This document shows positions 1-64,000 of a stretch of DNA of 64,000 nucleotides, piece by piece. How positions within the stretch are numbered: position 1 is the stretch's first letter; every line of letters starts with the position of its first letter. Under the pieces are notes generated by a model. That model saw nothing but the letters and a program-made list of their open reading frames with translations. It was not told the DNA's origin and made no database searches. The translations under genes and the position numbers were made by a program. The DNA is taken from assembly GCF_900184965.1 (NCBI RefSeq), contig NZ_FXYA01000214.1, positions 62,001-126,000 of the forward strand, read 5' to 3'. This DNA is from Akkermansia muciniphila. Lineage in GTDB: Bacteria; Verrucomicrobiota; Verrucomicrobiia; Verrucomicrobiales; Akkermansiaceae.

Positions 1-677
1 TGAAAGGAGCTTACATGCATGCATTCATGGGCGTAAAAGCCGCCGGCGGCGGGGCTGTAGCCGGAATAGACGCTGACGAACGCGTCCGGGTAGGCCTGCT
101 TAATGGCGTTCCAGCGTTTTTTGGAGATATAGACGGCGTGGGGGGCTCCCGTATCCAGAATGATGCGTCTTCCGTGCTTGTCCGCGATTTGCGGGTAGTC
201 GGACCCGGGGATCAGGGAAAGCTTGTTCCAGTTTTTTATCCTGGAGGGAAGTTTATTGAAAAAACGGTGGGAGCGTTTGGGGTAGTTGATGTTCCACACA
301 TATTTCCGTATGCATTCCCAGCCCAGCAAACCGTCATACGGAGCCTGGTCCGCCATCACCACATCCTGTTTCCGGGAAATGGGTTCTTCGTCATCTTTCA
401 GGGAAACGGGCACGTTGGCCGTGCGCATGGCTCCCCTGCCGCGAAGGCGGGCGCCGATGGATTCCACTGCGGGGGAGAAAAGCAGGGACGTCTGGACTGC
501 TCCCGTGTCCACGCCCATCATTAATTGCGTTCCGGAACTCCACGCCAGCGCCACGGGGGTGCCGTCCAGGGGATTGGCCGCGTCAATGGGCGGGGAACTG
601 CTGTCCTGGATAGGCCGGTGCGATACGCAGGAAACGCACAGCATGGTTGCCAGAAGCATGATGGAGGAACGGAACAT
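1..677 (-). CDS. Lipoprotein with retropepsin-like aspartyl protease fold (partial)
   Basis: The frame is open from an ATG at 677 to the window edge, so the C-terminus is missing (225 codons visible). The N-terminus has a short hydrophobic stretch ending LCVSC, a lipobox, so the protein is probably a lipoprotein. Two segments resemble the retropepsin-like (aspartyl protease) signature: MMGVDTGA near residue 50 and ILDTGAPHAVYIS near residue 180. Each carries a D-T-G-A core, as expected for a duplicated single-chain aspartyl protease such as the bacterial gag-polyprotein-like family. Between them is a DQAPYDGLLGWE segment, which fits the glycine-rich strand of that fold. No clear Shine-Dalgarno site precedes the start. 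Proteolytic activity is inferred from motifs only. Confidence 0.75.
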   Translation of the reverse strand, partial: MFRSSIMLLATMLCVSCVSHRPIQDSSSPPIDAANPLDGTPVALAWSSGTQLMMGVDTGAVQTSLLFSPAVESIGARLRGRGAMRTANVPVSLKDDEEPISRKQDVVMADQAPYDGLLGWECIRKYVWNINYPKRSHRFFNKLPSRIKNWNKLSLIPGSDYPQIADKHGRRIILDTGAPHAVYISKKRWNAIKQAYPDAFVSVYSGYSPAAGGFYAHECMHVSSF

Positions 678-1010
678 AAAGTATTCCGTTCATAACAAAC
701 GGACCAGAAGCTGGCAAGGTTTCCTTCCTGCTTACAGGGCTTTTTGACGGCATCAGCATGTGAAATCTGCCGCCAGCCGGAGAGCATCCCGTGCAAAAGC
801 CATGATATTCAGGATGCGGGCGCGTGCGTTTTTTAAGGTTTTGTAACATGGCTGGGCGTTTTTCCGTCTGCGGCGTCTGGTGTTTCAGCTCCTGCGGAGG
901 TGCGGCCGCCTTCGTTTTCCCATGCTTTCCCTGAGGGAGGTTCTGAAGCCGGCGCGTTCCCAAAAATCTTGATTTTCACAGGGAGCCGTATAGGGTAGCG
1001 GCGAGCCGCT
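678..1010. other. Intergenic region, no gene recognised
   Basis: This 333-base stretch separates the minus-strand lipoprotein gene from the plus-strand gene at 1011, so it should hold two divergent promoters. I see no RNA gene, strong hairpin or conserved reading frame in it. Confidence 0.5.
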
Positions 1011-1406
1011 ATGACCGCCCCTACGTTTGAAGATGCCGTGAGCCGTATTGTACGGAAGGATCCCCGTTTTGCGGAACGGGCGTATTCCTTTCTGAAAGAT
1101 GCGCTGGATTTTACCATGCAGCGTGTTGAAGAGCGGGAAAACGGCTCTCAGAGGCATGTCAGCGGACAGGAACTGCTGGAAGGGTTCCGGGATTACGCTC
1201 TCGCCCAGTTCGGGCCTATGGCTTCCACCGTGATGAAGGAATGGGGGATTAGGAACGGAAAGAATGTGGGGGAAATGGTTTTTTTACTGATTGAGGAAGA
1301 CGTTTTTTCCAAACAGCCGGAGGACTCTCTGGATGATTTCAAGGGGTTCATGAATTTCCGCAGAGCTTTTGAAGAGCCTTATGAATTTCAGGACCAGCCC
1401 AGTTAA
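1011..1406 (+). CDS. Minf_1886 family protein (unknown function)
   Basis: This 131-residue protein resembles the Minf_1886 family (TIGR04138), small uncharacterised proteins of Planctomycetes and Verrucomicrobia. It begins MTAPTFEDAVSRIV and contains the family-like segments RFAERAYSFLKDALDFT, HVSGQELLEGFRDYAL and a late FLLIEEDVFSKQPEDSLDDF. It is acidic and predicted soluble, without a signal peptide. Agmatine deiminase begins 16 bases downstream, so the two may be cotranscribed. The function is unknown; the family call is from memory of its pattern. Confidence 0.75.
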   Translation: MTAPTFEDAVSRIVRKDPRFAERAYSFLKDALDFTMQRVEERENGSQRHVSGQELLEGFRDYALAQFGPMASTVMKEWGIRNGKNVGEMVFLLIEEDVFSKQPEDSLDDFKGFMNFRRAFEEPYEFQDQPS

Positions 1407-1422
1407 ACCGCCCGATACCGCC

Positions 1423-2478
1423 ATGAACAAGGAACCCTATGTACGCTGGCCCGCTGAATGGGAGCCCCAGGATGCTGTCTGGCTGTCCTGGCCCCACCGC
1501 AGGGATTTGTGGCAAGGAGGGCTGGATGAATTGCAGAGGACTTATGGGAGCGTGGCCGCTGCCATTGTCCCGCATGCCCTTGTGTGCGTGAATGCCGCGG
1601 CGCCCCTTCATCCCGGCATCAGGCGGGCGATGCAGGCTGCCGGAGTGCGGGAGGAGCAATTCCGCCTGTTCGACCACCCGACCAACGACGTGTGGTGCCG
1701 GGACCACGGCCCCGTTTTCGTTCAGGATGTGAAGGACGGTTCCCTGATGCTGGCGGATTGGCAATTTAATGCATGGGGCGGCAAATTTGCTCCGTGGGAT
1801 CTGGACAACGGAGTTCCCTCCCTGATTGGAGCGGCGCTGGGGCTTCCCTTGCGCAGTTCTTCCATGATTCTGGAAGGGGGGGCGATTGAGGGCAATGGGG
1901 ACGGCTTGCTGGTGACGACGGAGTCCGTGCTGCTGAATCCCAACCGCAATCCGGATTGGAGCCGGGCCATGATTGAAGAGGAATTGAGGCGCATGCTGGG
2001 CGTCAGAGCCGTTTTCTGGCTCGGTTCCGGTATTGAAGGGGATGATACGGACGGCCACATTGACGACATGGTGCGTTTTGTGTGCCGGGATGCCGTAGTT
2101 TCCATTGTGGAGACGGATTCTTCCTCTCCCCATTACCGCGCTCTGGCGGAGAATAATGAACGCCTTCAGGATTTGAGATGCGTGGACGGCTCCGGCGTGG
2201 AGGTGATCCCCCTGCCGATGCCGGACCCCCTCCATGCGGAGGACTGGCGGCTGGACCAGCTCCCTGCCAGTTACGCCAATTTCCTCATTGTGAATGAGGC
2301 CGTCATTGTTCCCGTATTCAACCAGCCCCGGAATGACGATCGTGCCCTGGGCATTCTGCGTGAGTGTTTCAGCGGAAAACAGGTAATAGGGGTGGATGCC
2401 CGCAAGCTGGTGCTGGAAGGCGGCGCCATCCACTGCATCACCCAGCAGCAGCCCCGGCCGGGGAAGGAGGGACTGTGA
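1423..2478 (+). CDS. Agmatine deiminase / peptidyl-arginine deiminase family
   Basis: The enzyme hydrolyses agmatine to N-carbamoylputrescine and ammonia, a route to putrescine. The ATG at 1423 (MNKEPYVRWPAEWEPQ) gives 351 residues, the usual length; an earlier in-frame ATG at 1369 would overlap the upstream gene. Guanidine-modifying-superfamily motifs are present: WCRDHGP near residue 90, EGGAIEGNGDG, a DGHIDD motif carrying the catalytic His, and a C-terminal GGAIHCITQQ with the nucleophilic Cys near residue 338. The stop overlaps the GTG start of the next gene by four bases, so translation is probably coupled. An arginine or peptidyl-arginine substrate cannot be excluded from sequence. Confidence 0.85.
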   Translation: MNKEPYVRWPAEWEPQDAVWLSWPHRRDLWQGGLDELQRTYGSVAAAIVPHALVCVNAAAPLHPGIRRAMQAAGVREEQFRLFDHPTNDVWCRDHGPVFVQDVKDGSLMLADWQFNAWGGKFAPWDLDNGVPSLIGAALGLPLRSSSMILEGGAIEGNGDGLLVTTESVLLNPNRNPDWSRAMIEEELRRMLGVRAVFWLGSGIEGDDTDGHIDDMVRFVCRDAVVSIVETDSSSPHYRALAENNERLQDLRCVDGSGVEVIPLPMPDPLHAEDWRLDQLPASYANFLIVNEAVIVPVFNQPRNDDRALGILRECFSGKQVIGVDARKLVLEGGAIHCITQQQPRPGKEGL

Positions 2479-4067
2479 GCGGAGGGGAAGGAATAACGGT
2501 GGATGTGATGCTGCCGATGGAAAAGGCCGGCAGCGAGCGCGCGCGCCGCGCCGCCGTGGCGCGGAAGCTGGGTATTTCCCCCTCCCGTATCAGGGATTTG
2601 CGGCTGGTGAAGGAATCCATTGACTCCCGGCAGAAAAAAATTCTCTTCCAGCTTCGCCTGCTGGTCGGGGTGGATGAACAGCTGCCGCCGGAACGTCTTC
2701 CTTCCCGGGACTATCCGCCCGTCCGTCCCGGCTCCCCTGTGGCGCTGATCATCGGGTTCGGACCGGCCGGAATGTTCGCCGCGCTCCGCTGTTTGGAGCT
2801 GGGCATAAAGCCTGTGGTGCTGGAACGGGGAAAGGACGTTTCTTCCCGCCGGTTTGACCTGGCTCCCATCCTGCGCCGCGGCACGGTGATGGAGGATTCC
2901 AATTACTGTTTTGGAGAGGGAGGGGCAGGCACGTTTTCCGACGGAAAGCTGTTTACGCGCGCGACCAAGAGAGGCCCCGTGCGGGAGGTTTACGAGATTT
3001 TTGTAGCCCACGGGGCGCCGCGGGAAATTTTAACGGACGCTCATCCGCATATCGGCTCCAACCTGCTGCCCAATGTCGTCAAAGCCATCAGGGAATCTAT
3101 CCTTCGCGCGGGCGGGGAAGTTCATTTCAATACCCGTGTAGAGCATCTGCTCCGTTCCGCGGACGGTCGCCGCATACGCGGCGTGGCCTGTGCGGATGGC
3201 CGGGAATTCGCGGCGGATTCCGTTTTGCTGGCTACCGGGCACAGTGCGCGGGACGTGTACCGCATGATGCTGGCGGAGGGGCTGGCTCTGGAACAGAAAT
3301 CCTTTGCCGTGGGGGTACGCATTGAGCACCCCCAGGCGTTTGTGGACGCGCGTCAGTACCACCTGAATCCGGAGCAGAAGCGTCCGGAGCAGCTTCCGGC
3401 GGCCCGTTATTCCGTGACGACCACCATTCAGGACCGCGGCGTCCACTCCTTCTGCATGTGCCCCGGCGGGTTCATCGTTCCCGCCGCCACGGAAAACGAT
3501 GAGGTGGTGGTCAACGGCATGTCTCTGGCCCGGAGGGATTCCCCATTTGCCAATGCCGGTTTTGTAGTCAGCGTGCATCCGGAAGATACGGAACCGTTTT
3601 GCAGGGAACACGGAGCGCTGGCGGGCGTGGCGTATCAGAAGGCGCTGGAGACGGCTTCCTGCCGTGCCGGAGGAGGCATGCAGAAAGCCCCGGCCCAGAA
3701 GGTGGAGGATTTTCTGAAAGGGCGCGTTTCTTCTTCCCTGCTGCCTACCAGCTATCACCCCGGCATTGTATCCCATCCCCTTCATGAATTGCTCCCGGAA
3801 GGGATTGTCTGGCGCATGCGGGAGGGGCTGCGGCAGTTTGACCGTAAATGGCGGGGATTTGCCGGAGCTTCCGCCCAGCTCATTGGCTGTGAGACGCGCA
3901 CCAGCTCCCCCGTGCGCATTCCAAGGGACCCTGCCACGCTGGAGCATCCCGGTCTGGAGGGACTGTACCCATGCGGCGAAGGGGCGGGTTACGCCGGAGG
4001 CATTGTTTCCGCCGCCCTGGATGGACGCCGTTGTGCGGAAGCCGTGGCGCAGCAGGCAGCCCGCTAG
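2475..4067 (+). CDS. FAD-dependent dehydrogenase (COG2509-like)
   Basis: This 530-residue protein resembles the uncharacterised FAD-dependent dehydrogenase family. The GTG at 2475 is the likely start: it overlaps the upstream stop (GTGA) and follows the purine-rich AAGGAGG at 2464-2470. The N-terminal ~90 residues form a small domain seen in this family (SPSRIRDLRLVKESIDSR). A dinucleotide-binding motif IIGFGPAGMF follows, then ERGKDVSSRRFDLAPI, a glycine-rich FGEGGAGTFSDGKL, and a C-terminal YPCGEGAGYAGGIVSAALDG that closes the FAD site. The reaction and substrate are not known. It is coupled to the agmatine deiminase gene, but that does not identify its role. Confidence 0.85.
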   Translation: MSGGEGITVDVMLPMEKAGSERARRAAVARKLGISPSRIRDLRLVKESIDSRQKKILFQLRLLVGVDEQLPPERLPSRDYPPVRPGSPVALIIGFGPAGMFAALRCLELGIKPVVLERGKDVSSRRFDLAPILRRGTVMEDSNYCFGEGGAGTFSDGKLFTRATKRGPVREVYEIFVAHGAPREILTDAHPHIGSNLLPNVVKAIRESILRAGGEVHFNTRVEHLLRSADGRRIRGVACADGREFAADSVLLATGHSARDVYRMMLAEGLALEQKSFAVGVRIEHPQAFVDARQYHLNPEQKRPEQLPAARYSVTTTIQDRGVHSFCMCPGGFIVPAATENDEVVVNGMSLARRDSPFANAGFVVSVHPEDTEPFCREHGALAGVAYQKALETASCRAGGGMQKAPAQKVEDFLKGRVSSSLLPTSYHPGIVSHPLHELLPEGIVWRMREGLRQFDRKWRGFAGASAQLIGCETRTSSPVRIPRDPATLEHPGLEGLYPCGEGAGYAGGIVSAALDGRRCAEAVAQQAAR

Positions 4068-4265
4068 GTTTTTCCCAAGCGGTCGGCAGTCATCAGTGCG
4101 GTGCAGGTTTTCTGCTTTTCCGGATAGATGTACGCGCCTGCGTCCCCCCCCCTCTGTATTATACCGGAACCGGATCATCAGGCCGGGAAATGGAAGCCGG
4201 CTCGTTTTTTCCGGGAGGGAAGAATATTGTTGACCATGCGTAAAAGATTTCTGTAACGTGTTTTC

Positions 4266-4880
4266 ATGTTAAATCTGTTCCGGTGGGGAATCCTTTCTGC
4301 GTTTTTGATGACGCTTTCCGGCATGTCCCAGGATATTGCGGCGCCCTCCATGGCTAATGTGGATTTGGAAATGGAGGAAGGGAAAAAAGTGGCGGCGTAC
4401 AGGGAGGCTATAGCCAGACACTTGCAGCTGGGTATTATCTGGACGTGCATTGTGGAGTTGGAGGAAAAGGACAATCGTGCAGTGCTGGTGGCCACGCTCA
4501 AGTATATTCAATCTCCCGAATGGATTGGGATGCTGGATAAATGCCCTTCCGATTACCGTGCCATGCATCTGAAGATGATTAGGGAGTTCAGGAAATTGCT
4601 GGAACGGGTGGAAAAGGAGAAAATGACTGCGGATGAAATACTGAACGCTTACGGGGAGTGCGGAGGCCAATACATGAAGATGGGGGGAAGTATTCTGGAA
4701 AAATACCGGCTGGAGAATTGTTCCGTACAGTTTTCTTCATTCCTGATGCGGGAAACGGAAGGATTGGGTGAAGTGGAAAGGCTGAAGGCTCTTCACCGGA
4801 TCAGGAAGGATATCCTCTCCGGAAAACTGAAGATTCCCGGAGAGGATGAAGGGACGGGGGAAGCCGGAATGGAGGAATGA
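4266..4880 (+). CDS. Secreted hypothetical protein
   Basis: This 204-residue protein starts with a signal-peptide-like segment (MLNLFRWGILSAFLMTLSG) and continues as a charged, largely helical region. No conserved domain is recognised. It contains two cysteines near the middle (CPSDYR, YGECGGQ) and ends in an acidic, glycine-rich tail. It stands alone: about 200 bases separate it from the FAD gene, and a probable terminator at 4886-4932 separates it from the purine/pyrimidine genes. The function is unknown. Confidence 0.7.
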   Translation: MLNLFRWGILSAFLMTLSGMSQDIAAPSMANVDLEMEEGKKVAAYREAIARHLQLGIIWTCIVELEEKDNRAVLVATLKYIQSPEWIGMLDKCPSDYRAMHLKMIREFRKLLERVEKEKMTADEILNAYGECGGQYMKMGGSILEKYRLENCSVQFSSFLMRETEGLGEVERLKALHRIRKDILSGKLKIPGEDEGTGEAGMEE

Positions 4881-4885
4881 CAAGG

Positions 4886-4932
4886 ATGCCGGGCCGGTTC
4901 CCCGGAACGGTTCCGTAACTCCGGCGTTTTCT
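4886..4932 (+). terminator. Probable intrinsic terminator
   Basis: GCCGG at 4888-4892 pairs with CCGGC at 4921-4925, enclosing an inner GGAAC-G-GTTCC palindrome. The stem is followed by a T-rich stretch. It lies just after the hypothetical gene ending at 4880. Confidence 0.5.
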
Positions 4933-5045
4933 TCTTCCTGTTTTTCATTTCCAACCGGGGCTCTTCATTTTTTTGCAGGTTAAGTCTTGCCAGGGCAGGG
5001 GGCTTGGGGTCATAATCCGCAAGTTTCACAACAGCACATACAGCC

Positions 5046-5456
5046 ATGAAAGTCATCGTCATCTACGGCAGCCCGAATGATAAGCCCTTTATGGAACCGG
5101 CCCGCGAGTATTTTGCTCAGGAGAACGTTCCTTATGAAGAAACCGTTCTGTCCGCCCACCGCGACCTTCCGGAGCTGATTAGGTTTCTGGGGGATCTGGA
5201 AGCCAGCGGAGAAAAGGCGGTTATTCTGGCTGTGGCCGGCCTGTCCGCCGCCCTTCCCGGCGTGGTGGTGATGAGCTGTTCCCTCCCGGTTATCGGCGTG
5301 CCGGTTCCCGGAGGCCCCCTGAACGGTATTGACGCCCTGCTGGCGATTGCCCAGTGCCCCGGCGGCGTGCCCTGCACCACGGTTGGCCTGCATAAGAAAA
5401 CCCCCGTCAATGCCGCCATGGCCGCCCACCGCATTTTAAAGCTGGCGGGGCTGTAA
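5046..5456 (+). CDS. purE: PurE-like N5-CAIR mutase / AIR carboxylase
   Basis: PurE converts N5-CAIR, or AIR plus CO2, to CAIR in purine synthesis. The 136-residue protein has the family motifs in order: YGSPND (phosphate-binding loop with the acidic residue), LSAHRDLPEL (the SAHR motif), AVAGLSAALPGVVV and GVPVPGGPLNGIDALL. It is shorter than typical PurE (about 160 residues) because both termini are compact. The glycine-rich KAGAANAAL segment usual near the C-terminus is replaced by HKKTPVNAAM. It is followed 26 bases later by pyrR, so purine and pyrimidine genes are side by side. I cannot decide between class I and class II, or rule out a divergent paralogue. Confidence 0.78.
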   Translation: MKVIVIYGSPNDKPFMEPAREYFAQENVPYEETVLSAHRDLPELIRFLGDLEASGEKAVILAVAGLSAALPGVVVMSCSLPVIGVPVPGGPLNGIDALLAIAQCPGGVPCTTVGLHKKTPVNAAMAAHRILKLAGL

Positions 5457-5482
5457 CGTGAACTTTTTTCCCTATCCGGCAG

Positions 5483-6016
5483 ATGACTCCTCCTTCACAG
5501 GAAATCGTATTGGACGGTCCGGGAATTTCCCGTGCTCTTGAGCGCATGGCCCACGGCATTGTGGCCCGTTTTCCAGGAGAACCCCTCGCCATCGTCGGCC
5601 TGCTCAGCCAGGGGGACGTGATTGCCCGGCGTCTGGTGGACAAGGTCAAGAAGCTGGGTGTGGAAGCCCAGTACGGCTCTATTGATATTTCCCTGTACCG
5701 GGATGATATCTTCAAGCTGGAAGCCCGGCCCTCCCTCCGTTCCTCCAATTTGCCGTTTTCCACGGATGACATGAGGGTGGTGCTGGTGGACGACGTCCTT
5801 TATACGGGACGCACCATACGTGCGGCCCTGAACGCCCTCTTCGACTACGGCCGTCCGGCCCGCATTGAGCTGGCGTGCCTGATTGACCGCGGCGGCCGGG
5901 AAGTTCCCATCCAGCCGGATTACACGGGACATGTGCTGGACCATGCCGGAGCCAAGGTCATCGTAAGCATGAAGGAGTCCGACGGCGAGGACTGCGTAGT
6001 CATTCCCTCCCACTGA
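5483..6016 (+). CDS. pyrR: PyrR-type phosphoribosyltransferase / pyr regulator
   Basis: PyrR proteins are type I phosphoribosyltransferases that regulate pyr mRNA and often have uracil phosphoribosyltransferase activity. The protein is 177 residues, the normal length. The PRPP-binding signature VVLVDDVLYTGRTIRAAL is intact, and the family segments GLLSQGDVIARRLV, DISLYRDD and ACLIDRGGREVPIQPDY are present. It is first in a cluster with pyrB and the pyrC-like gene (28-base gap to pyrB), as in many bacteria. I did not find a convincing PyrR-binding hairpin upstream, so its regulatory role here is inferred from family and position. Confidence 0.88.
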   Translation: MTPPSQEIVLDGPGISRALERMAHGIVARFPGEPLAIVGLLSQGDVIARRLVDKVKKLGVEAQYGSIDISLYRDDIFKLEARPSLRSSNLPFSTDDMRVVLVDDVLYTGRTIRAALNALFDYGRPARIELACLIDRGGREVPIQPDYTGHVLDHAGAKVIVSMKESDGEDCVVIPSH

Positions 6017-6044
6017 AAATTTTTCAATTCATTCTCCATTTCCC

Positions 6045-6971
6045 ATGAATCCCCGCAAGGATCTTCTTAATATCTCCTCATTGACTGATGAGGAAATTCA
6101 TACGCTGCTGGATTCGGCCGGCCCGATGAAAGAGCTCTTTACCAAAAGCGTCAAAAAGGTGCCCGCTCTGAAAGGCAAGTCCGTCCTGACGCTTTTTTAT
6201 GAACCCAGCACCCGTACCCGTTCCTCCTTCGAAGTAGCGGCGGAACGCCTGTCTGCGGACGTGACCAATTTCACGGTGTCCACCTCTTCCGTGGTGAAAG
6301 GGGAATCCGTACAGGACACGATCGCCACGCTCCAGGCCATGAAAGTGGATTATGTGATCGTGCGCCATTACAACAGCGGCTTGCCGAACGTGATTGCGCG
6401 CCATACCTGCGCCAGTGTGGTGAACGCCGGAGACGGAGCGCATGCCCATCCTTCCCAGGCTCTGCTGGATTCCTTTACCATCCGGGAGGTGTTTCCGGAG
6501 GTGAGGGGAAAGCGCGTTCTGATTGTGGGGGACATCCTGCATTCCCGCGTGGCACGTTCCACCTCCCTGCTGATGAAGAGGCTGGGGATGGAAGTGGCCT
6601 TCCTGGGGCCGGGTTCCCTGGTGCCGCGCACCGAACATTCCGGCATTCCCCGCTTTTCCGATTTCAATGAGGCGTTTGCCTGGAAACCGGACGTAATTTA
6701 CCTGCTGCGCGTTCAAAAGGAGCGGCAGGACGCCCCCTTCTTCCCCAGCGCCCGGGAGTACAACAAGATTTACGGCGTTACGGAAGAACGCCTGAAGCGC
6801 ATTTCCGGTGAAGGGCTGTATATCATGCATCCGGGGCCGGTCAACCGCGGCGTGGAAATCTGTGACCTGGCGATGGACTACGAGCGCTGCCTGATCAACC
6901 GCCAGGTGGAAAACGGCATCGCCTGCCGCATGTCCATCCTTTACCATCTCACTCCGCAAACCCAGCACTGA
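6045..6971 (+). CDS. pyrB: Aspartate carbamoyltransferase catalytic subunit
   Basis: This enzyme condenses carbamoyl phosphate with aspartate, the committed step of pyrimidine synthesis. The 308-residue protein is of normal length and has the carbamoyl-phosphate motif FYEPSTRTRSSFEVAA near residue 50, the HPSQALLD segment and MHPGPVNRGVEI near the C-terminus. It lies between pyrR and a dihydroorotase homologue, with only six bases between its TGA and the next ATG. No pyrI regulatory subunit is present in the window. The neighbouring dihydroorotase homologue may serve as a structural partner, as in ATCase-DHOase complexes. Confidence 0.95.
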   Translation: MNPRKDLLNISSLTDEEIHTLLDSAGPMKELFTKSVKKVPALKGKSVLTLFYEPSTRTRSSFEVAAERLSADVTNFTVSTSSVVKGESVQDTIATLQAMKVDYVIVRHYNSGLPNVIARHTCASVVNAGDGAHAHPSQALLDSFTIREVFPEVRGKRVLIVGDILHSRVARSTSLLMKRLGMEVAFLGPGSLVPRTEHSGIPRFSDFNEAFAWKPDVIYLLRVQKERQDAPFFPSAREYNKIYGVTEERLKRISGEGLYIMHPGPVNRGVEICDLAMDYERCLINRQVENGIACRMSILYHLTPQTQH

Positions 6972-6977
6972 TTGTTC

Positions 6978-8252
6978 ATGAAAACTTCCGTACTTATTCG
7001 CAATGCCCGGCTGACGGACGGTTCCGCCCCGGCGGATCTTCTGGTTTCCGGGGGAGTGATTACAGCCAAAGCTCCTGCCGGAACGCTTCTGGAAAGCGCC
7101 GCGGAAAAGACGCTGGACGCTTCCGGAAAGCTTGTTCTGCCCGGCCTGTTTGACATCCATGCCCATTTGTGCCAGCCCGGCCGGGAGGACAAGGAGCGTG
7201 TGGCTACGGCTACTGCCGCCGCCCTGCATGGCGGGGTGACCGGATTGATGGCGATGCCGGATACCGAACCCGTGATGGACAATGCCGCCCAGATTACCAC
7301 GTTCATGGAAATATGCCGGACGGATGCTCTGGTGGAGGTGATCCCCTCCGGGTGCCTGACTAAGGGGGACGGCGGGGAAGAGCAGGCCTCCTATGATTCC
7401 CTGCGGGCCAAGGGCGTCCGTTTCATTACGGACGGGGACCGCGCGCCGGACAACATGCTTCTGCTGTACCGCGCCATGCAGTACGCCAGCAATCTGAACC
7501 TCACTTTCGCCCTGCGCGGAGACGTGCCGTCCCTGACGGCCAGGGCGGCCATGCACCCGGGCACTACCTCCTACCGTCTGGGCTTGATGGGTTCCCCCTC
7601 CTGTGCGGAGGAAATAGGGCTGGAAACCATCATCCGCCTTTCCGTGGATACGGGCAACTCCCTGCATGTGCAGACCGTCTCTACGGCCGGCAGCGTGGAT
7701 ATCCTGCGCCGGTGCAAGCCGAAAACCGCCGGGCTGAGCGCGGAAGCGGCGCTTCACCATCTCCTGTTCACGCATGAGGACGTGGGCCGGTACGATACCT
7801 GCTACAAAACGTTGCCGCCCCTGCGCGACCAGTCGGATGTGGATGCCCTGATTGCCGCCGTGAATGACGGCACCATTGACTGCATCGTCTCCGATCACAC
7901 GCCCTGCACGCCGTTTTCCAAACTTCAGGATTTCATTGTCGCCCCGCAGGGCATGATTGCGCTGGATACGTTCCTGCCCGCTATTTACCAGTATCTGGTG
8001 GAACCTGGAAAGATGTCCTGGCGGACGGTGGTGCGCGCCTGCAGCGACTCTCCCCGCAGGCTGATGGGGCTGGCCCCCGTCTCTCTGGAAGAGGGGGCTC
8101 CGGCCAATCTGGTGGTGTTTGACCCGGAAGGAGAAACGCCCGTCACGGATGAAACGCTCCGCAGCCGCGCCCGCAACACCCCATTCCTGGGCAAAACCCT
8201 GAAGGGGAAGGTGGATGCCGTAGTGCTCGGAGAACAGCTCCACTGCTTCTGA
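6978..8252 (+). CDS. Dihydroorotase homologue, probably non-catalytic (PyrC'/PyrX-like)
   Basis: This 424-residue protein has the class I dihydroorotase framework: DIHAHLCQPGRED carries the HxH metal motif, and VSDHTPCTPF corresponds to the catalytic Asp segment (normally ATDHAPH). Other metal positions look lost. The usual HCED segment reads FALRGD, the usual HVST segment reads VQTVST, and TDDG reads TDGD. Similar non-catalytic homologues (PyrC', PyrX) are known to assemble with aspartate carbamoyltransferase, and pyrB lies directly upstream. The ATG at 6978 is preferred to the TTG at 6972. I infer a structural or regulatory role in an ATCase complex; a second, active dihydroorotase would then be needed elsewhere in the genome. 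Confidence 0.8.
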   Translation: MKTSVLIRNARLTDGSAPADLLVSGGVITAKAPAGTLLESAAEKTLDASGKLVLPGLFDIHAHLCQPGREDKERVATATAAALHGGVTGLMAMPDTEPVMDNAAQITTFMEICRTDALVEVIPSGCLTKGDGGEEQASYDSLRAKGVRFITDGDRAPDNMLLLYRAMQYASNLNLTFALRGDVPSLTARAAMHPGTTSYRLGLMGSPSCAEEIGLETIIRLSVDTGNSLHVQTVSTAGSVDILRRCKPKTAGLSAEAALHHLLFTHEDVGRYDTCYKTLPPLRDQSDVDALIAAVNDGTIDCIVSDHTPCTPFSKLQDFIVAPQGMIALDTFLPAIYQYLVEPGKMSWRTVVRACSDSPRRLMGLAPVSLEEGAPANLVVFDPEGETPVTDETLRSRARNTPFLGKTLKGKVDAVVLGEQLHCF

Positions 8253-8308
8253 TGAGAGCGTGATGGAGAAAGGCCGGCAATTATTAATGATTAACCGTCA
8301 GCTTCCGC

Positions 8309-8977
8309 TTGCAGCCCGTCGCCCGCGTCAGCACGTGTTATCCGGACAAATTTGGCGTGCCGCGCCAGAGCGGCCTGGTTCCGGGCGCGCGGGCGCGGCT
8401 GGTATTTGAGCCTCCGTTCCGTCATCCGGACGCCGTTCGCGGGCTGGAAGGGTTTTCCCATCTGTGGCTGGTCTGGGTGTTCAGTGAAAACGTGAATAAG
8501 GGGTGGAGCCCTACGGTCCGGCCGCCGCGGCTGGGGGGCAATGTGCGCATGGGCGTGTTCGCCACGCGTGCGCCGTTCCGCCCCAATCCCATCGGATTGT
8601 CTGCCGTCAGGCTGGAAAAAGTGGAACTGCATCCTCTGGACGGGCCGGTATTGCATCTTTCCGGCGTGGATTTGGTGGATGACACCCCCATTCTGGACAT
8701 CAAACCCTATGTTCCTCTGGCGGACTGCATCCCGGGGGCGTCGGAAGGGTTTACGGCCGTCCCCTATGAACGGCTGGACGTGGAAATCCCCGATTCTTTT
8801 GGCAGTTCCATGTCTCCGGAAGAGAGAGTTGCGCTGGAAGATACGCTGTCCCTGGATCCCCGCCCCCAGTATCAGGACGATCCGGAACGGGTTTACGGCC
8901 TTTTGTTCTCTGGCTGGGAGGTGAAGTTCAGGGTAGAGGAAAAGCGGCTGCGCGTATTGTCCCTGGAAAGAAGGTGA
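8309..8977 (+). CDS. trmO: tRNA (N6-threonylcarbamoyladenosine-37) methyltransferase TrmO family
   Basis: TrmO (TsaA/YaeB) methylates t6A37 of tRNA. The start is a TTG at 8309: it gives the typical beginning MQPVARVSTCYPDKFGVPRQ, and an in-frame TGA at 8288 excludes anything longer upstream. Characteristic segments are GFSHLWLVWVF, VFATRAPFRPNPIGLSAVRL (the family signature) and DLVDDTPILDIKPYVP. The C-terminal YGLLFSGWEVKFRV region is also usual. At 222 residues it matches the common size. It is separated from the pyr genes by about 56 bases and may be read through from them. Confidence 0.9.
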   Translation: MQPVARVSTCYPDKFGVPRQSGLVPGARARLVFEPPFRHPDAVRGLEGFSHLWLVWVFSENVNKGWSPTVRPPRLGGNVRMGVFATRAPFRPNPIGLSAVRLEKVELHPLDGPVLHLSGVDLVDDTPILDIKPYVPLADCIPGASEGFTAVPYERLDVEIPDSFGSSMSPEERVALEDTLSLDPRPQYQDDPERVYGLLFSGWEVKFRVEEKRLRVLSLERR

Positions 8978-9178
8978 CATGGTTCCGGCTTTCTTAATTC
9001 TCTCCGAAGGAGGAGCCGGATGAAGTGGGAGCCGGGAAATGCCTGGCCGCTCATGCGAAAGACGAATGCTTACTTTCGCAGCCTCTCCCGGATGGGCTGC
9101 GCCGGAGCTTGCCTTCGGAGCCGGAGGGGAGTATGTTCCTGTTTGGACCCTGGGAGTAACGCCGGGCCTTTTAAGGGA

Positions 9179-10315
9179 ATGAATGATTACCGGCAGATAA
9201 CCGAAGCTTTTCAGGAAAACTTTCGTAATTACGGAGAATTGGGCGCATCCGTTTCTGTCTGGCAGGAGGGAAGGGAGATTGTTTCCCTGCATTCCGGGTT
9301 TGCCGCAGCGGATGAAACGCGTCCGTGGACGGAACATTCGCTGGTGCCTGTTTACTCCGCCACCAAGGGAGCCGCATCCGCCGCCCTTCTGCTGGCCCTG
9401 CACCAGCAGGGAGCCTCGCCGCAGATGAGCATGGGGGAACTGTGGCCGGAATTCCCGCTTCCTTATGCATCCATTGCGCAGATGATGTCCCATCAATGCG
9501 GTTTGGCGGCCTTTTCCCGGACGGCAAACGTGTTTGACCATGAGGATTGCGCGCGCGCCCTGGAGGAAACCGTTCCGGCGTGGCAGCCGCCGGAGCACGG
9601 TTATCATCCGCATACTTACGGGGTGATGCTTGATGAACTCATGCTCCGGCTGACCGGGGAACGCCTGTGGCGTTACTGGGAGGAATACATCCGCAAACCG
9701 TTGAATCTGGACTTTTACATCAGGTTGCCGGAATCCGAATGGAACCGCGTGGCGACGCTGTATCCCGGCAAGATGGACATGTCCAACATGGGGACGCCGT
9801 TTTATCTGGAATACATGAACAAGGGCACGCCCGTACACCGTGCGTTCAATACTCTGATAGGGCTGAACAGTGTGCGGCAGATGAACGCGCCGGAAGCGTG
9901 GGTGTCCGGAGTTCCGGCCTTCGGCGGCGTGGCTTCCGCCCGCGGCATGGCGCAGTTCTACCAGGCCTGCCTGGGGCTGGATGAACTCCGGGTATTCCCG
10001 TCCGCCGTGCGCGGCTGGATGCGGAACGTCGTCATTGACGGGCCGGACCTGACGCTGAAAACGCCCACCGCCTTTTCCTGCGGTTTCATGCACGATCCCG
10101 CAGATCCCGCCACGGGCCGCAAGCTGCGCCATCTGTTCGGTTCCGGCGGTTTCGGGCATGCCGGGGCGGGCGGTTCCCATGCCTTTGCTGATCCGGCTTA
10201 CGGTCTTTCCTTCGGCTACGCGATGAACCGCATGGACCTGAATGTGCTGCCCGGCGTGAAAACCCGGAACCTGATCAGCGCAGTCATGAAAGAAGTGGCT
10301 GAAGAGTGTTCTTAA
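9179..10315 (+). CDS. Beta-lactamase-family serine hydrolase
   Basis: This belongs to the class C beta-lactamase/DD-peptidase/esterase fold (COG1680). Starting at the ATG at 9179 (MNDYRQITEAF) gives 378 residues; the longer open frame upstream is Cys/Arg-rich and not protein-like. The nucleophile motif SATK (SxxK) lies around residue 60. A Tyr in the HPHTYG segment could be the second catalytic residue. The C-terminal FGHAGAGGSHAF matches the HxG-type third motif. There is no signal peptide, which favours a cytoplasmic esterase-like enzyme over a resistance enzyme. The substrate is unknown. Confidence 0.8.
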   Translation: MNDYRQITEAFQENFRNYGELGASVSVWQEGREIVSLHSGFAAADETRPWTEHSLVPVYSATKGAASAALLLALHQQGASPQMSMGELWPEFPLPYASIAQMMSHQCGLAAFSRTANVFDHEDCARALEETVPAWQPPEHGYHPHTYGVMLDELMLRLTGERLWRYWEEYIRKPLNLDFYIRLPESEWNRVATLYPGKMDMSNMGTPFYLEYMNKGTPVHRAFNTLIGLNSVRQMNAPEAWVSGVPAFGGVASARGMAQFYQACLGLDELRVFPSAVRGWMRNVVIDGPDLTLKTPTAFSCGFMHDPADPATGRKLRHLFGSGGFGHAGAGGSHAFADPAYGLSFGYAMNRMDLNVLPGVKTRNLISAVMKEVAEECS

Positions 10316-10521
10316 CCTGAACCCTGGCTATCTGTTCAAATCCCCTCGGAAGTTTCCGGATAGTTTATTCGTTCCTACTCTTACGGTCTTTTTTAATCTG
10401 AATGTGAAGGGCGCGAAAGAATGATTCTTCAGTCATTTCCTTGCTACCCTATCCCCTGTTGAAAAATCAGGGTTCCGTTTACCGGGGATGGCGACCCCGA
10501 CCCTTTGGAGGGAGCTGCCGG

Positions 10522-11895
10522 TTACCACCCTCCGCCCAGAGCGCGCGCGAGCTGCACCACGGCCTTGCGGATGTTCTGTTTCATGGTGACCAGGGATTCT
10601 TCCGAGCTGAGCCAGGAACGCTGGGCGGTGATCACGTTCAGGAAGTCCGTCTCGCCGTTGATGTACAGGGTGCGGGAGAGCTGGAACGCTTCTCTGTTGG
10701 CGTTGTTTTCCTTGTGCAGGTATTGCATCTGGGAAGTATAGCTGCCATAGGCGATCAGGGCGTCCTCCACTTCGGAGACGGCGGTGATGAGCGTTTTACG
10801 GTAAGTTTCCGCAGCTTGTTCCGCCGCGGCTTTCTGGGCGCGTACCGTGGCTCTCAGGGCTCCTCCCCGGAACAGGGGCTGGAGCAGATTCCCCCCCAGG
10901 GACCACGCGTTATTGTTTTCCCTGAAAAGCTGGCCGAAATCTCCGCCGCGGCTGGAAAGGGAACCCGTCAGGCTGAAGCGCGGGTACAGATCCGCTACGG
11001 CTACGCCCACGTTGGCGACGGCCGCGTGCAGGTCCGCTTCAGCGGCGATAACGTCGGGCCTGCGCCGCAGGAGTTCGGAGGGGAGGCCTACCGGAACGAC
11101 GGGCGTTTTTTCAAAGACGGAAGCCTTGGGCAGCGTCAGTTCCACACGGGAATTGTAGGTGCCCAGCAGCACGGCGAGCTGGTTTTTAGCAGAGGCCACC
11201 TGTGCTTCCAGCGCGGGGATGCGGCTTTCCGTGGAGGCGACGGTAGAGGTGGCCTGCTCCACATCCAGGCGGGGAGCGAATTCCGTTTTGTATCGTTTTT
11301 CCGCAATGGTGAGGGTGCTGCGTTGGATTTCCAGTTGTTCCCGGGCGATGCGGAGCTGTTCACAGGCGGTAATCCAGTCAAAGTAGGCCGTAGCGACGTC
11401 CGCCAGCAGGGCCGTGCGCACGGCCCCTGCGGAAGCTTCCGTGGACATGAGGGAGGCGCGGGAGGCTTCAATGGAACGCCGGTTGCCGCCAAAGAGGTCC
11501 AGCTCCCAGGAGGTGGATGCTCCCAGGGAGAAATTCTGGGAAGAGGAGCTGCGGAAACCTCTGTCCGGAGACAGGCTCCATCCGGCGCTGGCGTCTGCGG
11601 CGGGAAGCAGGGAGGCCTGGGAGACGCGGAGCTTTTCCCTGGCTTCCCGGATGCGGAGCAGGGCCACGGTCATGTCCGGATTGTTGTTGAGGGAAGCGGA
11701 GACCAGGCGGTTAAGCTGGGGGTCTCCAAAGATATTCCACCAGGAACGCAAATCTTTATCCGAACTGTGGGGGGGCCTGTTCGCTTCCCACGTGGCGGGG
11801 AGGTCATTGGACGGCGTCCGGAAATCCGGGCCCACCATGCAGGAGCCAAGGAAACAGGCGGCCAGAAGGGGGAGGTGCTTGAACGTGGATGACAT
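10522..11895 (-). CDS. Outer-membrane efflux lipoprotein (TolC/NodT family)
   Basis: This is the outer-membrane channel of a tripartite efflux pump. The N-terminus is a lipoprotein signal with a FLGSC lipobox, followed by the typical MVGPDFRTPS opening of NodT-family proteins. The 457-residue length and duplicated, alanine-rich coiled-coil halves (REAREKLRVSQASLLPAADAS; FRGGALRATVRAQKAAAEQ) fit the family. It is the last gene of a minus-strand operon running membrane-fusion protein, ATPase, permease, channel, and its start is 21 bases from the permease stop. It should form the periplasm-to-outside conduit for that pump. Confidence 0.92.
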   Translation of the reverse strand: MSSTFKHLPLLAACFLGSCMVGPDFRTPSNDLPATWEANRPPHSSDKDLRSWWNIFGDPQLNRLVSASLNNNPDMTVALLRIREAREKLRVSQASLLPAADASAGWSLSPDRGFRSSSSQNFSLGASTSWELDLFGGNRRSIEASRASLMSTEASAGAVRTALLADVATAYFDWITACEQLRIAREQLEIQRSTLTIAEKRYKTEFAPRLDVEQATSTVASTESRIPALEAQVASAKNQLAVLLGTYNSRVELTLPKASVFEKTPVVPVGLPSELLRRRPDVIAAEADLHAAVANVGVAVADLYPRFSLTGSLSSRGGDFGQLFRENNNAWSLGGNLLQPLFRGGALRATVRAQKAAAEQAAETYRKTLITAVSEVEDALIAYGSYTSQMQYLHKENNANREAFQLSRTLYINGETDFLNVITAQRSWLSSEESLVTMKQNIRKAVVQLARALGGGW

Positions 11896-11916
11896 GGGAA
11901 AAGAAGGAGTAAGGAG

Positions 11917-13281
11917 TTATTCGTGTCTCAGGGCGTCAATGGGGTCCATCTTGGACGCCTTCCAGGAGGGGTACCATCCGAAGGCCAGGCCGATGAACAC
12001 GGAGACGCCTACAGCCAGAGCCATGGCTTCCGGGGAGGAGGCGGTGGCCCAGTTCATGGTGCGGCTGACGATGATGGAGATAGCCTTGCCGAGCATGATG
12101 CCCAGCGCGCCGCCTACCACGCAGAGCAGAACCGCTTCCAGCAGGAACTGGCGCATGATATCCTGCGGACGGGCGCCCACCGCCATGCGCAGGCCAATTT
12201 CCTTGGTCCGTTCCGTGACGGAAACGAGCATGATATTCATGATGCCGACGCCGCCGACGACCAGAGAGATCATGGCCACGATCATCAGCAGATTGGTCAT
12301 TACTTCCGTGGTGCTGCTCATGGCGCGGGACATTTCCGCCATGTCCCATACCCGGAAATCGTCCAGCTGGCCGTCCTTGAGGTTGTGCTTGGCGCGGATC
12401 ACTTCCGTAATCTGGTCAATCGCCTCGGAGGACCGTTCCGGGTCTGAAATTTGCGCCATGATGAAGTCAATGTTGTTGAAGCGCCGCGGATGGGGAGCGT
12501 CCGTGTAGGGCTGGTCCGTAGTTTCCGTGTAATAATCCACGGAATTGGCGGTGTATTTATCCGCCCGGTTGAAGGTGGTGGCGCTTTTGCCGGAGGAAGC
12601 GGTGGCGGAACCGCCGCCCAGACCCTGGAGGCGGTAACGGATGCTCGTCCACGGGAGGATGATGGAGTCGTCCTGGTCGCGTCCCATCATATTGGCCCCT
12701 TTTTTCTGAAGGATGCCGATGACTTTGAACATGACATTTTTGATGCGGATATCCTTGCCCAGCGGGTCTTCCTCCCCGAAGAGTTCCTTGGCCACCGTCT
12801 GGCCGATGACGCATACGCGCCTGGCCTGTTCCACATCTTCCTCGGAGAAGGGCTGGCCCCGCGCCATGTCATACCAGCTTTTGATTTTCAGGTATTCCAC
12901 GGAACCGCCCTCTACAGTTTCCGGGCTCCAGTTCTTGTTGCCGTAAATGACCTGGCCGCTGGCGCGCACCACAGGCGTAGCCCGCAGAACCATGGGGCAG
13001 TCCTTCGCGATGGCTTCGCAGTCCGCGTTGGTCAGGGAGGCCCGTCCGCCCGCGCCGGTATTGACTCCGCTTTTGGAGATGGCTCCGGGGCGGATATTCA
13101 GCGTATCCGCCCCCATAGAGGCAATGGTATTTTTAATTTGAAGCGTGGAGCCCTGGCCGATTTCCACCATGGCGATTACTGCGGCAATGCCGATGATGAT
13201 GCCCAGGATGGTGAGGGCCGCGCGCATGGGATTGCGCACCAGGGCCCTGATGCAGGTTTTAAGGAGAGGAAGGAATTTCAT
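11917..13281 (-). CDS. MacB-type ABC transporter permease
   Basis: This 454-residue permease has the MacB/FtsX layout: one N-terminal membrane helix (AALTILGIIIGIAAVIAMVEI), a large periplasmic domain (about residues 45-310), then three helices including SLVVGGVGIMNIMLVSVTERTKEIGLRMAVGA, a hallmark of MacB and LolC/E relatives. The ATPase is encoded separately just upstream, with start and stop overlapping by four bases. Such pumps use ATP to drive mechanotransmission across the periplasm and export macrolides, peptides or lipoproteins. The substrate cannot be read from sequence. Confidence 0.92.
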   Translation of the reverse strand: MKFLPLLKTCIRALVRNPMRAALTILGIIIGIAAVIAMVEIGQGSTLQIKNTIASMGADTLNIRPGAISKSGVNTGAGGRASLTNADCEAIAKDCPMVLRATPVVRASGQVIYGNKNWSPETVEGGSVEYLKIKSWYDMARGQPFSEEDVEQARRVCVIGQTVAKELFGEEDPLGKDIRIKNVMFKVIGILQKKGANMMGRDQDDSIILPWTSIRYRLQGLGGGSATASSGKSATTFNRADKYTANSVDYYTETTDQPYTDAPHPRRFNNIDFIMAQISDPERSSEAIDQITEVIRAKHNLKDGQLDDFRVWDMAEMSRAMSSTTEVMTNLLMIVAMISLVVGGVGIMNIMLVSVTERTKEIGLRMAVGARPQDIMRQFLLEAVLLCVVGGALGIMLGKAISIIVSRTMNWATASSPEAMALAVGVSVFIGLAFGWYPSWKASKMDPIDALRHE

Positions 13282-13982
13282 ACGTCGTCCTTGCTAAGCA
13301 TATCGGAAATCCCTTCGCAGATAAGACCGTCCGCCATGTTGACGGCCCTGTCCGTGAAGGCGGCTATTTTGGGGTCGTGCGTCACCAGGATGACTGTGAT
13401 TCCCTGTTGGCGGTTCAGGTCCTTAAACATGTGCAGCACTTCCTTGGAGGTAGTGGAGTCCAGGTTTCCCGTTGGTTCGTCCGCCAGCAGGATGCTGGGG
13501 TTGTTGATGAGGGAACGGGCAATGGCTACGCGCTGCTGCTGCCCGCCGGAAAGCTGGGCCGGGGTGTGGTCCATGCGGTCGGAAAGCCCTACCAAATTCA
13601 GCAATTCCACGGAACGTTCGCGCATGGCTTTCATGCTGAGGGCAGGGTGGGCATATACGGCAGGCATCATCACGTTTTCCAGGGCCGTGGTACGGGAGAG
13701 CAGGTTAAAGTTCTGGAAGACGAATCCGATGCGCTTGTTCCGGAGGGTAGCGCGCTCTGCGGCGTTGAATTTGGCGACGTCTTCCCCGGCAATATAGTAA
13801 TGGCCTGAGGTCGGGCGGTCCAGACAGCCCAGGATATTCATCAGGGTGGATTTTCCTGAACCGGAAGCCCCCGTGAGGGAGACGAATTCCCCTTCATTGA
13901 TATCCAGAGTGATGCCCTTGAGCACTTGAAGGTCTATTTCTCCCAGGTGGTATACCTTGGTTATGTCACGTAAGCGGATCAC
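13278..13982 (-). CDS. ABC transporter ATP-binding protein (MacB/LolD type)
   Basis: This 234-residue nucleotide-binding subunit has Walker A GASGSGKST, the Q-loop region RIGFVFQNFNLL, the signature LSGGQQQRVAIARSL, Walker B ILLADEPTGNLD and the switch His in VTHD. The sequence class matches the LolD/MacB group, which pairs with the adjacent permease. Its stop overlaps the permease start by four bases. The spacing to the upstream membrane-fusion gene is 67 bases. Confidence 0.93.
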   Translation of the reverse strand: MIRLRDITKVYHLGEIDLQVLKGITLDINEGEFVSLTGASGSGKSTLMNILGCLDRPTSGHYYIAGEDVAKFNAAERATLRNKRIGFVFQNFNLLSRTTALENVMMPAVYAHPALSMKAMRERSVELLNLVGLSDRMDHTPAQLSGGQQQRVAIARSLINNPSILLADEPTGNLDSTTSKEVLHMFKDLNRQQGITVILVTHDPKIAAFTDRAVNMADGLICEGISDMLSKDDV

Positions 13983-14049
13983 GTTGCTGTAATGCTTGAT
14001 GCGGTAAAAAAAGAGTAATTAAGCGGTCGAATGAAGACGGTTCCCCGGG

Positions 14050-15447
14050 TTAGGGAGGCGGGGGAGGGCCGCCGTTGCCAGCCGGGGCGGGCGTCTTCGT
14101 GTTGCCTGTGCTTGGCTTGCGGCGCGGGGGCATCTTGGGCGCGAACGGATTTTCCCCGCCGGCGGAGGCGGAAGAGCCGTCTTCCGAACTGTCGGAGCGG
14201 TTCAATATCTGCGCTGTGGAAACGATTTTCATTCCTTCCCGGAGCGTTTCTCCCGCAATGGCCGTCAGCATGCCGTTGCTTTCCCCTTTGGTGACCAGGT
14301 GGGGATAAAGAAGATTGTCCCGCAATTCCCAAACCACGGCTTTTTTCTTCTGACCGTCCCGGACGGGAGCGGCTAGTTCCGGCTGCATCCGGTCAAAAGC
14401 CGCTTTTTGTTCAGCGCTGACCAGTTCTGTTTCCGGGCGGAAGCGGAGGGCCGCATTGGAAACGAGGAAGGCGTTTCGTATGTCTTCCACCACGAATTGG
14501 ACATTTGCCGTCAGATAAGGGATAAGAAGCTTGTCCGGATTGGGAACATCAATGTCCACGATGTAAGTGACTACATTGGACGTCATGGTTGCGTCCAGCC
14601 GTATCTTGTCCACCGTTCCCTTGAATTTGCGGCAGGCGAAAGCGTCTACGGTGAACAGTACCTCCTGCCCCTTGCGAATGCTGCCGATGTCCGCCTCGTT
14701 CACGGCAGCCCAGATTTTCAGCTTGGAAAGGTCTGTAGCGATGTAAAACAGGCTGGAGGCGCTCATGCTGGAAACCACCGTTTGGCCTATGTTGACCAGG
14801 CGTTTGACCACGACGCCGTCCACGGGGGACTTGATGGTGGTGTATTCCAGGTTGCGCATTTCCTTTTTCAGCGCGGCTTCCGCCTGTTTCAGGGAGGCTT
14901 CCGCTTCCTGCAGGGAGGCTTCCGCCACGGCTACGTTGGCGCGGGCGGTTTCTTCATCCGCAATATACTGGTCATAGCTGGATTTGGACAGGGCATCCCC
15001 CGGCCCCAGTTTTTCCGCGCGTTCCCGGTCCAGTCTGGCCTGCTGGTGCTTGGCTTTGGCCTGCTGAATGTCCGCCTTGGCGCGGGCGATGCCGGCAATG
15101 GCCTGCGCTTTGGAGGCTTCCGCCCTCTGAACGTCCAGCTGTACGGGAAGTTTGTCGATTTCCGCGAGTATTTGACCGGCCTTTACAGGGCTGGAATAAT
15201 CCACCACCTTGCCGTTCAGGTCCTTGCCGAACTCCATGATGATTCCGCTGACCTGGGCGCCCACGTCTACCAGTTCATCAGGCTCCGTGACGCCAGTCGC
15301 TTCAATGGTGATCATCAGGTCTCCCTTTTCAAGGGGCTCTGTCTGATAGTCCACCTGGATGGCTTCATTTCCTTTCCACTGTTCCCAGGCAAACCAGAGG
15401 CCTCCGAGAACGGCAATGACAATGATGAGTTTGATGAATCCCTTCAC
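14050..15447 (-). CDS. Membrane-fusion (MacA-like) efflux subunit
   Basis: This is a periplasmic adaptor linking the inner-membrane permease to the outer-membrane channel. It has an N-terminal membrane anchor (LIIVIAVLGGLWFAW), a split lipoyl/biotinyl domain (VGAQVSGIIMEFG and YTTIKSPVDGVVVKRLVNIGQTV), a long alanine/glutamate-rich coiled-coil hairpin between them (about residues 105-200), a beta-barrel domain, and a low-complexity Ser/Pro-rich C-terminus ending in a proline run. At 465 residues it is longer than typical MacA because of that tail. It is the first gene of the four-gene pump operon. Confidence 0.92.
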   Translation of the reverse strand: MKGFIKLIIVIAVLGGLWFAWEQWKGNEAIQVDYQTEPLEKGDLMITIEATGVTEPDELVDVGAQVSGIIMEFGKDLNGKVVDYSSPVKAGQILAEIDKLPVQLDVQRAEASKAQAIAGIARAKADIQQAKAKHQQARLDRERAEKLGPGDALSKSSYDQYIADEETARANVAVAEASLQEAEASLKQAEAALKKEMRNLEYTTIKSPVDGVVVKRLVNIGQTVVSSMSASSLFYIATDLSKLKIWAAVNEADIGSIRKGQEVLFTVDAFACRKFKGTVDKIRLDATMTSNVVTYIVDIDVPNPDKLLIPYLTANVQFVVEDIRNAFLVSNAALRFRPETELVSAEQKAAFDRMQPELAAPVRDGQKKKAVVWELRDNLLYPHLVTKGESNGMLTAIAGETLREGMKIVSTAQILNRSDSSEDGSSASAGGENPFAPKMPPRRKPSTGNTKTPAPAGNGGPPPPP

Positions 15448-16119
15448 GACTATATTATACTTCGCAATAATGAAAAAGTTGCACGGATGTTAAAAACTTT
15501 TCCGCAACAGAGCGTGATCCTATCATGATTTCCGGAAATGTCTAAGGGATTATTATGTTTGTTAACAGTTGCTGTTTATTAACTAATAATATTGCGTTCT
15601 TTGCCCTTTTTCTTTCTCGTCCAGTGAGACGGAAAGAACGGGAATGGAAGCTCCCGAAATATCTGAAGGAGGCAGTTGTCTCCGCCCGCATTCAATCTTG
15701 AGACATGGCTTCTTTGTGTCTGCAAATGCTGCAGAGTGAAAAGAGCGGGAAAAGGCGGTTAAATCTGACGACCGGGAGTATTGCGCCAAAGGGGGGAGAA
15801 TCCCGGCTGTTTTGCAGAGAAAAAGGAAAGACACCGCTGCACCGTCTCTGGCTGTGAGCCACGTTCCCGTGCCTCAATAGAGCGGGGACTTCCGCCGCTG
15901 TTTTGACTTTTCCGATATAGGACGTAGTCAGCCCTGCGTCGGGGCTGCCCCCATTAGGTTGTAATATCGGTCCGGGCCACTTTGCCAGGCAATGACGAGT
16001 GCAGCAGCCACCGCCTTGTATACCTCATGGAGGAAAATGTTCCAAGGTGTTTTTGCAATCTTTTCAGACATGGGCGGGGACTTTTCCTCGGAACGGCTGA
16101 TTTTGAAGGGAATGCGCTT
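15448..16119. other. Long intergenic region with a structured inverted repeat
   Basis: This stretch of about 670 bases lies between the start of the efflux operon (minus strand) and the end of the Nudix gene. I see no convincing protein-coding gene: the short frames have no recognisable motif. The promoter of the efflux operon must lie near 15450-15560, which is locally AT-rich. The notable feature is a nested inverted repeat at 15912-15970, reported separately. Confidence 0.5.
15912..15970. repeat. Nested inverted repeat, possible structured RNA or recombination site
   Basis: CCGATAT at 15912-15918 pairs with ATATCGG at 15964-15970. Inside it, CAGCCC at 15929-15934 pairs with GGGCTG at 15942-15947. 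The two stems would stack as an interrupted hairpin of about 59 bases. There is no T-run on either strand, so it is not an obvious intrinsic terminator. Its identity is unknown. Confidence 0.45.
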
Positions 16120-16527
16120 TCAGCGGTGTTTTTCCAGCCATTCCGTTAACACAAGGCGGTCCGCAGGCGCCCAGGGCAGTTCTTCCAGCGTACTGCGGGA
16201 GAAGAACCCCAGGTTTTCATGTTCCAGGGGGCGGGGCAGGGAGCAATGTTCCAGACGGCACAGAAAGGGGATGAGGCGGATAACGCGTTTAGGCTCCTGG
16301 TGCCGTACAGGGGTGAGCCTGCGGACGGGGACAACGGCGCATCCCAGTTCTTCCCGTATTTCCCGTATGACGGCATTCCGGGCGTTTTCTCCGGGTTCCA
16401 CTTTCCCGCCCGGGAATTCGTAAAGAAGCCCGTTGGACTGCCCCGTTTTCTTTTTAGCGCCCAGAAGGAGGGGGCCCCGGGCGGTGGGCAGTTCAATCAG
16501 GGCGCAGCAGACGTCCAGCGTGTTCAT
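16120..16527 (-). CDS. Nudix (MutT-family) hydrolase
   Basis: This 135-residue Nudix protein has a complete Nudix box, GKVEPGENARNAVIREIREELG, fitting Gx5Ex7REUxEExGU. The size and the compact C-terminus (LPWAPADRLVLTEWLEKHR) match MutT/NUDT1-like 8-oxo-dGTP or NTP pyrophosphatases. Its ATG overlaps the stop of the upstream phosphoesterase gene by four bases (ATGA), so the two are translationally coupled. The actual nucleotide substrate is unknown. Confidence 0.88.
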   Translation of the reverse strand: MNTLDVCCALIELPTARGPLLLGAKKKTGQSNGLLYEFPGGKVEPGENARNAVIREIREELGCAVVPVRRLTPVRHQEPKRVIRLIPFLCRLEHCSLPRPLEHENLGFFSRSTLEELPWAPADRLVLTEWLEKHR

Positions 16528-17033
16528 GGCTCGTGAAAATCCAGGGTATGCAGGTTGATGGTGCGGGTTTCCGTATCCAGAACGCCGAAGCCGATGTGCC
16601 CGGTTCTGCCCTGGAGTTCTCCGGGATTGGCCAGCAGGCAGCTGCCGTATTTTTCGCTCACGGCCTGGTGGGTGTGGCCGTACAGGGCGACGTCGGCGCC
16701 TCCGCTGCGCGCTTCCCGCAGGGCGTATTTGGGGTAATGGGAAAGGGAAAATTTCATGCCGTACCGGGTGATAAGGGCATGTTCCGGATGCAGGCGCGCC
16801 GCCGGGGAACCGGCGGCCATCCGCCGCATGATTTCCACATCATAGTCATTGTTGCCCGGAACGGCGTCCAGAGGAAAATCCTCCGTCAGTTCAATCAGGC
16901 GCCGGAAACTCTCCGGGGTGGTGCAGTCGCCCAGGAAGATGAAATGCCCGCAGCCCAGCAGGCGCATCCGGTGCATGGCTGGTTCCAGATGGTCTGTGCG
17001 GTCGTGCAAGTCGGAAAAAATGCCTATCTTCAT
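16524..17033 (-). CDS. YfcE-type metallophosphoesterase
   Basis: This 169-residue calcineurin-like phosphoesterase has the metal-binding motifs in order: SDLHD near the N-terminus, LGDC, GNNDYD and GHTHQA. This matches the YfcE/MJ0936 family, small cytoplasmic phosphodiesterases with unsettled physiological substrates. It sits in a minus-strand run behind the ROK kinase and RNA methyltransferase, seven bases after the methyltransferase stop, and overlaps the Nudix gene. Confidence 0.88.
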   Translation of the reverse strand: MKIGIFSDLHDRTDHLEPAMHRMRLLGCGHFIFLGDCTTPESFRRLIELTEDFPLDAVPGNNDYDVEIMRRMAAGSPAARLHPEHALITRYGMKFSLSHYPKYALREARSGGADVALYGHTHQAVSEKYGSCLLANPGELQGRTGHIGFGVLDTETRTINLHTLDFHEP

Positions 17034-17039
17034 CTTTTT

Positions 17040-18008
17040 TCAGCAATTCATGGCATGAATGGGCCATGCCTTCAATTCATCCGGCAGGGAAAGTGGGAGC
17101 GGATGGCCTCCCTCCTTGCGCAGCAGACAGGTGAAACCGCCCGCTCCTGCTCCGTGAAAGGGCATGAGCCGGTAGCAGGCTTCCTGCGTCAGGGAGGAAC
17201 GGAAATGTTCCAGCTCCGGCACGGTTACGGTGTGAAGGTCCGGATGGCGCTTCAGCAGGTACAGGACATTGCGTTCATTTTCCTCCGGAGCGTAGGTGCA
17301 TGTAGTGTACAGCAGGAAGCCGCCGGGAGCCAGACACCGGAGGGCGGCCAGCAAAATGCCCCGCTGCCGCTTGGCGTTGCCTCCGGTGACGGAGGAATTG
17401 AAACAGCCGGGGTTGGGAATTCCTTTAGCCAGCAGGGACTGCCCGCTGCACGGGGCATCCGCCAGGATGAGATCGAAACAGCCGGGGGCCAGTTCCGCCC
17501 ACTGGTCCGGGCGCAGGCGCTGGGTGTACAAATTGGTGAAGCCGCAGCGAAGCAGGTTATGGCGTAGAATGCCCAGGCGCTTCGGATGCACCTCATTGGA
17601 AACATGCTCCTGAGGAGATACCCGCGTTTGCGCCAGAATGCTTTTTCCTCCCGGCGCCGCGCACATGTCCAGGCAGCGTCCCGGACGAAACGGAAGATGC
17701 GCCAGAGGGGCCGTTTCCCAGACGGACGAGAGATCCAGCGGATAGTAATAGCCGCATTCGTAATCCGGCAGGGAGCCGGGTTTGGTTTCTGTCTCTCCCG
17801 GCGGGAGCTCCAGAATGGAGGAATGCCCCCATTCCTGCGGCGTGTTTTTTGCCGGCAGGGGCGGCTGGTAGCCTTCCGGAGCCTTCGGTGTAATGACCAG
17901 CGCGCTTCTGGAACGGTTCCCGGCCTGCATGGCGTCCAGAAAATCCCGTTCCTGTTCCGCCGTCAATTCCAGTTTGCGGGCGAGTTTGAGTATTTGGGAT
18001 GAAGACAC
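17040..18008 (-). CDS. NOL1/NOP2/Sun-family RNA m5C methyltransferase
   Basis: This SAM-dependent enzyme is predicted to methylate cytosine-5 in rRNA or tRNA. It has the SAM motif CLDMCAAPGGKSI, the catalytic motif IV ADAPCSGQSLL and motif VI TTCTYAPEENERN, which carries the second Cys. The GTG at 18008 (VSSSQILKLARK) is the most likely start because it lies four bases after the ROK stop; an extended frame further upstream would run into the ROK gene. The resulting 322 residues lack the N-terminal NusB-like domain of RsmB, so the protein is closer to RsmF-type or uncharacterised members. Confidence 0.85.
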   Translation of the reverse strand: MSSSQILKLARKLELTAEQERDFLDAMQAGNRSRSALVITPKAPEGYQPPLPAKNTPQEWGHSSILELPPGETETKPGSLPDYECGYYYPLDLSSVWETAPLAHLPFRPGRCLDMCAAPGGKSILAQTRVSPQEHVSNEVHPKRLGILRHNLLRCGFTNLYTQRLRPDQWAELAPGCFDLILADAPCSGQSLLAKGIPNPGCFNSSVTGGNAKRQRGILLAALRCLAPGGFLLYTTCTYAPEENERNVLYLLKRHPDLHTVTVPELEHFRSSLTQEACYRLMPFHGAGAGGFTCLLRKEGGHPLPLSLPDELKAWPIHAMNC

Positions 18009-18012
18009 GAGA

Positions 18013-18972
18013 TCAGGCCCGGAATGTTTCTCCGAAGTGGGTGTTGAGGGCCAGATGGGCGGCCCCCAGGATACCCGCTTCCGTACCGAACTGGGCGGAA
18101 AGGATTTCAAGATATTCCACCAGAGGGGCGGCGAGCTGGGCTTTCATGATTTCCTGAAGGGGCTGGAAAAGCAGGGTTCTGGCCTTGGCCACGCCCCCGC
18201 CGATGATGATGGCTTCCGGATTCAGGAGATAGCAGCAATTCATCAGGGCGCAGGAGAGTTTTACGGCCAGGTCCCGCCATACTTGTTCAGCCACTTCATC
18301 ACCCGCCAACGCGGCCCGTTCCAAAGCGATGGGGTTGCAGTCCACAATGGCCTTGTCAATGCCGTGGCTGGCGTAAAGCGTGCGGGCATCCGCAGCTATT
18401 TCCCGGTTGCCCACATAATCCTCCAGGGAGCCGCGGTTGCCGTAATGGCCCAGGCGCCCCCGGTAGTCGATGCTCGTCTGCCCCAGCTCCCCGGCGGAGC
18501 AGGTAGCCCCGCGCAGAAGTTCTCCGTTCACGATCAGGCCGCTGCCGACGCCGGTGCCGAGGGTCAGGCAGACCAGATGCCTTTTTCCTTTTCCGGCGCC
18601 CAGCTTCCATTCCGCATAAGCCATGCAGTTGGCGTCGTTTTCCACGTATACGGGCAGTCCGCAGGCCGCCTGGAGCATGTCCTTTACCGGAACGTTGTTC
18701 CAGCCGGGAACGTTGGTAAGCGTGTAAACGGTCCCCTGGTAAAAATTGACGAACCCCGGCATTCCCATGCCGATGGCCTGCACTTCCGGGTGGTTCAGCC
18801 GCAGCATATTCACGAACTGGGCTATGGCTTCAATCAGTTGATCGGGATTGCCGTATTCCTGAGTGGCTATCGAAGGAGCGTGGGCGATTACTTCCGCGCC
18901 CTTGACGACCCCCATTTTGATGGAGGTGCCTCCGAAGTCAATGCCGATGGAGGGAATGGTTGAAGCTGTCAT
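18013..18972 (-). CDS. ROK-family sugar kinase (glucokinase-like)
   Basis: This is a predicted ATP-dependent hexose kinase. The ATG at 18972 gives MTASTIPSIGIDFGGTSIKMG with the phosphate-binding motif of ROK proteins; the protein is 319 residues. The sugar-binding ENDANCMAYAE and the LTLGTGVGSGLIVNGELLRG segments are intact. The usual zinc-site signature is not: the expected GH after GEL is GQ, and CxCGxxGC reads HYGNRGSL, so the structural zinc site is absent. It is the first gene of the four-gene minus-strand run. Confidence 0.88.
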   Translation of the reverse strand: MTASTIPSIGIDFGGTSIKMGVVKGAEVIAHAPSIATQEYGNPDQLIEAIAQFVNMLRLNHPEVQAIGMGMPGFVNFYQGTVYTLTNVPGWNNVPVKDMLQAACGLPVYVENDANCMAYAEWKLGAGKGKRHLVCLTLGTGVGSGLIVNGELLRGATCSAGELGQTSIDYRGRLGHYGNRGSLEDYVGNREIAADARTLYASHGIDKAIVDCNPIALERAALAGDEVAEQVWRDLAVKLSCALMNCCYLLNPEAIIIGGGVAKARTLLFQPLQEIMKAQLAAPLVEYLEILSAQFGTEAGILGAAHLALNTHFGETFRA

Positions 18973-19207
18973 ATAATGCCAATATAGAATTTTACCGGGC
19001 ATTGAAAAGGTTAAAAGAGGTATGTTTCCCCTAAAATCCCGACAGGGGAATAACGGGTGCGGGAAGGGGAAAAATGACTTGTTTCACAGCTGAATTTTCT
19101 TGAATGAACATTTGGGCGTTTGTAATGTCTCATAGTCTAGTCAGCGGGGCTGGTTCCGCCCTCTGTTCGTGAAATATTGTCAACCTCAGCCCATAGAGAT
19201 ACCTCCT

Positions 19208-20032
19208 ATGCCTACTCCCAAGAAAACCAATAGCAAGACCGTCGCCAAGGAAGTTCCGGATCCCAAGAAAAAGACCTGCGGGAAGTCCGGTTGCAAGACC
19301 GCTGTAGACCTGGAGGCTCCCGCCAAGAAGAAGTGCTGCAGGAAAAAGGCGTCTGAGCCGGAAAAAGCCGCCAGCCCCGCCAAGAGCAACGCCTCCGCCG
19401 CGGTTGAGGTGGAAAAAAAGCCGGCGCCGAAAACGGTCAAAAAAGCTCCGGTTAAAAAAATCGCTTCCGCTCCCGTTGCCCCGGTTCCGACTCCCGCAAA
19501 AAATGAATTGACGGACGAACAGGCGGAAGCCATTGCCGCCGCCAAGGCGGAACTGGCCGCCAATCCTGAATGGGAGCCCTTCGTGCAGATGCAGCGCCAG
19601 CATCTGATGGACTTGCGCGACAGGGCTTTGGACAGCATGAGCGGCGTGGCCCGCGACACTCTTCGGAATCATCCGGAAGGCAGTGAGGCTTCCGGCTCCG
19701 GGGAGCACCAGGCGGATGCCGGCAGCGACGCCTATGACCGTGATTTTGCGCTCAGCCTGCTTTCCAAGGAGCAGGACGGCCTGTATGAAATCGAACAGGC
19801 GCTTGCCCGCATTGACAACGGAACATATGGCATCTGCGAAATGTCATACAAAGTCATTCCCATTCTGCGCCTGGAGGCCATCCCTTTTGCGCGGCTTACT
19901 GTGGAATGCCAGGCCCAGTGGGAAAAGGAAAAAGGCCAGAATGCCAGGTTCCGCCCCAGAGTGGCCCTGGGCTTTGCGGGAGGACAAAATGATGTAGATT
20001 TATCTGTTTCTCTTGACGATGACGAAGAATAG
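19208..20032 (+). CDS. TraR/DksA-family protein with long basic N-terminus and reduced zinc finger
   Basis: The C-terminal part (about residues 130-260 of 274) matches the DksA/TraR family, whose members bind in the RNA polymerase secondary channel: DFALSLLSKEQDGLYEIEQALARIDNGTYGICEMS followed by IPILRLEAIPFARLTVECQ. The four-Cys zinc finger is reduced to two, with CxxS in the first pair and TxxC in the second. The first ~110 residues are rich in Lys, Pro, Ala and Cys and look disordered. The ATG at 19208 is preferred over one 39 bases upstream. bL33 and bS18 genes follow within 240 bases. Whether it acts on transcription is inferred from the family. Confidence 0.82.
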   Translation: MPTPKKTNSKTVAKEVPDPKKKTCGKSGCKTAVDLEAPAKKKCCRKKASEPEKAASPAKSNASAAVEVEKKPAPKTVKKAPVKKIASAPVAPVPTPAKNELTDEQAEAIAAAKAELAANPEWEPFVQMQRQHLMDLRDRALDSMSGVARDTLRNHPEGSEASGSGEHQADAGSDAYDRDFALSLLSKEQDGLYEIEQALARIDNGTYGICEMSYKVIPILRLEAIPFARLTVECQAQWEKEKGQNARFRPRVALGFAGGQNDVDLSVSLDDDEE

Positions 20033-20065
20033 TGTATAAATCCTCCCCCGTAACACATTTTCATC

Positions 20066-20239
20066 ATGCCAAGAGACATCATCATCCTCGAATGCACCGA
20101 GGCCAAAGCCGAAGGAAAGCCTACGTCCCGCTACGTCACCACGCGCAATAAAAAAAGCCTGCGTACTCCCGGCCGCCTGGAAAAGATTAAGTACAATCCT
20201 TTCCTGAAGCGTCGCACGCTTCATCGTGAAATGCGCTAA
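20066..20239 (+). CDS. rpmG: 50S ribosomal protein bL33
   Basis: This 57-residue basic protein begins [14 protein letters not shown] and contains [29 protein letters not shown], the bL33 signature. Only one cysteine is present (residue 10), so this is the zinc-free (C-minus) form. It lies between the DksA-like gene and rpsR, 33 and 32 bases away. Confidence 0.96.
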
Positions 20240-20271
20240 CCGCGTTCGGCTTATCGATTATTTTCATTATT

Positions 20272-20517
20272 ATGTCCACTGAACCCAAGACTGTAGAACG
20301 CCGTATTCGTTTCCGCACGTGCAATCGTCAGATGCCGCGCCGTCGTCTCGACATCCCGATGGATCAGGTCAACCTGCTCAACCCTGATTTCCTGTCCAAG
20401 TTCACCTCTGAAACCGGCAAAATTCTTCCCCGCCGTGTGACTGGGCTGTCCGCTAAAATGCACCGCAAGGTAACCCGTGAAATCAAGCGGGCCCGTTCCA
20501 TCAACCTTCTGCCGTAA
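20272..20517 (+). CDS. rpsR: 30S ribosomal protein bS18
   Basis: This 81-residue protein contains the bS18 signature segment near its C-terminus, [20 protein letters not shown] followed by [15 protein letters not shown]. It is placed directly after rpmG and followed by a hairpin at 20561-20602, so the DksA-like gene, rpmG and rpsR probably form one transcription unit. Confidence 0.96.
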
Positions 20518-20560
20518 CAAGCCCCAAGGAAAATCTCTTTCGGTAGAATTGTCTTTGCAG

Positions 20561-20602
20561 GCGGGAGTTTGTCCGGTAACAGGGCAGACTCCCGCTTTAT
20601 TT
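20561..20602 (+). terminator. Probable intrinsic terminator after rpsR
   Basis: GCGGGAGT at 20561-20568 pairs with ACTCCCGC at 20588-20595, followed by TTTATTT. It lies 44 bases past the rpsR stop and just before folE2. Confidence 0.7.
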
Positions 20603-20624
20603 CCACCCATCATTCTCTTTCCCC

Positions 20625-21419
20625 ATGCAGGAACTGAAAGATACCCAGTCCGAGGCGGATACGCGCAATATTTCCATTGACCGGGTGGGCGTTAAAGGGC
20701 TGCGCTTCCCCATCCAGATACAGGACAAGCTCAACCGCATCCAGTCCACCGTGGCGACGGTTTCTCTGGCGGTGGATTTGCCGGAAGAATTCAAGGGCAC
20801 CCATATGAGCCGTTTTGTGGAGGCGTTGCACCAGCATGGCCCCTTGCTGGATGTGCATACGGCCCTGGCTATTCCGCGGGAACTGCTTCGCCGCCTGTCC
20901 GCCCGCCGTTCCCATGTGGAAATGGAATTCCCGTTTTTCCGCTCCAAAAAGGCTCCTGTGACCGGAATTGAAGGGCTTATGGATTACGTCGTCCGGTTTG
21001 AGATGGAGGCGGAAGCGAACAACAAACTGGCTGATTTCAAACTGACAGTCATCGTCCCCGTGACGACGCTCTGCCCTTGCTCCAAAGCTATGAGTTCCTA
21101 CGGAGCCCACAACCAGCGCGGGCTGGTCACTTATTCCGTGCGTTTTGCCTCCAGGCCCGTCTGGATTGAAGACCTGATTGACCTGGTGGAATCCTGCGCG
21201 AGCTGTTCCCTGTTCAGCGTGCTGAAAAGGCCGGATGAAAAATGGGTGACGGAAAAGGCTTACGAAAACCCTGTCTTTGTGGAAGACCTGGTGCGCAACG
21301 TGGCGTTGAAAACGCAGAGTCATTCCGCCTTCAGCTGGTACCGGGTGGAAGCGGAAAATTTTGAATCCATTCATAACCACCAGGCATACGCCGTCATTGA
21401 ACGCGATCTGCGTTCCTGA
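20625..21419 (+). CDS. folE2: GTP cyclohydrolase FolE2 (type IB)
   Basis: This zinc-independent GTP cyclohydrolase I makes dihydroneopterin triphosphate for folate or queuosine precursors. The 264-residue protein has the FolE2 catalytic segment CPCSKAMSSYGAHNQRG with the active-site Cys and His, and the typical opening DTRNISIDRVGVKGLRFPI. It is followed 20 bases later by a cytochrome-assembly gene and then hemA-hemC, forming a likely operon. Confidence 0.93.
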   Translation: MQELKDTQSEADTRNISIDRVGVKGLRFPIQIQDKLNRIQSTVATVSLAVDLPEEFKGTHMSRFVEALHQHGPLLDVHTALAIPRELLRRLSARRSHVEMEFPFFRSKKAPVTGIEGLMDYVVRFEMEAEANNKLADFKLTVIVPVTTLCPCSKAMSSYGAHNQRGLVTYSVRFASRPVWIEDLIDLVESCASCSLFSVLKRPDEKWVTEKAYENPVFVEDLVRNVALKTQSHSAFSWYRVEAENFESIHNHQAYAVIERDLRS

Positions 21420-21439
21420 ACCATTTCCGCGCCGGATTT

Positions 21440-22198
21440 ATGAACGATAACTGGTGGGCCATTGCCTCTCTCATCCTCTCCCTGGCTTTCACAGGGCTGG
21501 GATGGCGCCTGCTGGCTTCCGGACAACGGTTTTTATATGCCCATCTTTGGATGGCGTGCCTCTTTGTTCTCCAGACAGGGGCGCTATGCGTCAAAGCGTA
21601 CCAAACGGGAATGTGCCCCATCCGCGGCGCTTCGGAGGTGCTTTTCTTTCTTTCCTGGAGCATCAACCTCTTTTATCTGATGCTGGGACGTGCTTACCGA
21701 ATGTCCGTGCTTGGCATCTTTACGGCTCCGGCTATTGCCGTGCTGACGGCTCTCTCTCTGCTGATAGGCCGTGCCGGCGCGGACGTGCAGGGCACGCATG
21801 ACTTCTGGGTGACGGCGCACGTGGGCATAGCCATGATGTCCTACGGAGCCGGCGGCCTGGCTGCTGCTGCGGGAGCGGCGTTCTGCATACAGAATGAATG
21901 TCTCAAAAGCCGCCGGATTCCCGGTACCTGCCGTATGCTCCCTCCCATCCGTACACTGGAAGCCAGCATGAAGCGCCTGATTCTTGTGGCATTCCTCCTT
22001 CTTCTGCTCGGGGAATGGCTCGGATGGCGGGGGCATCTCCCCATCAATGCAGCCAAGACCTCCATTGTCTCTCTTCTCACGGCAGGCTACAGCGTCCTGC
22101 TGTGGTTTATTTACCGCCGCGGCATGCCAGGACGGATGTTGGCGTGCTGTTGCGTGGTCCTCTTTATTGCATCCATGAGCATTTTCCTGGTAAGCTGA
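21440..22198 (+). CDS. CcsA/HemX-type cytochrome c assembly membrane protein
   Basis: This 252-residue integral membrane protein has about eight predicted helices and fits the cytochrome c assembly (CcsA/ResC/HemX) family: MCPIRGASEVLFFLSWSINL corresponds to the family's region after the early helices, with a conserved His in TAHVGIAMMSYGAG. In many bacteria a HemX-like gene directly precedes hemA, as here, where its TGA overlaps the hemA ATG. The role is probably haem handling for cytochrome c maturation or control of GluTR level. I cannot choose between the two from sequence. Confidence 0.8.
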   Translation: MNDNWWAIASLILSLAFTGLGWRLLASGQRFLYAHLWMACLFVLQTGALCVKAYQTGMCPIRGASEVLFFLSWSINLFYLMLGRAYRMSVLGIFTAPAIAVLTALSLLIGRAGADVQGTHDFWVTAHVGIAMMSYGAGGLAAAAGAAFCIQNECLKSRRIPGTCRMLPPIRTLEASMKRLILVAFLLLLLGEWLGWRGHLPINAAKTSIVSLLTAGYSVLLWFIYRRGMPGRMLACCCVVLFIASMSIFLVS

Positions 22199-23220
22199 TG
22201 AGAATGGTTTGTTTAGGCTTGAATCACCGGACCGCCCCTGTGGAAATACGGGAGCGGTTTGCCGTGCCGGCCCATAAGCTCCGGGAGGAGGGAAGGCGCA
22301 TCCGCTCCCTTCCTGAAGTGGATCAGTGCGTTGTGCTTTCCACATGCAACCGCATGGAAATCTACTATTGGTCCAACGCTCCGGAAAATGCGCAGGAGCA
22401 TATTCTGTCCCATTTCCTGGGAGACGGACGCGGGGAACTGGATATGGCTTCCTATTTTTACAGCCATCAGGGAGAAGAGGCTTTAGGGCATCTGTGTCGC
22501 GTGTTGAGCGGCCTGGATTCCATGGTGTTGGGGGAAACGGAAATTTTCGGCCAGGTAAAAACGGCCTACCAGACGGCTTTGGATGCCGGAGTAACTGCGG
22601 CCTGCGCCAACAAGACCTTTCAGAAAGCCTTCACGATCGGTAAAAAAGTGCGGACGGAAAGCCAGATTCATGCCGGGGCTACCTCCGTGGGATCTGTGGC
22701 TGTGGAGCTGGCGGAACAAATTTTCGGAGACCTTTCCGGCACCCGCGTCCTTATTCTGGGGGCGGGCGAGATGAGCCGCGTTACGGGGCGCGCCCTGCAT
22801 GCCCGGGGCGCTGAGGGCATTTATGTGGCCAACCGCTCTTTTGACCGTGCGGTGGAGCTGGCGGGCATGATCGGCGGCCAGGCTATCCGGTATGACGTGT
22901 GGGGAAACTATCTCAGGGATATTGACGTGGTGGTGGCCGCCACCGCTGCCCCCCACTGCATCATCACCCGGGAAACGCTGCTGCCTTTGCGCGCCTCCCG
23001 TAAATACCGCTCCCTCTTTTTGATTGATATTTCCGTGCCGCGCAACATCTCTCCAGACGTGGCGGATATTGAGGAAGTGTATCTCTACGACATTGACACC
23101 CTCACCCAGCTGGCGGATGAAGCCAAGCGCAGCCGGGAGCAGGAGGTCTCCCGGTGCGAGGCCATCATCCGTGACAGCATTTCCAGATATTTTCCGGATT
23201 CCGCTCTTTATGACCAGTAA
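22198..23220 (+). CDS. hemA: Glutamyl-tRNA reductase (short form)
   Basis: HemA reduces glutamyl-tRNA to glutamate-1-semialdehyde, the first step of tetrapyrrole synthesis. The start at 22198 (MRMVCLGLNHRTAPVEIRER) overlaps the upstream stop as ATGA. Catalytic STCNRMEIYYW (with the nucleophilic Cys), GLDSMVLGETEIFGQVK and the NADPH-binding LILGAGEMSRV are present. The protein has 340 residues instead of about 420: it stops soon after REQEVSRCEAIIRDS, so most of the C-terminal dimerisation domain is missing. Chlamydial enzymes are similarly short, so this may be a PVC-group trait. hemC overlaps its end by 11 bases. Confidence 0.93.
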   Translation: MRMVCLGLNHRTAPVEIRERFAVPAHKLREEGRRIRSLPEVDQCVVLSTCNRMEIYYWSNAPENAQEHILSHFLGDGRGELDMASYFYSHQGEEALGHLCRVLSGLDSMVLGETEIFGQVKTAYQTALDAGVTAACANKTFQKAFTIGKKVRTESQIHAGATSVGSVAVELAEQIFGDLSGTRVLILGAGEMSRVTGRALHARGAEGIYVANRSFDRAVELAGMIGGQAIRYDVWGNYLRDIDVVVAATAAPHCIITRETLLPLRASRKYRSLFLIDISVPRNISPDVADIEEVYLYDIDTLTQLADEAKRSREQEVSRCEAIIRDSISRYFPDSALYDQ

Positions 23221-24145
23221 AAATACCCTCATCATCGGCACCCGCGGGAGCGCCCTGGCCCTGGCCCAGGCGGACATGGTCCGTGCTGCCCTTTCCCTCC
23301 GTTACCCGGAACTGGACGTGCGCCGTGAAATCATCCATACCATCGGCGATCGCCGCACGGATGTCCCTCTGGCGGATGTGGCCCGCGTTTCCGGCATGGT
23401 GGACAAGGGAATCTTCATTAAGGAACTGGAAACCGCTCTCCGGTCTGGCCGCATTGACGTCGCGGTGCACAGCCTTAAGGATGTGCCGAGCGAGCTTGCT
23501 TCCGGCTTCACGCTGGCCGCCGTTCTGCCCCGTGCCGCCGTGGAGGATGTGCTCATTACGAAGGAACCGGAATGGAACGGTTCAGGAACACTGGCTACCG
23601 GAAGCGTGCGCCGCCGCCTGATGGCGCGCACGTACTGGGGCTCCGGCCTGAGATTTGAAAACCTGAGGGGGAATGTGCCCACGCGTTTGGGAAAACTGGT
23701 GGAACAACCCGGTTGGGATGCCGTGATTCTGGCCAGGGCCGGTTTGGAGCGCCTGGGGCTGTACGCTCCGGAAACCCTTGTGGAGGGAAGAAAACTTTAC
23801 ATGCGTTCCTTGCCGGTGGAAGTTTTTATTCCTGCCGTGGGGCAGGGCATTGTTGGAATGGAATGCCGTTCCTCGGACAGGGAGACGGAGGAAATGCTGA
23901 AAGGAATCAATGATCCGGAAGCTTTTGCCTGTGCGCTGGCGGAACGGGCTTTCCTGGTGCGTCTGGGTGCGAACTGTTCTACGCCTGTGGGTGTTTACGC
24001 CCATCTGGATGGAGAGGAACTGGTTTTGCGGGCCGCGTATTATGCTCCGGGCAGGGAAGAGCCTTTCGCCGTTGTGGTGCGCGGAGACCGGAAAGCTCCT
24101 GAAGCGCTTGGCCTTCAGGCTTTTGAAGAATTGGGCCTGCGTTGA
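23210..24145 (+). CDS. hemC: Porphobilinogen deaminase (hydroxymethylbilane synthase)
   Basis: HemC polymerises four porphobilinogens into hydroxymethylbilane. The ATG at 23210 (MTSKNTLIIGTRGSALALAQ) overlaps the hemA end by 11 bases. The protein is 311 residues, the usual size. Family motifs include DVAVHSLKDVPSEL (catalytic Asp region), RRRLMARTYWG, LRGNVPTRLGKL, and LGANCSTPVGVYA with the Cys that carries the dipyrromethane cofactor. It closes the folE2-ccsA-hemA-hemC run. Confidence 0.95.
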   Translation: MTSKNTLIIGTRGSALALAQADMVRAALSLRYPELDVRREIIHTIGDRRTDVPLADVARVSGMVDKGIFIKELETALRSGRIDVAVHSLKDVPSELASGFTLAAVLPRAAVEDVLITKEPEWNGSGTLATGSVRRRLMARTYWGSGLRFENLRGNVPTRLGKLVEQPGWDAVILARAGLERLGLYAPETLVEGRKLYMRSLPVEVFIPAVGQGIVGMECRSSDRETEEMLKGINDPEAFACALAERAFLVRLGANCSTPVGVYAHLDGEELVLRAAYYAPGREEPFAVVVRGDRKAPEALGLQAFEELGLR

Positions 24146-24183
24146 TGGCAAAAGCCTGCCTCTTGTTCCGGGTACGGAGAAAG

Positions 24184-24216
24184 ATAAAAAAAGGATCCGG
24201 ACTCCGGTCCGGATCC
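24184..24216 (-). terminator. Strong intrinsic terminator for the small basic protein gene
   Basis: A perfect 10-bp stem, GGATCCGGAC at 24193-24202 with GTCCGGATCC at 24207-24216, encloses a four-base loop. On the minus strand it is followed by a run of seven T. It sits 27 bases past the stop of the gene at 24243. On the plus strand it lacks a T-run but may still stop hemC transcripts. Confidence 0.85.
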
Positions 24217-24242
24217 TGAATCAGGCGGAAAACTCGCGGACA

Positions 24243-24398
24243 TTAATGTTTTTCCTTGGAGCCTGAGCTTTTATCGCTCATAAACTGCCCGGTTGAAGCA
24301 TCGCGTTTAACGCGCCGCCCGGTTTTGCTGGTGGTGGTCACAGAGCGTTTTTTGGAACTGCCCTTGTGACTTCCGCCCATGTGGGAACTGCTGGCCAT
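24243..24398 (-). CDS. Small basic protein of unknown function
   Basis: This 51-residue protein is rich in Ser, Lys, Arg, Gly and His (MASSSHMGGSHKGSSKKRS at the start). The start is well supported: AAAGGAGGTGAATACAAC lies immediately before the ATG on the minus strand, one of the strongest Shine-Dalgarno sites in this window, and a strong terminator follows the stop. The RDASTGQFM segment resembles the R-x-A-x-TG-x-F/Y-V motif of several short bacterial proteins, but I cannot assign a function. The strong ribosome site suggests high expression. A DUF488 gene lies 128 bases upstream. Confidence 0.7.
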   Translation of the reverse strand: MASSSHMGGSHKGSSKKRSVTTTSKTGRRVKRDASTGQFMSDKSSGSKEKH

Positions 24399-24525
24399 GT
24401 TGTATTCACCTCCTTTCCATTTTCTTCGCTTATTCATGAACGAGAGAAGAAAGCCTGCCCTATCATAGGTTCCCGTGACAGCATTTGGATCTTGCGGATG
24501 GAGCTTGTGCAAAAGATGCTTCTGC

Positions 24526-24882
24526 TTATGAAGCGGACCGCTGCAGAAGGTAATCTCTCAAAGCCGCAGCTTCATTGTGCTCCGTATTTTTGGCGGAGTA
24601 CAGCAGCGTAACCTTCCCTTTCCGCGCCAGCCGTAGCAGATGGGAAACGGCTTCTCCGTTCTCATCCAGCTCTTCGTCGTACTTTTTGCGGAATGCGTCC
24701 CATTTGACTGGATCATGGGCAAACCACTGACGGAGCGCCGTGGATGGAGCGATGTTCTTCAGCCACTCGTCCCAGGAAGCTTTTTCCTTGGAAATGCCGC
24801 GGGGCCAGAGTCGGTCCACCAGAACGCGGTAGCCGTCTCCGGGGGCCTTTGGGTCATAAATTCGTTTGATGGTTATGTTCAT
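24526..24882 (-). CDS. DUF488 family protein
   Basis: This 118-residue protein matches the short DUF488 (YeaO-type) family: MNITIKRIYDPKAPGDGYRVLVDRLWPRGISKEKA, then WDEWLKNIAPSTALRQWF and a C-terminal KGKVTLLYSAKNTEHNEAAALRDYL. The ATG at 24882 is chosen because it matches the family start; the longer open frame upstream has no family similarity. Members are small, cytoplasmic and of unknown biochemical function. Confidence 0.88.
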   Translation of the reverse strand: MNITIKRIYDPKAPGDGYRVLVDRLWPRGISKEKASWDEWLKNIAPSTALRQWFAHDPVKWDAFRKKYDEELDENGEAVSHLLRLARKGKVTLLYSAKNTEHNEAAALRDYLLQRSAS

Positions 24883-25290
24883 GCAAAAAGATTTGATAAA
24901 GGAATAGAGCCGGGAAAGTTTTTTTCTGTTGAGCCGCGTCGGGACATGCGCCTTACGGGGCAGCAAACAAAGGCGGTCTGCGGTTGGGGGGAAAGAAATA
25001 AACAATTCTGTTCCGGAGAGGCGGCCGCTTCCGGCGGAAGATAGCTGAAGCCGCTTAAAATTCCGGCGTAACGTCTGTACGGCCTTGCTGCGCCGACTGT
25101 CGGCTTTCCGTCTTTCTAGCTGCAGTCCGCTCTGTGTTCCGTGGACAAATAAGCTGACATGGAATCCGGTAAAAGAGAGACCGGACAAGACGGGGAAAAC
25201 TGCTGTGTTCTTCTGTATGGAACGGTTTTCTTGAAAAAAGGGAGATAACGGTATCTGTTCATGGTTCCCTTTCGCCGGTTTACCGGAATG
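24883..25290. other. Intergenic region, no gene recognised
   Basis: About 400 bases lie between the DUF488 start and the end of the O-antigen-ligase-like gene, both on the minus strand. It should contain the DUF488 promoter. I see no conserved reading frame, tRNA or strong hairpin. Confidence 0.45.
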
Positions 25291-27243
25291 CTATTGCCGC
25301 CAGGAGGTGTCCGGGACCGCTCCGCGTGACTGAAGCGTCATGATGAGCATCTTGAGCTCATTGAGGCGCGAGTAGTGTTGTTTTCTGGCTTCGGGGTCCA
25401 GAGCCCCGTAATACAGCCACTGATTTGTTTGAGCGGACATCAGGCGTTGGGCCGTCATGGCCATGGACAGGGCGCGTCCGGGGGACTGGGCCGCAATGGC
25501 CGTACTCCAGGAATACAGCATATTATTGTAAATGGTGGTCCAGGCGAACATGCGGTCATCAAACCTGCCGGGGCTCTCTACGTACGGGCGGAGCAGTTGT
25601 TCCGCTTCCGTAAGGCGTCCCTGGAGGATATAAAGGAGGCTTTTGGCCGCCGTCAGACCGTGGTTCCCGGGGCTCAGGAGTTCCGCTTTTTCTTCCTGAT
25701 ATTCCAATGCTTTGAGCTGAACTGGGCTTGGGAGGGGAGAACTGCCTGCGGCATGCAGAATGTTGCGCCGCACCAAATCCGGATCCAGACTGCGGGAGGC
25801 GGCCTCTTCCAGCATGGGAAGCCGTTTGCTGGAGGAAGCCGGAACGGCTTGAAGAGAGTTTTTCCAGACCGGAAAAGCCAGAAACGCATAACACAGGGCC
25901 AATATGGCCAGAAGCAGTGCGGCGGACGCTTGAAGCCAGCGTCCGGCCCGGCGCGAAGCTTTCACCCTGGAAAGAGGGGCTGTGCAGGTAATGCCGCCGC
26001 ATAGGGCGCTGGCTCCAAGCAAGGCAGGGTTATGCCAGATGAATTCCCCATAGGCATGGAAAGCGGCGATGCACAATACGCAGAACGCCGCCGGCCCCAG
26101 GGGATTGGACCGTTGATGTTCTCCCGACAATTTCAGAACGCTCCGGAGCCCGGAAATGAGGAACAGAGCCAGCAGAGCCAGCATTAGCCCCAGCCCGGCA
26201 TAACCGTAGTCGCAGGCGGCTTGCGCATATTCGTGGTGGGCGAAATTGGGGAGGTTGGCTCCGGAGAAAAACTCCGTGGAAAGATTGGTGAACATCCGGC
26301 TGCCGTGCCCGAACAGCGGAGACTGGTCCGCCAGCGCCCAGGCCAGTTTGGACAGATCCAGCCGGTTGCCGAAGGAAAACGTATCCAGGAGGACTGCCAG
26401 CCTGCCTGCCCCGCGGGACAAATCCAACACGGCGTAGGACGTCCCCAGGAGGAGCAGGATAATAAACAGGATGGACGCCGTGTAAAATTTTCTGTTATTG
26501 CGGAAAACGCTGGAGGTATAAATAAAGAAGCACAGGGTTACGCCTGCCAGGGCGTTTGGGAAGGCGGACCGCGAGCCGCACGTGAAGGAAACGAGGATGA
26601 GCGCCAATCCCGTGAACAGGCGGATGCCCCATTTTCTGGCGGAAGCCATGCTGTATGCGCAAAGGAAAAAACCGGTGACGGACAGGAAATGGGCGGAAAA
26701 ATTTTTGTATCCGAACAATCCGATGTTGTGGATTTCCGTGCCGAACAGGGAATAATCCGGTCTGAACCAGGAGGCTTCCGTTCCCGTTATGTTCTGATAC
26801 CCCCACAACAGGGCATTCAGCAGCCCCAATGACGCAGCCAGTACGGGAAGAATGCTCTTTTCCCCGTTTCCGGCTCCGGCATACGTTCCCGCCGCGAACA
26901 TGACGACGGCCGTGGCGATGAGGCCCAGATCCGCGACGCTCTCATAATAAAACCAGGGGGAAAACCATGCCCGGACAAGGAAATAGCCGCCTCCCAGCCC
27001 CAGGGCCAGCCAGCCCAGTAGTCCGGGGCTGGGAATCTTGTATCCCCGGAAAATACAGAAGCAGAACAGCAGAAGGGCTGCCGCCAGAAAGCAGGCGGGA
27101 AGGAAAAGGGTGTGCCATTCCCCGCCTGCCGCCGTCGTTGTCAGGAAGATGTAAAAAAGGGCCAGCAGGCCCGCCAGAATTTTCCCGGTGGCAGTTTCAG
27201 CGATGCGCGGAGTGGGGGAGGTACTGGGGGGAGAGTCTGGCAT
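25291..27243 (-). CDS. O-antigen ligase (WaaL/Wzy_C)-like membrane protein with helical C-terminal region
   Basis: This 650-residue protein begins at the ATG at 27243 (MPDSPPSTSPTPRIAETATG). It has about 12 hydrophobic segments in the first ~450 residues and the Wzy_C-type periplasmic loop: LAWALADQSPLFGHGSRMFTN and NFAHHEYAQAACDYGYAGLG are typical of O-antigen ligases and related glycan-transfer enzymes. The last ~180 residues are soluble and helical, resembling TPR-type repeats (LLYILQGRLTEAEQLLRPYV). It could act in lipopolysaccharide, protein O-glycosylation or exopolysaccharide assembly. No other glycan gene is adjacent, so the acceptor is unknown. Confidence 0.8.
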   Translation of the reverse strand: MPDSPPSTSPTPRIAETATGKILAGLLALFYIFLTTTAAGGEWHTLFLPACFLAAALLLFCFCIFRGYKIPSPGLLGWLALGLGGGYFLVRAWFSPWFYYESVADLGLIATAVVMFAAGTYAGAGNGEKSILPVLAASLGLLNALLWGYQNITGTEASWFRPDYSLFGTEIHNIGLFGYKNFSAHFLSVTGFFLCAYSMASARKWGIRLFTGLALILVSFTCGSRSAFPNALAGVTLCFFIYTSSVFRNNRKFYTASILFIILLLLGTSYAVLDLSRGAGRLAVLLDTFSFGNRLDLSKLAWALADQSPLFGHGSRMFTNLSTEFFSGANLPNFAHHEYAQAACDYGYAGLGLMLALLALFLISGLRSVLKLSGEHQRSNPLGPAAFCVLCIAAFHAYGEFIWHNPALLGASALCGGITCTAPLSRVKASRRAGRWLQASAALLLAILALCYAFLAFPVWKNSLQAVPASSSKRLPMLEEAASRSLDPDLVRRNILHAAGSSPLPSPVQLKALEYQEEKAELLSPGNHGLTAAKSLLYILQGRLTEAEQLLRPYVESPGRFDDRMFAWTTIYNNMLYSWSTAIAAQSPGRALSMAMTAQRLMSAQTNQWLYYGALDPEARKQHYSRLNELKMLIMTLQSRGAVPDTSWRQ

Positions 27244-27447
27244 GGCTGGGAATTTATCTGGAAGACTGCAGTATAAACGCGGGAAACTTCCTTGCCAAGA
27301 GCAAGCTCCCTGTTGTGTGCAGGAGGGGACGTCCGAATGATAGAGTACTTGTCGGTCAGGGTAAATTAACCCGCCGTTGGCTGCATATTTTCCGTTTGCC
27401 GCAAAATCTTGCAACGCTTCAGCCTGTTTCCCGGAAAGTAAAGTTCC

Positions 27448-29346
27448 TTATGCCTGTATGCCGAATTTGCGTTTAATCTCCGGGATGGAATAATTCACCA
27501 GCGTGGGCTTGCCGCCCGGGGTGCAGTACGGCACTTCGCAGGCAAGCAAATCCTTCAGGATGGCAGGGGCCCGGTGAGGGGAAATGCGCTCCCTCCAGGC
27601 GGATTTTCTGGCAAATTCCCCAATGAAGGTTTCATAAGCCATACGTTTGGCATTCCGGCTGAATTCGGACTGGGTGAGACGGTCCACCAGCTCCAGGAGA
27701 AAAGCGCGTACGTTTTCCAATTCCAGCAGGGCTGGGATAGATTCTATTCTGATGGTATTCTGGCCAAAGGGCGTAACGGCCATGCCGGCCTGGTCAAAAT
27801 GAGGGGCGAACTGCCGGATGACGGCAAAATCCCGCGGGTCCAGATCCAGCACCACCGGATCCAGAAGCTGCTGGGACGGCATGGGGGCTTCCCGGCGTGC
27901 GCGCAGCCGTTCAAAAATGATGCGTTCCCGGGCCGCCTTGGGATGCATCAGAACCAGGCCTTCCGGCGTTTCAAACAGGGCGAATTGCTGGCGGAGTGTT
28001 CCCAGATAGGAAAATCCGGCGGAGGCATCCCTTTCCGGAGCTGCGTTTTCATGGGCGTTTCGTGCTGTTTCTTCATCCTCCTGACGGTGAAAATCCAGTT
28101 TCCCCTGGGTGGCGGGAACCTGTTTCAGGGGAATGACCCGGAGGGCGGGGGGAGGGACAGGCCCATGGGATTGTCTGGCAGAGGAGGAAAGCGGCGGTTG
28201 GGCGGCGGAAGAAGCAGGGGCCGGTCTGGCGGCCGCCGGGAAAGCAGAACCTGGGTTGGTGGAACGGGCGGGTATTTCCCCATGCGGCGCGGTGGTAGAA
28301 GGGGCAGGAAGAGTTCTCTCCGGTTCCGGCGCGGCGGCAGCGTGGATTTCCTGCCGGGCGTGCTTTTGAAGAGTGTTGGCTATAGCTTCCACAATGGTAT
28401 TGACCACGTCTGCGGAACGGCGGAATCTCACCTCCTTCTTGGCGGGGTGCACATTGACGTCCACCAGAGCGGGTTCCACCTCCATATACAGAAAGAGCGC
28501 CGGATGCAGTCCGGTGGGGAAGCCTCCATAGCCGTCCCGAATGGCCCGGTTAATGAGCTGATCCTCCACGGGGCGCGTGTTCATAAAGACGTACTGCCCT
28601 TTTCTGGTGCGTCTGGCTTCGGAAAGAGGAAGCAGGAATCCCGTGATGGAAATACCGGGGCCGATGGTTGTTTCTATCGGAATCAGGGCCGCTGCTGTAG
28701 AGGCGTCCGTCAGTGCGGAAATGCGGACGCGCAGATCCGCTGTGGCGGGAAGGTCGAAAACAAGCTGGTCGTCCCGCTTATAGGCAAATCGTACTTGGGG
28801 ATAAGCCAGGGCATGCAGGCGTATCTGGTGCTCCACATGGGAGGCTTCCGTTTCTGCGGATTTGAGGAACTTGCGGCGCGCTGGAGTATTGTAAAACAAG
28901 TCGGCCACCTCAATGGCGGTGCCGGGAGAGACGCCTGAGCTTCTCGGTTCGTGCTCCAGGCCCCCGTCAATGCGTATTTCCCAGCCTTCCAGCTCCTGCT
29001 GCTGCCTGGTACAGAGTTTGAAGCGGGAAACGCTGGCAATGCTGGGCAGAGCCTCTCCGCGGAATCCCAGATGGGTGATTTCAAAAAGCTCCTCCAGGGA
29101 AGAAAGTTTGCTGGTGGCATGTCGTTTGGTGCATAGTTCGGCGTCTGCCCGTGACATGCCGCTGCCGTCGTCCGTCACCTTGATCATGCCCACGCCTCCG
29201 CGGCGTATCTCCACCCGCACGAATTTGGCGCCTGCATCCAGGCTGTTTTCCACCAGTTCCTTCACAACGGAGGCGGGGCGCTCCACTACTTCTCCTGCCG
29301 CTACTTGGCTGGCAAGAGTGGGAGACATGACGTGGATGGATGGCAT
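27448..29346 (-). CDS. mutL: DNA mismatch repair protein MutL (probably without endonuclease site)
   Basis: MutL couples mismatch recognition by MutS to strand removal. The ATG at 29346 (MPSIHVMSPTLASQVAAGEV) gives 632 residues. The GHKL ATPase motifs are intact: ELVENSLDAGAK, KVTDDGSGM, GFRGEALPSIASVS. The middle is a Pro/Ala/Ser-rich linker (about residues 345-440). In the C-terminal domain the usual DQHAAHER segment reads MHPKAARERIIFE, and the usual CPHGRP reads CTPGGKP. The metal-dependent endonuclease site therefore looks degenerate, as in MutL of MutH-using bacteria. thiS lies 43 bases upstream on the same strand. Confidence 0.93.
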   Translation of the reverse strand: MPSIHVMSPTLASQVAAGEVVERPASVVKELVENSLDAGAKFVRVEIRRGGVGMIKVTDDGSGMSRADAELCTKRHATSKLSSLEELFEITHLGFRGEALPSIASVSRFKLCTRQQQELEGWEIRIDGGLEHEPRSSGVSPGTAIEVADLFYNTPARRKFLKSAETEASHVEHQIRLHALAYPQVRFAYKRDDQLVFDLPATADLRVRISALTDASTAAALIPIETTIGPGISITGFLLPLSEARRTRKGQYVFMNTRPVEDQLINRAIRDGYGGFPTGLHPALFLYMEVEPALVDVNVHPAKKEVRFRRSADVVNTIVEAIANTLQKHARQEIHAAAAPEPERTLPAPSTTAPHGEIPARSTNPGSAFPAAARPAPASSAAQPPLSSSARQSHGPVPPPALRVIPLKQVPATQGKLDFHRQEDEETARNAHENAAPERDASAGFSYLGTLRQQFALFETPEGLVLMHPKAARERIIFERLRARREAPMPSQQLLDPVVLDLDPRDFAVIRQFAPHFDQAGMAVTPFGQNTIRIESIPALLELENVRAFLLELVDRLTQSEFSRNAKRMAYETFIGEFARKSAWRERISPHRAPAILKDLLACEVPYCTPGGKPTLVNYSIPEIKRKFGIQA

Positions 29347-29389
29347 GGCGATGACGGATTGGAAAAGACTGTTCCAAAAAGCGGAACCC

Positions 29390-29602
29390 CTAGCCGCCGG
29401 CGACGATGGAGACAATTTCCACCCGGTCGCCGGGAGAAACCGTCGCTTGGGAAAAATCCTGCGGCAGGAGCGCGGCCCCGTTGTGTTCCACGACAACGGG
29501 GTTGCCGTTCATGTTCAAAAGTTCCAGAAGCCGGGAGACGGAACAGGGTTCCGCCAGTTCGTACGGGGTTCCGTTCAGCATAATATCGTTCTGGGCTGCC
29601 AT
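29390..29602 (-). CDS. thiS: Sulfur carrier protein ThiS
   Basis: This 70-residue ubiquitin-fold protein ends in VAGG; the terminal Gly-Gly is thiocarboxylated to carry sulfur for thiazole synthesis. The start MAAQNDIMLNGTPYEL at 29602 and the central VVVEHNGAALLPQDF match the family. No thiG or thiF is present nearby, so its partners are elsewhere. Confidence 0.9.
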   Translation of the reverse strand: MAAQNDIMLNGTPYELAEPCSVSRLLELLNMNGNPVVVEHNGAALLPQDFSQATVSPGDRVEIVSIVAGG

Positions 29603-29701
29603 GACGGAAGCTACTGTACCACAACAGAAGAAAAAATCCAGAAACATCCCGTGGGGATGGCGTAAAAAAGATTCCGAATCAAGGCGGAAAGAAAAGAAAA
29701 C

Positions 29702-29777
29702 TGGCATCGCGTACGGGACTCGAACCCGTGTTGCCCGCGTGAAAGGCGGGAGTCCTAGACCGCTAGACGAACGCGAC
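29702..29777 (-). tRNA. tRNA-Glu (anticodon TTC)
   Basis: Read on the minus strand, the 76-base gene folds as a cloverleaf. The acceptor stem pairs GTCGCGT with ACGCGAT (first pair G-T), and the anticodon stem/loop is CCCGC-CTTTCAC-GCGGG with anticodon TTC. The T arm contains GTTCGAGTC. The 3' CCA is encoded in the DNA. The discriminator base is G, as in E. coli tRNA-Glu. Confidence 0.95.
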
Positions 29778-29800
29778 TTGAACCGGTTTTGACAACATCT

Positions 29801-29828
29801 TGGAGGCGGGAGCGGGACTCGAACCCGC
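29801..29828 (-). repeat. Isolated tRNA 3' fragment (T arm plus acceptor strand and CCA)
   Basis: On the minus strand this reads as a perfect T arm (GCGGG-TTCGAGT-CCCGC) followed by TCCCGCC, T and CCA, exactly the 3' end of a tRNA. The matching 5' acceptor strand, GGCGGGA, is not found within the next ~110 bases, and no D or anticodon arm is visible. Such fragments are typical of attachment-site duplicates left by tRNA-targeting integrases. The parent tRNA is not in this window and is not the adjacent tRNA-Glu. Confidence 0.65.
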
Positions 29829-29942
29829 GAATTTCTTTCCTTCATCTTCCTCCTTCGCTTTTCCTGTTTCCGTCATCTACGGCTACGGTCTCCGCGTGAT
29901 TTTCCTGCCTCGTGTTCCTTTCTTGTATTTCCGGTATAAGAA

Positions 29943-29970
29943 ACCCCCGCCTGCCGTTAGGCAGACGGGG
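29943..29970 (-). terminator. Probable terminator of the EF-hand gene
   Basis: CCCCGCCTGCC at 29945-29955 pairs with GGCAGACGGGG at 29960-29970 with one mismatch. On the minus strand the stem is followed by TTTCTT. It lies about 40 bases past the stop at 30012. Confidence 0.65.
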
Positions 29971-30011
29971 CCGTATCTCTGATTTCCTGCTATGCGTTTC
30001 TGCGGGTGAAG

Positions 30012-31148
30012 TTATTCATCATCCCCTTTCTCCTGTGACGGAGAGGGAGGATGAGGCATATCATTGTTGCCGCGGGCTGCTTTTCTGGCTTCCCAGCGCG
30101 CTTTCAGAGCCTTGGAAGCGTCAGCGTTGAGCTGGGACATTTCAGCCTCATTCAACTTTCCGTCCTTGTCGGCGTCATACTTTTCTTCAATCAGGATCCA
30201 TCCGGCAGCCATGATTGGCGCGCGGTTGGGATCAAGCTGGGGGCGAGGTCCGTTCGGACGGTTGCCGCGGGGGCCCCGGTTGCCGTCTTCACGGCGTCCT
30301 TCACCGCCTCTGCGGCCTTCCGGTCCTCTGGGAGCGCGGGGGCCTTCAGCTCTGGGGCCACCCGGACGCCTCGGACCGCCCATTTTGGGCATTCCCGGTC
30401 CTTTGGGGCCGCCGGGAACGGCATGGTGCGGGCCGGGCTGGCCGTGATGGGGGGGCATGGCCAGCAATTCCTCCGGGGAAAGCTTTCCGTCGCCGTCTTT
30501 GTCAAATTTTTTGATCATGTCGGCGGCGTGGGCTTCCTGGCGGGCTTTCATTTCTTCCATGCGTCTGGCTGCTTCCGGGTGGTTTTTGGCCCAATCTTCC
30601 CGCATGGCTTTCTTTTCCTCGTCGGAAAGCTTTCCGTCTCCATCCTTATCGTACTTCTTAAGCATTTCGGCTTTCCTGGCTTCCTGGCGGGCTTTCATTT
30701 CTTCCATGCGTTTGGCCGCTTCCGGGTGGTCCTTAAGCCATTCTTCCTGCATAGCTTTTCTTTCCTCCTTGGAAAGCTTTCCGTCCCCGTCCTTGTCGAA
30801 CTTCTTCAGAATGGCGGCTTTCCTGGCTTCCTGGGCCTTCTTGACGTCGGCCTGCAGAACGGCTATTTCCTCGTCGGAAAGCTTCCCGTCCTTGTCGGCG
30901 TCATATTTGGCCAATACCAGTTCTTCTCCGACAATCATGATGCCGGGGTCGATTCTCTTCATCTGGACCCGTTTTGGCCCCTGGCGGTCCCTGCCCCCGG
31001 CGTGATGGCGGTGGCCACCCCTTCTTTCCGGGGGGGCCTGCATTTCAGGTGCATCGGAAGGAGCCCCCGGAGCGGGAGGCGGCGGTGCGTCCTGGGCGAA
31101 CGCGGAGCATGCGGCGAAAGCCGCGGCGATAATCATTTGCTTGCTCAT
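30012..31148 (-). CDS. Secreted EF-hand protein with five Ca2+-binding loops and a Gly/Pro/Arg-rich insert
   Basis: The 378-residue protein has a signal peptide (MSKQMIIAAAFAACSAFAQD). Five canonical EF-hand loops of the D-x-D-x-DGKL-x-x-E type start near residues 83, 118, 167, 216 and 325. Loops two to four are separated by exactly 49 residues with almost identical linkers (AMQEEWLKDHPEAAKRMEEM and close variants), so this is a recent tandem repeat of a 49-residue unit. Between loops four and five lies a ~90-residue Gly/Pro/Arg-rich segment with collagen-like G-x-x spacing. The likely role is periplasmic or surface calcium binding. No partner gene is adjacent. Confidence 0.85.
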   Translation of the reverse strand: MSKQMIIAAAFAACSAFAQDAPPPPAPGAPSDAPEMQAPPERRGGHRHHAGGRDRQGPKRVQMKRIDPGIMIVGEELVLAKYDADKDGKLSDEEIAVLQADVKKAQEARKAAILKKFDKDGDGKLSKEERKAMQEEWLKDHPEAAKRMEEMKARQEARKAEMLKKYDKDGDGKLSDEEKKAMREDWAKNHPEAARRMEEMKARQEAHAADMIKKFDKDGDGKLSPEELLAMPPHHGQPGPHHAVPGGPKGPGMPKMGGPRRPGGPRAEGPRAPRGPEGRRGGEGRREDGNRGPRGNRPNGPRPQLDPNRAPIMAAGWILIEEKYDADKDGKLNEAEMSQLNADASKALKARWEARKAARGNNDMPHPPSPSQEKGDDE

Positions 31149-31426
31149 ATTTTTGAATGGTGAGGTTTGATGCGTTTCGGAAAGGGGCGTGCGCTGTGTG
31201 TCTCAAACAGGCGGAAACGTCTCCCTTTGCTAAAAGGAACCCCCGGAATTCATTCCAGTTGCAAAATAAAAAGGAGAATGCGTTGCAGAGGGGCTGCGTT
31301 ACCGTTCTTATCACACCTTTTTTCTTTCAGGGTGAAGAAGGTGGAAGTTATTGATGATGAATGAAATCAATAAAAAAGGCCGTGGCCGGGCAGGGGTGCG
31401 CGCCGCCCGTGTCATAGCGGAAAAAA

Positions 31427-32542
31427 TTATTCGCCGGAAATAAAACGGATGTAGGCCAGCCACCATTGGCTGCCGCCCAGCAGCCAGATCAGAGCGGCGC
31501 TGAGAAGAGCGGGGCCAAAGGGGAGGTTTCTGCCGAATCCCATGCGTGAGGCGGCAGCCTGTACAATCCCCAGCAGGGAGCCGAGGAAAAGGCAGAACAG
31601 GGCGCCCTGCCAGCCGCCCGCGCAGCCGGCCATCATCAGAATCCAGGCGTCGCCTGAGCCCATGGCTTCCCTGCTGGCATGAACATCCGTCAGATTTCCC
31701 TCCACGCTCTCCAGCTCTTCCAAAAGAAAAACGTCTCCGTTTTCCATTTCTATCCTGTCGTGCCGCAGCGTGACGGAGCAGGGAGGGTGCGTTTTCCCGT
31801 CAATGGTGACGGAGCCTCCGGAAAGAACAGCCTTGTCCGTAGACCGGTGGAAAAGCATGGACCAGTCGTGAGGCTGGCCGTTGATGATAAGCTGGAGTTC
31901 CTCCTGCTCGGATTCCGGCTCCCTTAAGTGCCACGGGGCGGGAACGTCAAAATGTTGCTTCCAGGTGCCGAACAGAAACTTCCCCAATTCAATCACCAGC
32001 CTGATGACTGCATACCCGGCCGCTCCTCCCAGCACGGATGCCGTGAAAGCGTCCGTCCAGGTCATGATATGGTTGTCCGGCAGGAGGAAAGGGTAAAGGG
32101 CGCAGGCCCCCGTTCCGGCCAGAGCGCCTGTCAAGGCCTGGGAGCGGAAGACAATCAGGTGTTCCGCGTCAATAAACATGATGACGATGGCGATGGCGGT
32201 CCACAGGCAGAGCAGGGCGGTGGCCCCCAGGGAAAAGTCCGCGTATTTCCAGCCGATAGCCGCGAAGAGCAGGGCCGTGAGCAGCTCCACAAAGCAATAG
32301 CGGAAGCTGATGCGCGTTCTGCAGCAGGCGGATTTACCCCGGAGAGCCAGCCAGCTCAGAACCGGAATATTCAGGAACCAGGGAATGGGTTTTCCGCATT
32401 CCGGGCAGAAGGAACGCGCCGGATCGTTGACGGAGACACCCCGCGGCATACGGTAGATAACCACGTTCAGGAAGGAGCCTATGCAGGCCCCCATCAGGCC
32501 GAAAACCACGGGAATCACCCATGCGGGAAAGGCGTCAGTCAT
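31427..32542 (-). CDS. A24-family prepilin peptidase with a soluble insert
   Basis: PilD/GspO-type enzymes cut the leader of type IV pilins and type II pseudopilins. The 371-residue protein starts at 32542 (MTDAFPAWVIPVVFGLMGAC) and has the family opening GSFLNVVIYRMPRG, the CPEC zinc pair and a second Cys region (ACCRTRIS) that departs from CxxC. The two catalytic aspartates are D125 in FIDAEHLI and D298 in GSGDAWIL. They are about 170 residues apart rather than the usual ~65, because of a hydrophilic domain at about residues 190-290. Its ATG overlaps the upstream LOG gene by eight bases. Three pseudopilin genes lie 22 kb away and are plausible substrates. Confidence 0.88.
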   Translation of the reverse strand: MTDAFPAWVIPVVFGLMGACIGSFLNVVIYRMPRGVSVNDPARSFCPECGKPIPWFLNIPVLSWLALRGKSACCRTRISFRYCFVELLTALLFAAIGWKYADFSLGATALLCLWTAIAIVIMFIDAEHLIVFRSQALTGALAGTGACALYPFLLPDNHIMTWTDAFTASVLGGAAGYAVIRLVIELGKFLFGTWKQHFDVPAPWHLREPESEQEELQLIINGQPHDWSMLFHRSTDKAVLSGGSVTIDGKTHPPCSVTLRHDRIEMENGDVFLLEELESVEGNLTDVHASREAMGSGDAWILMMAGCAGGWQGALFCLFLGSLLGIVQAAASRMGFGRNLPFGPALLSAALIWLLGGSQWWLAYIRFISGE

Positions 32543-33659
32543 GGGAAGGCGGGGAATAGGTCCGGCTGGGCGTCTGGTTGATGCGGTCAATCAGCAGTCT
32601 CAGCCTGCCGTAATTGCCGCGTTTGATGGGGAAGACAAGCCGGGGCAGGCGGTCCAGGTGCGGTTCGTCCGCTTCATCCGGCAGGGGGCCGCTCTGAACC
32701 ATTTTCCCCCCGGGCAGAATCAGGTCTGAAAAGTCCCGTTCCAGATGTTCCATCCACTGGGCGGGAAGCTGCGCGTTCAGGCGGATGACGATGGAATCTC
32801 CGACAAAACGGTAGGAGTGGAAAATCCTGTAAAAACGGTCGATGTGCTCCATGGCTTCCGCCGGATTTTTAGTGACATGGATGAGATGGAGATCGTCTTC
32901 GGAAATCAGTCCGGAGTCCACCAGTTCCACGCGTATGAAGGCCAGCCAGTTCAGCCAGAAGGTTTTGCCGGGGGAATCCAGAAGGACGATCGGGTAAATG
33001 GTTGCTTTTCCAGTCTGGATCAGGGTGAGTGTTTCAAACACCTCGTCCATGGTTCCGAAGCCTCCGGGGAATGCCACCATGGCGTCGCTTTCCGCCACGA
33101 AATTCAGTTTTCTGACAAAGAAGTAATAAAAATTGATGAGTTTGTCGCTGTGGGCCACCACATGGTTGGAGGTCTGTTCATACGGCAGGGTGATGTTCAG
33201 GCCGAAGGAGCGTTGTTCTCCCGCCCCTTCATTGGCCGCCTGCATGATGCCCGGGCCGCCCCCGGTAATGACCATGTAGCCGTGTTCGCTGGCCTCTTTG
33301 GCGAATTCCCTTGCGGTTTCATACGCCGGTTCGTCGTTCCTGATGCGCGCGGAGCCGAAGACGGAAATCTTGCGGATGTGGCGGTACGGGGCGAAAACGC
33401 AGTTGGCGCGGTACATCTCCCGCCCGGAACGGATCAGGACGGTAAAGTCATGGTCCGAGGCGGCGGACTGGGCCATGTTGATTCCCGTTTTGATATACTC
33501 CTGGAGGTAGCGGGGATCGTGCCTGGTGGAGGCTGTTTCGGAAAGCTTTTTAACGGCGTTTTCCAGAGTCTGGTAGCTGGAGTCCATGGACATGGAGGAG
33601 GGGCGTTTCTTGTCTTCTCCTGTAAAATCCCTGTTGTCCAAAAAATCAGGATGCTTCAT
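32535..33659 (-). CDS. LOG-family (TIGR00730-type) Rossmann-fold protein
   Basis: The 374-residue protein contains both signatures of the LOG/lysine-decarboxylase-like family, TGGGPGIMQAANEGA and PGGFGTMDEVFE. Characterised members are cytokinin-riboside 5'-monophosphate phosphoribohydrolases or nucleotide 5'-phosphate nucleosidases. The ATG at 33659 (MKHPDFLDNRDFTGEDKK) is preferred; a second possible start is MSMDSSYQTLE. This one is long, with an extra N-terminal helical region of about 100 residues and a C-terminal extension of about 100. It overlaps the prepilin peptidase gene by eight bases. The nucleotide substrate is not predictable. Confidence 0.85.
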   Translation of the reverse strand: MKHPDFLDNRDFTGEDKKRPSSMSMDSSYQTLENAVKKLSETASTRHDPRYLQEYIKTGINMAQSAASDHDFTVLIRSGREMYRANCVFAPYRHIRKISVFGSARIRNDEPAYETAREFAKEASEHGYMVITGGGPGIMQAANEGAGEQRSFGLNITLPYEQTSNHVVAHSDKLINFYYFFVRKLNFVAESDAMVAFPGGFGTMDEVFETLTLIQTGKATIYPIVLLDSPGKTFWLNWLAFIRVELVDSGLISEDDLHLIHVTKNPAEAMEHIDRFYRIFHSYRFVGDSIVIRLNAQLPAQWMEHLERDFSDLILPGGKMVQSGPLPDEADEPHLDRLPRLVFPIKRGNYGRLRLLIDRINQTPSRTYSPPSHD

Positions 33660-33862
33660 GAGTTGGTATGATAGGTTTGCCTTACTATGCCAGATGACGC
33701 GCGTTAAGTCACAGAAAATTTGCCGGCGGGCATGAAAAGAGTTGATTGTTGAAAACAGATCGTTACATTGCTCCCCGCACGGGCGTTCCCAGAACATGCC
33801 GTTGGTCCTTCAGGCGCATTGGCCGCCATGTCCGTGCTGAGGGGAAACCCGGTACATTACAT

Positions 33863-51307: not shown

Positions 51308-52025
51308 TAATGATAAAAATAATACATCGCTCCATGATCTGAAGCTCTCTGTTATCTAATTTTATAGACAATTTTGTATATGATATAAGTCTATCAAAAA
51401 TACATTCTATAAATTTAGGAATTTTTTGTAGACAGTGATATTTTATATAAAAATATATTGAAAAAAGAGTTGCTATTTTTGCATTTAAATTATTTTTATC
51501 TATTTTTCTATAAAATTCAACCATTGTTTTGAAATAAGAATCATCAAAATATTCATCCAAATCATTTTTATGAGATTGTAAATTAATATTATCTATTAAG
51601 TCACCAAGTATTTTGCATACTATTTGATGGCAAGTTGATAATGTACCTGTTCTTTTAGTAACTTCTCTATATTTTAATTTTTTTATCCATCTATATCTGT
51701 GCGGAAGAAGGTTTGGATTAATATTATAAAATATTGGAAATATAGTTATATTGTTGTTGTTTCTCTGATAGTAAATGAGATCTAGCTCCTTATTTGCCAT
51801 TTTACTAGAAGAAAAATTGTCTGATAATATAACAACAGCATACTTTGTTTTCAAAATTCCGTTTTTAAAATTGCTTTCATATAAATCATCTCCTAATAAT
51901 GTTTCATGGTAATCATACCATATATTCATTCCATAATTTTTTAGATGATGCATCATTGACTGAACTACCGTCTTTCTATCCTTACCAGAGAAACATAAAA
52001 AAATTTGTGGGGGAATATAATCCAT
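51282..52025 (-). CDS. thsB: TIR-domain protein (ThsB-like signal generator)
   Basis: The ATG at 52025 gives 247 residues (MDYIPPQIFLCFSGKD); a TTG six bases earlier lies inside the 17-bp repeat. The first ~140 residues are a TIR domain: IFLCFSGKDRKTVVQSMMHHL, the YDYHETLLGDD BB-loop region, YAVVILSDNF and the probable catalytic Glu in ANKELDLIYYQ (residue 80). The C-terminal ~100 residues are helical and unrecognised. In Thoeris, ThsB uses NAD+ to make a cyclic ADP-ribose isomer that activates ThsA. This is not the DUF1863-type ThsB of B. cereus but a classical TIR, as in other Thoeris loci. The convergent arrangement with thsA is unusual. Confidence 0.85.
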   Translation of the reverse strand: MDYIPPQIFLCFSGKDRKTVVQSMMHHLKNYGMNIWYDYHETLLGDDLYESNFKNGILKTKYAVVILSDNFSSSKMANKELDLIYYQRNNNNITIFPIFYNINPNLLPHRYRWIKKLKYREVTKRTGTLSTCHQIVCKILGDLIDNINLQSHKNDLDEYFDDSYFKTMVEFYRKIDKNNLNAKIATLFSIYFYIKYHCLQKIPKFIECIFDRLISYTKLSIKLDNRELQIMERCIIFIIINNQYLVK

Positions 52026-52040
52026 AATCAATAGTTATCA
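52024..52040 (-). repeat. 17-bp repeat, copy 2 (in front of the TIR gene)
   Basis: This is an exact inverted copy of 49854-49870. On the minus strand it begins 7 bases after a TATAAT -10 box at 52052-52047, so it occupies about +1 to +17 and its end overlaps the first bases of the TIR start codon. Confidence 0.85.
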
Positions 52041-52070
52041 TTCTTTATTATAGAACGGAATTATATAGAA

Positions 52071-52164
52071 TAGTCTTGTTGCAAGATTTTCAGAATATTC
52101 TGGCTATTGATATTCAGAAAATTGTTCCGACAACAAAGTCGGAAAGATCAACAAAACAAGACTA
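52071..52164. repeat. Nested inverted repeats between the TIR gene and the recombinase gene
   Basis: TAGTCTTGTT at 52071-52080 is inverted at 52155-52164. Inside it, TTTTCAGAATA at 52087-52097 is inverted with one mismatch at 52111-52121, and TTCCGAC-AACAAA-GTCGGAA forms a hairpin at 52125-52144. The array could be a recombinase binding/crossover site, or the last hairpin could simply terminate recombinase transcripts. Confidence 0.55.
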
Positions 52165-52179
52165 AAGTGAATAATTTAG

Positions 52180-53139
52180 TTATAGAATTATCTGCATATT
52201 TTTTCTTGGGTGAAAATCCTGAAGAATGGATCTTTGTTTGGCAGCACTGACGTGGGTGTAAATTTGGGTAGTGGCGAGGGAGCTGTGGCCGAGGATGGTT
52301 TGAATGTATTTTATGTCTACACCTTCTTCCAGAAGGAGAGTTGCAAAGGTATGGCGAAAGGTGTGTGGCGTTACGGGCTTGAGGATGCCGGATTTTAGGG
52401 CCAGTTTTTTGATCATGATTCTTACTGACTGGGAGGATAGATTGCGGCCTAGGCGGTTGATGAAAAAGAATGCGTTCTGCCCGGAAGAAGAAAGGCAAAG
52501 ACGCTGATATTCCCGGAGAGCGTTCAAAATAGCGTCTTGGCATAGTTGAATAACACGTTCCTTGCCTCCTTTTCCATATACCTTGATGAAGCCGTGATGG
52601 AGGTTCACGGAAGCAAGACGCAAAGCGCATAGTTCGGATACCCGGATTCCTGTGCCGAACAGAAGTTCCACTACGGCAATGTTACGGACTATTTCCTGAT
52701 AACGGTAACCCGTTTTGCCGGAACAGGCATTTTTCTCCTGGTACAATGTAGTCAGGATGGAAGATACTTCCATCGAGTCCATTACGGGAGGGAGTAGGAA
52801 GGGAACCTTGATGTTGATTTTGAGTTTTCTCATGGGGTTGATGAAGTCGTCGTCTTCCCTTTCAATAAAGTTTAGCATGGCTTTGAGCGTAGCCATTTTC
52901 CTTTTCATGGTTTTGGGCTGAAACTGCGACAGTGATTTGACGTATTGCTTCAAGTCTTCCACGGAGATGGAGGGCAGGGAACATATCTGCCGTTGATCCG
53001 TCATGAAGGCCACAAATTGTCTCAAATCGATCGCATATGCTTTCAGGGTTTTTTCACTGAGGTTTTTTTCATATTGGGAATGGAACAAAAAGCGTTCGGT
53101 AGTGTTTTCTAACAGAGATGAATGTGATGTGTTTGACAT
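52180..53139 (-). CDS. Tyrosine recombinase / integrase (XerC/D-like)
   Basis: The 319-residue protein starts at 53139 (MSNTSHSSLLENTTERFLFH). It has an N-terminal core-binding domain (about 10-95) and a catalytic domain with R166 in FGTGIRVSEL, K190 in GKGGKER, H259 and R262 in PHTFRHTFATLL, H285 in LGHSSLATTQ and the nucleophile Y294 in YTHV, so it looks active. The size and motifs fit Xer-like or small integrative-element recombinases. It borders the Thoeris module and a decayed helicase gene, so it probably belongs to the element that brought them, or acts on the nearby inverted repeats. Composition is intermediate between the AT-rich module and the host. Confidence 0.9.
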   Translation of the reverse strand: MSNTSHSSLLENTTERFLFHSQYEKNLSEKTLKAYAIDLRQFVAFMTDQRQICSLPSISVEDLKQYVKSLSQFQPKTMKRKMATLKAMLNFIEREDDDFINPMRKLKINIKVPFLLPPVMDSMEVSSILTTLYQEKNACSGKTGYRYQEIVRNIAVVELLFGTGIRVSELCALRLASVNLHHGFIKVYGKGGKERVIQLCQDAILNALREYQRLCLSSSGQNAFFFINRLGRNLSSQSVRIMIKKLALKSGILKPVTPHTFRHTFATLLLEEGVDIKYIQTILGHSSLATTQIYTHVSAAKQRSILQDFHPRKNMQIIL

Positions 53140-53560
53140 AGCGGAACGGAATAATGGGAGTATTCCGCGGTTGCAAGGTTCTTTTTGATCCTGAATGAAG
53201 ATGGAATGTTTGAGCCGTGGGACGGCTAGGTGTGCAAAAAAACAGAGAAGAATGGTTTTCGTGAAAGGGAATTTCGGCTCTGCTGACCATGGAGCCGACG
53301 ACCTATATGTCCCAGTCCGTTGCGTTCGGCGTGACGGATGAATTCTTTTTCCTTCCGGGTCATCAGATATTGTGACGGTTGTTCCTAGCCCGCTAACAAT
53401 GCCAATTTGCCTCTGAATATTATTCCTGTGACGCAGCCCCTTGAGGACATGAACCATCTGGACGCCATAGGGTGGCAACGCCTGGCTGGCAGCCCTGTAC
53501 CGTTCACTACTACAGGGGACTTTTTGAGCATTACTTGCACACTTTGTGGAAACGGTCTAA
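53140..53560. other. Region upstream of the recombinase, no intact gene
   Basis: About 420 bases hold the recombinase promoter and degenerate sequence. Short reading frames are present but none has a recognisable domain. Together with the helicase remnant that follows, the stretch looks like decayed mobile-element DNA. Confidence 0.4.
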
Positions 53561-53914
53561 CTGATTATTGACGATACAGCGGTTATTTCCATCAACGAAT
53601 TCCGGGCCAAGACGCGCTGCGTCATGCTGGATCTGGGTAGCCTGACCGTTATTGGCGTGGATTATCTACAACTGATGCGTTCTACGCATGTCCGACTTGC
53701 GGGAGTCCGCTCCCATCAAGCAGGACGCGGACATGATAGGCCTGCTTTATCGCTCCGACTACACCGCTGAGGGCAAGAACCAGCGGCAGCAGCTCGCCAA
53801 AAACCGCAACGGCTCCTCAAGAGCATTCCGCTCCGCTTTGAAGCAGAACTCATGCGTTTCTCTTTTTCCCGTCCTGATCCTTGCGATTATTTTAAGGATT
53901 CACTCTTGCCGTGA
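53561..53914 (+). pseudogene. Remnant of a DnaB-type replicative helicase gene
   Basis: Three pieces in different frames match the C-terminal half of DnaB. The first, from 53561, reads IIDDTAVISINEFRAKTR and then TVIGVDYLQLM (Walker B region). The second, from about 53688, reads SDLRESAPIKQDADMIGLLYR and QLAKNRNGSS. The third reads IPLRFEAELMRFSFS and stops at 53914. About 30-40 residues between the first two pieces are deleted and at least two frameshifts are present. The gene is dead. It probably came from a phage or other mobile element. Confidence 0.75.
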
Positions 53915-54093
53915 TTTATGGTTGGTTACACCGGACGGATGAAAGGAGCCTGGATTCCCGAGAGGGAAACGGTTTCTGGAATTTTATTTGGACAGGAATA
54001 TATCAGGCATTCCCGTTCCTCAAAAAATGATTGCCGTGTCCGTCTGAAACGGGTAGCATGCCAAAAATCGTTGTTTAATCCTGCATTATCTGT

Positions 54094-54804
54094 ATGAGAT
54101 ATTTTTCCAAGCATTCCGGAATGGCTCTGCGCTGTTCCTTGTCAGGGAGCAAAGGGTTTACCCTGGTGGAACTGATTGTCGTGATCACCATTATGGTGGC
54201 CATGATGGCCCTGGCCGCCAGCATGTTAAGAGGTGGGGGCAGGGGGCAGGGCCTTCAGGCCGCCGTTGAAATGGTGGACGGCCTGGTGCAGGAGGCGCGG
54301 CTGGATGCCATGGGCAAAGGAACGTGGAGCCGCCTGATTATTGTGAGCACTCCCGATGACGAAGCCCGCAATATGCGAACTTTGGGCGTGATGTCCAAAA
54401 ATACCCGCACCGGGAAATGGCATCTGGTGAACCGTTTGCAGACTCTTCCCGCCGGTTTTTACGTCAGTCCTGCCTACAGCACCCTTCTGGAAGGTTCGAA
54501 GAAGGCCCGGGGCGAGAAATCCACGGCCCGCGATTTTTCCAGCCGTGACGGGCAGGATACCGTCAACCTCCCCGGCAACAGAATGACGGATATTTACTTC
54601 ATTGAATTTGACGAGGAAGGCCGCATGTCCCAGCCGAACGCCCCCACCCGCCTGGTGGTGGTTGCCGGTTCCGCCGGGAACGGCAAGGAGGAGAGGCCAA
54701 CCCCGATGGTGGACGGCAAACCGGGCCTGGCAGGCGGCATTGTGATTTATCCCAAAGGCAATATCAGCCGTCTGAGGACGACGGAGCAGGTGATTCCCAA
54801 TTAG
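54094..54804 (+). CDS. Prepilin-like protein 1 (GspH/FimT-like; resembles Verru_Chthon cassette protein D)
   Basis: The 236-residue protein has a type IV prepilin leader and helix, GSKGFTLVELIVVITIMVAMM, with the cut expected before F22 and Glu at +5. The helix is followed by GGGRGQGLQAAVEMVDGLVQEARLDAMGKG, similar to the start of GspH/FimT minor pseudopilins. It is first of three pseudopilin genes in a row with gaps of about 30 bases. Verrucomicrobia have such sets (Verru_Chthon cassettes), and position and sequence suggest the D-type member. Export or surface assembly is likely; the exact machine is unknown. Confidence 0.8.
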   Translation: MRYFSKHSGMALRCSLSGSKGFTLVELIVVITIMVAMMALAASMLRGGGRGQGLQAAVEMVDGLVQEARLDAMGKGTWSRLIIVSTPDDEARNMRTLGVMSKNTRTGKWHLVNRLQTLPAGFYVSPAYSTLLEGSKKARGEKSTARDFSSRDGQDTVNLPGNRMTDIYFIEFDEEGRMSQPNAPTRLVVVAGSAGNGKEERPTPMVDGKPGLAGGIVIYPKGNISRLRTTEQVIPN

Positions 54805-54835
54805 TTTCTGTGATATAAACCGGATTTCCTATTTT

Positions 54836-55636
54836 ATGTTGACCAAGCGTATGAAACAGTCTCGTGCCAAGGGGTTCACCCTGACGGAAGTGGTGCTTGC
54901 GATCGGCGTGGTTGCCGTGCTGATCGTCGTGTTCATGGCCATGTTTATTCCTGCCAGAAGGACGGTTCAGTCCGCCCTGACTATTCGTGAAGCGGACCGC
55001 ATTGTTCATGCCCTGACGGCGGAACTGGGAGAACTCCGCAATTCCGAGCGCGCCGCGTCCAACGCCAGAAAGTCTTCCTCATCCAAATATGTTTCCGCTT
55101 TTGACAAGGCGTTTTACTGGATGCAGTTTACGTCCAGGCCTGCTACGACCATTCTTGTTTACAATTACAGGGCGGATTTGACCAAAGGAGCCCGCAGGGA
55201 CGGAACTCCCCAGCCCTGGCTGGAGGAAGGCGGAAGCGTTCCCGGCAAAAATACGGCGGTAGTGACAGGGGTTTGCCTGGCGAACAACAAAGAGCGTTGG
55301 GATGATTTCAAGGCCCTTGTGGGTCCCGTCTTCGCCGTGCGCATGACCCAGCTGGTGGTGGAGCGCATGGATTCCAGCTCTTACGGGTATAAACTGGCCC
55401 CCAAGTATGGAACGATTTACAATCCTTATAACCGCGGCAAGGTGATTAAGGAACCTTCCCTGTATGTTTATACGCCGGAGAAAGGAGGAGGCCTGAATTT
55501 GCCGTGGGGGGCGGAAGTCCTGTACCAGGCGGAGTTTTTCCAGCTGTTGAATACGGATCCCGAGCGGTTACAGCATTTAACGTGGGAAAATTTAAAGACT
55601 CCCGTGTTTACGCGCAATCTCGCTTTCCGCCGTTAG
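54836..55636 (+). CDS. Prepilin-like protein 2 (resembles Verru_Chthon cassette protein B)
   Basis: The 266-residue protein starts MLTKRMKQSRAKGFTLTEVV, with the cut expected after G13 and Glu at +5 of the mature protein. The helix (VVLAIGVVAVLIVVFMAMFI) is followed by a region with READRIVHALTAEL that fits GspI/J-like pseudopilins. The C-terminal part (VLYQAEFFQLLN) has no recognised domain. It is the middle gene of the cassette. Confidence 0.8.
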   Translation: MLTKRMKQSRAKGFTLTEVVLAIGVVAVLIVVFMAMFIPARRTVQSALTIREADRIVHALTAELGELRNSERAASNARKSSSSKYVSAFDKAFYWMQFTSRPATTILVYNYRADLTKGARRDGTPQPWLEEGGSVPGKNTAVVTGVCLANNKERWDDFKALVGPVFAVRMTQLVVERMDSSSYGYKLAPKYGTIYNPYNRGKVIKEPSLYVYTPEKGGGLNLPWGAEVLYQAEFFQLLNTDPERLQHLTWENLKTPVFTRNLAFRR

Positions 55637-55666
55637 CGGGCATTATCTGAAGACCTCTGAAAAAAC

Positions 55667-56737
55667 ATGAAGACATTTGCCAAAATCAAATCCGGCGCGT
55701 TCACCCTGATTGAACTCCTGGCAGCCATGACCATCACTACCGTGCTGGTTCTGGTCATTGTGGCCCTGACTTCCCGCGGGGTGGATATCTGGAGATGGGT
55801 GTTGCAGGATGTGCGGACCACGACGCTTGCCCGCACGGCCATGGATACCATGACCAAGGATTTTGAAAGCATGCAGTTCCGGCCCGGGAATCCCTTTGAG
55901 TGGATGCTGGTGCAGCGGGACAGCGACCTGGTTGCCCGTGCGGGAAAGACTGCGGTTTCCAGGAAAAAGGGCCGAGCGTCCTCCCTGGATGAAGCCCGCG
56001 TGAACCTGATGACCATGGGGCCGGAAGGCGCCAAAGTCACGAATGCCTCTCAGTTGGTTTTCTTTACCACGGCTACAGACCGCAACCCGGCCAAATCCAG
56101 CATGGATATGCGTAATGACCGCATCATCGGTGACGTGAATTGCGTGGGGTACAAGCTTCTTTACCGCGATCAGATTCTGGATCAGGACGCTACGGCGGAG
56201 TCTGACGGTTTTCCCGTTTATTCCCTGTACCGCAACTTGATCAGTGCGGAAGATACCGTGCGGAACCTTCTGGGGCAGCAGGATCTCTGGTCCGCTTACG
56301 AACGGTACCGGCAGGATGAAACCGTCCCTTCCAACTTCCTGGTGGAGAATATTGTGGAAATGACGCTGATTTTTGAAGTGGATTACCAGAAAAAGATCGG
56401 CAATTCCGGCAGCAACAAATCGGACAAGGATGCCACGCAAAGAGCATCCGTGCTGGTTCCTGTCATGACTACGGGCGCCAACCGCCTCGGCTCCTGCACC
56501 CAGATGGATGTGTATGGCAACCGCCTGGATATCGTAGGCAGCAGCGTGAATATTGATGATTTGAAATCCGGCCGCGTTACTGCCGTGACGATTTCCATGA
56601 CGGTGGTGACGGATGAAGGCATGGCCCTTGTGGACCAGATCCGGCAGAAGAAGCGTCCCGCTCCCTCTCCTGAAGAATTTTTCGAACGTTATACCCGGTC
56701 TTTCACCCAGCGGATCGCATTGCCTATGAACCGTTAG
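55667..56737 (+). CDS. Prepilin-like protein 3 (GspJ-like; resembles Verru_Chthon cassette protein C)
   Basis: The 356-residue protein has the leader MKTFAKIKSGAFTLIELLAA, where an Ala lies between the Gly and Phe, so the cut site is slightly atypical. The helix is followed by SRGVDIWRWVLQDVRTTTLARTAMDTMTKDFE, similar to GspJ-type pseudopilins and to the C member of the Verrucomicrobial cassette. The large A-type member usually found with these is not present. It is the last gene of the cassette. Confidence 0.8.
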   Translation: MKTFAKIKSGAFTLIELLAAMTITTVLVLVIVALTSRGVDIWRWVLQDVRTTTLARTAMDTMTKDFESMQFRPGNPFEWMLVQRDSDLVARAGKTAVSRKKGRASSLDEARVNLMTMGPEGAKVTNASQLVFFTTATDRNPAKSSMDMRNDRIIGDVNCVGYKLLYRDQILDQDATAESDGFPVYSLYRNLISAEDTVRNLLGQQDLWSAYERYRQDETVPSNFLVENIVEMTLIFEVDYQKKIGNSGSNKSDKDATQRASVLVPVMTTGANRLGSCTQMDVYGNRLDIVGSSVNIDDLKSGRVTAVTISMTVVTDEGMALVDQIRQKKRPAPSPEEFFERYTRSFTQRIALPMNR

Positions 56738-56829
56738 GCCTGTATCCGGGAAATTGGGAGAGGACGGAGTGTCCGTTGCCGCCTTTTGCCCAGAGCGTTT
56801 CCTGCCATTCATTGTTCTGTAGTTGCAAT

Positions 56830-57570
56830 ATGTTGGGGTTTACAAATATCGTCGGTAATTTATCCCCTCTGCCGGAGCTGGTGCTGTGGCGTGATCCTGT
56901 CGCCAGAAGCGGGGAGGAAGCCATGGCCGTGGACGAAGCTTTGCTGGAATGGGGCAGGAAACCTGTGTTGAGGGCGTACCGCTGGGCGGAACCGACCGTG
57001 ACTTACGGTTATTTTGATGAGGAAGCCACAGCGCGCGCCATTTTCCCGGGTGAGGAGCTTCATTTTGTCCGCCGCTGGACGGGCGGGGGAATTGTGGATC
57101 ATCGGCAGGATATTCCCTTTACTCTGGCCATGCACCGCAAGGGAGAACAAGAGCGTCCTTCCAGCGCGGTTCTGTACCGTTGGATTCATGGGGCGCTGGC
57201 CCGCGTCCTGAGGGATTGCGGCGTGGAGTGCGTGATGCTGGACGGGGATGCTCCGGATGGAGGCCGGGCCTGTTTTTCCAGCCCCGTAACGAGTGATCTT
57301 GTCCTTCCCGGCGGGGAGAAACTGGCTGGCGGCGGCCAGAGAAGAGTCCGCGGAGGCGTTCTTCACCAGGGGAGCATCCAGAATTGTTTTCTTCCTTCCG
57401 GATGGGATGAATTGCTGGCCGCCCGTCTGGCGGAGGAACATTCCCTGTGCGTGGACGCGGAACTGTTCCCCGGCATGGATGCCCGCGTGGAGGAACTGCT
57501 GGCTTCCAAATACCGTACGGAAGCATGGCGTTCCGGCGTACGGCATGGGCGCCCGTCTCAACCACGGTAA
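56830..57570 (+). CDS. Lipoate/biotin protein ligase family (LplA-like)
   Basis: The 246-residue protein (start MLGFTNIVGNLSPLPELVLW at 56830) has the ligase motifs LRAYRWAEPTVTYGYF, FVRRWTGGGIVDH and a K-containing VLPGGEKLAGGGQRRVRGG. These fit the catalytic domain of lipoate-protein ligase A or octanoyltransferase-like proteins, which load lipoyl groups onto E2 and GcvH proteins. No accessory C-terminal domain of LplA is present. It is followed 15 bases later by an aldo-keto reductase gene. Confidence 0.82.
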   Translation: MLGFTNIVGNLSPLPELVLWRDPVARSGEEAMAVDEALLEWGRKPVLRAYRWAEPTVTYGYFDEEATARAIFPGEELHFVRRWTGGGIVDHRQDIPFTLAMHRKGEQERPSSAVLYRWIHGALARVLRDCGVECVMLDGDAPDGGRACFSSPVTSDLVLPGGEKLAGGGQRRVRGGVLHQGSIQNCFLPSGWDELLAARLAEEHSLCVDAELFPGMDARVEELLASKYRTEAWRSGVRHGRPSQPR

Positions 57571-57585
57571 TTTCCCTTTTTTCTG

Positions 57586-58575
57586 ATGAACTATCTTCCT
57601 GATCCCGGCCGCTACAGCCATGCGGCCTACCGCCGCTGCGGGCGCAGCGGTCTGCTGCTCCCTCCCGTTTCCCTGGGGCTCTGGCACAATTTCGGCGCAG
57701 CGGATAATTTTGAAAACGCCCGCCGGCTTATTCACGGCGCGTTTGATGCCGGCATTACGTATTTTGACCTGGCGAATAATTACGGTCCTCCTCCCGGTTC
57801 GGCGGAAGAATGCTTTGGCCGTATTTTCATGCAGGATTTGTCCCGTTTCCGGGATGAACTTGTCATTGCTACCAAAGCCGGGCATTTGATGTGGCCCGGC
57901 CCGTACGGGGACTGGGGATCCCGCAAACACATGCTTGCCAGCCTGGACCAGTCCCTTTCCCGCATGAAGCTGGAGTATGTGGATATTTTCTATGCGCACC
58001 GGCATGATCCGGAAACTCCCCTTGAGGAAACGGCCGGAGCCCTCATTACGGCGGTTCGCTCCGGAAAGGCCCTGTATGCCGGTATTTCCAAGTTCCCGGC
58101 GGAACAGGCCAGACAGATGTGCTCCATGCTCGGGGAGGCCGGCGTTCCGTGCCTGGTGCATCAGGTTCGTTACAATATGTTTAATCGGGAACCGGAAACA
58201 TCCGTTTTCCAAGCTGTCCGGGAAACGGGTACCGGATGCGTCGCTTTTTCTCCGCTGGCCCAGGGGATGTTGACGGACCGTTATCTGGAGGGTATTCCTG
58301 AAGATTCCCGCGCGGCAGGTTCCTCCGTCTTTTTAACAAAAGAACGGGTTCTTCAGTATGGGGATAAGATTCGCCGTCTGGCCGCCCTGGCCCGGAGTCG
58401 GGGCCAGAGCCTTGCCCAGATGGCCCTGGCCTGGGTGCTGAAAGATCCCGTAGTGACCACGGCCCTGATTGGCGCCAGCCGCCCCTCGCAAATCAGGGAT
58501 TGCCTGAAAGCTCTGGATAGCGCGCCGTTTACGCCGGAGGAGCTCTCTCTTATTGACGCAAATGCGGATAGATAG
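57586..58575 (+). CDS. Aldo-keto reductase (YghZ / Kv-beta-like)
   Basis: The 329-residue AKR has YFDLANNYGPPPGSAE with the catalytic Asp and Tyr, VIATKAGHLMWPGPYGDWGSRKHM with the catalytic Lys and the YghZ-type insertion, YAHRHDPETPLEET with the His, and a C-terminal NADPH-binding IGASRPSQIRD. The WPGPYGDWGSRK segment is typical of L-glyceraldehyde-3-phosphate reductases (YghZ). It probably detoxifies short aldehydes with NADPH. Confidence 0.88.
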   Translation: MNYLPDPGRYSHAAYRRCGRSGLLLPPVSLGLWHNFGAADNFENARRLIHGAFDAGITYFDLANNYGPPPGSAEECFGRIFMQDLSRFRDELVIATKAGHLMWPGPYGDWGSRKHMLASLDQSLSRMKLEYVDIFYAHRHDPETPLEETAGALITAVRSGKALYAGISKFPAEQARQMCSMLGEAGVPCLVHQVRYNMFNREPETSVFQAVRETGTGCVAFSPLAQGMLTDRYLEGIPEDSRAAGSSVFLTKERVLQYGDKIRRLAALARSRGQSLAQMALAWVLKDPVVTTALIGASRPSQIRDCLKALDSAPFTPEELSLIDANADR

Positions 58576-58646
58576 GCGCTGCTTTTCCCGTGGAGCTGGT
58601 CTTTTTGCAGGAAGGGGCATTTTCCGTTCCGGACACAGGTTTTTTC

Positions 58647-58675
58647 TTGGAGTAAAGTAGAGCTGGTGTTATGTT
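58647..58675 (+). promoter_or_regulatory. Predicted hppA promoter
   Basis: TTGGAG at 58647-58652 and TATGTT at 58670-58675 are separated by 17 bases. The transcription start would fall near 58682, at the edge of a 17-bp palindrome. Confidence 0.45.
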
Positions 58676-58680
58676 TCCAC

Positions 58681-58697
58681 CACTTTAATTTAAAGTG
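58681..58697. promoter_or_regulatory. Perfect 17-bp palindrome in the hppA 5' leader
   Basis: CACTTTAATTTAAAGTG has perfect 8-base arms around a central T. It ends eight bases before the hppA ATG at 58706, occupying the ribosome-binding region and the predicted +1. It could be a repressor operator or an mRNA hairpin that controls translation. Confidence 0.65.
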
Positions 58698-58705
58698 TAC
58701 TGACA

Positions 58706-60934
58706 ATGATAAGCATCCAGGATTTATTTTGGCTCATCCCATCGGCTTCCGTGCTGGCCCTCATTTTTGCGGGCATCTTTTTTTACCGCATGAAAGCGCA
58801 GGATGAGGGGAACGAAGTTATGAAAATGATTGCCAGGCATGTCCGCAGCGGCGCTATGGCCTATCTGCGGCAGCAGTATAAGATTGTCGCCATTTTCTTT
58901 GTGCTGATTACCATTGTATTCGCTTTCCTGGCCTATTGCCTGCATATCCAGAATCCATGGGTGCCGTTCGCGTTCATTTCAGGCGGCTTTTTCTCCGGTC
59001 TGGCCGGGTACATCGGCATGAAGACGGCTACGTACGCTTCCGGCCGCGTGGCGAATGCCTGCCGCCATTCCCTGGATGCCGGGCTGCAAATCGCTTTCCG
59101 CTCGGGCGCCGTGCTCGGCCTGACCGTCGTGGGCCTTGCCATGCTTGATATTGGCGTCTGGTACTGGGTGCTGGATTGGTTTTACGGGGACATGGAGCTT
59201 TCCATGCGCCTGGTCGTCATCACTACCACCATGCTGACCTTCGGCATGGGGGCTTCCCTCCAGGCGCTGTTTGCCCGTGTGGGCGGCGGCATTTTCACCA
59301 AGGCGGCGGATGTAGGAGCCGACCTGGTAGGGAAGGTGGAGGCCGGCATTCCGGAGGACGACCCCCGCAACCCCGCCACCATTGCGGATAACGTGGGCGA
59401 TAATGTGGGGGACGTGGCCGGCATGGGGGCGGACCTTTACGAATCTTACTGCGGTTCCATTCTGGCTTCCGCCGCTTTAGGCGCGGCAGCTTACATGGCC
59501 GTTCCTGAAATGGCGATCAAGGCCGTCCTTACGCCCATGCTGATCGCCGCCCTCGGCACCATTCTTTCCCTGTTGGGCGTGTACGCGGTGCGCGTGAAGC
59601 GCGGCGCTTCCCAGACGGAGCTGATGGCAGCCCTGAACCGCGGCATTAACCTGAGTTCCTTCCTGATTGCCATAGCCTCCGCTTTCCTGCTCCAGCTCAT
59701 CGGCCTGGATAACTGGGCCGGCATCTGGGGGGCCATCGTCACCGGCCTGGCGGTGGGCATCGTCATCGGCAAGAGCACGGAGCATTACACCTCCCATGAT
59801 TCCTATCCCTGCCGTAAAATCGCCCACAGCGCGAAGACGGGGCCTGCCACCGTCATTATTTCCGGCATTGGCATTGGCATGATTTCCACCTGCATTCCTG
59901 TAATTACTGTCGTCGTGGGAACTGTGCTGGCTTACGGCATGGCTTCCGGGGACTGGCATTTCACCGGGGCTGAAATGAGCAAGGGGCTATATGGCATTGG
60001 CATTGCCGCCGTCGGCATGCTTTCCACGCTGGGGCTGACATTGGCGACGGACGCTTACGGCCCCATTTCCGACAACGCCGGGGGTAATGCGGAGATGAGC
60101 AAGCTGGACCCGGAAGTGCGCCGCCGCACGGATGCCCTGGATGCCCTGGGCAACACGACAGCCGCCACGGGCAAGGGATTCGCCATCGGTTCCGCCGCGC
60201 TGACGGCGTTGGCGCTTCTGGCTTCCTATATTGAAGAATTGAAGATTGCCATCCTTCACTGGAGTGAGGCCACGGGCAATACCATTTACAAAATTAATGA
60301 CGCCGTAAGCGTGGAGGTTTCCAAAATCGCTACTGCTTCCCTGTCTGATTTCATGGGCTATTTCCAGGTAACCCTGATGAACCCGAAGGTGCTCATGGGG
60401 CTCTTCGTGGGGGCCATGATGTCCTTCATGTTCTGCGGACTGACCATGAATGCCGTTGGCCGCGCCGCGGAAAAAATGGTCAAGGAAGTGCGTCGCCAGT
60501 TTAAGGAAATCAAGGGAATCCTGACCGGGGAGGCAGAGCCGGATTACGTGCGCTGCGTGGAAATTTCCACGGCGGGTGCGCAGCATGAAATGATCTGGCC
60601 GTCCGTGCTGGCGGTCATCACTCCCATCTGCATGGGTATCGTCTTCGGCGTTCCCGGCGTGTTCGGTCTGCTGGCCGGCGGCCTGGCTTCCGGCTTTGTG
60701 CTCGCCGTATTCATGGCGAACTCCGGCGGCGCGTGGGACAATGCCAAAAAATATATTGAACAGGGCCATGTGGGCGGCAAAGGCTCGGAAAGCCATAAGG
60801 CAGCCGTTATCGGCGATACGGTGGGCGACCCCTTCAAGGATACGTCCGGCCCGTCCCTCAATATCCTGATCAAGCTCATGAGCATGGTGGCCATCGTCAC
60901 CGCCGGCGTGAACATCGCCGTGACCCTGTTTTAA
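58706..60934 (+). CDS. hppA: Membrane-bound ion-pumping pyrophosphatase
   Basis: HppA couples pyrophosphate hydrolysis to pumping of H+ and/or Na+ across the inner membrane. The 742-residue protein has about 16 helices, the substrate motif [28 protein letters not shown], the [17 protein letters not shown] segment and the C-terminal [17 protein letters not shown]. The [10 protein letters not shown] motif has Ala at the position that is Lys in K+-independent enzymes, so it is predicted to be K+-dependent. H+ versus Na+ selectivity cannot be fixed here. The gene has its own promoter-like site and ends with an intrinsic terminator. Confidence 0.95.
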
Positions 60935-60963
60935 ACAGGAAAATTTTTTTCACGGTTAACGAA

Positions 60964-60996
60964 GGGAGCCCGCGGGATTGGCGGGCTCCCTTTTTT
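60964..60996 (+). terminator. Intrinsic terminator after hppA
   Basis: GGGAGCCCGC at 60964-60973 pairs with GCGGGCTCCC at 60981-60990, followed by six T. Confidence 0.93.
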
Positions 60997-61235
60997 GGGC
61001 TGATAGAGAACTGTCCACTGGCAAGCGGTTGCTTAATGGCCGTTTCTTTCAACGGCTTTTTATTCTGCTGTCAGTATTGACATCAAAAATACTGGATCCA
61101 GGGCCGGCAAAGAAACTGTTTTCCGGTATATTCACGATAAAGTGGCTTCAATATCGCAACCGGGGAGGCGGGTTTGCTTCCTTTGGCTCTGTTGGGAAAG
61201 CTCCGGTGTTTTTTCGTCATGGACAGAAAGTTTTT

Positions 61236-61264
61236 TTGACAAGGCAGAGGCAGAGGAGTAATAA
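61236..61264 (+). promoter_or_regulatory. Near-consensus promoter of the trp operon
   Basis: TTGACA at 61236-61241 and TAATAA at 61259-61264 are separated by exactly 17 bases. The transcription start would be near 61271, two bases before the leader-peptide ATG, so the leader peptide mRNA would be nearly leaderless. Confidence 0.75.
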
Positions 61265-61272
61265 ACGCGCAG

Positions 61273-61380
61273 ATGCGTTTCAGCACTGTACAGCCCTTTT
61301 TTAGCAAGAACCGTTATTATGGCAACGGCTATTGGTGGCGCGTACCCATGTCCGGACGGGGGAATCCCGAGGTGCAGTAA
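61273..61380 (+). CDS. trpL: trp operon leader peptide with tandem Trp codons
   Basis: This 35-residue open frame begins ATG CGT TTC at 61273 and ends TAA at 61380. It contains the run RYYGNGYWWRV, with two adjacent TGG codons at 61333-61338 preceded by Tyr codons. It lies between a near-consensus promoter and a terminator hairpin just ahead of trpE, the arrangement of a ribosome-mediated attenuator: stalling at Trp codons would favour the antiterminator. The frame has no other recognisable function. Confidence 0.75.
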   Translation: MRFSTVQPFFSKNRYYGNGYWWRVPMSGRGNPEVQ

Positions 61381-61448
61381 TAGCATTCAGCTATGACCAT
61401 TTTTCAAGAACTGCTTTGATTCCTCCGAGAGTCAAAGCAGTTTTTTTA
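61369..61448 (+). promoter_or_regulatory. trp attenuator (terminator with possible antiterminator)
   Basis: AACTGCTTTGA at 61409-61419 pairs perfectly with TCAAAGCAGTT at 61432-61442 and is followed by T-rich sequence, an 11-bp intrinsic terminator ending 24 bases before trpE. GAGG and GCAG in 61369-61377 could alternatively pair with CCTC and CTGC inside the terminator (61411-61425), which would prevent it forming. The alternative pairing is my inference from inspection. Confidence 0.75.
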
Positions 61449-61471
61449 TTTTCAACTTACATCCATCATCC

Positions 61472-62878
61472 ATGCAAACACCATCCATGATTACTCTCCA
61501 ACAGCGTAGCCGCCGCCTGAGTGCCGATCTGGAGACCCCTATCAGCCTGTTTCTGAGCCTGACTCAGAACAAAATTCCCGGACTTCTGCTGGAAAGCGCG
61601 GAAGTGGACGGCAGATGGGGGCGCTACAGCATCATCGCCTGCGATTATCTGATGACCGTTTCCTGCGTAGACGCCAGGCTTTCCCTTTCCATCGAAGACT
61701 ACCGCCTGGCATCCCTGAAAGAGCTGGAAGGCATGCCTTACCTGGATGGGCTGCGCGTTCTGATGCAGCGTCTGGAGCTGGTAGGGGACGATATGAGGCA
61801 GGCTCCCATCACGAGGGCTCTGTACGGCTATTTCGGGTATGAAACCGCCGCCCTGTTCCAGCCCAGGCTGGCGCAGGCCATTCCTGCCTCTTCCGCAGAG
61901 TCCTGCCTGGTGCTGGCCGGCACCGTGATTGTTTTTGACCATTTGTACAATCGCCTTACCCAGCTCAGCCTGGGCGAACACCGTGATTTGTCCCATGCCC
62001 CGCTCCATGGGGCGGAGGAACCTTCCATAGGGGAGGTTTCCCGCACGCCGGACCAGGCGGCTTACATGAAAGGGGTGGAGCATATCAAGGAGCTGCTGCA
62101 TGACGGAGAAGCCATCCAGGTGGTGCTTTCCTCCCAGGCTTCCGCGGAGTTCCACGGAGACGCTTTCATGCTGTACCGCCGCATGCGCAGCATTAATCCG
62201 TCCCCATACATGTTTTTCATGCGCCTGCCGGAGGTGACGTTGTTCGGTTCTTCTCCGGAGCTGATGGTGCGCTGTACGGACGGCAAACTTCAGCTTTCCC
62301 CCATTGCCGGAACGCGCAGGCGCGGCAGGGATGATGAGGAAGACGCCGCCCTGGCCGCCGATCTTCTGAAAGATCCGAAGGAATGTTCGGAACATGTCAT
62401 GCTGGTGGATCTGGGCCGCAACGACCTGGGCCGTGTCGCCAAGCCCGGTTCCGTGAAGCTGGAACGCCTGATGGAGATTGAACGTTTTTCCCATGTGATG
62501 CATATGACTTCCCGCGTGACCGCCCAGGTGAACGACGGGTTGGGCGTCTTGGACATTCTCGGCGCTGCTTTCCCTGCCGGGACGGTTAGTGGAGCCCCCA
62601 AGGTGCGCGCCATGGAAATCCTGGCGGAGGAAGAGCCTTTGCCCCGCGGTCCGTATGCCGGATGCATCGGGTGGCTGGGGTTGGACAAAAACGGCGTTCA
62701 CATGGATTCCGGCATTACCATCCGCAGCATGTGGGTGAAGGATGGGCGCATCCACTGGCAGACGGGAGCCGGCATCGTATATGATTCCGATCCGGCCGCC
62801 GAATGGCAGGAGTGCATGAACAAGGGCAAAATTATTGACGTTATTTTGAAAGGAGAAGACCATGTTTCTGTTCATTGA
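61472..62878 (+). CDS. trpE: Anthranilate synthase component I
   Basis: TrpE makes anthranilate from chorismate with ammonia from TrpG. The 468-residue protein has the feedback-inhibition segment LLLESAEVDGRWGRYS near the N-terminus (LLES binds tryptophan in characterised enzymes) and the chorismate-binding core: PYMFFMRL, GSSPELMVR, PIAGTRRRG, ELMLVDLGRNDLGRVA-like LVDLGRNDLGRVA, and FPAGTVSGAPKVRAMEI. It is preceded by the attenuator and overlaps the trpGD start by 17 bases. Confidence 0.95.
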   Translation: MQTPSMITLQQRSRRLSADLETPISLFLSLTQNKIPGLLLESAEVDGRWGRYSIIACDYLMTVSCVDARLSLSIEDYRLASLKELEGMPYLDGLRVLMQRLELVGDDMRQAPITRALYGYFGYETAALFQPRLAQAIPASSAESCLVLAGTVIVFDHLYNRLTQLSLGEHRDLSHAPLHGAEEPSIGEVSRTPDQAAYMKGVEHIKELLHDGEAIQVVLSSQASAEFHGDAFMLYRRMRSINPSPYMFFMRLPEVTLFGSSPELMVRCTDGKLQLSPIAGTRRRGRDDEEDAALAADLLKDPKECSEHVMLVDLGRNDLGRVAKPGSVKLERLMEIERFSHVMHMTSRVTAQVNDGLGVLDILGAAFPAGTVSGAPKVRAMEILAEEEPLPRGPYAGCIGWLGLDKNGVHMDSGITIRSMWVKDGRIHWQTGAGIVYDSDPAAEWQECMNKGKIIDVILKGEDHVSVH

Positions 62879-64000
62879 TAATTACGATTCTTTTTCGTGG
62901 AATCTGGTGCAGGCGTTTTACGCCCTGGGACGCAAGCCCGTGGTGCATGCGAATGACGATCCGCGTATCCTGGAACTGGCGACCAGCCCGGAGCTGGAAG
63001 CCGTGTGCATTTCCCCAGGCCCCAGCCATCCGCGCAACGCCGGGCTGTGCCTGGAGTTCCTGAAACGCCTCCCTGCTTCCGTTCCCGTGCTGGGCGTGTG
63101 CCTGGGGCACCAGCTCCTGGGCTACTTCGCCGGAGCGGAGGTTTCCCGCGCCCCGTATGTCATGCACGGCAAGAGCTCCGACATCATCCATGACGGCGCG
63201 GGGTTGTTTGCCGGACTTCCTAATCCCATGACCGTGGGCCGCTACCATTCCCTGGTGGTCCAGTCCAAGGAGGACGAGCCGAACCCCCGTTTTACCGTTA
63301 CTTCCCGCGGGCCGGAAGGGGAAGTCATGGCTCTGCGCTACAATGACCGGCCGTGGGTGGGCATTCAGTTTCATCCGGAATCCATCCTGACGCCGGACGG
63401 GCTTCAGCTTCTGGGCAACTTTCCGGATAACGTCGTGCCCTCGGGGCAGAAGGAAAAGCGCATCAGCCGCATTTTGGACGCCCTGGCCGCCGGACAGGAT
63501 CTGACGGCGGATATGGCCGCCGCAGGCTTTGCGGACATCATGGATGGCCGCATGACTCCGGCCCAGGCGGGCTGCTTTTTAATGGGGCTCCGCATGAAAG
63601 GGGAAACCCCGCTGGAAATGGCCCACGCCGTGGGCATTGCCCTGGGGCGCGCCAACCGGGTGGAAGGATTGGAGGGCGACTGCATTGACGTGGTAGGCAC
63701 GGGAGGGGACGGCCGCAACTCTTTCAATTGCTCCACGGCTACGGCTTTGACCCTGGCCGGAATGGGATACAGGGTGGTGAAGCACGGCAACCGCGCCGTG
63801 TCCTCCTCCTGCGGTTCTGCGGATGCTCTGGAAGGCCTGGGATTCCCGCTGGACGTAGCTCCGGAGGATGTCCGGCGCCTGTTGGACGAGCGGAACTTCG
63901 CTTTCCTGTTCGCGCCTAATTTTCATCCTGCCTTCCGTAATGTAGGCCCCATCCGCCGGGAGCTGGGCATCCGCACCCTGTTCAATCTGCTGGGGCCCCT
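62862..64000 (+). CDS. Anthranilate synthase glutaminase fused to anthranilate phosphoribosyltransferase (TrpGD, partial)
   Basis: The frame opens at the ATG at 62862, after AGGAGA at 62851, and is still open at the window end (379 codons). Residues 1-190 are a class I glutaminase: FIDNYDSFSWNLV, oxyanion/nucleophile GVCLGHQLLG with C80, and FHPESI with H171 and E173. From about residue 200 the sequence is anthranilate phosphoribosyltransferase (TrpD): GTGGDG near 280 and KHGNRAVSS. The linker (PSGQKEKRISR) is short and in frame, so this is a true fusion. TrpG passes ammonia to TrpE; TrpD adds phosphoribose to anthranilate. Confidence 0.93.
   Translation, partial: MFLFIDNYDSFSWNLVQAFYALGRKPVVHANDDPRILELATSPELEAVCISPGPSHPRNAGLCLEFLKRLPASVPVLGVCLGHQLLGYFAGAEVSRAPYVMHGKSSDIIHDGAGLFAGLPNPMTVGRYHSLVVQSKEDEPNPRFTVTSRGPEGEVMALRYNDRPWVGIQFHPESILTPDGLQLLGNFPDNVVPSGQKEKRISRILDALAAGQDLTADMAAAGFADIMDGRMTPAQAGCFLMGLRMKGETPLEMAHAVGIALGRANRVEGLEGDCIDVVGTGGDGRNSFNCSTATALTLAGMGYRVVKHGNRAVSSSCGSADALEGLGFPLDVAPEDVRRLLDERNFAFLFAPNFHPAFRNVGPIRRELGIRTLFNLLGP

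Follow-up and report, generated by a model that had tools for sequence, protein, structure and literature searches.

The window analysed here, a stretch of 64,000 nucleotides, corresponds to bases 62001-126000 of contig C1 in a draft genome of Akkermansia muciniphila (G000; 2.86 Mb in 215 contigs). Its only tRNA gene called by ARAGORN, and by Rfam at the gathering score, is tRNA-Glu(TTC), on the minus strand at 29702-29777. A spacer of 23 nt (29778-29800) separates this gene from a 32-nt fragment on the same strand (29801-29832) that has the features of a tRNA 3' end. On the tRNA-Glu side of the fragment, the minus strand carries a putative terminator hairpin following tRNA-Glu (29672-29689, a consensus match only) and the genes for a ThiS-family protein (29390-29599, Pfam PF02597) and a MutL-like mismatch repair protein (27448-29340, PF01119 and PF08676). 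On the other side, intergenic DNA (29833-29944) is followed by a putative terminator hairpin (29945-29970, minus strand, likewise a consensus match only) that would belong to the gene of an EF-hand protein (30012-31148, minus strand, PF00036) and now separates that gene from tRNA-Glu, which is on the minus strand too. RpoA, the alpha subunit of RNA polymerase, is encoded further on (33746-34993, plus strand, PF01000 and PF03118).

Read on the minus strand, positions 29801-29828 comprise a T stem (GCGGG), a T loop (TTCGAGT), the second strand of the T stem (CCCGC), an acceptor 3' strand (TCCCGCC), U73 and CCA. No tRNA 5' half was found at the fragment by ARAGORN, or by Rfam at the gathering score, in the 64-kb window, in agreement with the initial annotation, which had described the T arm, acceptor 3' strand and CCA as lacking one. 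That annotation had placed the fragment 24 bases from tRNA-Glu; the two are indeed adjacent, but the distance is 23 nt. A local duplication of tRNA-Glu, which it had already rejected, is ruled out by the differing acceptor strands. When the whole genome was searched with a 21-nt pattern of the fragment, allowing up to three mismatches, only two places matched, the fragment itself and a tRNA-Cys gene, while the reversed control pattern matched none, so that a chance match could be dismissed. The identity with the 3' end of this tRNA-Cys(GCA) gene (G000:C151:5019-5050) extends to position 29832 and covers 31 of 32 nt. The partner gene that the initial annotation proposed to look for exists; its acceptor 5' strand is GGCGGGG rather than GGCGGGA, and pairs with the TCCCGCC of the fragment with one G-U pair included.

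We then surveyed 76 genomes of the genus with a 29-nt tRNA-Cys end, allowing up to two mismatches. The pattern was found in 17 genomes, at 18 places, which make up the locus survey; the remaining 59 had no match at this threshold. G000 was the only one of the 17 to hold two copies of the tRNA-Cys 3' end. ARAGORN called tRNA-Cys followed by tRNA-Glu at 10 of the 18 loci, tRNA-Cys without a nearby tRNA-Glu at six (C151 among them), tRNA-Glu alone at one (the window) and no tRNA at one (a contig end). The ten intact, empty sites are of a kind that the initial annotation had proposed to look for in other strains. They include that of G060, a complete genome of the same species (2,650,075 bp) that we used as reference for synteny, in which the intact pair lies at 107 kb; G060 and G059 are the closest relatives of G000 among the genomes compared. 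The spacing between the two genes of the pair, 23 nt in L048 and L049, equals that between the fragment and tRNA-Glu in the window, where tRNA-Glu is the second gene of the ancestral pair. The tRNA-Cys sequence is identical in named Akkermansia records.

The intact tRNA-Cys gene of G000, on contig C151, is joined to one end of a phage, hereafter P; downstream of it, phage-type genes encode a primase-like protein, an endolysin and a product resembling phage DNA polymerase/primase families. On contig C3, the DNA past secDF contains a 10-bp core, GAACCCGCGA, and about 50 bp further on an intact gene for a 353-aa tyrosine integrase (PF00589), followed by a tRNA-Glu gene and by terminase, portal and head protease genes. 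This integrase is rare: some match was found in 32 of the 76 genomes of the genus, the best outside G000 being short or distant, with at most 58% identity. A scan of IMG/VR returned five loci whose integrase is 99-100% identical to that of P. In three of them (L115-L117, which have one common flank and are possibly not independent) the core connects the C151 end directly with the integrase end, as in the attP site of unintegrated P. Since both ends meet in these loci, the phage DNA on C151 and that on C3 are opposite ends of a single phage type. In L114 and L118 the order is integrase, core, tRNA-Cys 3' end, spacer and tRNA-Glu, which corresponds to a normal attR. A second scan of viral contigs, with tRNA-Cys, gave seven loci, of which three contain the intact pair and four (L149, L150, L152 and L155) have tRNA-Cys joined to P, corresponding to attL. 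A single 46-kb contig has L114 at one end and L149 at the other, and their coordinates put P at about 33 kb.

P is thus found at tRNA-Cys in five viral contigs, and the fragment is its attR wherever that end is visible. The feature at 29801-29832 is therefore also the host half of the attachment site of an integrase-bearing element for which attP, attL and attR were all found. The proposal that the fragment was left by an element targeting a tRNA 3' end is supported at both ends, by the identical fragment at the attR of L114 and L118, and by the regenerated tRNA-Cys with the other end of P on C151 and on four viral contigs. These results identify the fragment as a displaced tRNA-Cys 3' end, of the kind left when P inserts between tRNA-Cys and tRNA-Glu.

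Beyond what had been annotated, P is still present in G000 but apart from the fragment, on C151 and C3, and the fragment, bordered on its right by chromosomal DNA from the secDF side, lies at the breakpoint of a rearrangement. Local indels aside, the left part of the window is collinear with G060 from 146369 down to 107208 (the MutL-like gene with 107-112 kb), and the right part with 1734143 up to 1767070 (the EF-hand gene and its flank being 99.2% identical to 1734143-1741081). The ThiS and MutL genes accordingly mark the tRNA side, and the EF-hand and RpoA genes the secDF side. The secDF/EF-hand region is unbroken in G060 at 1734 kb, 1.63 Mb from the tRNA site in one direction and 1.02 Mb in the other; in G004 and G017, likewise, the EF-hand gene lies behind secDF and distant from tRNA-Glu. 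Two indels were noted away from the junction: about 4.3 kb of the window (49708-53978) are missing from G060 at that place, and about 9.4 kb of G060 (111752-121190) are missing from the window at 25183-25287.

Alignment of the junction contexts placed the switch of synteny at a core of 12 bp, GAACCCGCGAAT (29821-29832, plus strand), that is common to tRNA-Cys and the secDF-side site. DNA of the tRNA-Cys/tRNA-Glu site lies to its left and DNA of the secDF/EF-hand site to its right, beginning with the segment 29833-29944 that in G060 separates secDF from the EF-hand gene. The reciprocal junction, secDF - core - P integrase, is the one present on C3. Three junctions are therefore found in G000: the 5' side of tRNA-Cys with the phage (C151), the integrase with secDF (C3), and the tRNA-Cys 3' end and tRNA-Glu with the DNA that follows secDF (the window), the last two switching reciprocally at one core. 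As G000 has two tRNA-Cys 3' ends, neither the intact pair nor a phage - core - EF-hand junction remains, which argues against a mixed sample. Two simpler origins were rejected. The first was an excision scar at the empty tRNA-Cys site; clean excision would restore tRNA-Cys beside tRNA-Glu, and what lies right of the core comes from another place. After a simple insertion of P at the secDF site, the EF-hand side would adjoin phage DNA; it adjoins the tRNA-Cys 3' end and spacer.

We consider it likely that the window site is one product of site-specific recombination between the attachment site of P and a secondary site near secDF, amounting to a large chromosomal rearrangement. In this reaction, the integrase of P would recombine its attachment site at tRNA-Cys with the secondary site beside secDF. 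The two sites are exactly alike over 12 bp and at 16 of 18 positions over a longer stretch (GGAATAGAACCCGCGAAT on the secDF side in G060, against GGAATCGAACCCGCGAAT at tRNA-Cys). Sequences of 10-12 bp are too short for assembler overlap or for homologous recombination. Because the two cores are oppositely oriented in G060, direct exchange would invert the arc between the sites, 1.63 Mb or, equivalently, its 1.02-Mb complement. The same end products would be obtained whether P was first at one site or at the other.

The tRNA and secDF sites lie on opposite replication arms of G060, where GC skew, measured in samples of 10-20 kb, was negative up to 0.88 Mb and positive between 1.1 and 2.2 Mb; samples further along gave -0.09 (2.42 Mb) and about 0 (2.64 Mb). 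On either side of the window junction the skew has the same sign and size (0.061 and 0.066), which fits an exchange that preserves gene direction relative to replication. Against the model, similarity to the core was by itself no predictor of the site used. A 17-nt core had 33 matches in G060 with up to three mismatches (control, 4); tRNA-Cys matched without mismatch, one site had one, and the secDF-side site was among ten with two, a number that may include tRNA genes. It had been expected to be the best match outside tRNA genes, but does not stand out. The core was unrecognisable at the secDF-side place in the sister genome G059, and a search of the viral contigs with two exact patterns showed neither P at the secDF site nor a window-type junction. 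The T-loop base at 29816 is unlike that of tRNA-Cys and of the secDF site and the same as in the T loop of tRNA-Glu; it may be a point mutation or a conversion from the neighbouring tRNA-Glu. As neither parent site has this base, it also counts against the recombination model unless the mutation came later.

The three junctions could also be produced if P had been present both at tRNA-Cys and at the secDF site. Ordinary homologous recombination between these copies would invert the arc, and clean excision of one of the resulting hybrid prophages would leave the bare core of the window. The presence of the same 325 bases on C151 and C3 could mean that the phage tail region is present twice in the genome. 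We regard this sequence of events as unlikely, since it requires one more integration and an excision, and still requires the integrase to use the secDF site; moreover, the integrase is present in full only once in G000, the second match being weak (46% over 46 aa). Still less probable is an assembly error, in which the window and C3 junctions would be chimeric and the chromosome would have the ancestral order with P at tRNA-Cys. The genome is a draft of 215 contigs, four of which (C151, C39, C127 and C32) end in or near phage lysis or tail-fibre repeats, and a join within the C3 prophage is doubtful. However, the two junctions are exactly reciprocal, on two contigs, at a core whose 10-12 bp could hardly mislead an assembler, and a genome with only two tRNA-Cys 3' ends lacks the ancestral junctions that an error would predict. 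Finally, we give almost no weight to an expressed 3' piece of a split or intron-bearing tRNA or of a two-piece tmRNA, despite the intact T arm and CCA and the sub-threshold tmRNA score of the T arm in Rfam at a relaxed threshold (16.3 bits against a gathering score of 47, a weak match accounted for by tRNA-Cys), since complete tRNA-Cys and tmRNA genes lie elsewhere, on C151 and C3, the former of which also excludes the complete tRNA with a long internal segment envisaged in the initial annotation, since no promoter-like site was found on the fragment strand between 29600 and 30200, and since the right flank is secDF intergenic DNA and not a tRNA 5' half.

The doubtful join in the C3 prophage lies at about 69.64 kb, where P-type DNA (99.5% identical to L149) passes into DNA with a Mu-type portal and protease, beyond which the chromosome matches G060 at 2038-2044 kb. 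The 325 bases at the end of C151 are identical to C3 at this point. The join is either a second recombination between prophages or a mis-join of the draft inside a repeat; when the order of the contigs was compared with the stretches of G060, contig ends were found in phage repeats common to several prophages. The two sites are opposed in G060 but, because of this extra junction in the C3 prophage, the net change may be one inversion or a moved block. Neither the origin of the fragment nor the core junction depends on the C3 join.

The tRNA-Glu(TTC) gene carried by P was found at L081:9540-9615 (G000:C3:91.5 kb), L114:18053-18128 and L115:17572-17647. In a terminase search, which returned only P-like contigs and in which several provirus records begin inside the integrase, it was present at 10 of 12 loci (the remaining two begin past its position), and it was present at all five integrase loci (the two sets overlap). 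A stretch of 147 bp with this gene, of which about 65 bp lie upstream, shares 96% identity with the other tRNA-Glu locus of the host, from which the gene could have been taken together with its upstream flank. A scan of 500 bases in G060 gave a single promoter-like site, immediately ahead of tRNA-Cys (10 of 12 matches; mean in shuffles, 0.2), and showed a terminator-like site after tRNA-Glu. The two host genes may thus form one unit, in which P would regenerate tRNA-Cys and cut tRNA-Glu off from its promoter. No promoter-like site was found on the tRNA-Glu strand of the window between 29600 and 30200, and after the rearrangement tRNA-Glu would rely on read-through from the EF-hand gene. We suggest tentatively, as a possibility less likely than not, that the self-contained tRNA-Glu gene of P serves to make good the polar effect that its insertion has on the host gene. 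Lysogeny would then depend on a tRNA in a polar manner, and a temperate phage would have a testable reason to keep one tRNA gene. The target is not left broken, since tRNA-Cys is intact at attL. The phage tRNA is Glu and the target is Cys, and tRNA-Glu would be affected only through the loss of its promoter. The two genes are separated in G017 by a 2.8-kb remnant of a P-like phage that includes its tRNA-Cys end (L037:5618-8603), and this tRNA-Glu has a P-like upstream flank (88% over 179 bp), as if the tRNA-Glu genes of phage and host had recombined.

Each component of this picture is already known: tRNA fragments that have been displaced, secondary attachment sites, and inversions made by integrases. 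In the principle set out for the Islander database (PMC4383910), genomic islands in tRNA genes are accompanied by a displaced 3' fragment. P in the viral contigs resembles such islands in its tyrosine integrase, its tRNA 3' end target, the regenerated gene and the displaced fragment. In G000, unlike in these islands, the fragment no longer bounds the element, and since the DNA between the fragment and the regenerated gene is not an island, Islander-style pairing would mislead. A displaced tRNA fragment, usually taken as the far end of an island, here marks a chromosome breakpoint at a phage attachment core, and an island that a tool delimits by pairing a tRNA gene with its fragment can be false. 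The Thermococcus pTN3 integrase (PMC5495485) is likewise a tyrosine integrase of a mobile element; its att site is a tRNA gene, and inversions of large parts of the chromosome have been attributed to it. However, pTN3 is an archaeal plasmid whose integrase has low-specificity activity on 104-bp repeats, whereas the sites of P are exactly alike over 12 bp and the junction lies within the att core. The secondary attachment sites of phage lambda, named in PMC8637289 and PMC8371274, are similar in that an integrase acts at a chromosomal site imperfectly resembling its normal attB; the product here differs in including a chromosome-to-chromosome junction besides the phage junction. In the tRNA-dependent lysogeny of mycobacteriophages (PMC10865867), a temperate phage with a tyrosine integrase likewise enters a tRNA gene and has a tRNA gene of its own, which replaces the one that it breaks, whereas P regenerates the gene entered (Cys), and its own tRNA has the isotype of the gene that follows (Glu). 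Among the open-licence papers that our searches listed, we found no report of this tRNA-Cys phage or of a rearrangement at an att core in Akkermansia. With the integrated, unintegrated and rearranged forms all in hand, the possibility that phage integrases drive gene-order change in Akkermansia becomes directly testable.

Other insertions were noted at related sites. In L067 (G062) and L068 (G063), the 3' end of tRNA-Glu is followed, before the ThiS gene, by about 3 kb of additional DNA, so that tRNA-Glu may also be an insertion site; in L114 and L118, phage-like DNA is likewise present past tRNA-Glu. Relative to G060, C3 contains a 41-kb insertion beside tmRNA (G000:C3:11.05-52.09 kb; L193, L194 and L091), with a 117-bp repeat of its flank and, at the far end, an integrase. 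On C39, a segment (G000:C39:117789-117823) matches the 3' end of tRNA-Glu and its flank over 34-36 nt and is possibly another displaced tRNA fragment; about 100 bp away, 35 bp are identical to phage DNA.

What the first reader, a model, noticed from the sequence alone, without database searches (positions are those of the whole stretch)
61236..61471. Classical ribosome-mediated trp attenuator outside its usual phyla
Seen together: a TTGACA-17-TAATAA promoter, a 35-codon leader with tandem TGG codons, and an 11-bp terminator stem with T-run directly before trpE. Leader-peptide attenuation of trp is best known in Proteobacteria and Actinobacteria. In a Verrucomicrobium it would be a notable case of shared or convergent regulation. 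The predicted transcription start is only about two bases before the leader ATG, so the leader may be translated without a leader sequence.
Basis: partly seen in the sequence, partly recalled or inferred. Interest (0 to 1): 0.7.

Follow-up and report, generated by a model that had tools for sequence, protein, structure and literature searches.

The report
Imported tryptophan operon attenuator in Akkermansia
A gut bacterium of the Verrucomicrobiota appears to control its tryptophan genes with a small self-measuring RNA switch, and the switch and the genes came together from a Desulfovibrio-like bacterium of another phylum rather than evolving on the spot.

Summary
A 35-codon leader ORF with tandem TGG (61273-61380) lies between a TTGACA promoter and a 17-pair terminator with a T run (61406-61446), just before trpE. 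Of 30 Akkermansia trpE loci read, 29 have a Trp-rich leader plus terminator. This pairing coevolves (cognate better than non-cognate in 11 of 11 representatives; matched by none of 20,000 permutations).

Other Akkermansiaceae genera have a different trpE (about 40% identity), unfused trpG and trpD, and no leader (0 of 40). TrpE, fused TrpGD and TrpA are Desulfovibrionaceae-type (52-69% identity), TrpE nests inside Desulfovibrionales, and 53 of 57 Desulfovibrionaceae loci carry the same kind of attenuator with the same antiterminator motif.

In Akkermansia the -10 box lies a median of 8 nt before the leader ATG (30.5 nt in Desulfovibrionaceae), so the leader is probably translated from a leaderless RNA. 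The tryptophan response itself is untested. Separate Trp leaders occur in 14 of 69 other Verrucomicrobiota loci.

The parts
61236..61264 (+). sigma70-type promoter TTGACA-17-TAATAA
   Evidence: sequence; invariant in the A. muciniphila complex and replaced by stronger boxes at the same distance in other species; weak -10, not listed by the strict scan
61271..61273 (+). predicted transcription start, 0-2 nt before the leader ATG (leaderless or nearly so)
   Evidence: inferred from the 8 nt between -10 and ATG; -10 to ATG median 8 nt in Akkermansia against 30.5 in Desulfovibrionaceae; 10% of A. muciniphila start sites are leaderless (PMC4782308)
61273..61380 (+). leader ORF, 35 codons
   Evidence: Trp-rich leader kept in 29 of 30 congeneric trpE loci
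61333..61338 (+). tandem Trp control codons TGGTGG
   Evidence: WW, WxW or WWW, mostly followed by an Arg codon, in Akkermansia and Desulfovibrionaceae
61342..61375 (+). strand 1:2 (protector) helix GUACC 61342-61346 with GGUGC 61371-61375, enclosing 61357-61369
   Evidence: minimum-energy fold; the equivalent CGCA/UGCG helix is paired in 97% of cells in 25 Desulfovibrionaceae leaders
61357..61378 (+). antiterminator 5' strand CGGGGGAAUC...AGG.GCAGU (strand 2)
   Evidence: folds with 61410-61427 when the 3' terminator arm is not yet made, -22.3 kcal/mol; cognate pairing test
61406..61446 (+). intrinsic terminator, 17-pair stem and T run; its 5' arm and loop are the antiterminator 3' strand (strand 3)
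61472..62878 (+). trpE, anthranilate synthase component I, Desulfovibrionaceae type
   Evidence: TIGR00564 best match, below its cut-off; tree
62862..63998 (+). trpGD fused gene (runs past the window end), followed by trpC, trpF, trpB, trpA
   Evidence: NF011201 best match; operon continues in L200; 66-69% identity to Desulfovibrionaceae TrpGD

Best explanation
This is a ribosome-mediated transcription attenuator of the trpE-GD-C-F-B-A operon, acquired together with the operon from a Desulfovibrionaceae donor by an ancestor of Akkermansia and since adapted to leaderless translation. Proposed working: the RNA starts 0-2 nt before the leader ATG and a ribosome begins on the free 5' end. If charged tRNA-Trp is plentiful, the ribosome runs to the stop codon at 61378, covers most of the strand 61357-61378, and the terminator at 61406-61446 forms and stops RNA polymerase before trpE. 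If charged tRNA-Trp is scarce, the ribosome stalls on the two TGG at 61333-61338 and masks the RNA only to about 61350. The strand 61357-61378 is then free to pair with 61410-61427 as soon as that is made, the terminator cannot form, and the operon is transcribed. The 1:2 helix (61342-61346/61371-61375) may favour termination when nothing is translated. Shown here: the anatomy, its conservation, coevolution of the antiterminator, the foreign origin. Inferred: the response to tryptophan, ribosome stalling, the exact transcription start.
For: Leader with WW/WxW plus terminator in 29 of 30 Akkermansia trpE loci at a fixed place; 0 of 102 reverse-complement controls of trpE upstream regions. Antiterminator: the 5' strand and terminator arm of one locus pair better than non-cognate ones, 11 of 11 divergent representatives, mean -20.9 against -15.4 kcal/mol, none of 20,000 permutations; in Desulfovibrionaceae the antiterminator register is paired in 82.8% of cells against 57-66% in slid registers. 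Folding: nascent RNA with a stalled ribosome gives the antiterminator (-22.3); RNA left free by a ribosome at the stop gives only the terminator (-22.0). Origin: Akkermansia TrpE nests inside Desulfovibrionales through successive well supported nodes; TrpGD is 66-69% and TrpA 58-60% identical to Desulfovibrionaceae against 36-49% and 30-38% in other Verrucomicrobiota; same order trpE-GD-C. Attenuator homology: a covariance model from 25 Desulfovibrionaceae leaders alone ranks window 61333-61444 first in the whole genome (38.2 bits, next 32.3); purine run plus GTGC(G/A) in 13 of 16 non-redundant Akkermansia and 41 of 53 Desulfovibrionaceae segments against 0.8 and 4.0 in shuffles. Leaderless start: and PMC4782308.
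Against: No expression data. The covariance-model score is partly terminator, ordinary terminators reach 27-32 bits, and a sequence-only model of the leader part finds the Akkermansia sites only weakly (best 7.9 bits, E about 1). A smaller tree did not reject Desulfovibrionaceae as a clade (AU p 0.126), so the direction rests on the deeper-rooted tree and on distribution. Terminator and antiterminator are nearly equal in energy, so the outcome depends on timing, which was not modelled; without any ribosome the truncated RNA also prefers the antiterminator, so default termination by the 1:2 helix is not shown. One Akkermansia (L021) does without the leader.
Confidence: 0.88

Rival explanations
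1. The attenuator arose independently in Akkermansia (convergence), or descends vertically from a Verrucomicrobiota ancestor.
For: 14 of 69 trpE loci from other Verrucomicrobiota families have Trp leaders with their own native TrpE, so leaders can arise or persist in the phylum; sequence-only similarity of the leader part to Desulfovibrionaceae is weak.
Against: 0 of 40 loci of 15 other Akkermansiaceae genera have it; the operon downstream is Desulfovibrionaceae-type in at least three genes; same geometry and antiterminator motif as in Desulfovibrionaceae.
Confidence: 0.05
2. The hairpin is only a terminator that insulates trpE from upstream transcription, and the leader ORF is not translated.
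For: Terminators are common between genes; the -10 box is weak.
Against: Trp codons and their distance to the terminator (about 50-83 nt) are kept over two phyla; a coevolving alternative pairing has no use in a plain terminator; a promoter sits between the upstream gene and the terminator.
Confidence: 0.04
3. The leader RNA or peptide also or mainly acts in trans, like rnTrpL/peTrpL of Sinorhizobium meliloti (PMC7298713).
For: A leaderless trpL RNA starting at its ATG is the S. meliloti arrangement; terminated leaders are natural small RNAs.
Against: Outside the Trp codons and the antiterminator-coding part the peptide varies within the A. muciniphila complex (codon positions 1/2/3 differ 2.5/10.9/12.5%) and is unrelated between Akkermansia clades.
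Confidence: 0.05
4. The leader is read from a conventional 5' UTR that starts further upstream, so it is not leaderless; the attenuator otherwise works as proposed.
For: The -10 box is weak and no transcription start has been mapped at this site.
Against: -10 to ATG spacing is 7-10 nt in 25 of 28 Akkermansia loci although the sequence between differs; 10% of A. muciniphila start sites are leaderless (PMC4782308).
Confidence: 0.15

Closest known systems
trp attenuator (trpL) of Escherichia coli and other Proteobacteria, Rfam RF00513 Trp_leader
   Same: Short leader ORF with tandem Trp codons followed by Arg, 1:2, 2:3 and 3:4 pairings, T-run terminator just before trpE
   Different: Scores only 13.9 bits against a gathering score of 41 (best relative L012 27.6); no sequence homology shown; leaderless start; longer leader; strand 2 is itself coding sequence (RGNPEVQ)
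trp attenuators of Desulfovibrionaceae (read here; no description found in the searched library)
   Same: Homologous operon, WWWR leader, purine-rich GGGGGA...GTGCGG antiterminator strand, similar distance from Trp codons to terminator
   Different: Most have a 5' UTR of about 20-40 nt before the ATG, often with a purine-rich stretch; terminator arm GCCGTCTCCCC instead of CTGCTTTGATTCC
Leaderless trpL of Streptomyces lividans (PMC8079986) and Sinorhizobium meliloti (PMC7298713)
   Same: Leader RNA starts at the leader ATG; Trp codons and terminator before trpE
   Different: Other lineages; no operon or leader homology tested or known; the S. meliloti leader also acts in trans, for which there is no sign here
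Lateral transfer of whole trp operons (Xie et al. 2004, cited in PMC1173090; full text not held)
   Same: A complete trp operon stands in place of the native dispersed genes of a distant lineage
   Different: Here the cis-acting attenuator came along and its translation start was changed

Membership tests
Ribosome-mediated trp operon attenuator (leader-peptide type) | Short leader ORF with tandem control codons for the operon's product upstream of the operon | tested here: met
   TGGTGG at 61333-61338; WW/WxW/WWW in 29 of 30 Akkermansia loci
Ribosome-mediated trp operon attenuator (leader-peptide type) | Intrinsic terminator between leader and first gene | tested here: met
   61406-61446, 17 pairs; present in all 29
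Ribosome-mediated trp operon attenuator (leader-peptide type) | Mutually exclusive antiterminator overlapping the terminator 5' arm, placed so that a ribosome on the Trp codons leaves it free and one at the stop covers it | tested here: met
Ribosome-mediated trp operon attenuator (leader-peptide type) | Leader translated; read-through rises when charged tRNA-Trp is scarce | not testable with these tools
   no expression data; conserved frame and codons only
Rfam RF00513 Trp_leader | Bit score at or above the gathering score of 41 | tested here: not met
   13.9 bits at window 61327-61450; L012 27.6 bits
Desulfovibrionaceae trp operon and attenuator lineage | TrpE nested in Desulfovibrionales, fused TrpGD, same operon order | tested here: met
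Desulfovibrionaceae trp operon and attenuator lineage | Leader and antiterminator recognisable by a model built from Desulfovibrionaceae alone | tested here: met
   38.2 bits, rank 1 of 2.86 Mb; margin over ordinary terminators is modest and a sequence-only search is weak
Leaderless mRNA | Transcription start within a few nt of the start codon | tested here: inconclusive
   promoter spacing supports it; no 5' end mapped

The most novel reading that the evidence does not exclude
A cis-acting trp attenuator crossed phyla together with its operon and was then rebuilt in the recipient from a 5'-UTR-led leader to a leaderless one, so that in Akkermansia the whole switch is timed by initiation on a bare 5' AUG; transfer and change happened once, before the genus radiated.
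Probability: 0.65. Interest if true: 0.6.

Novelty: new member of a known kind. Interest (0 to 1): 0.5.

Why it matters
It explains how a Verrucomicrobium comes to control tryptophan synthesis like a Proteobacterium: switch and operon travelled together, as a cis-acting RNA can, needing no partner protein. It offers a natural experiment in which one attenuator works with two kinds of translation start, and it concerns the operon with which a prominent human gut symbiont makes tryptophan. It also shows that Trp leaders occur elsewhere in the Verrucomicrobiota by other routes.

Tried and rejected
Rfam search for a known family: no match at gathering score in the region. Sequence-only HMM of the Desulfovibrionaceae leader part: too weak to prove homology. 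First guess of antiterminator columns in alignment A2 was in the wrong register and gave 53% paired; the register read off one sequence gave 82.8%. The second R1 hit in the window (36480-36567) is the terminator behind fabD, and the next two genome hits are plain gene-end terminators: rejected as attenuators. NCBIfam sorting of TrpE into a proteobacterial class: not informative, best match is the general TIGR00564 below its cut-off. Gammaproteobacterial origin, suggested by the WWRTS of one leader (L011) and the trpGD fusion: rejected, where the nearest relatives are Desulfovibrionaceae. Loci from the genome search were first read in the wrong orientation for minus-strand matches, corrected. 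Literature: no paper found in the library describing this attenuator in Akkermansia or Desulfovibrio; most subscription papers are not held.

Full report
Observation. The leader RNA folds better than all of 200 shuffles (z -3.6; the part behind the Trp codons -4.1). A scan of both strands of the window for short W-rich frames followed by a terminator-like hairpin gives three hits, of which only this one has a clean strong hairpin with a T run. The strict promoter scan does not list the promoter because its -10 box matches only 3 of 6 positions.

Conservation. Of 59 genomes of the genus, 28 have a trpE of this kind; with two more from the family search I read 30 upstream regions. 29 carry a short frame with WW, WxW or WWW and a terminator. 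The exception, L021, has a tRNA-Ala gene and another hairpin in that place. The Trp codons lie about 50-83 nt before the terminator stem in Akkermansia and about 58-77 nt in most Desulfovibrionaceae. Most other leader codons vary: the peptide as such is not conserved.

The missing element. Behind the Trp codons lies CGGGGGAAUCCCGAGGUGCAGU (61357-61378). It is complementary to the terminator's 5' arm and loop, ACUGCUUUGAUUCCUCCG (61410-61427). Folding the RNA as it would stand when polymerase has just passed the terminator loop, with a ribosome on the Trp codons masking up to about 61349, gives exactly this pairing at -22.3 kcal/mol; with the RNA masked to 61392 by a ribosome at the stop, only the terminator forms, at -22.0. 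Across 82 attenuators of both groups the 5' strand of each locus pairs better with its own terminator arm than with those of others: mean difference -5.4 kcal/mol; with one representative per terminator type, 11 of 11 favour their own, and no permutation in 20,000 reaches the observed mean. In 25 Desulfovibrionaceae leaders the antiterminator register is paired in 82.8% of cells, against 57-66% when slid by 1-3 columns, and the 1:2 helix CGCA/UGCG and the terminator are paired in 97% and 94%. This is the strand 1-2-3-4 logic of the E. coli trp attenuator (established knowledge).

Origin. In 40 trpE loci of 15 other Akkermansiaceae genera (one cut short upstream) there is no such leader, and TrpE is only 36-41% identical. 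The closest relatives of Akkermansia TrpE outside the genus, in a scan of 84,980 species genomes, are Desulfovibrionaceae (Desulfovibrio, Bilophila, Mailhella, Nitratidesulfovibrio and others), 52-63% identical over the full length; contigs labelled only Deltaproteobacteria fall among them. In an even draw of 198 Desulfobacterota genomes this TrpE is rare, but in the order of Desulfovibrio sp. A2 88 of 101 genomes have it. In a tree rooted on other Verrucomicrobiota, Akkermansia is one clade (100/99) and lies inside that order and inside Desulfovibrionaceae, as sister to the Bilophila-Desulfovibrio-Mailhella group, through nodes with 97/91, 98/94, 92/92, 97/98 and 100/99 support. A smaller tree without the deeper outgroups showed the same but did not reject a Desulfovibrionaceae clade (AU p 0.126). 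TrpGD is one fused protein 66-69% identical to the Desulfovibrionaceae proteins, whereas other Verrucomicrobiota have separate TrpG and TrpD at 36-49%; TrpA is 58-60% against 30-38%. In the window's genome the operon is trpE-GD-C-F-B-A. So at least trpE, trpGD and trpA, and most simply the whole operon, came from Desulfovibrionaceae.

The attenuator came with it. 53 of 57 Desulfovibrionaceae trpE loci have a WWWR-type leader and terminator in the same geometry. A covariance model made from 25 of them, with no Akkermansia sequence, puts its best match in the whole 2.86-Mb genome at 61333-61444 (38.2 bits); ordinary terminators reach 32 bits, so the margin is modest. A purine run followed by GTGC(G/A) marks the antiterminator strand in 13 of 16 non-redundant Akkermansia and 41 of 53 Desulfovibrionaceae segments, against 0.8 and 4.0 in shuffles. 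A sequence-only model is too weak alone. Position, operon and motif together make common descent much the simplest reading.

Leaderless start. The best promoter in front of each leader ends a median of 8 nt before the leader ATG in Akkermansia (25 of 28 within 7-10 nt), and 30.5 nt in Desulfovibrionaceae. With the usual 6-8 nt from -10 to +1 the Akkermansia RNA would start at or within 2 nt of the ATG. Cappable-seq of mouse gut samples found 10% of A. muciniphila start sites at start codons (PMC4782308). Leaderless trp leaders are known in Streptomyces lividans (PMC8079986) and Sinorhizobium meliloti (PMC7298713), so this is not unprecedented; the change of mode after transfer is the notable part.

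Rest of the phylum. Of 69 trpE loci of other Verrucomicrobiota families read here, 14 have a Trp-rich leader followed by a terminator, with native-type TrpE; reverse-complement controls gave 0 of 102. The premise that such control is foreign to the phylum is therefore too strong, but these cases are separate from the one in the window.

What is shown and what is inferred. Shown: anatomy, conservation, coevolving antiterminator, foreign operon, shared attenuator. Inferred from the established mechanism of E. coli trpL: ribosome stalling by uncharged tRNA-Trp and read-through on tryptophan shortage. Not testable here: the tryptophan response and the 5' end.

Verdict. A genuine trp attenuator, a new member of a known kind, horizontally acquired with its operon. 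Interest is moderate: the mechanism is textbook; the cross-phylum move with a change to leaderless initiation is the part a specialist would want to follow.

Noticed in passing
L302-L308, L311-L313, L315-L319, L272, L289, L293 (upstream of trpE): In other Desulfovibrionales the trp leader is a conserved small protein of about 50-60 aa (consensus MLTEDxxLFxTLFExNPxSxEAVRxFRSxLNLAAxGDLDLLxxKAxWWWR, mean column identity 61%) with WWW near its end; codon positions 1 and 2 differ less than 3 (46/45/62%). No Pfam or NCBIfam match. Unusual for a leader peptide; it may act in trans or as a nascent chain.
   Followed up: partly
L208, L213, L214, L215, L216, L217, L226, L227, L230, L239, L240, L247, L198, L199: Trp-rich leader plus terminator before native-type trpE in several other Verrucomicrobiota families, apparently independent of the Akkermansia case.
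   Followed up: partly
L215 and L217 (about -350 to -60 relative to trpE): Two successive Trp leaders each with its own terminator (MKKILNSKNIWWWLR, then MNNQLTNKYFGWWWRSGQGP in L215): tandem trp attenuators.
   Followed up: no
L021 1346-1418 and behind: One Akkermansia species lacks the trp leader; a tRNA-Ala(GGC) gene and a hairpin stand directly before its trpE.
   Followed up: no
genus search: About half of the Akkermansia species genomes (31 of 59) show no trpE of this kind, including many over 90% complete; operon loss or tryptophan auxotrophy seems common in the genus.
   Followed up: no
L202: In a horse-gut Akkermansia (L016/L202) trpG and trpD are separate genes and trpBA does not directly follow trpF.
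   Followed up: no
window 61312-61329: A small hairpin CCGUU...AACGG lies just before the Trp codons; similar hairpins of different sequence are seen by eye in L011, L012 and L033. It could be a polymerase pause signal.
   Followed up: no
L200 7228-11502: Behind the trp operon lies a large open frame of over 1400 codons that looks like a secreted autotransporter-type protein (by eye).
   Followed up: no
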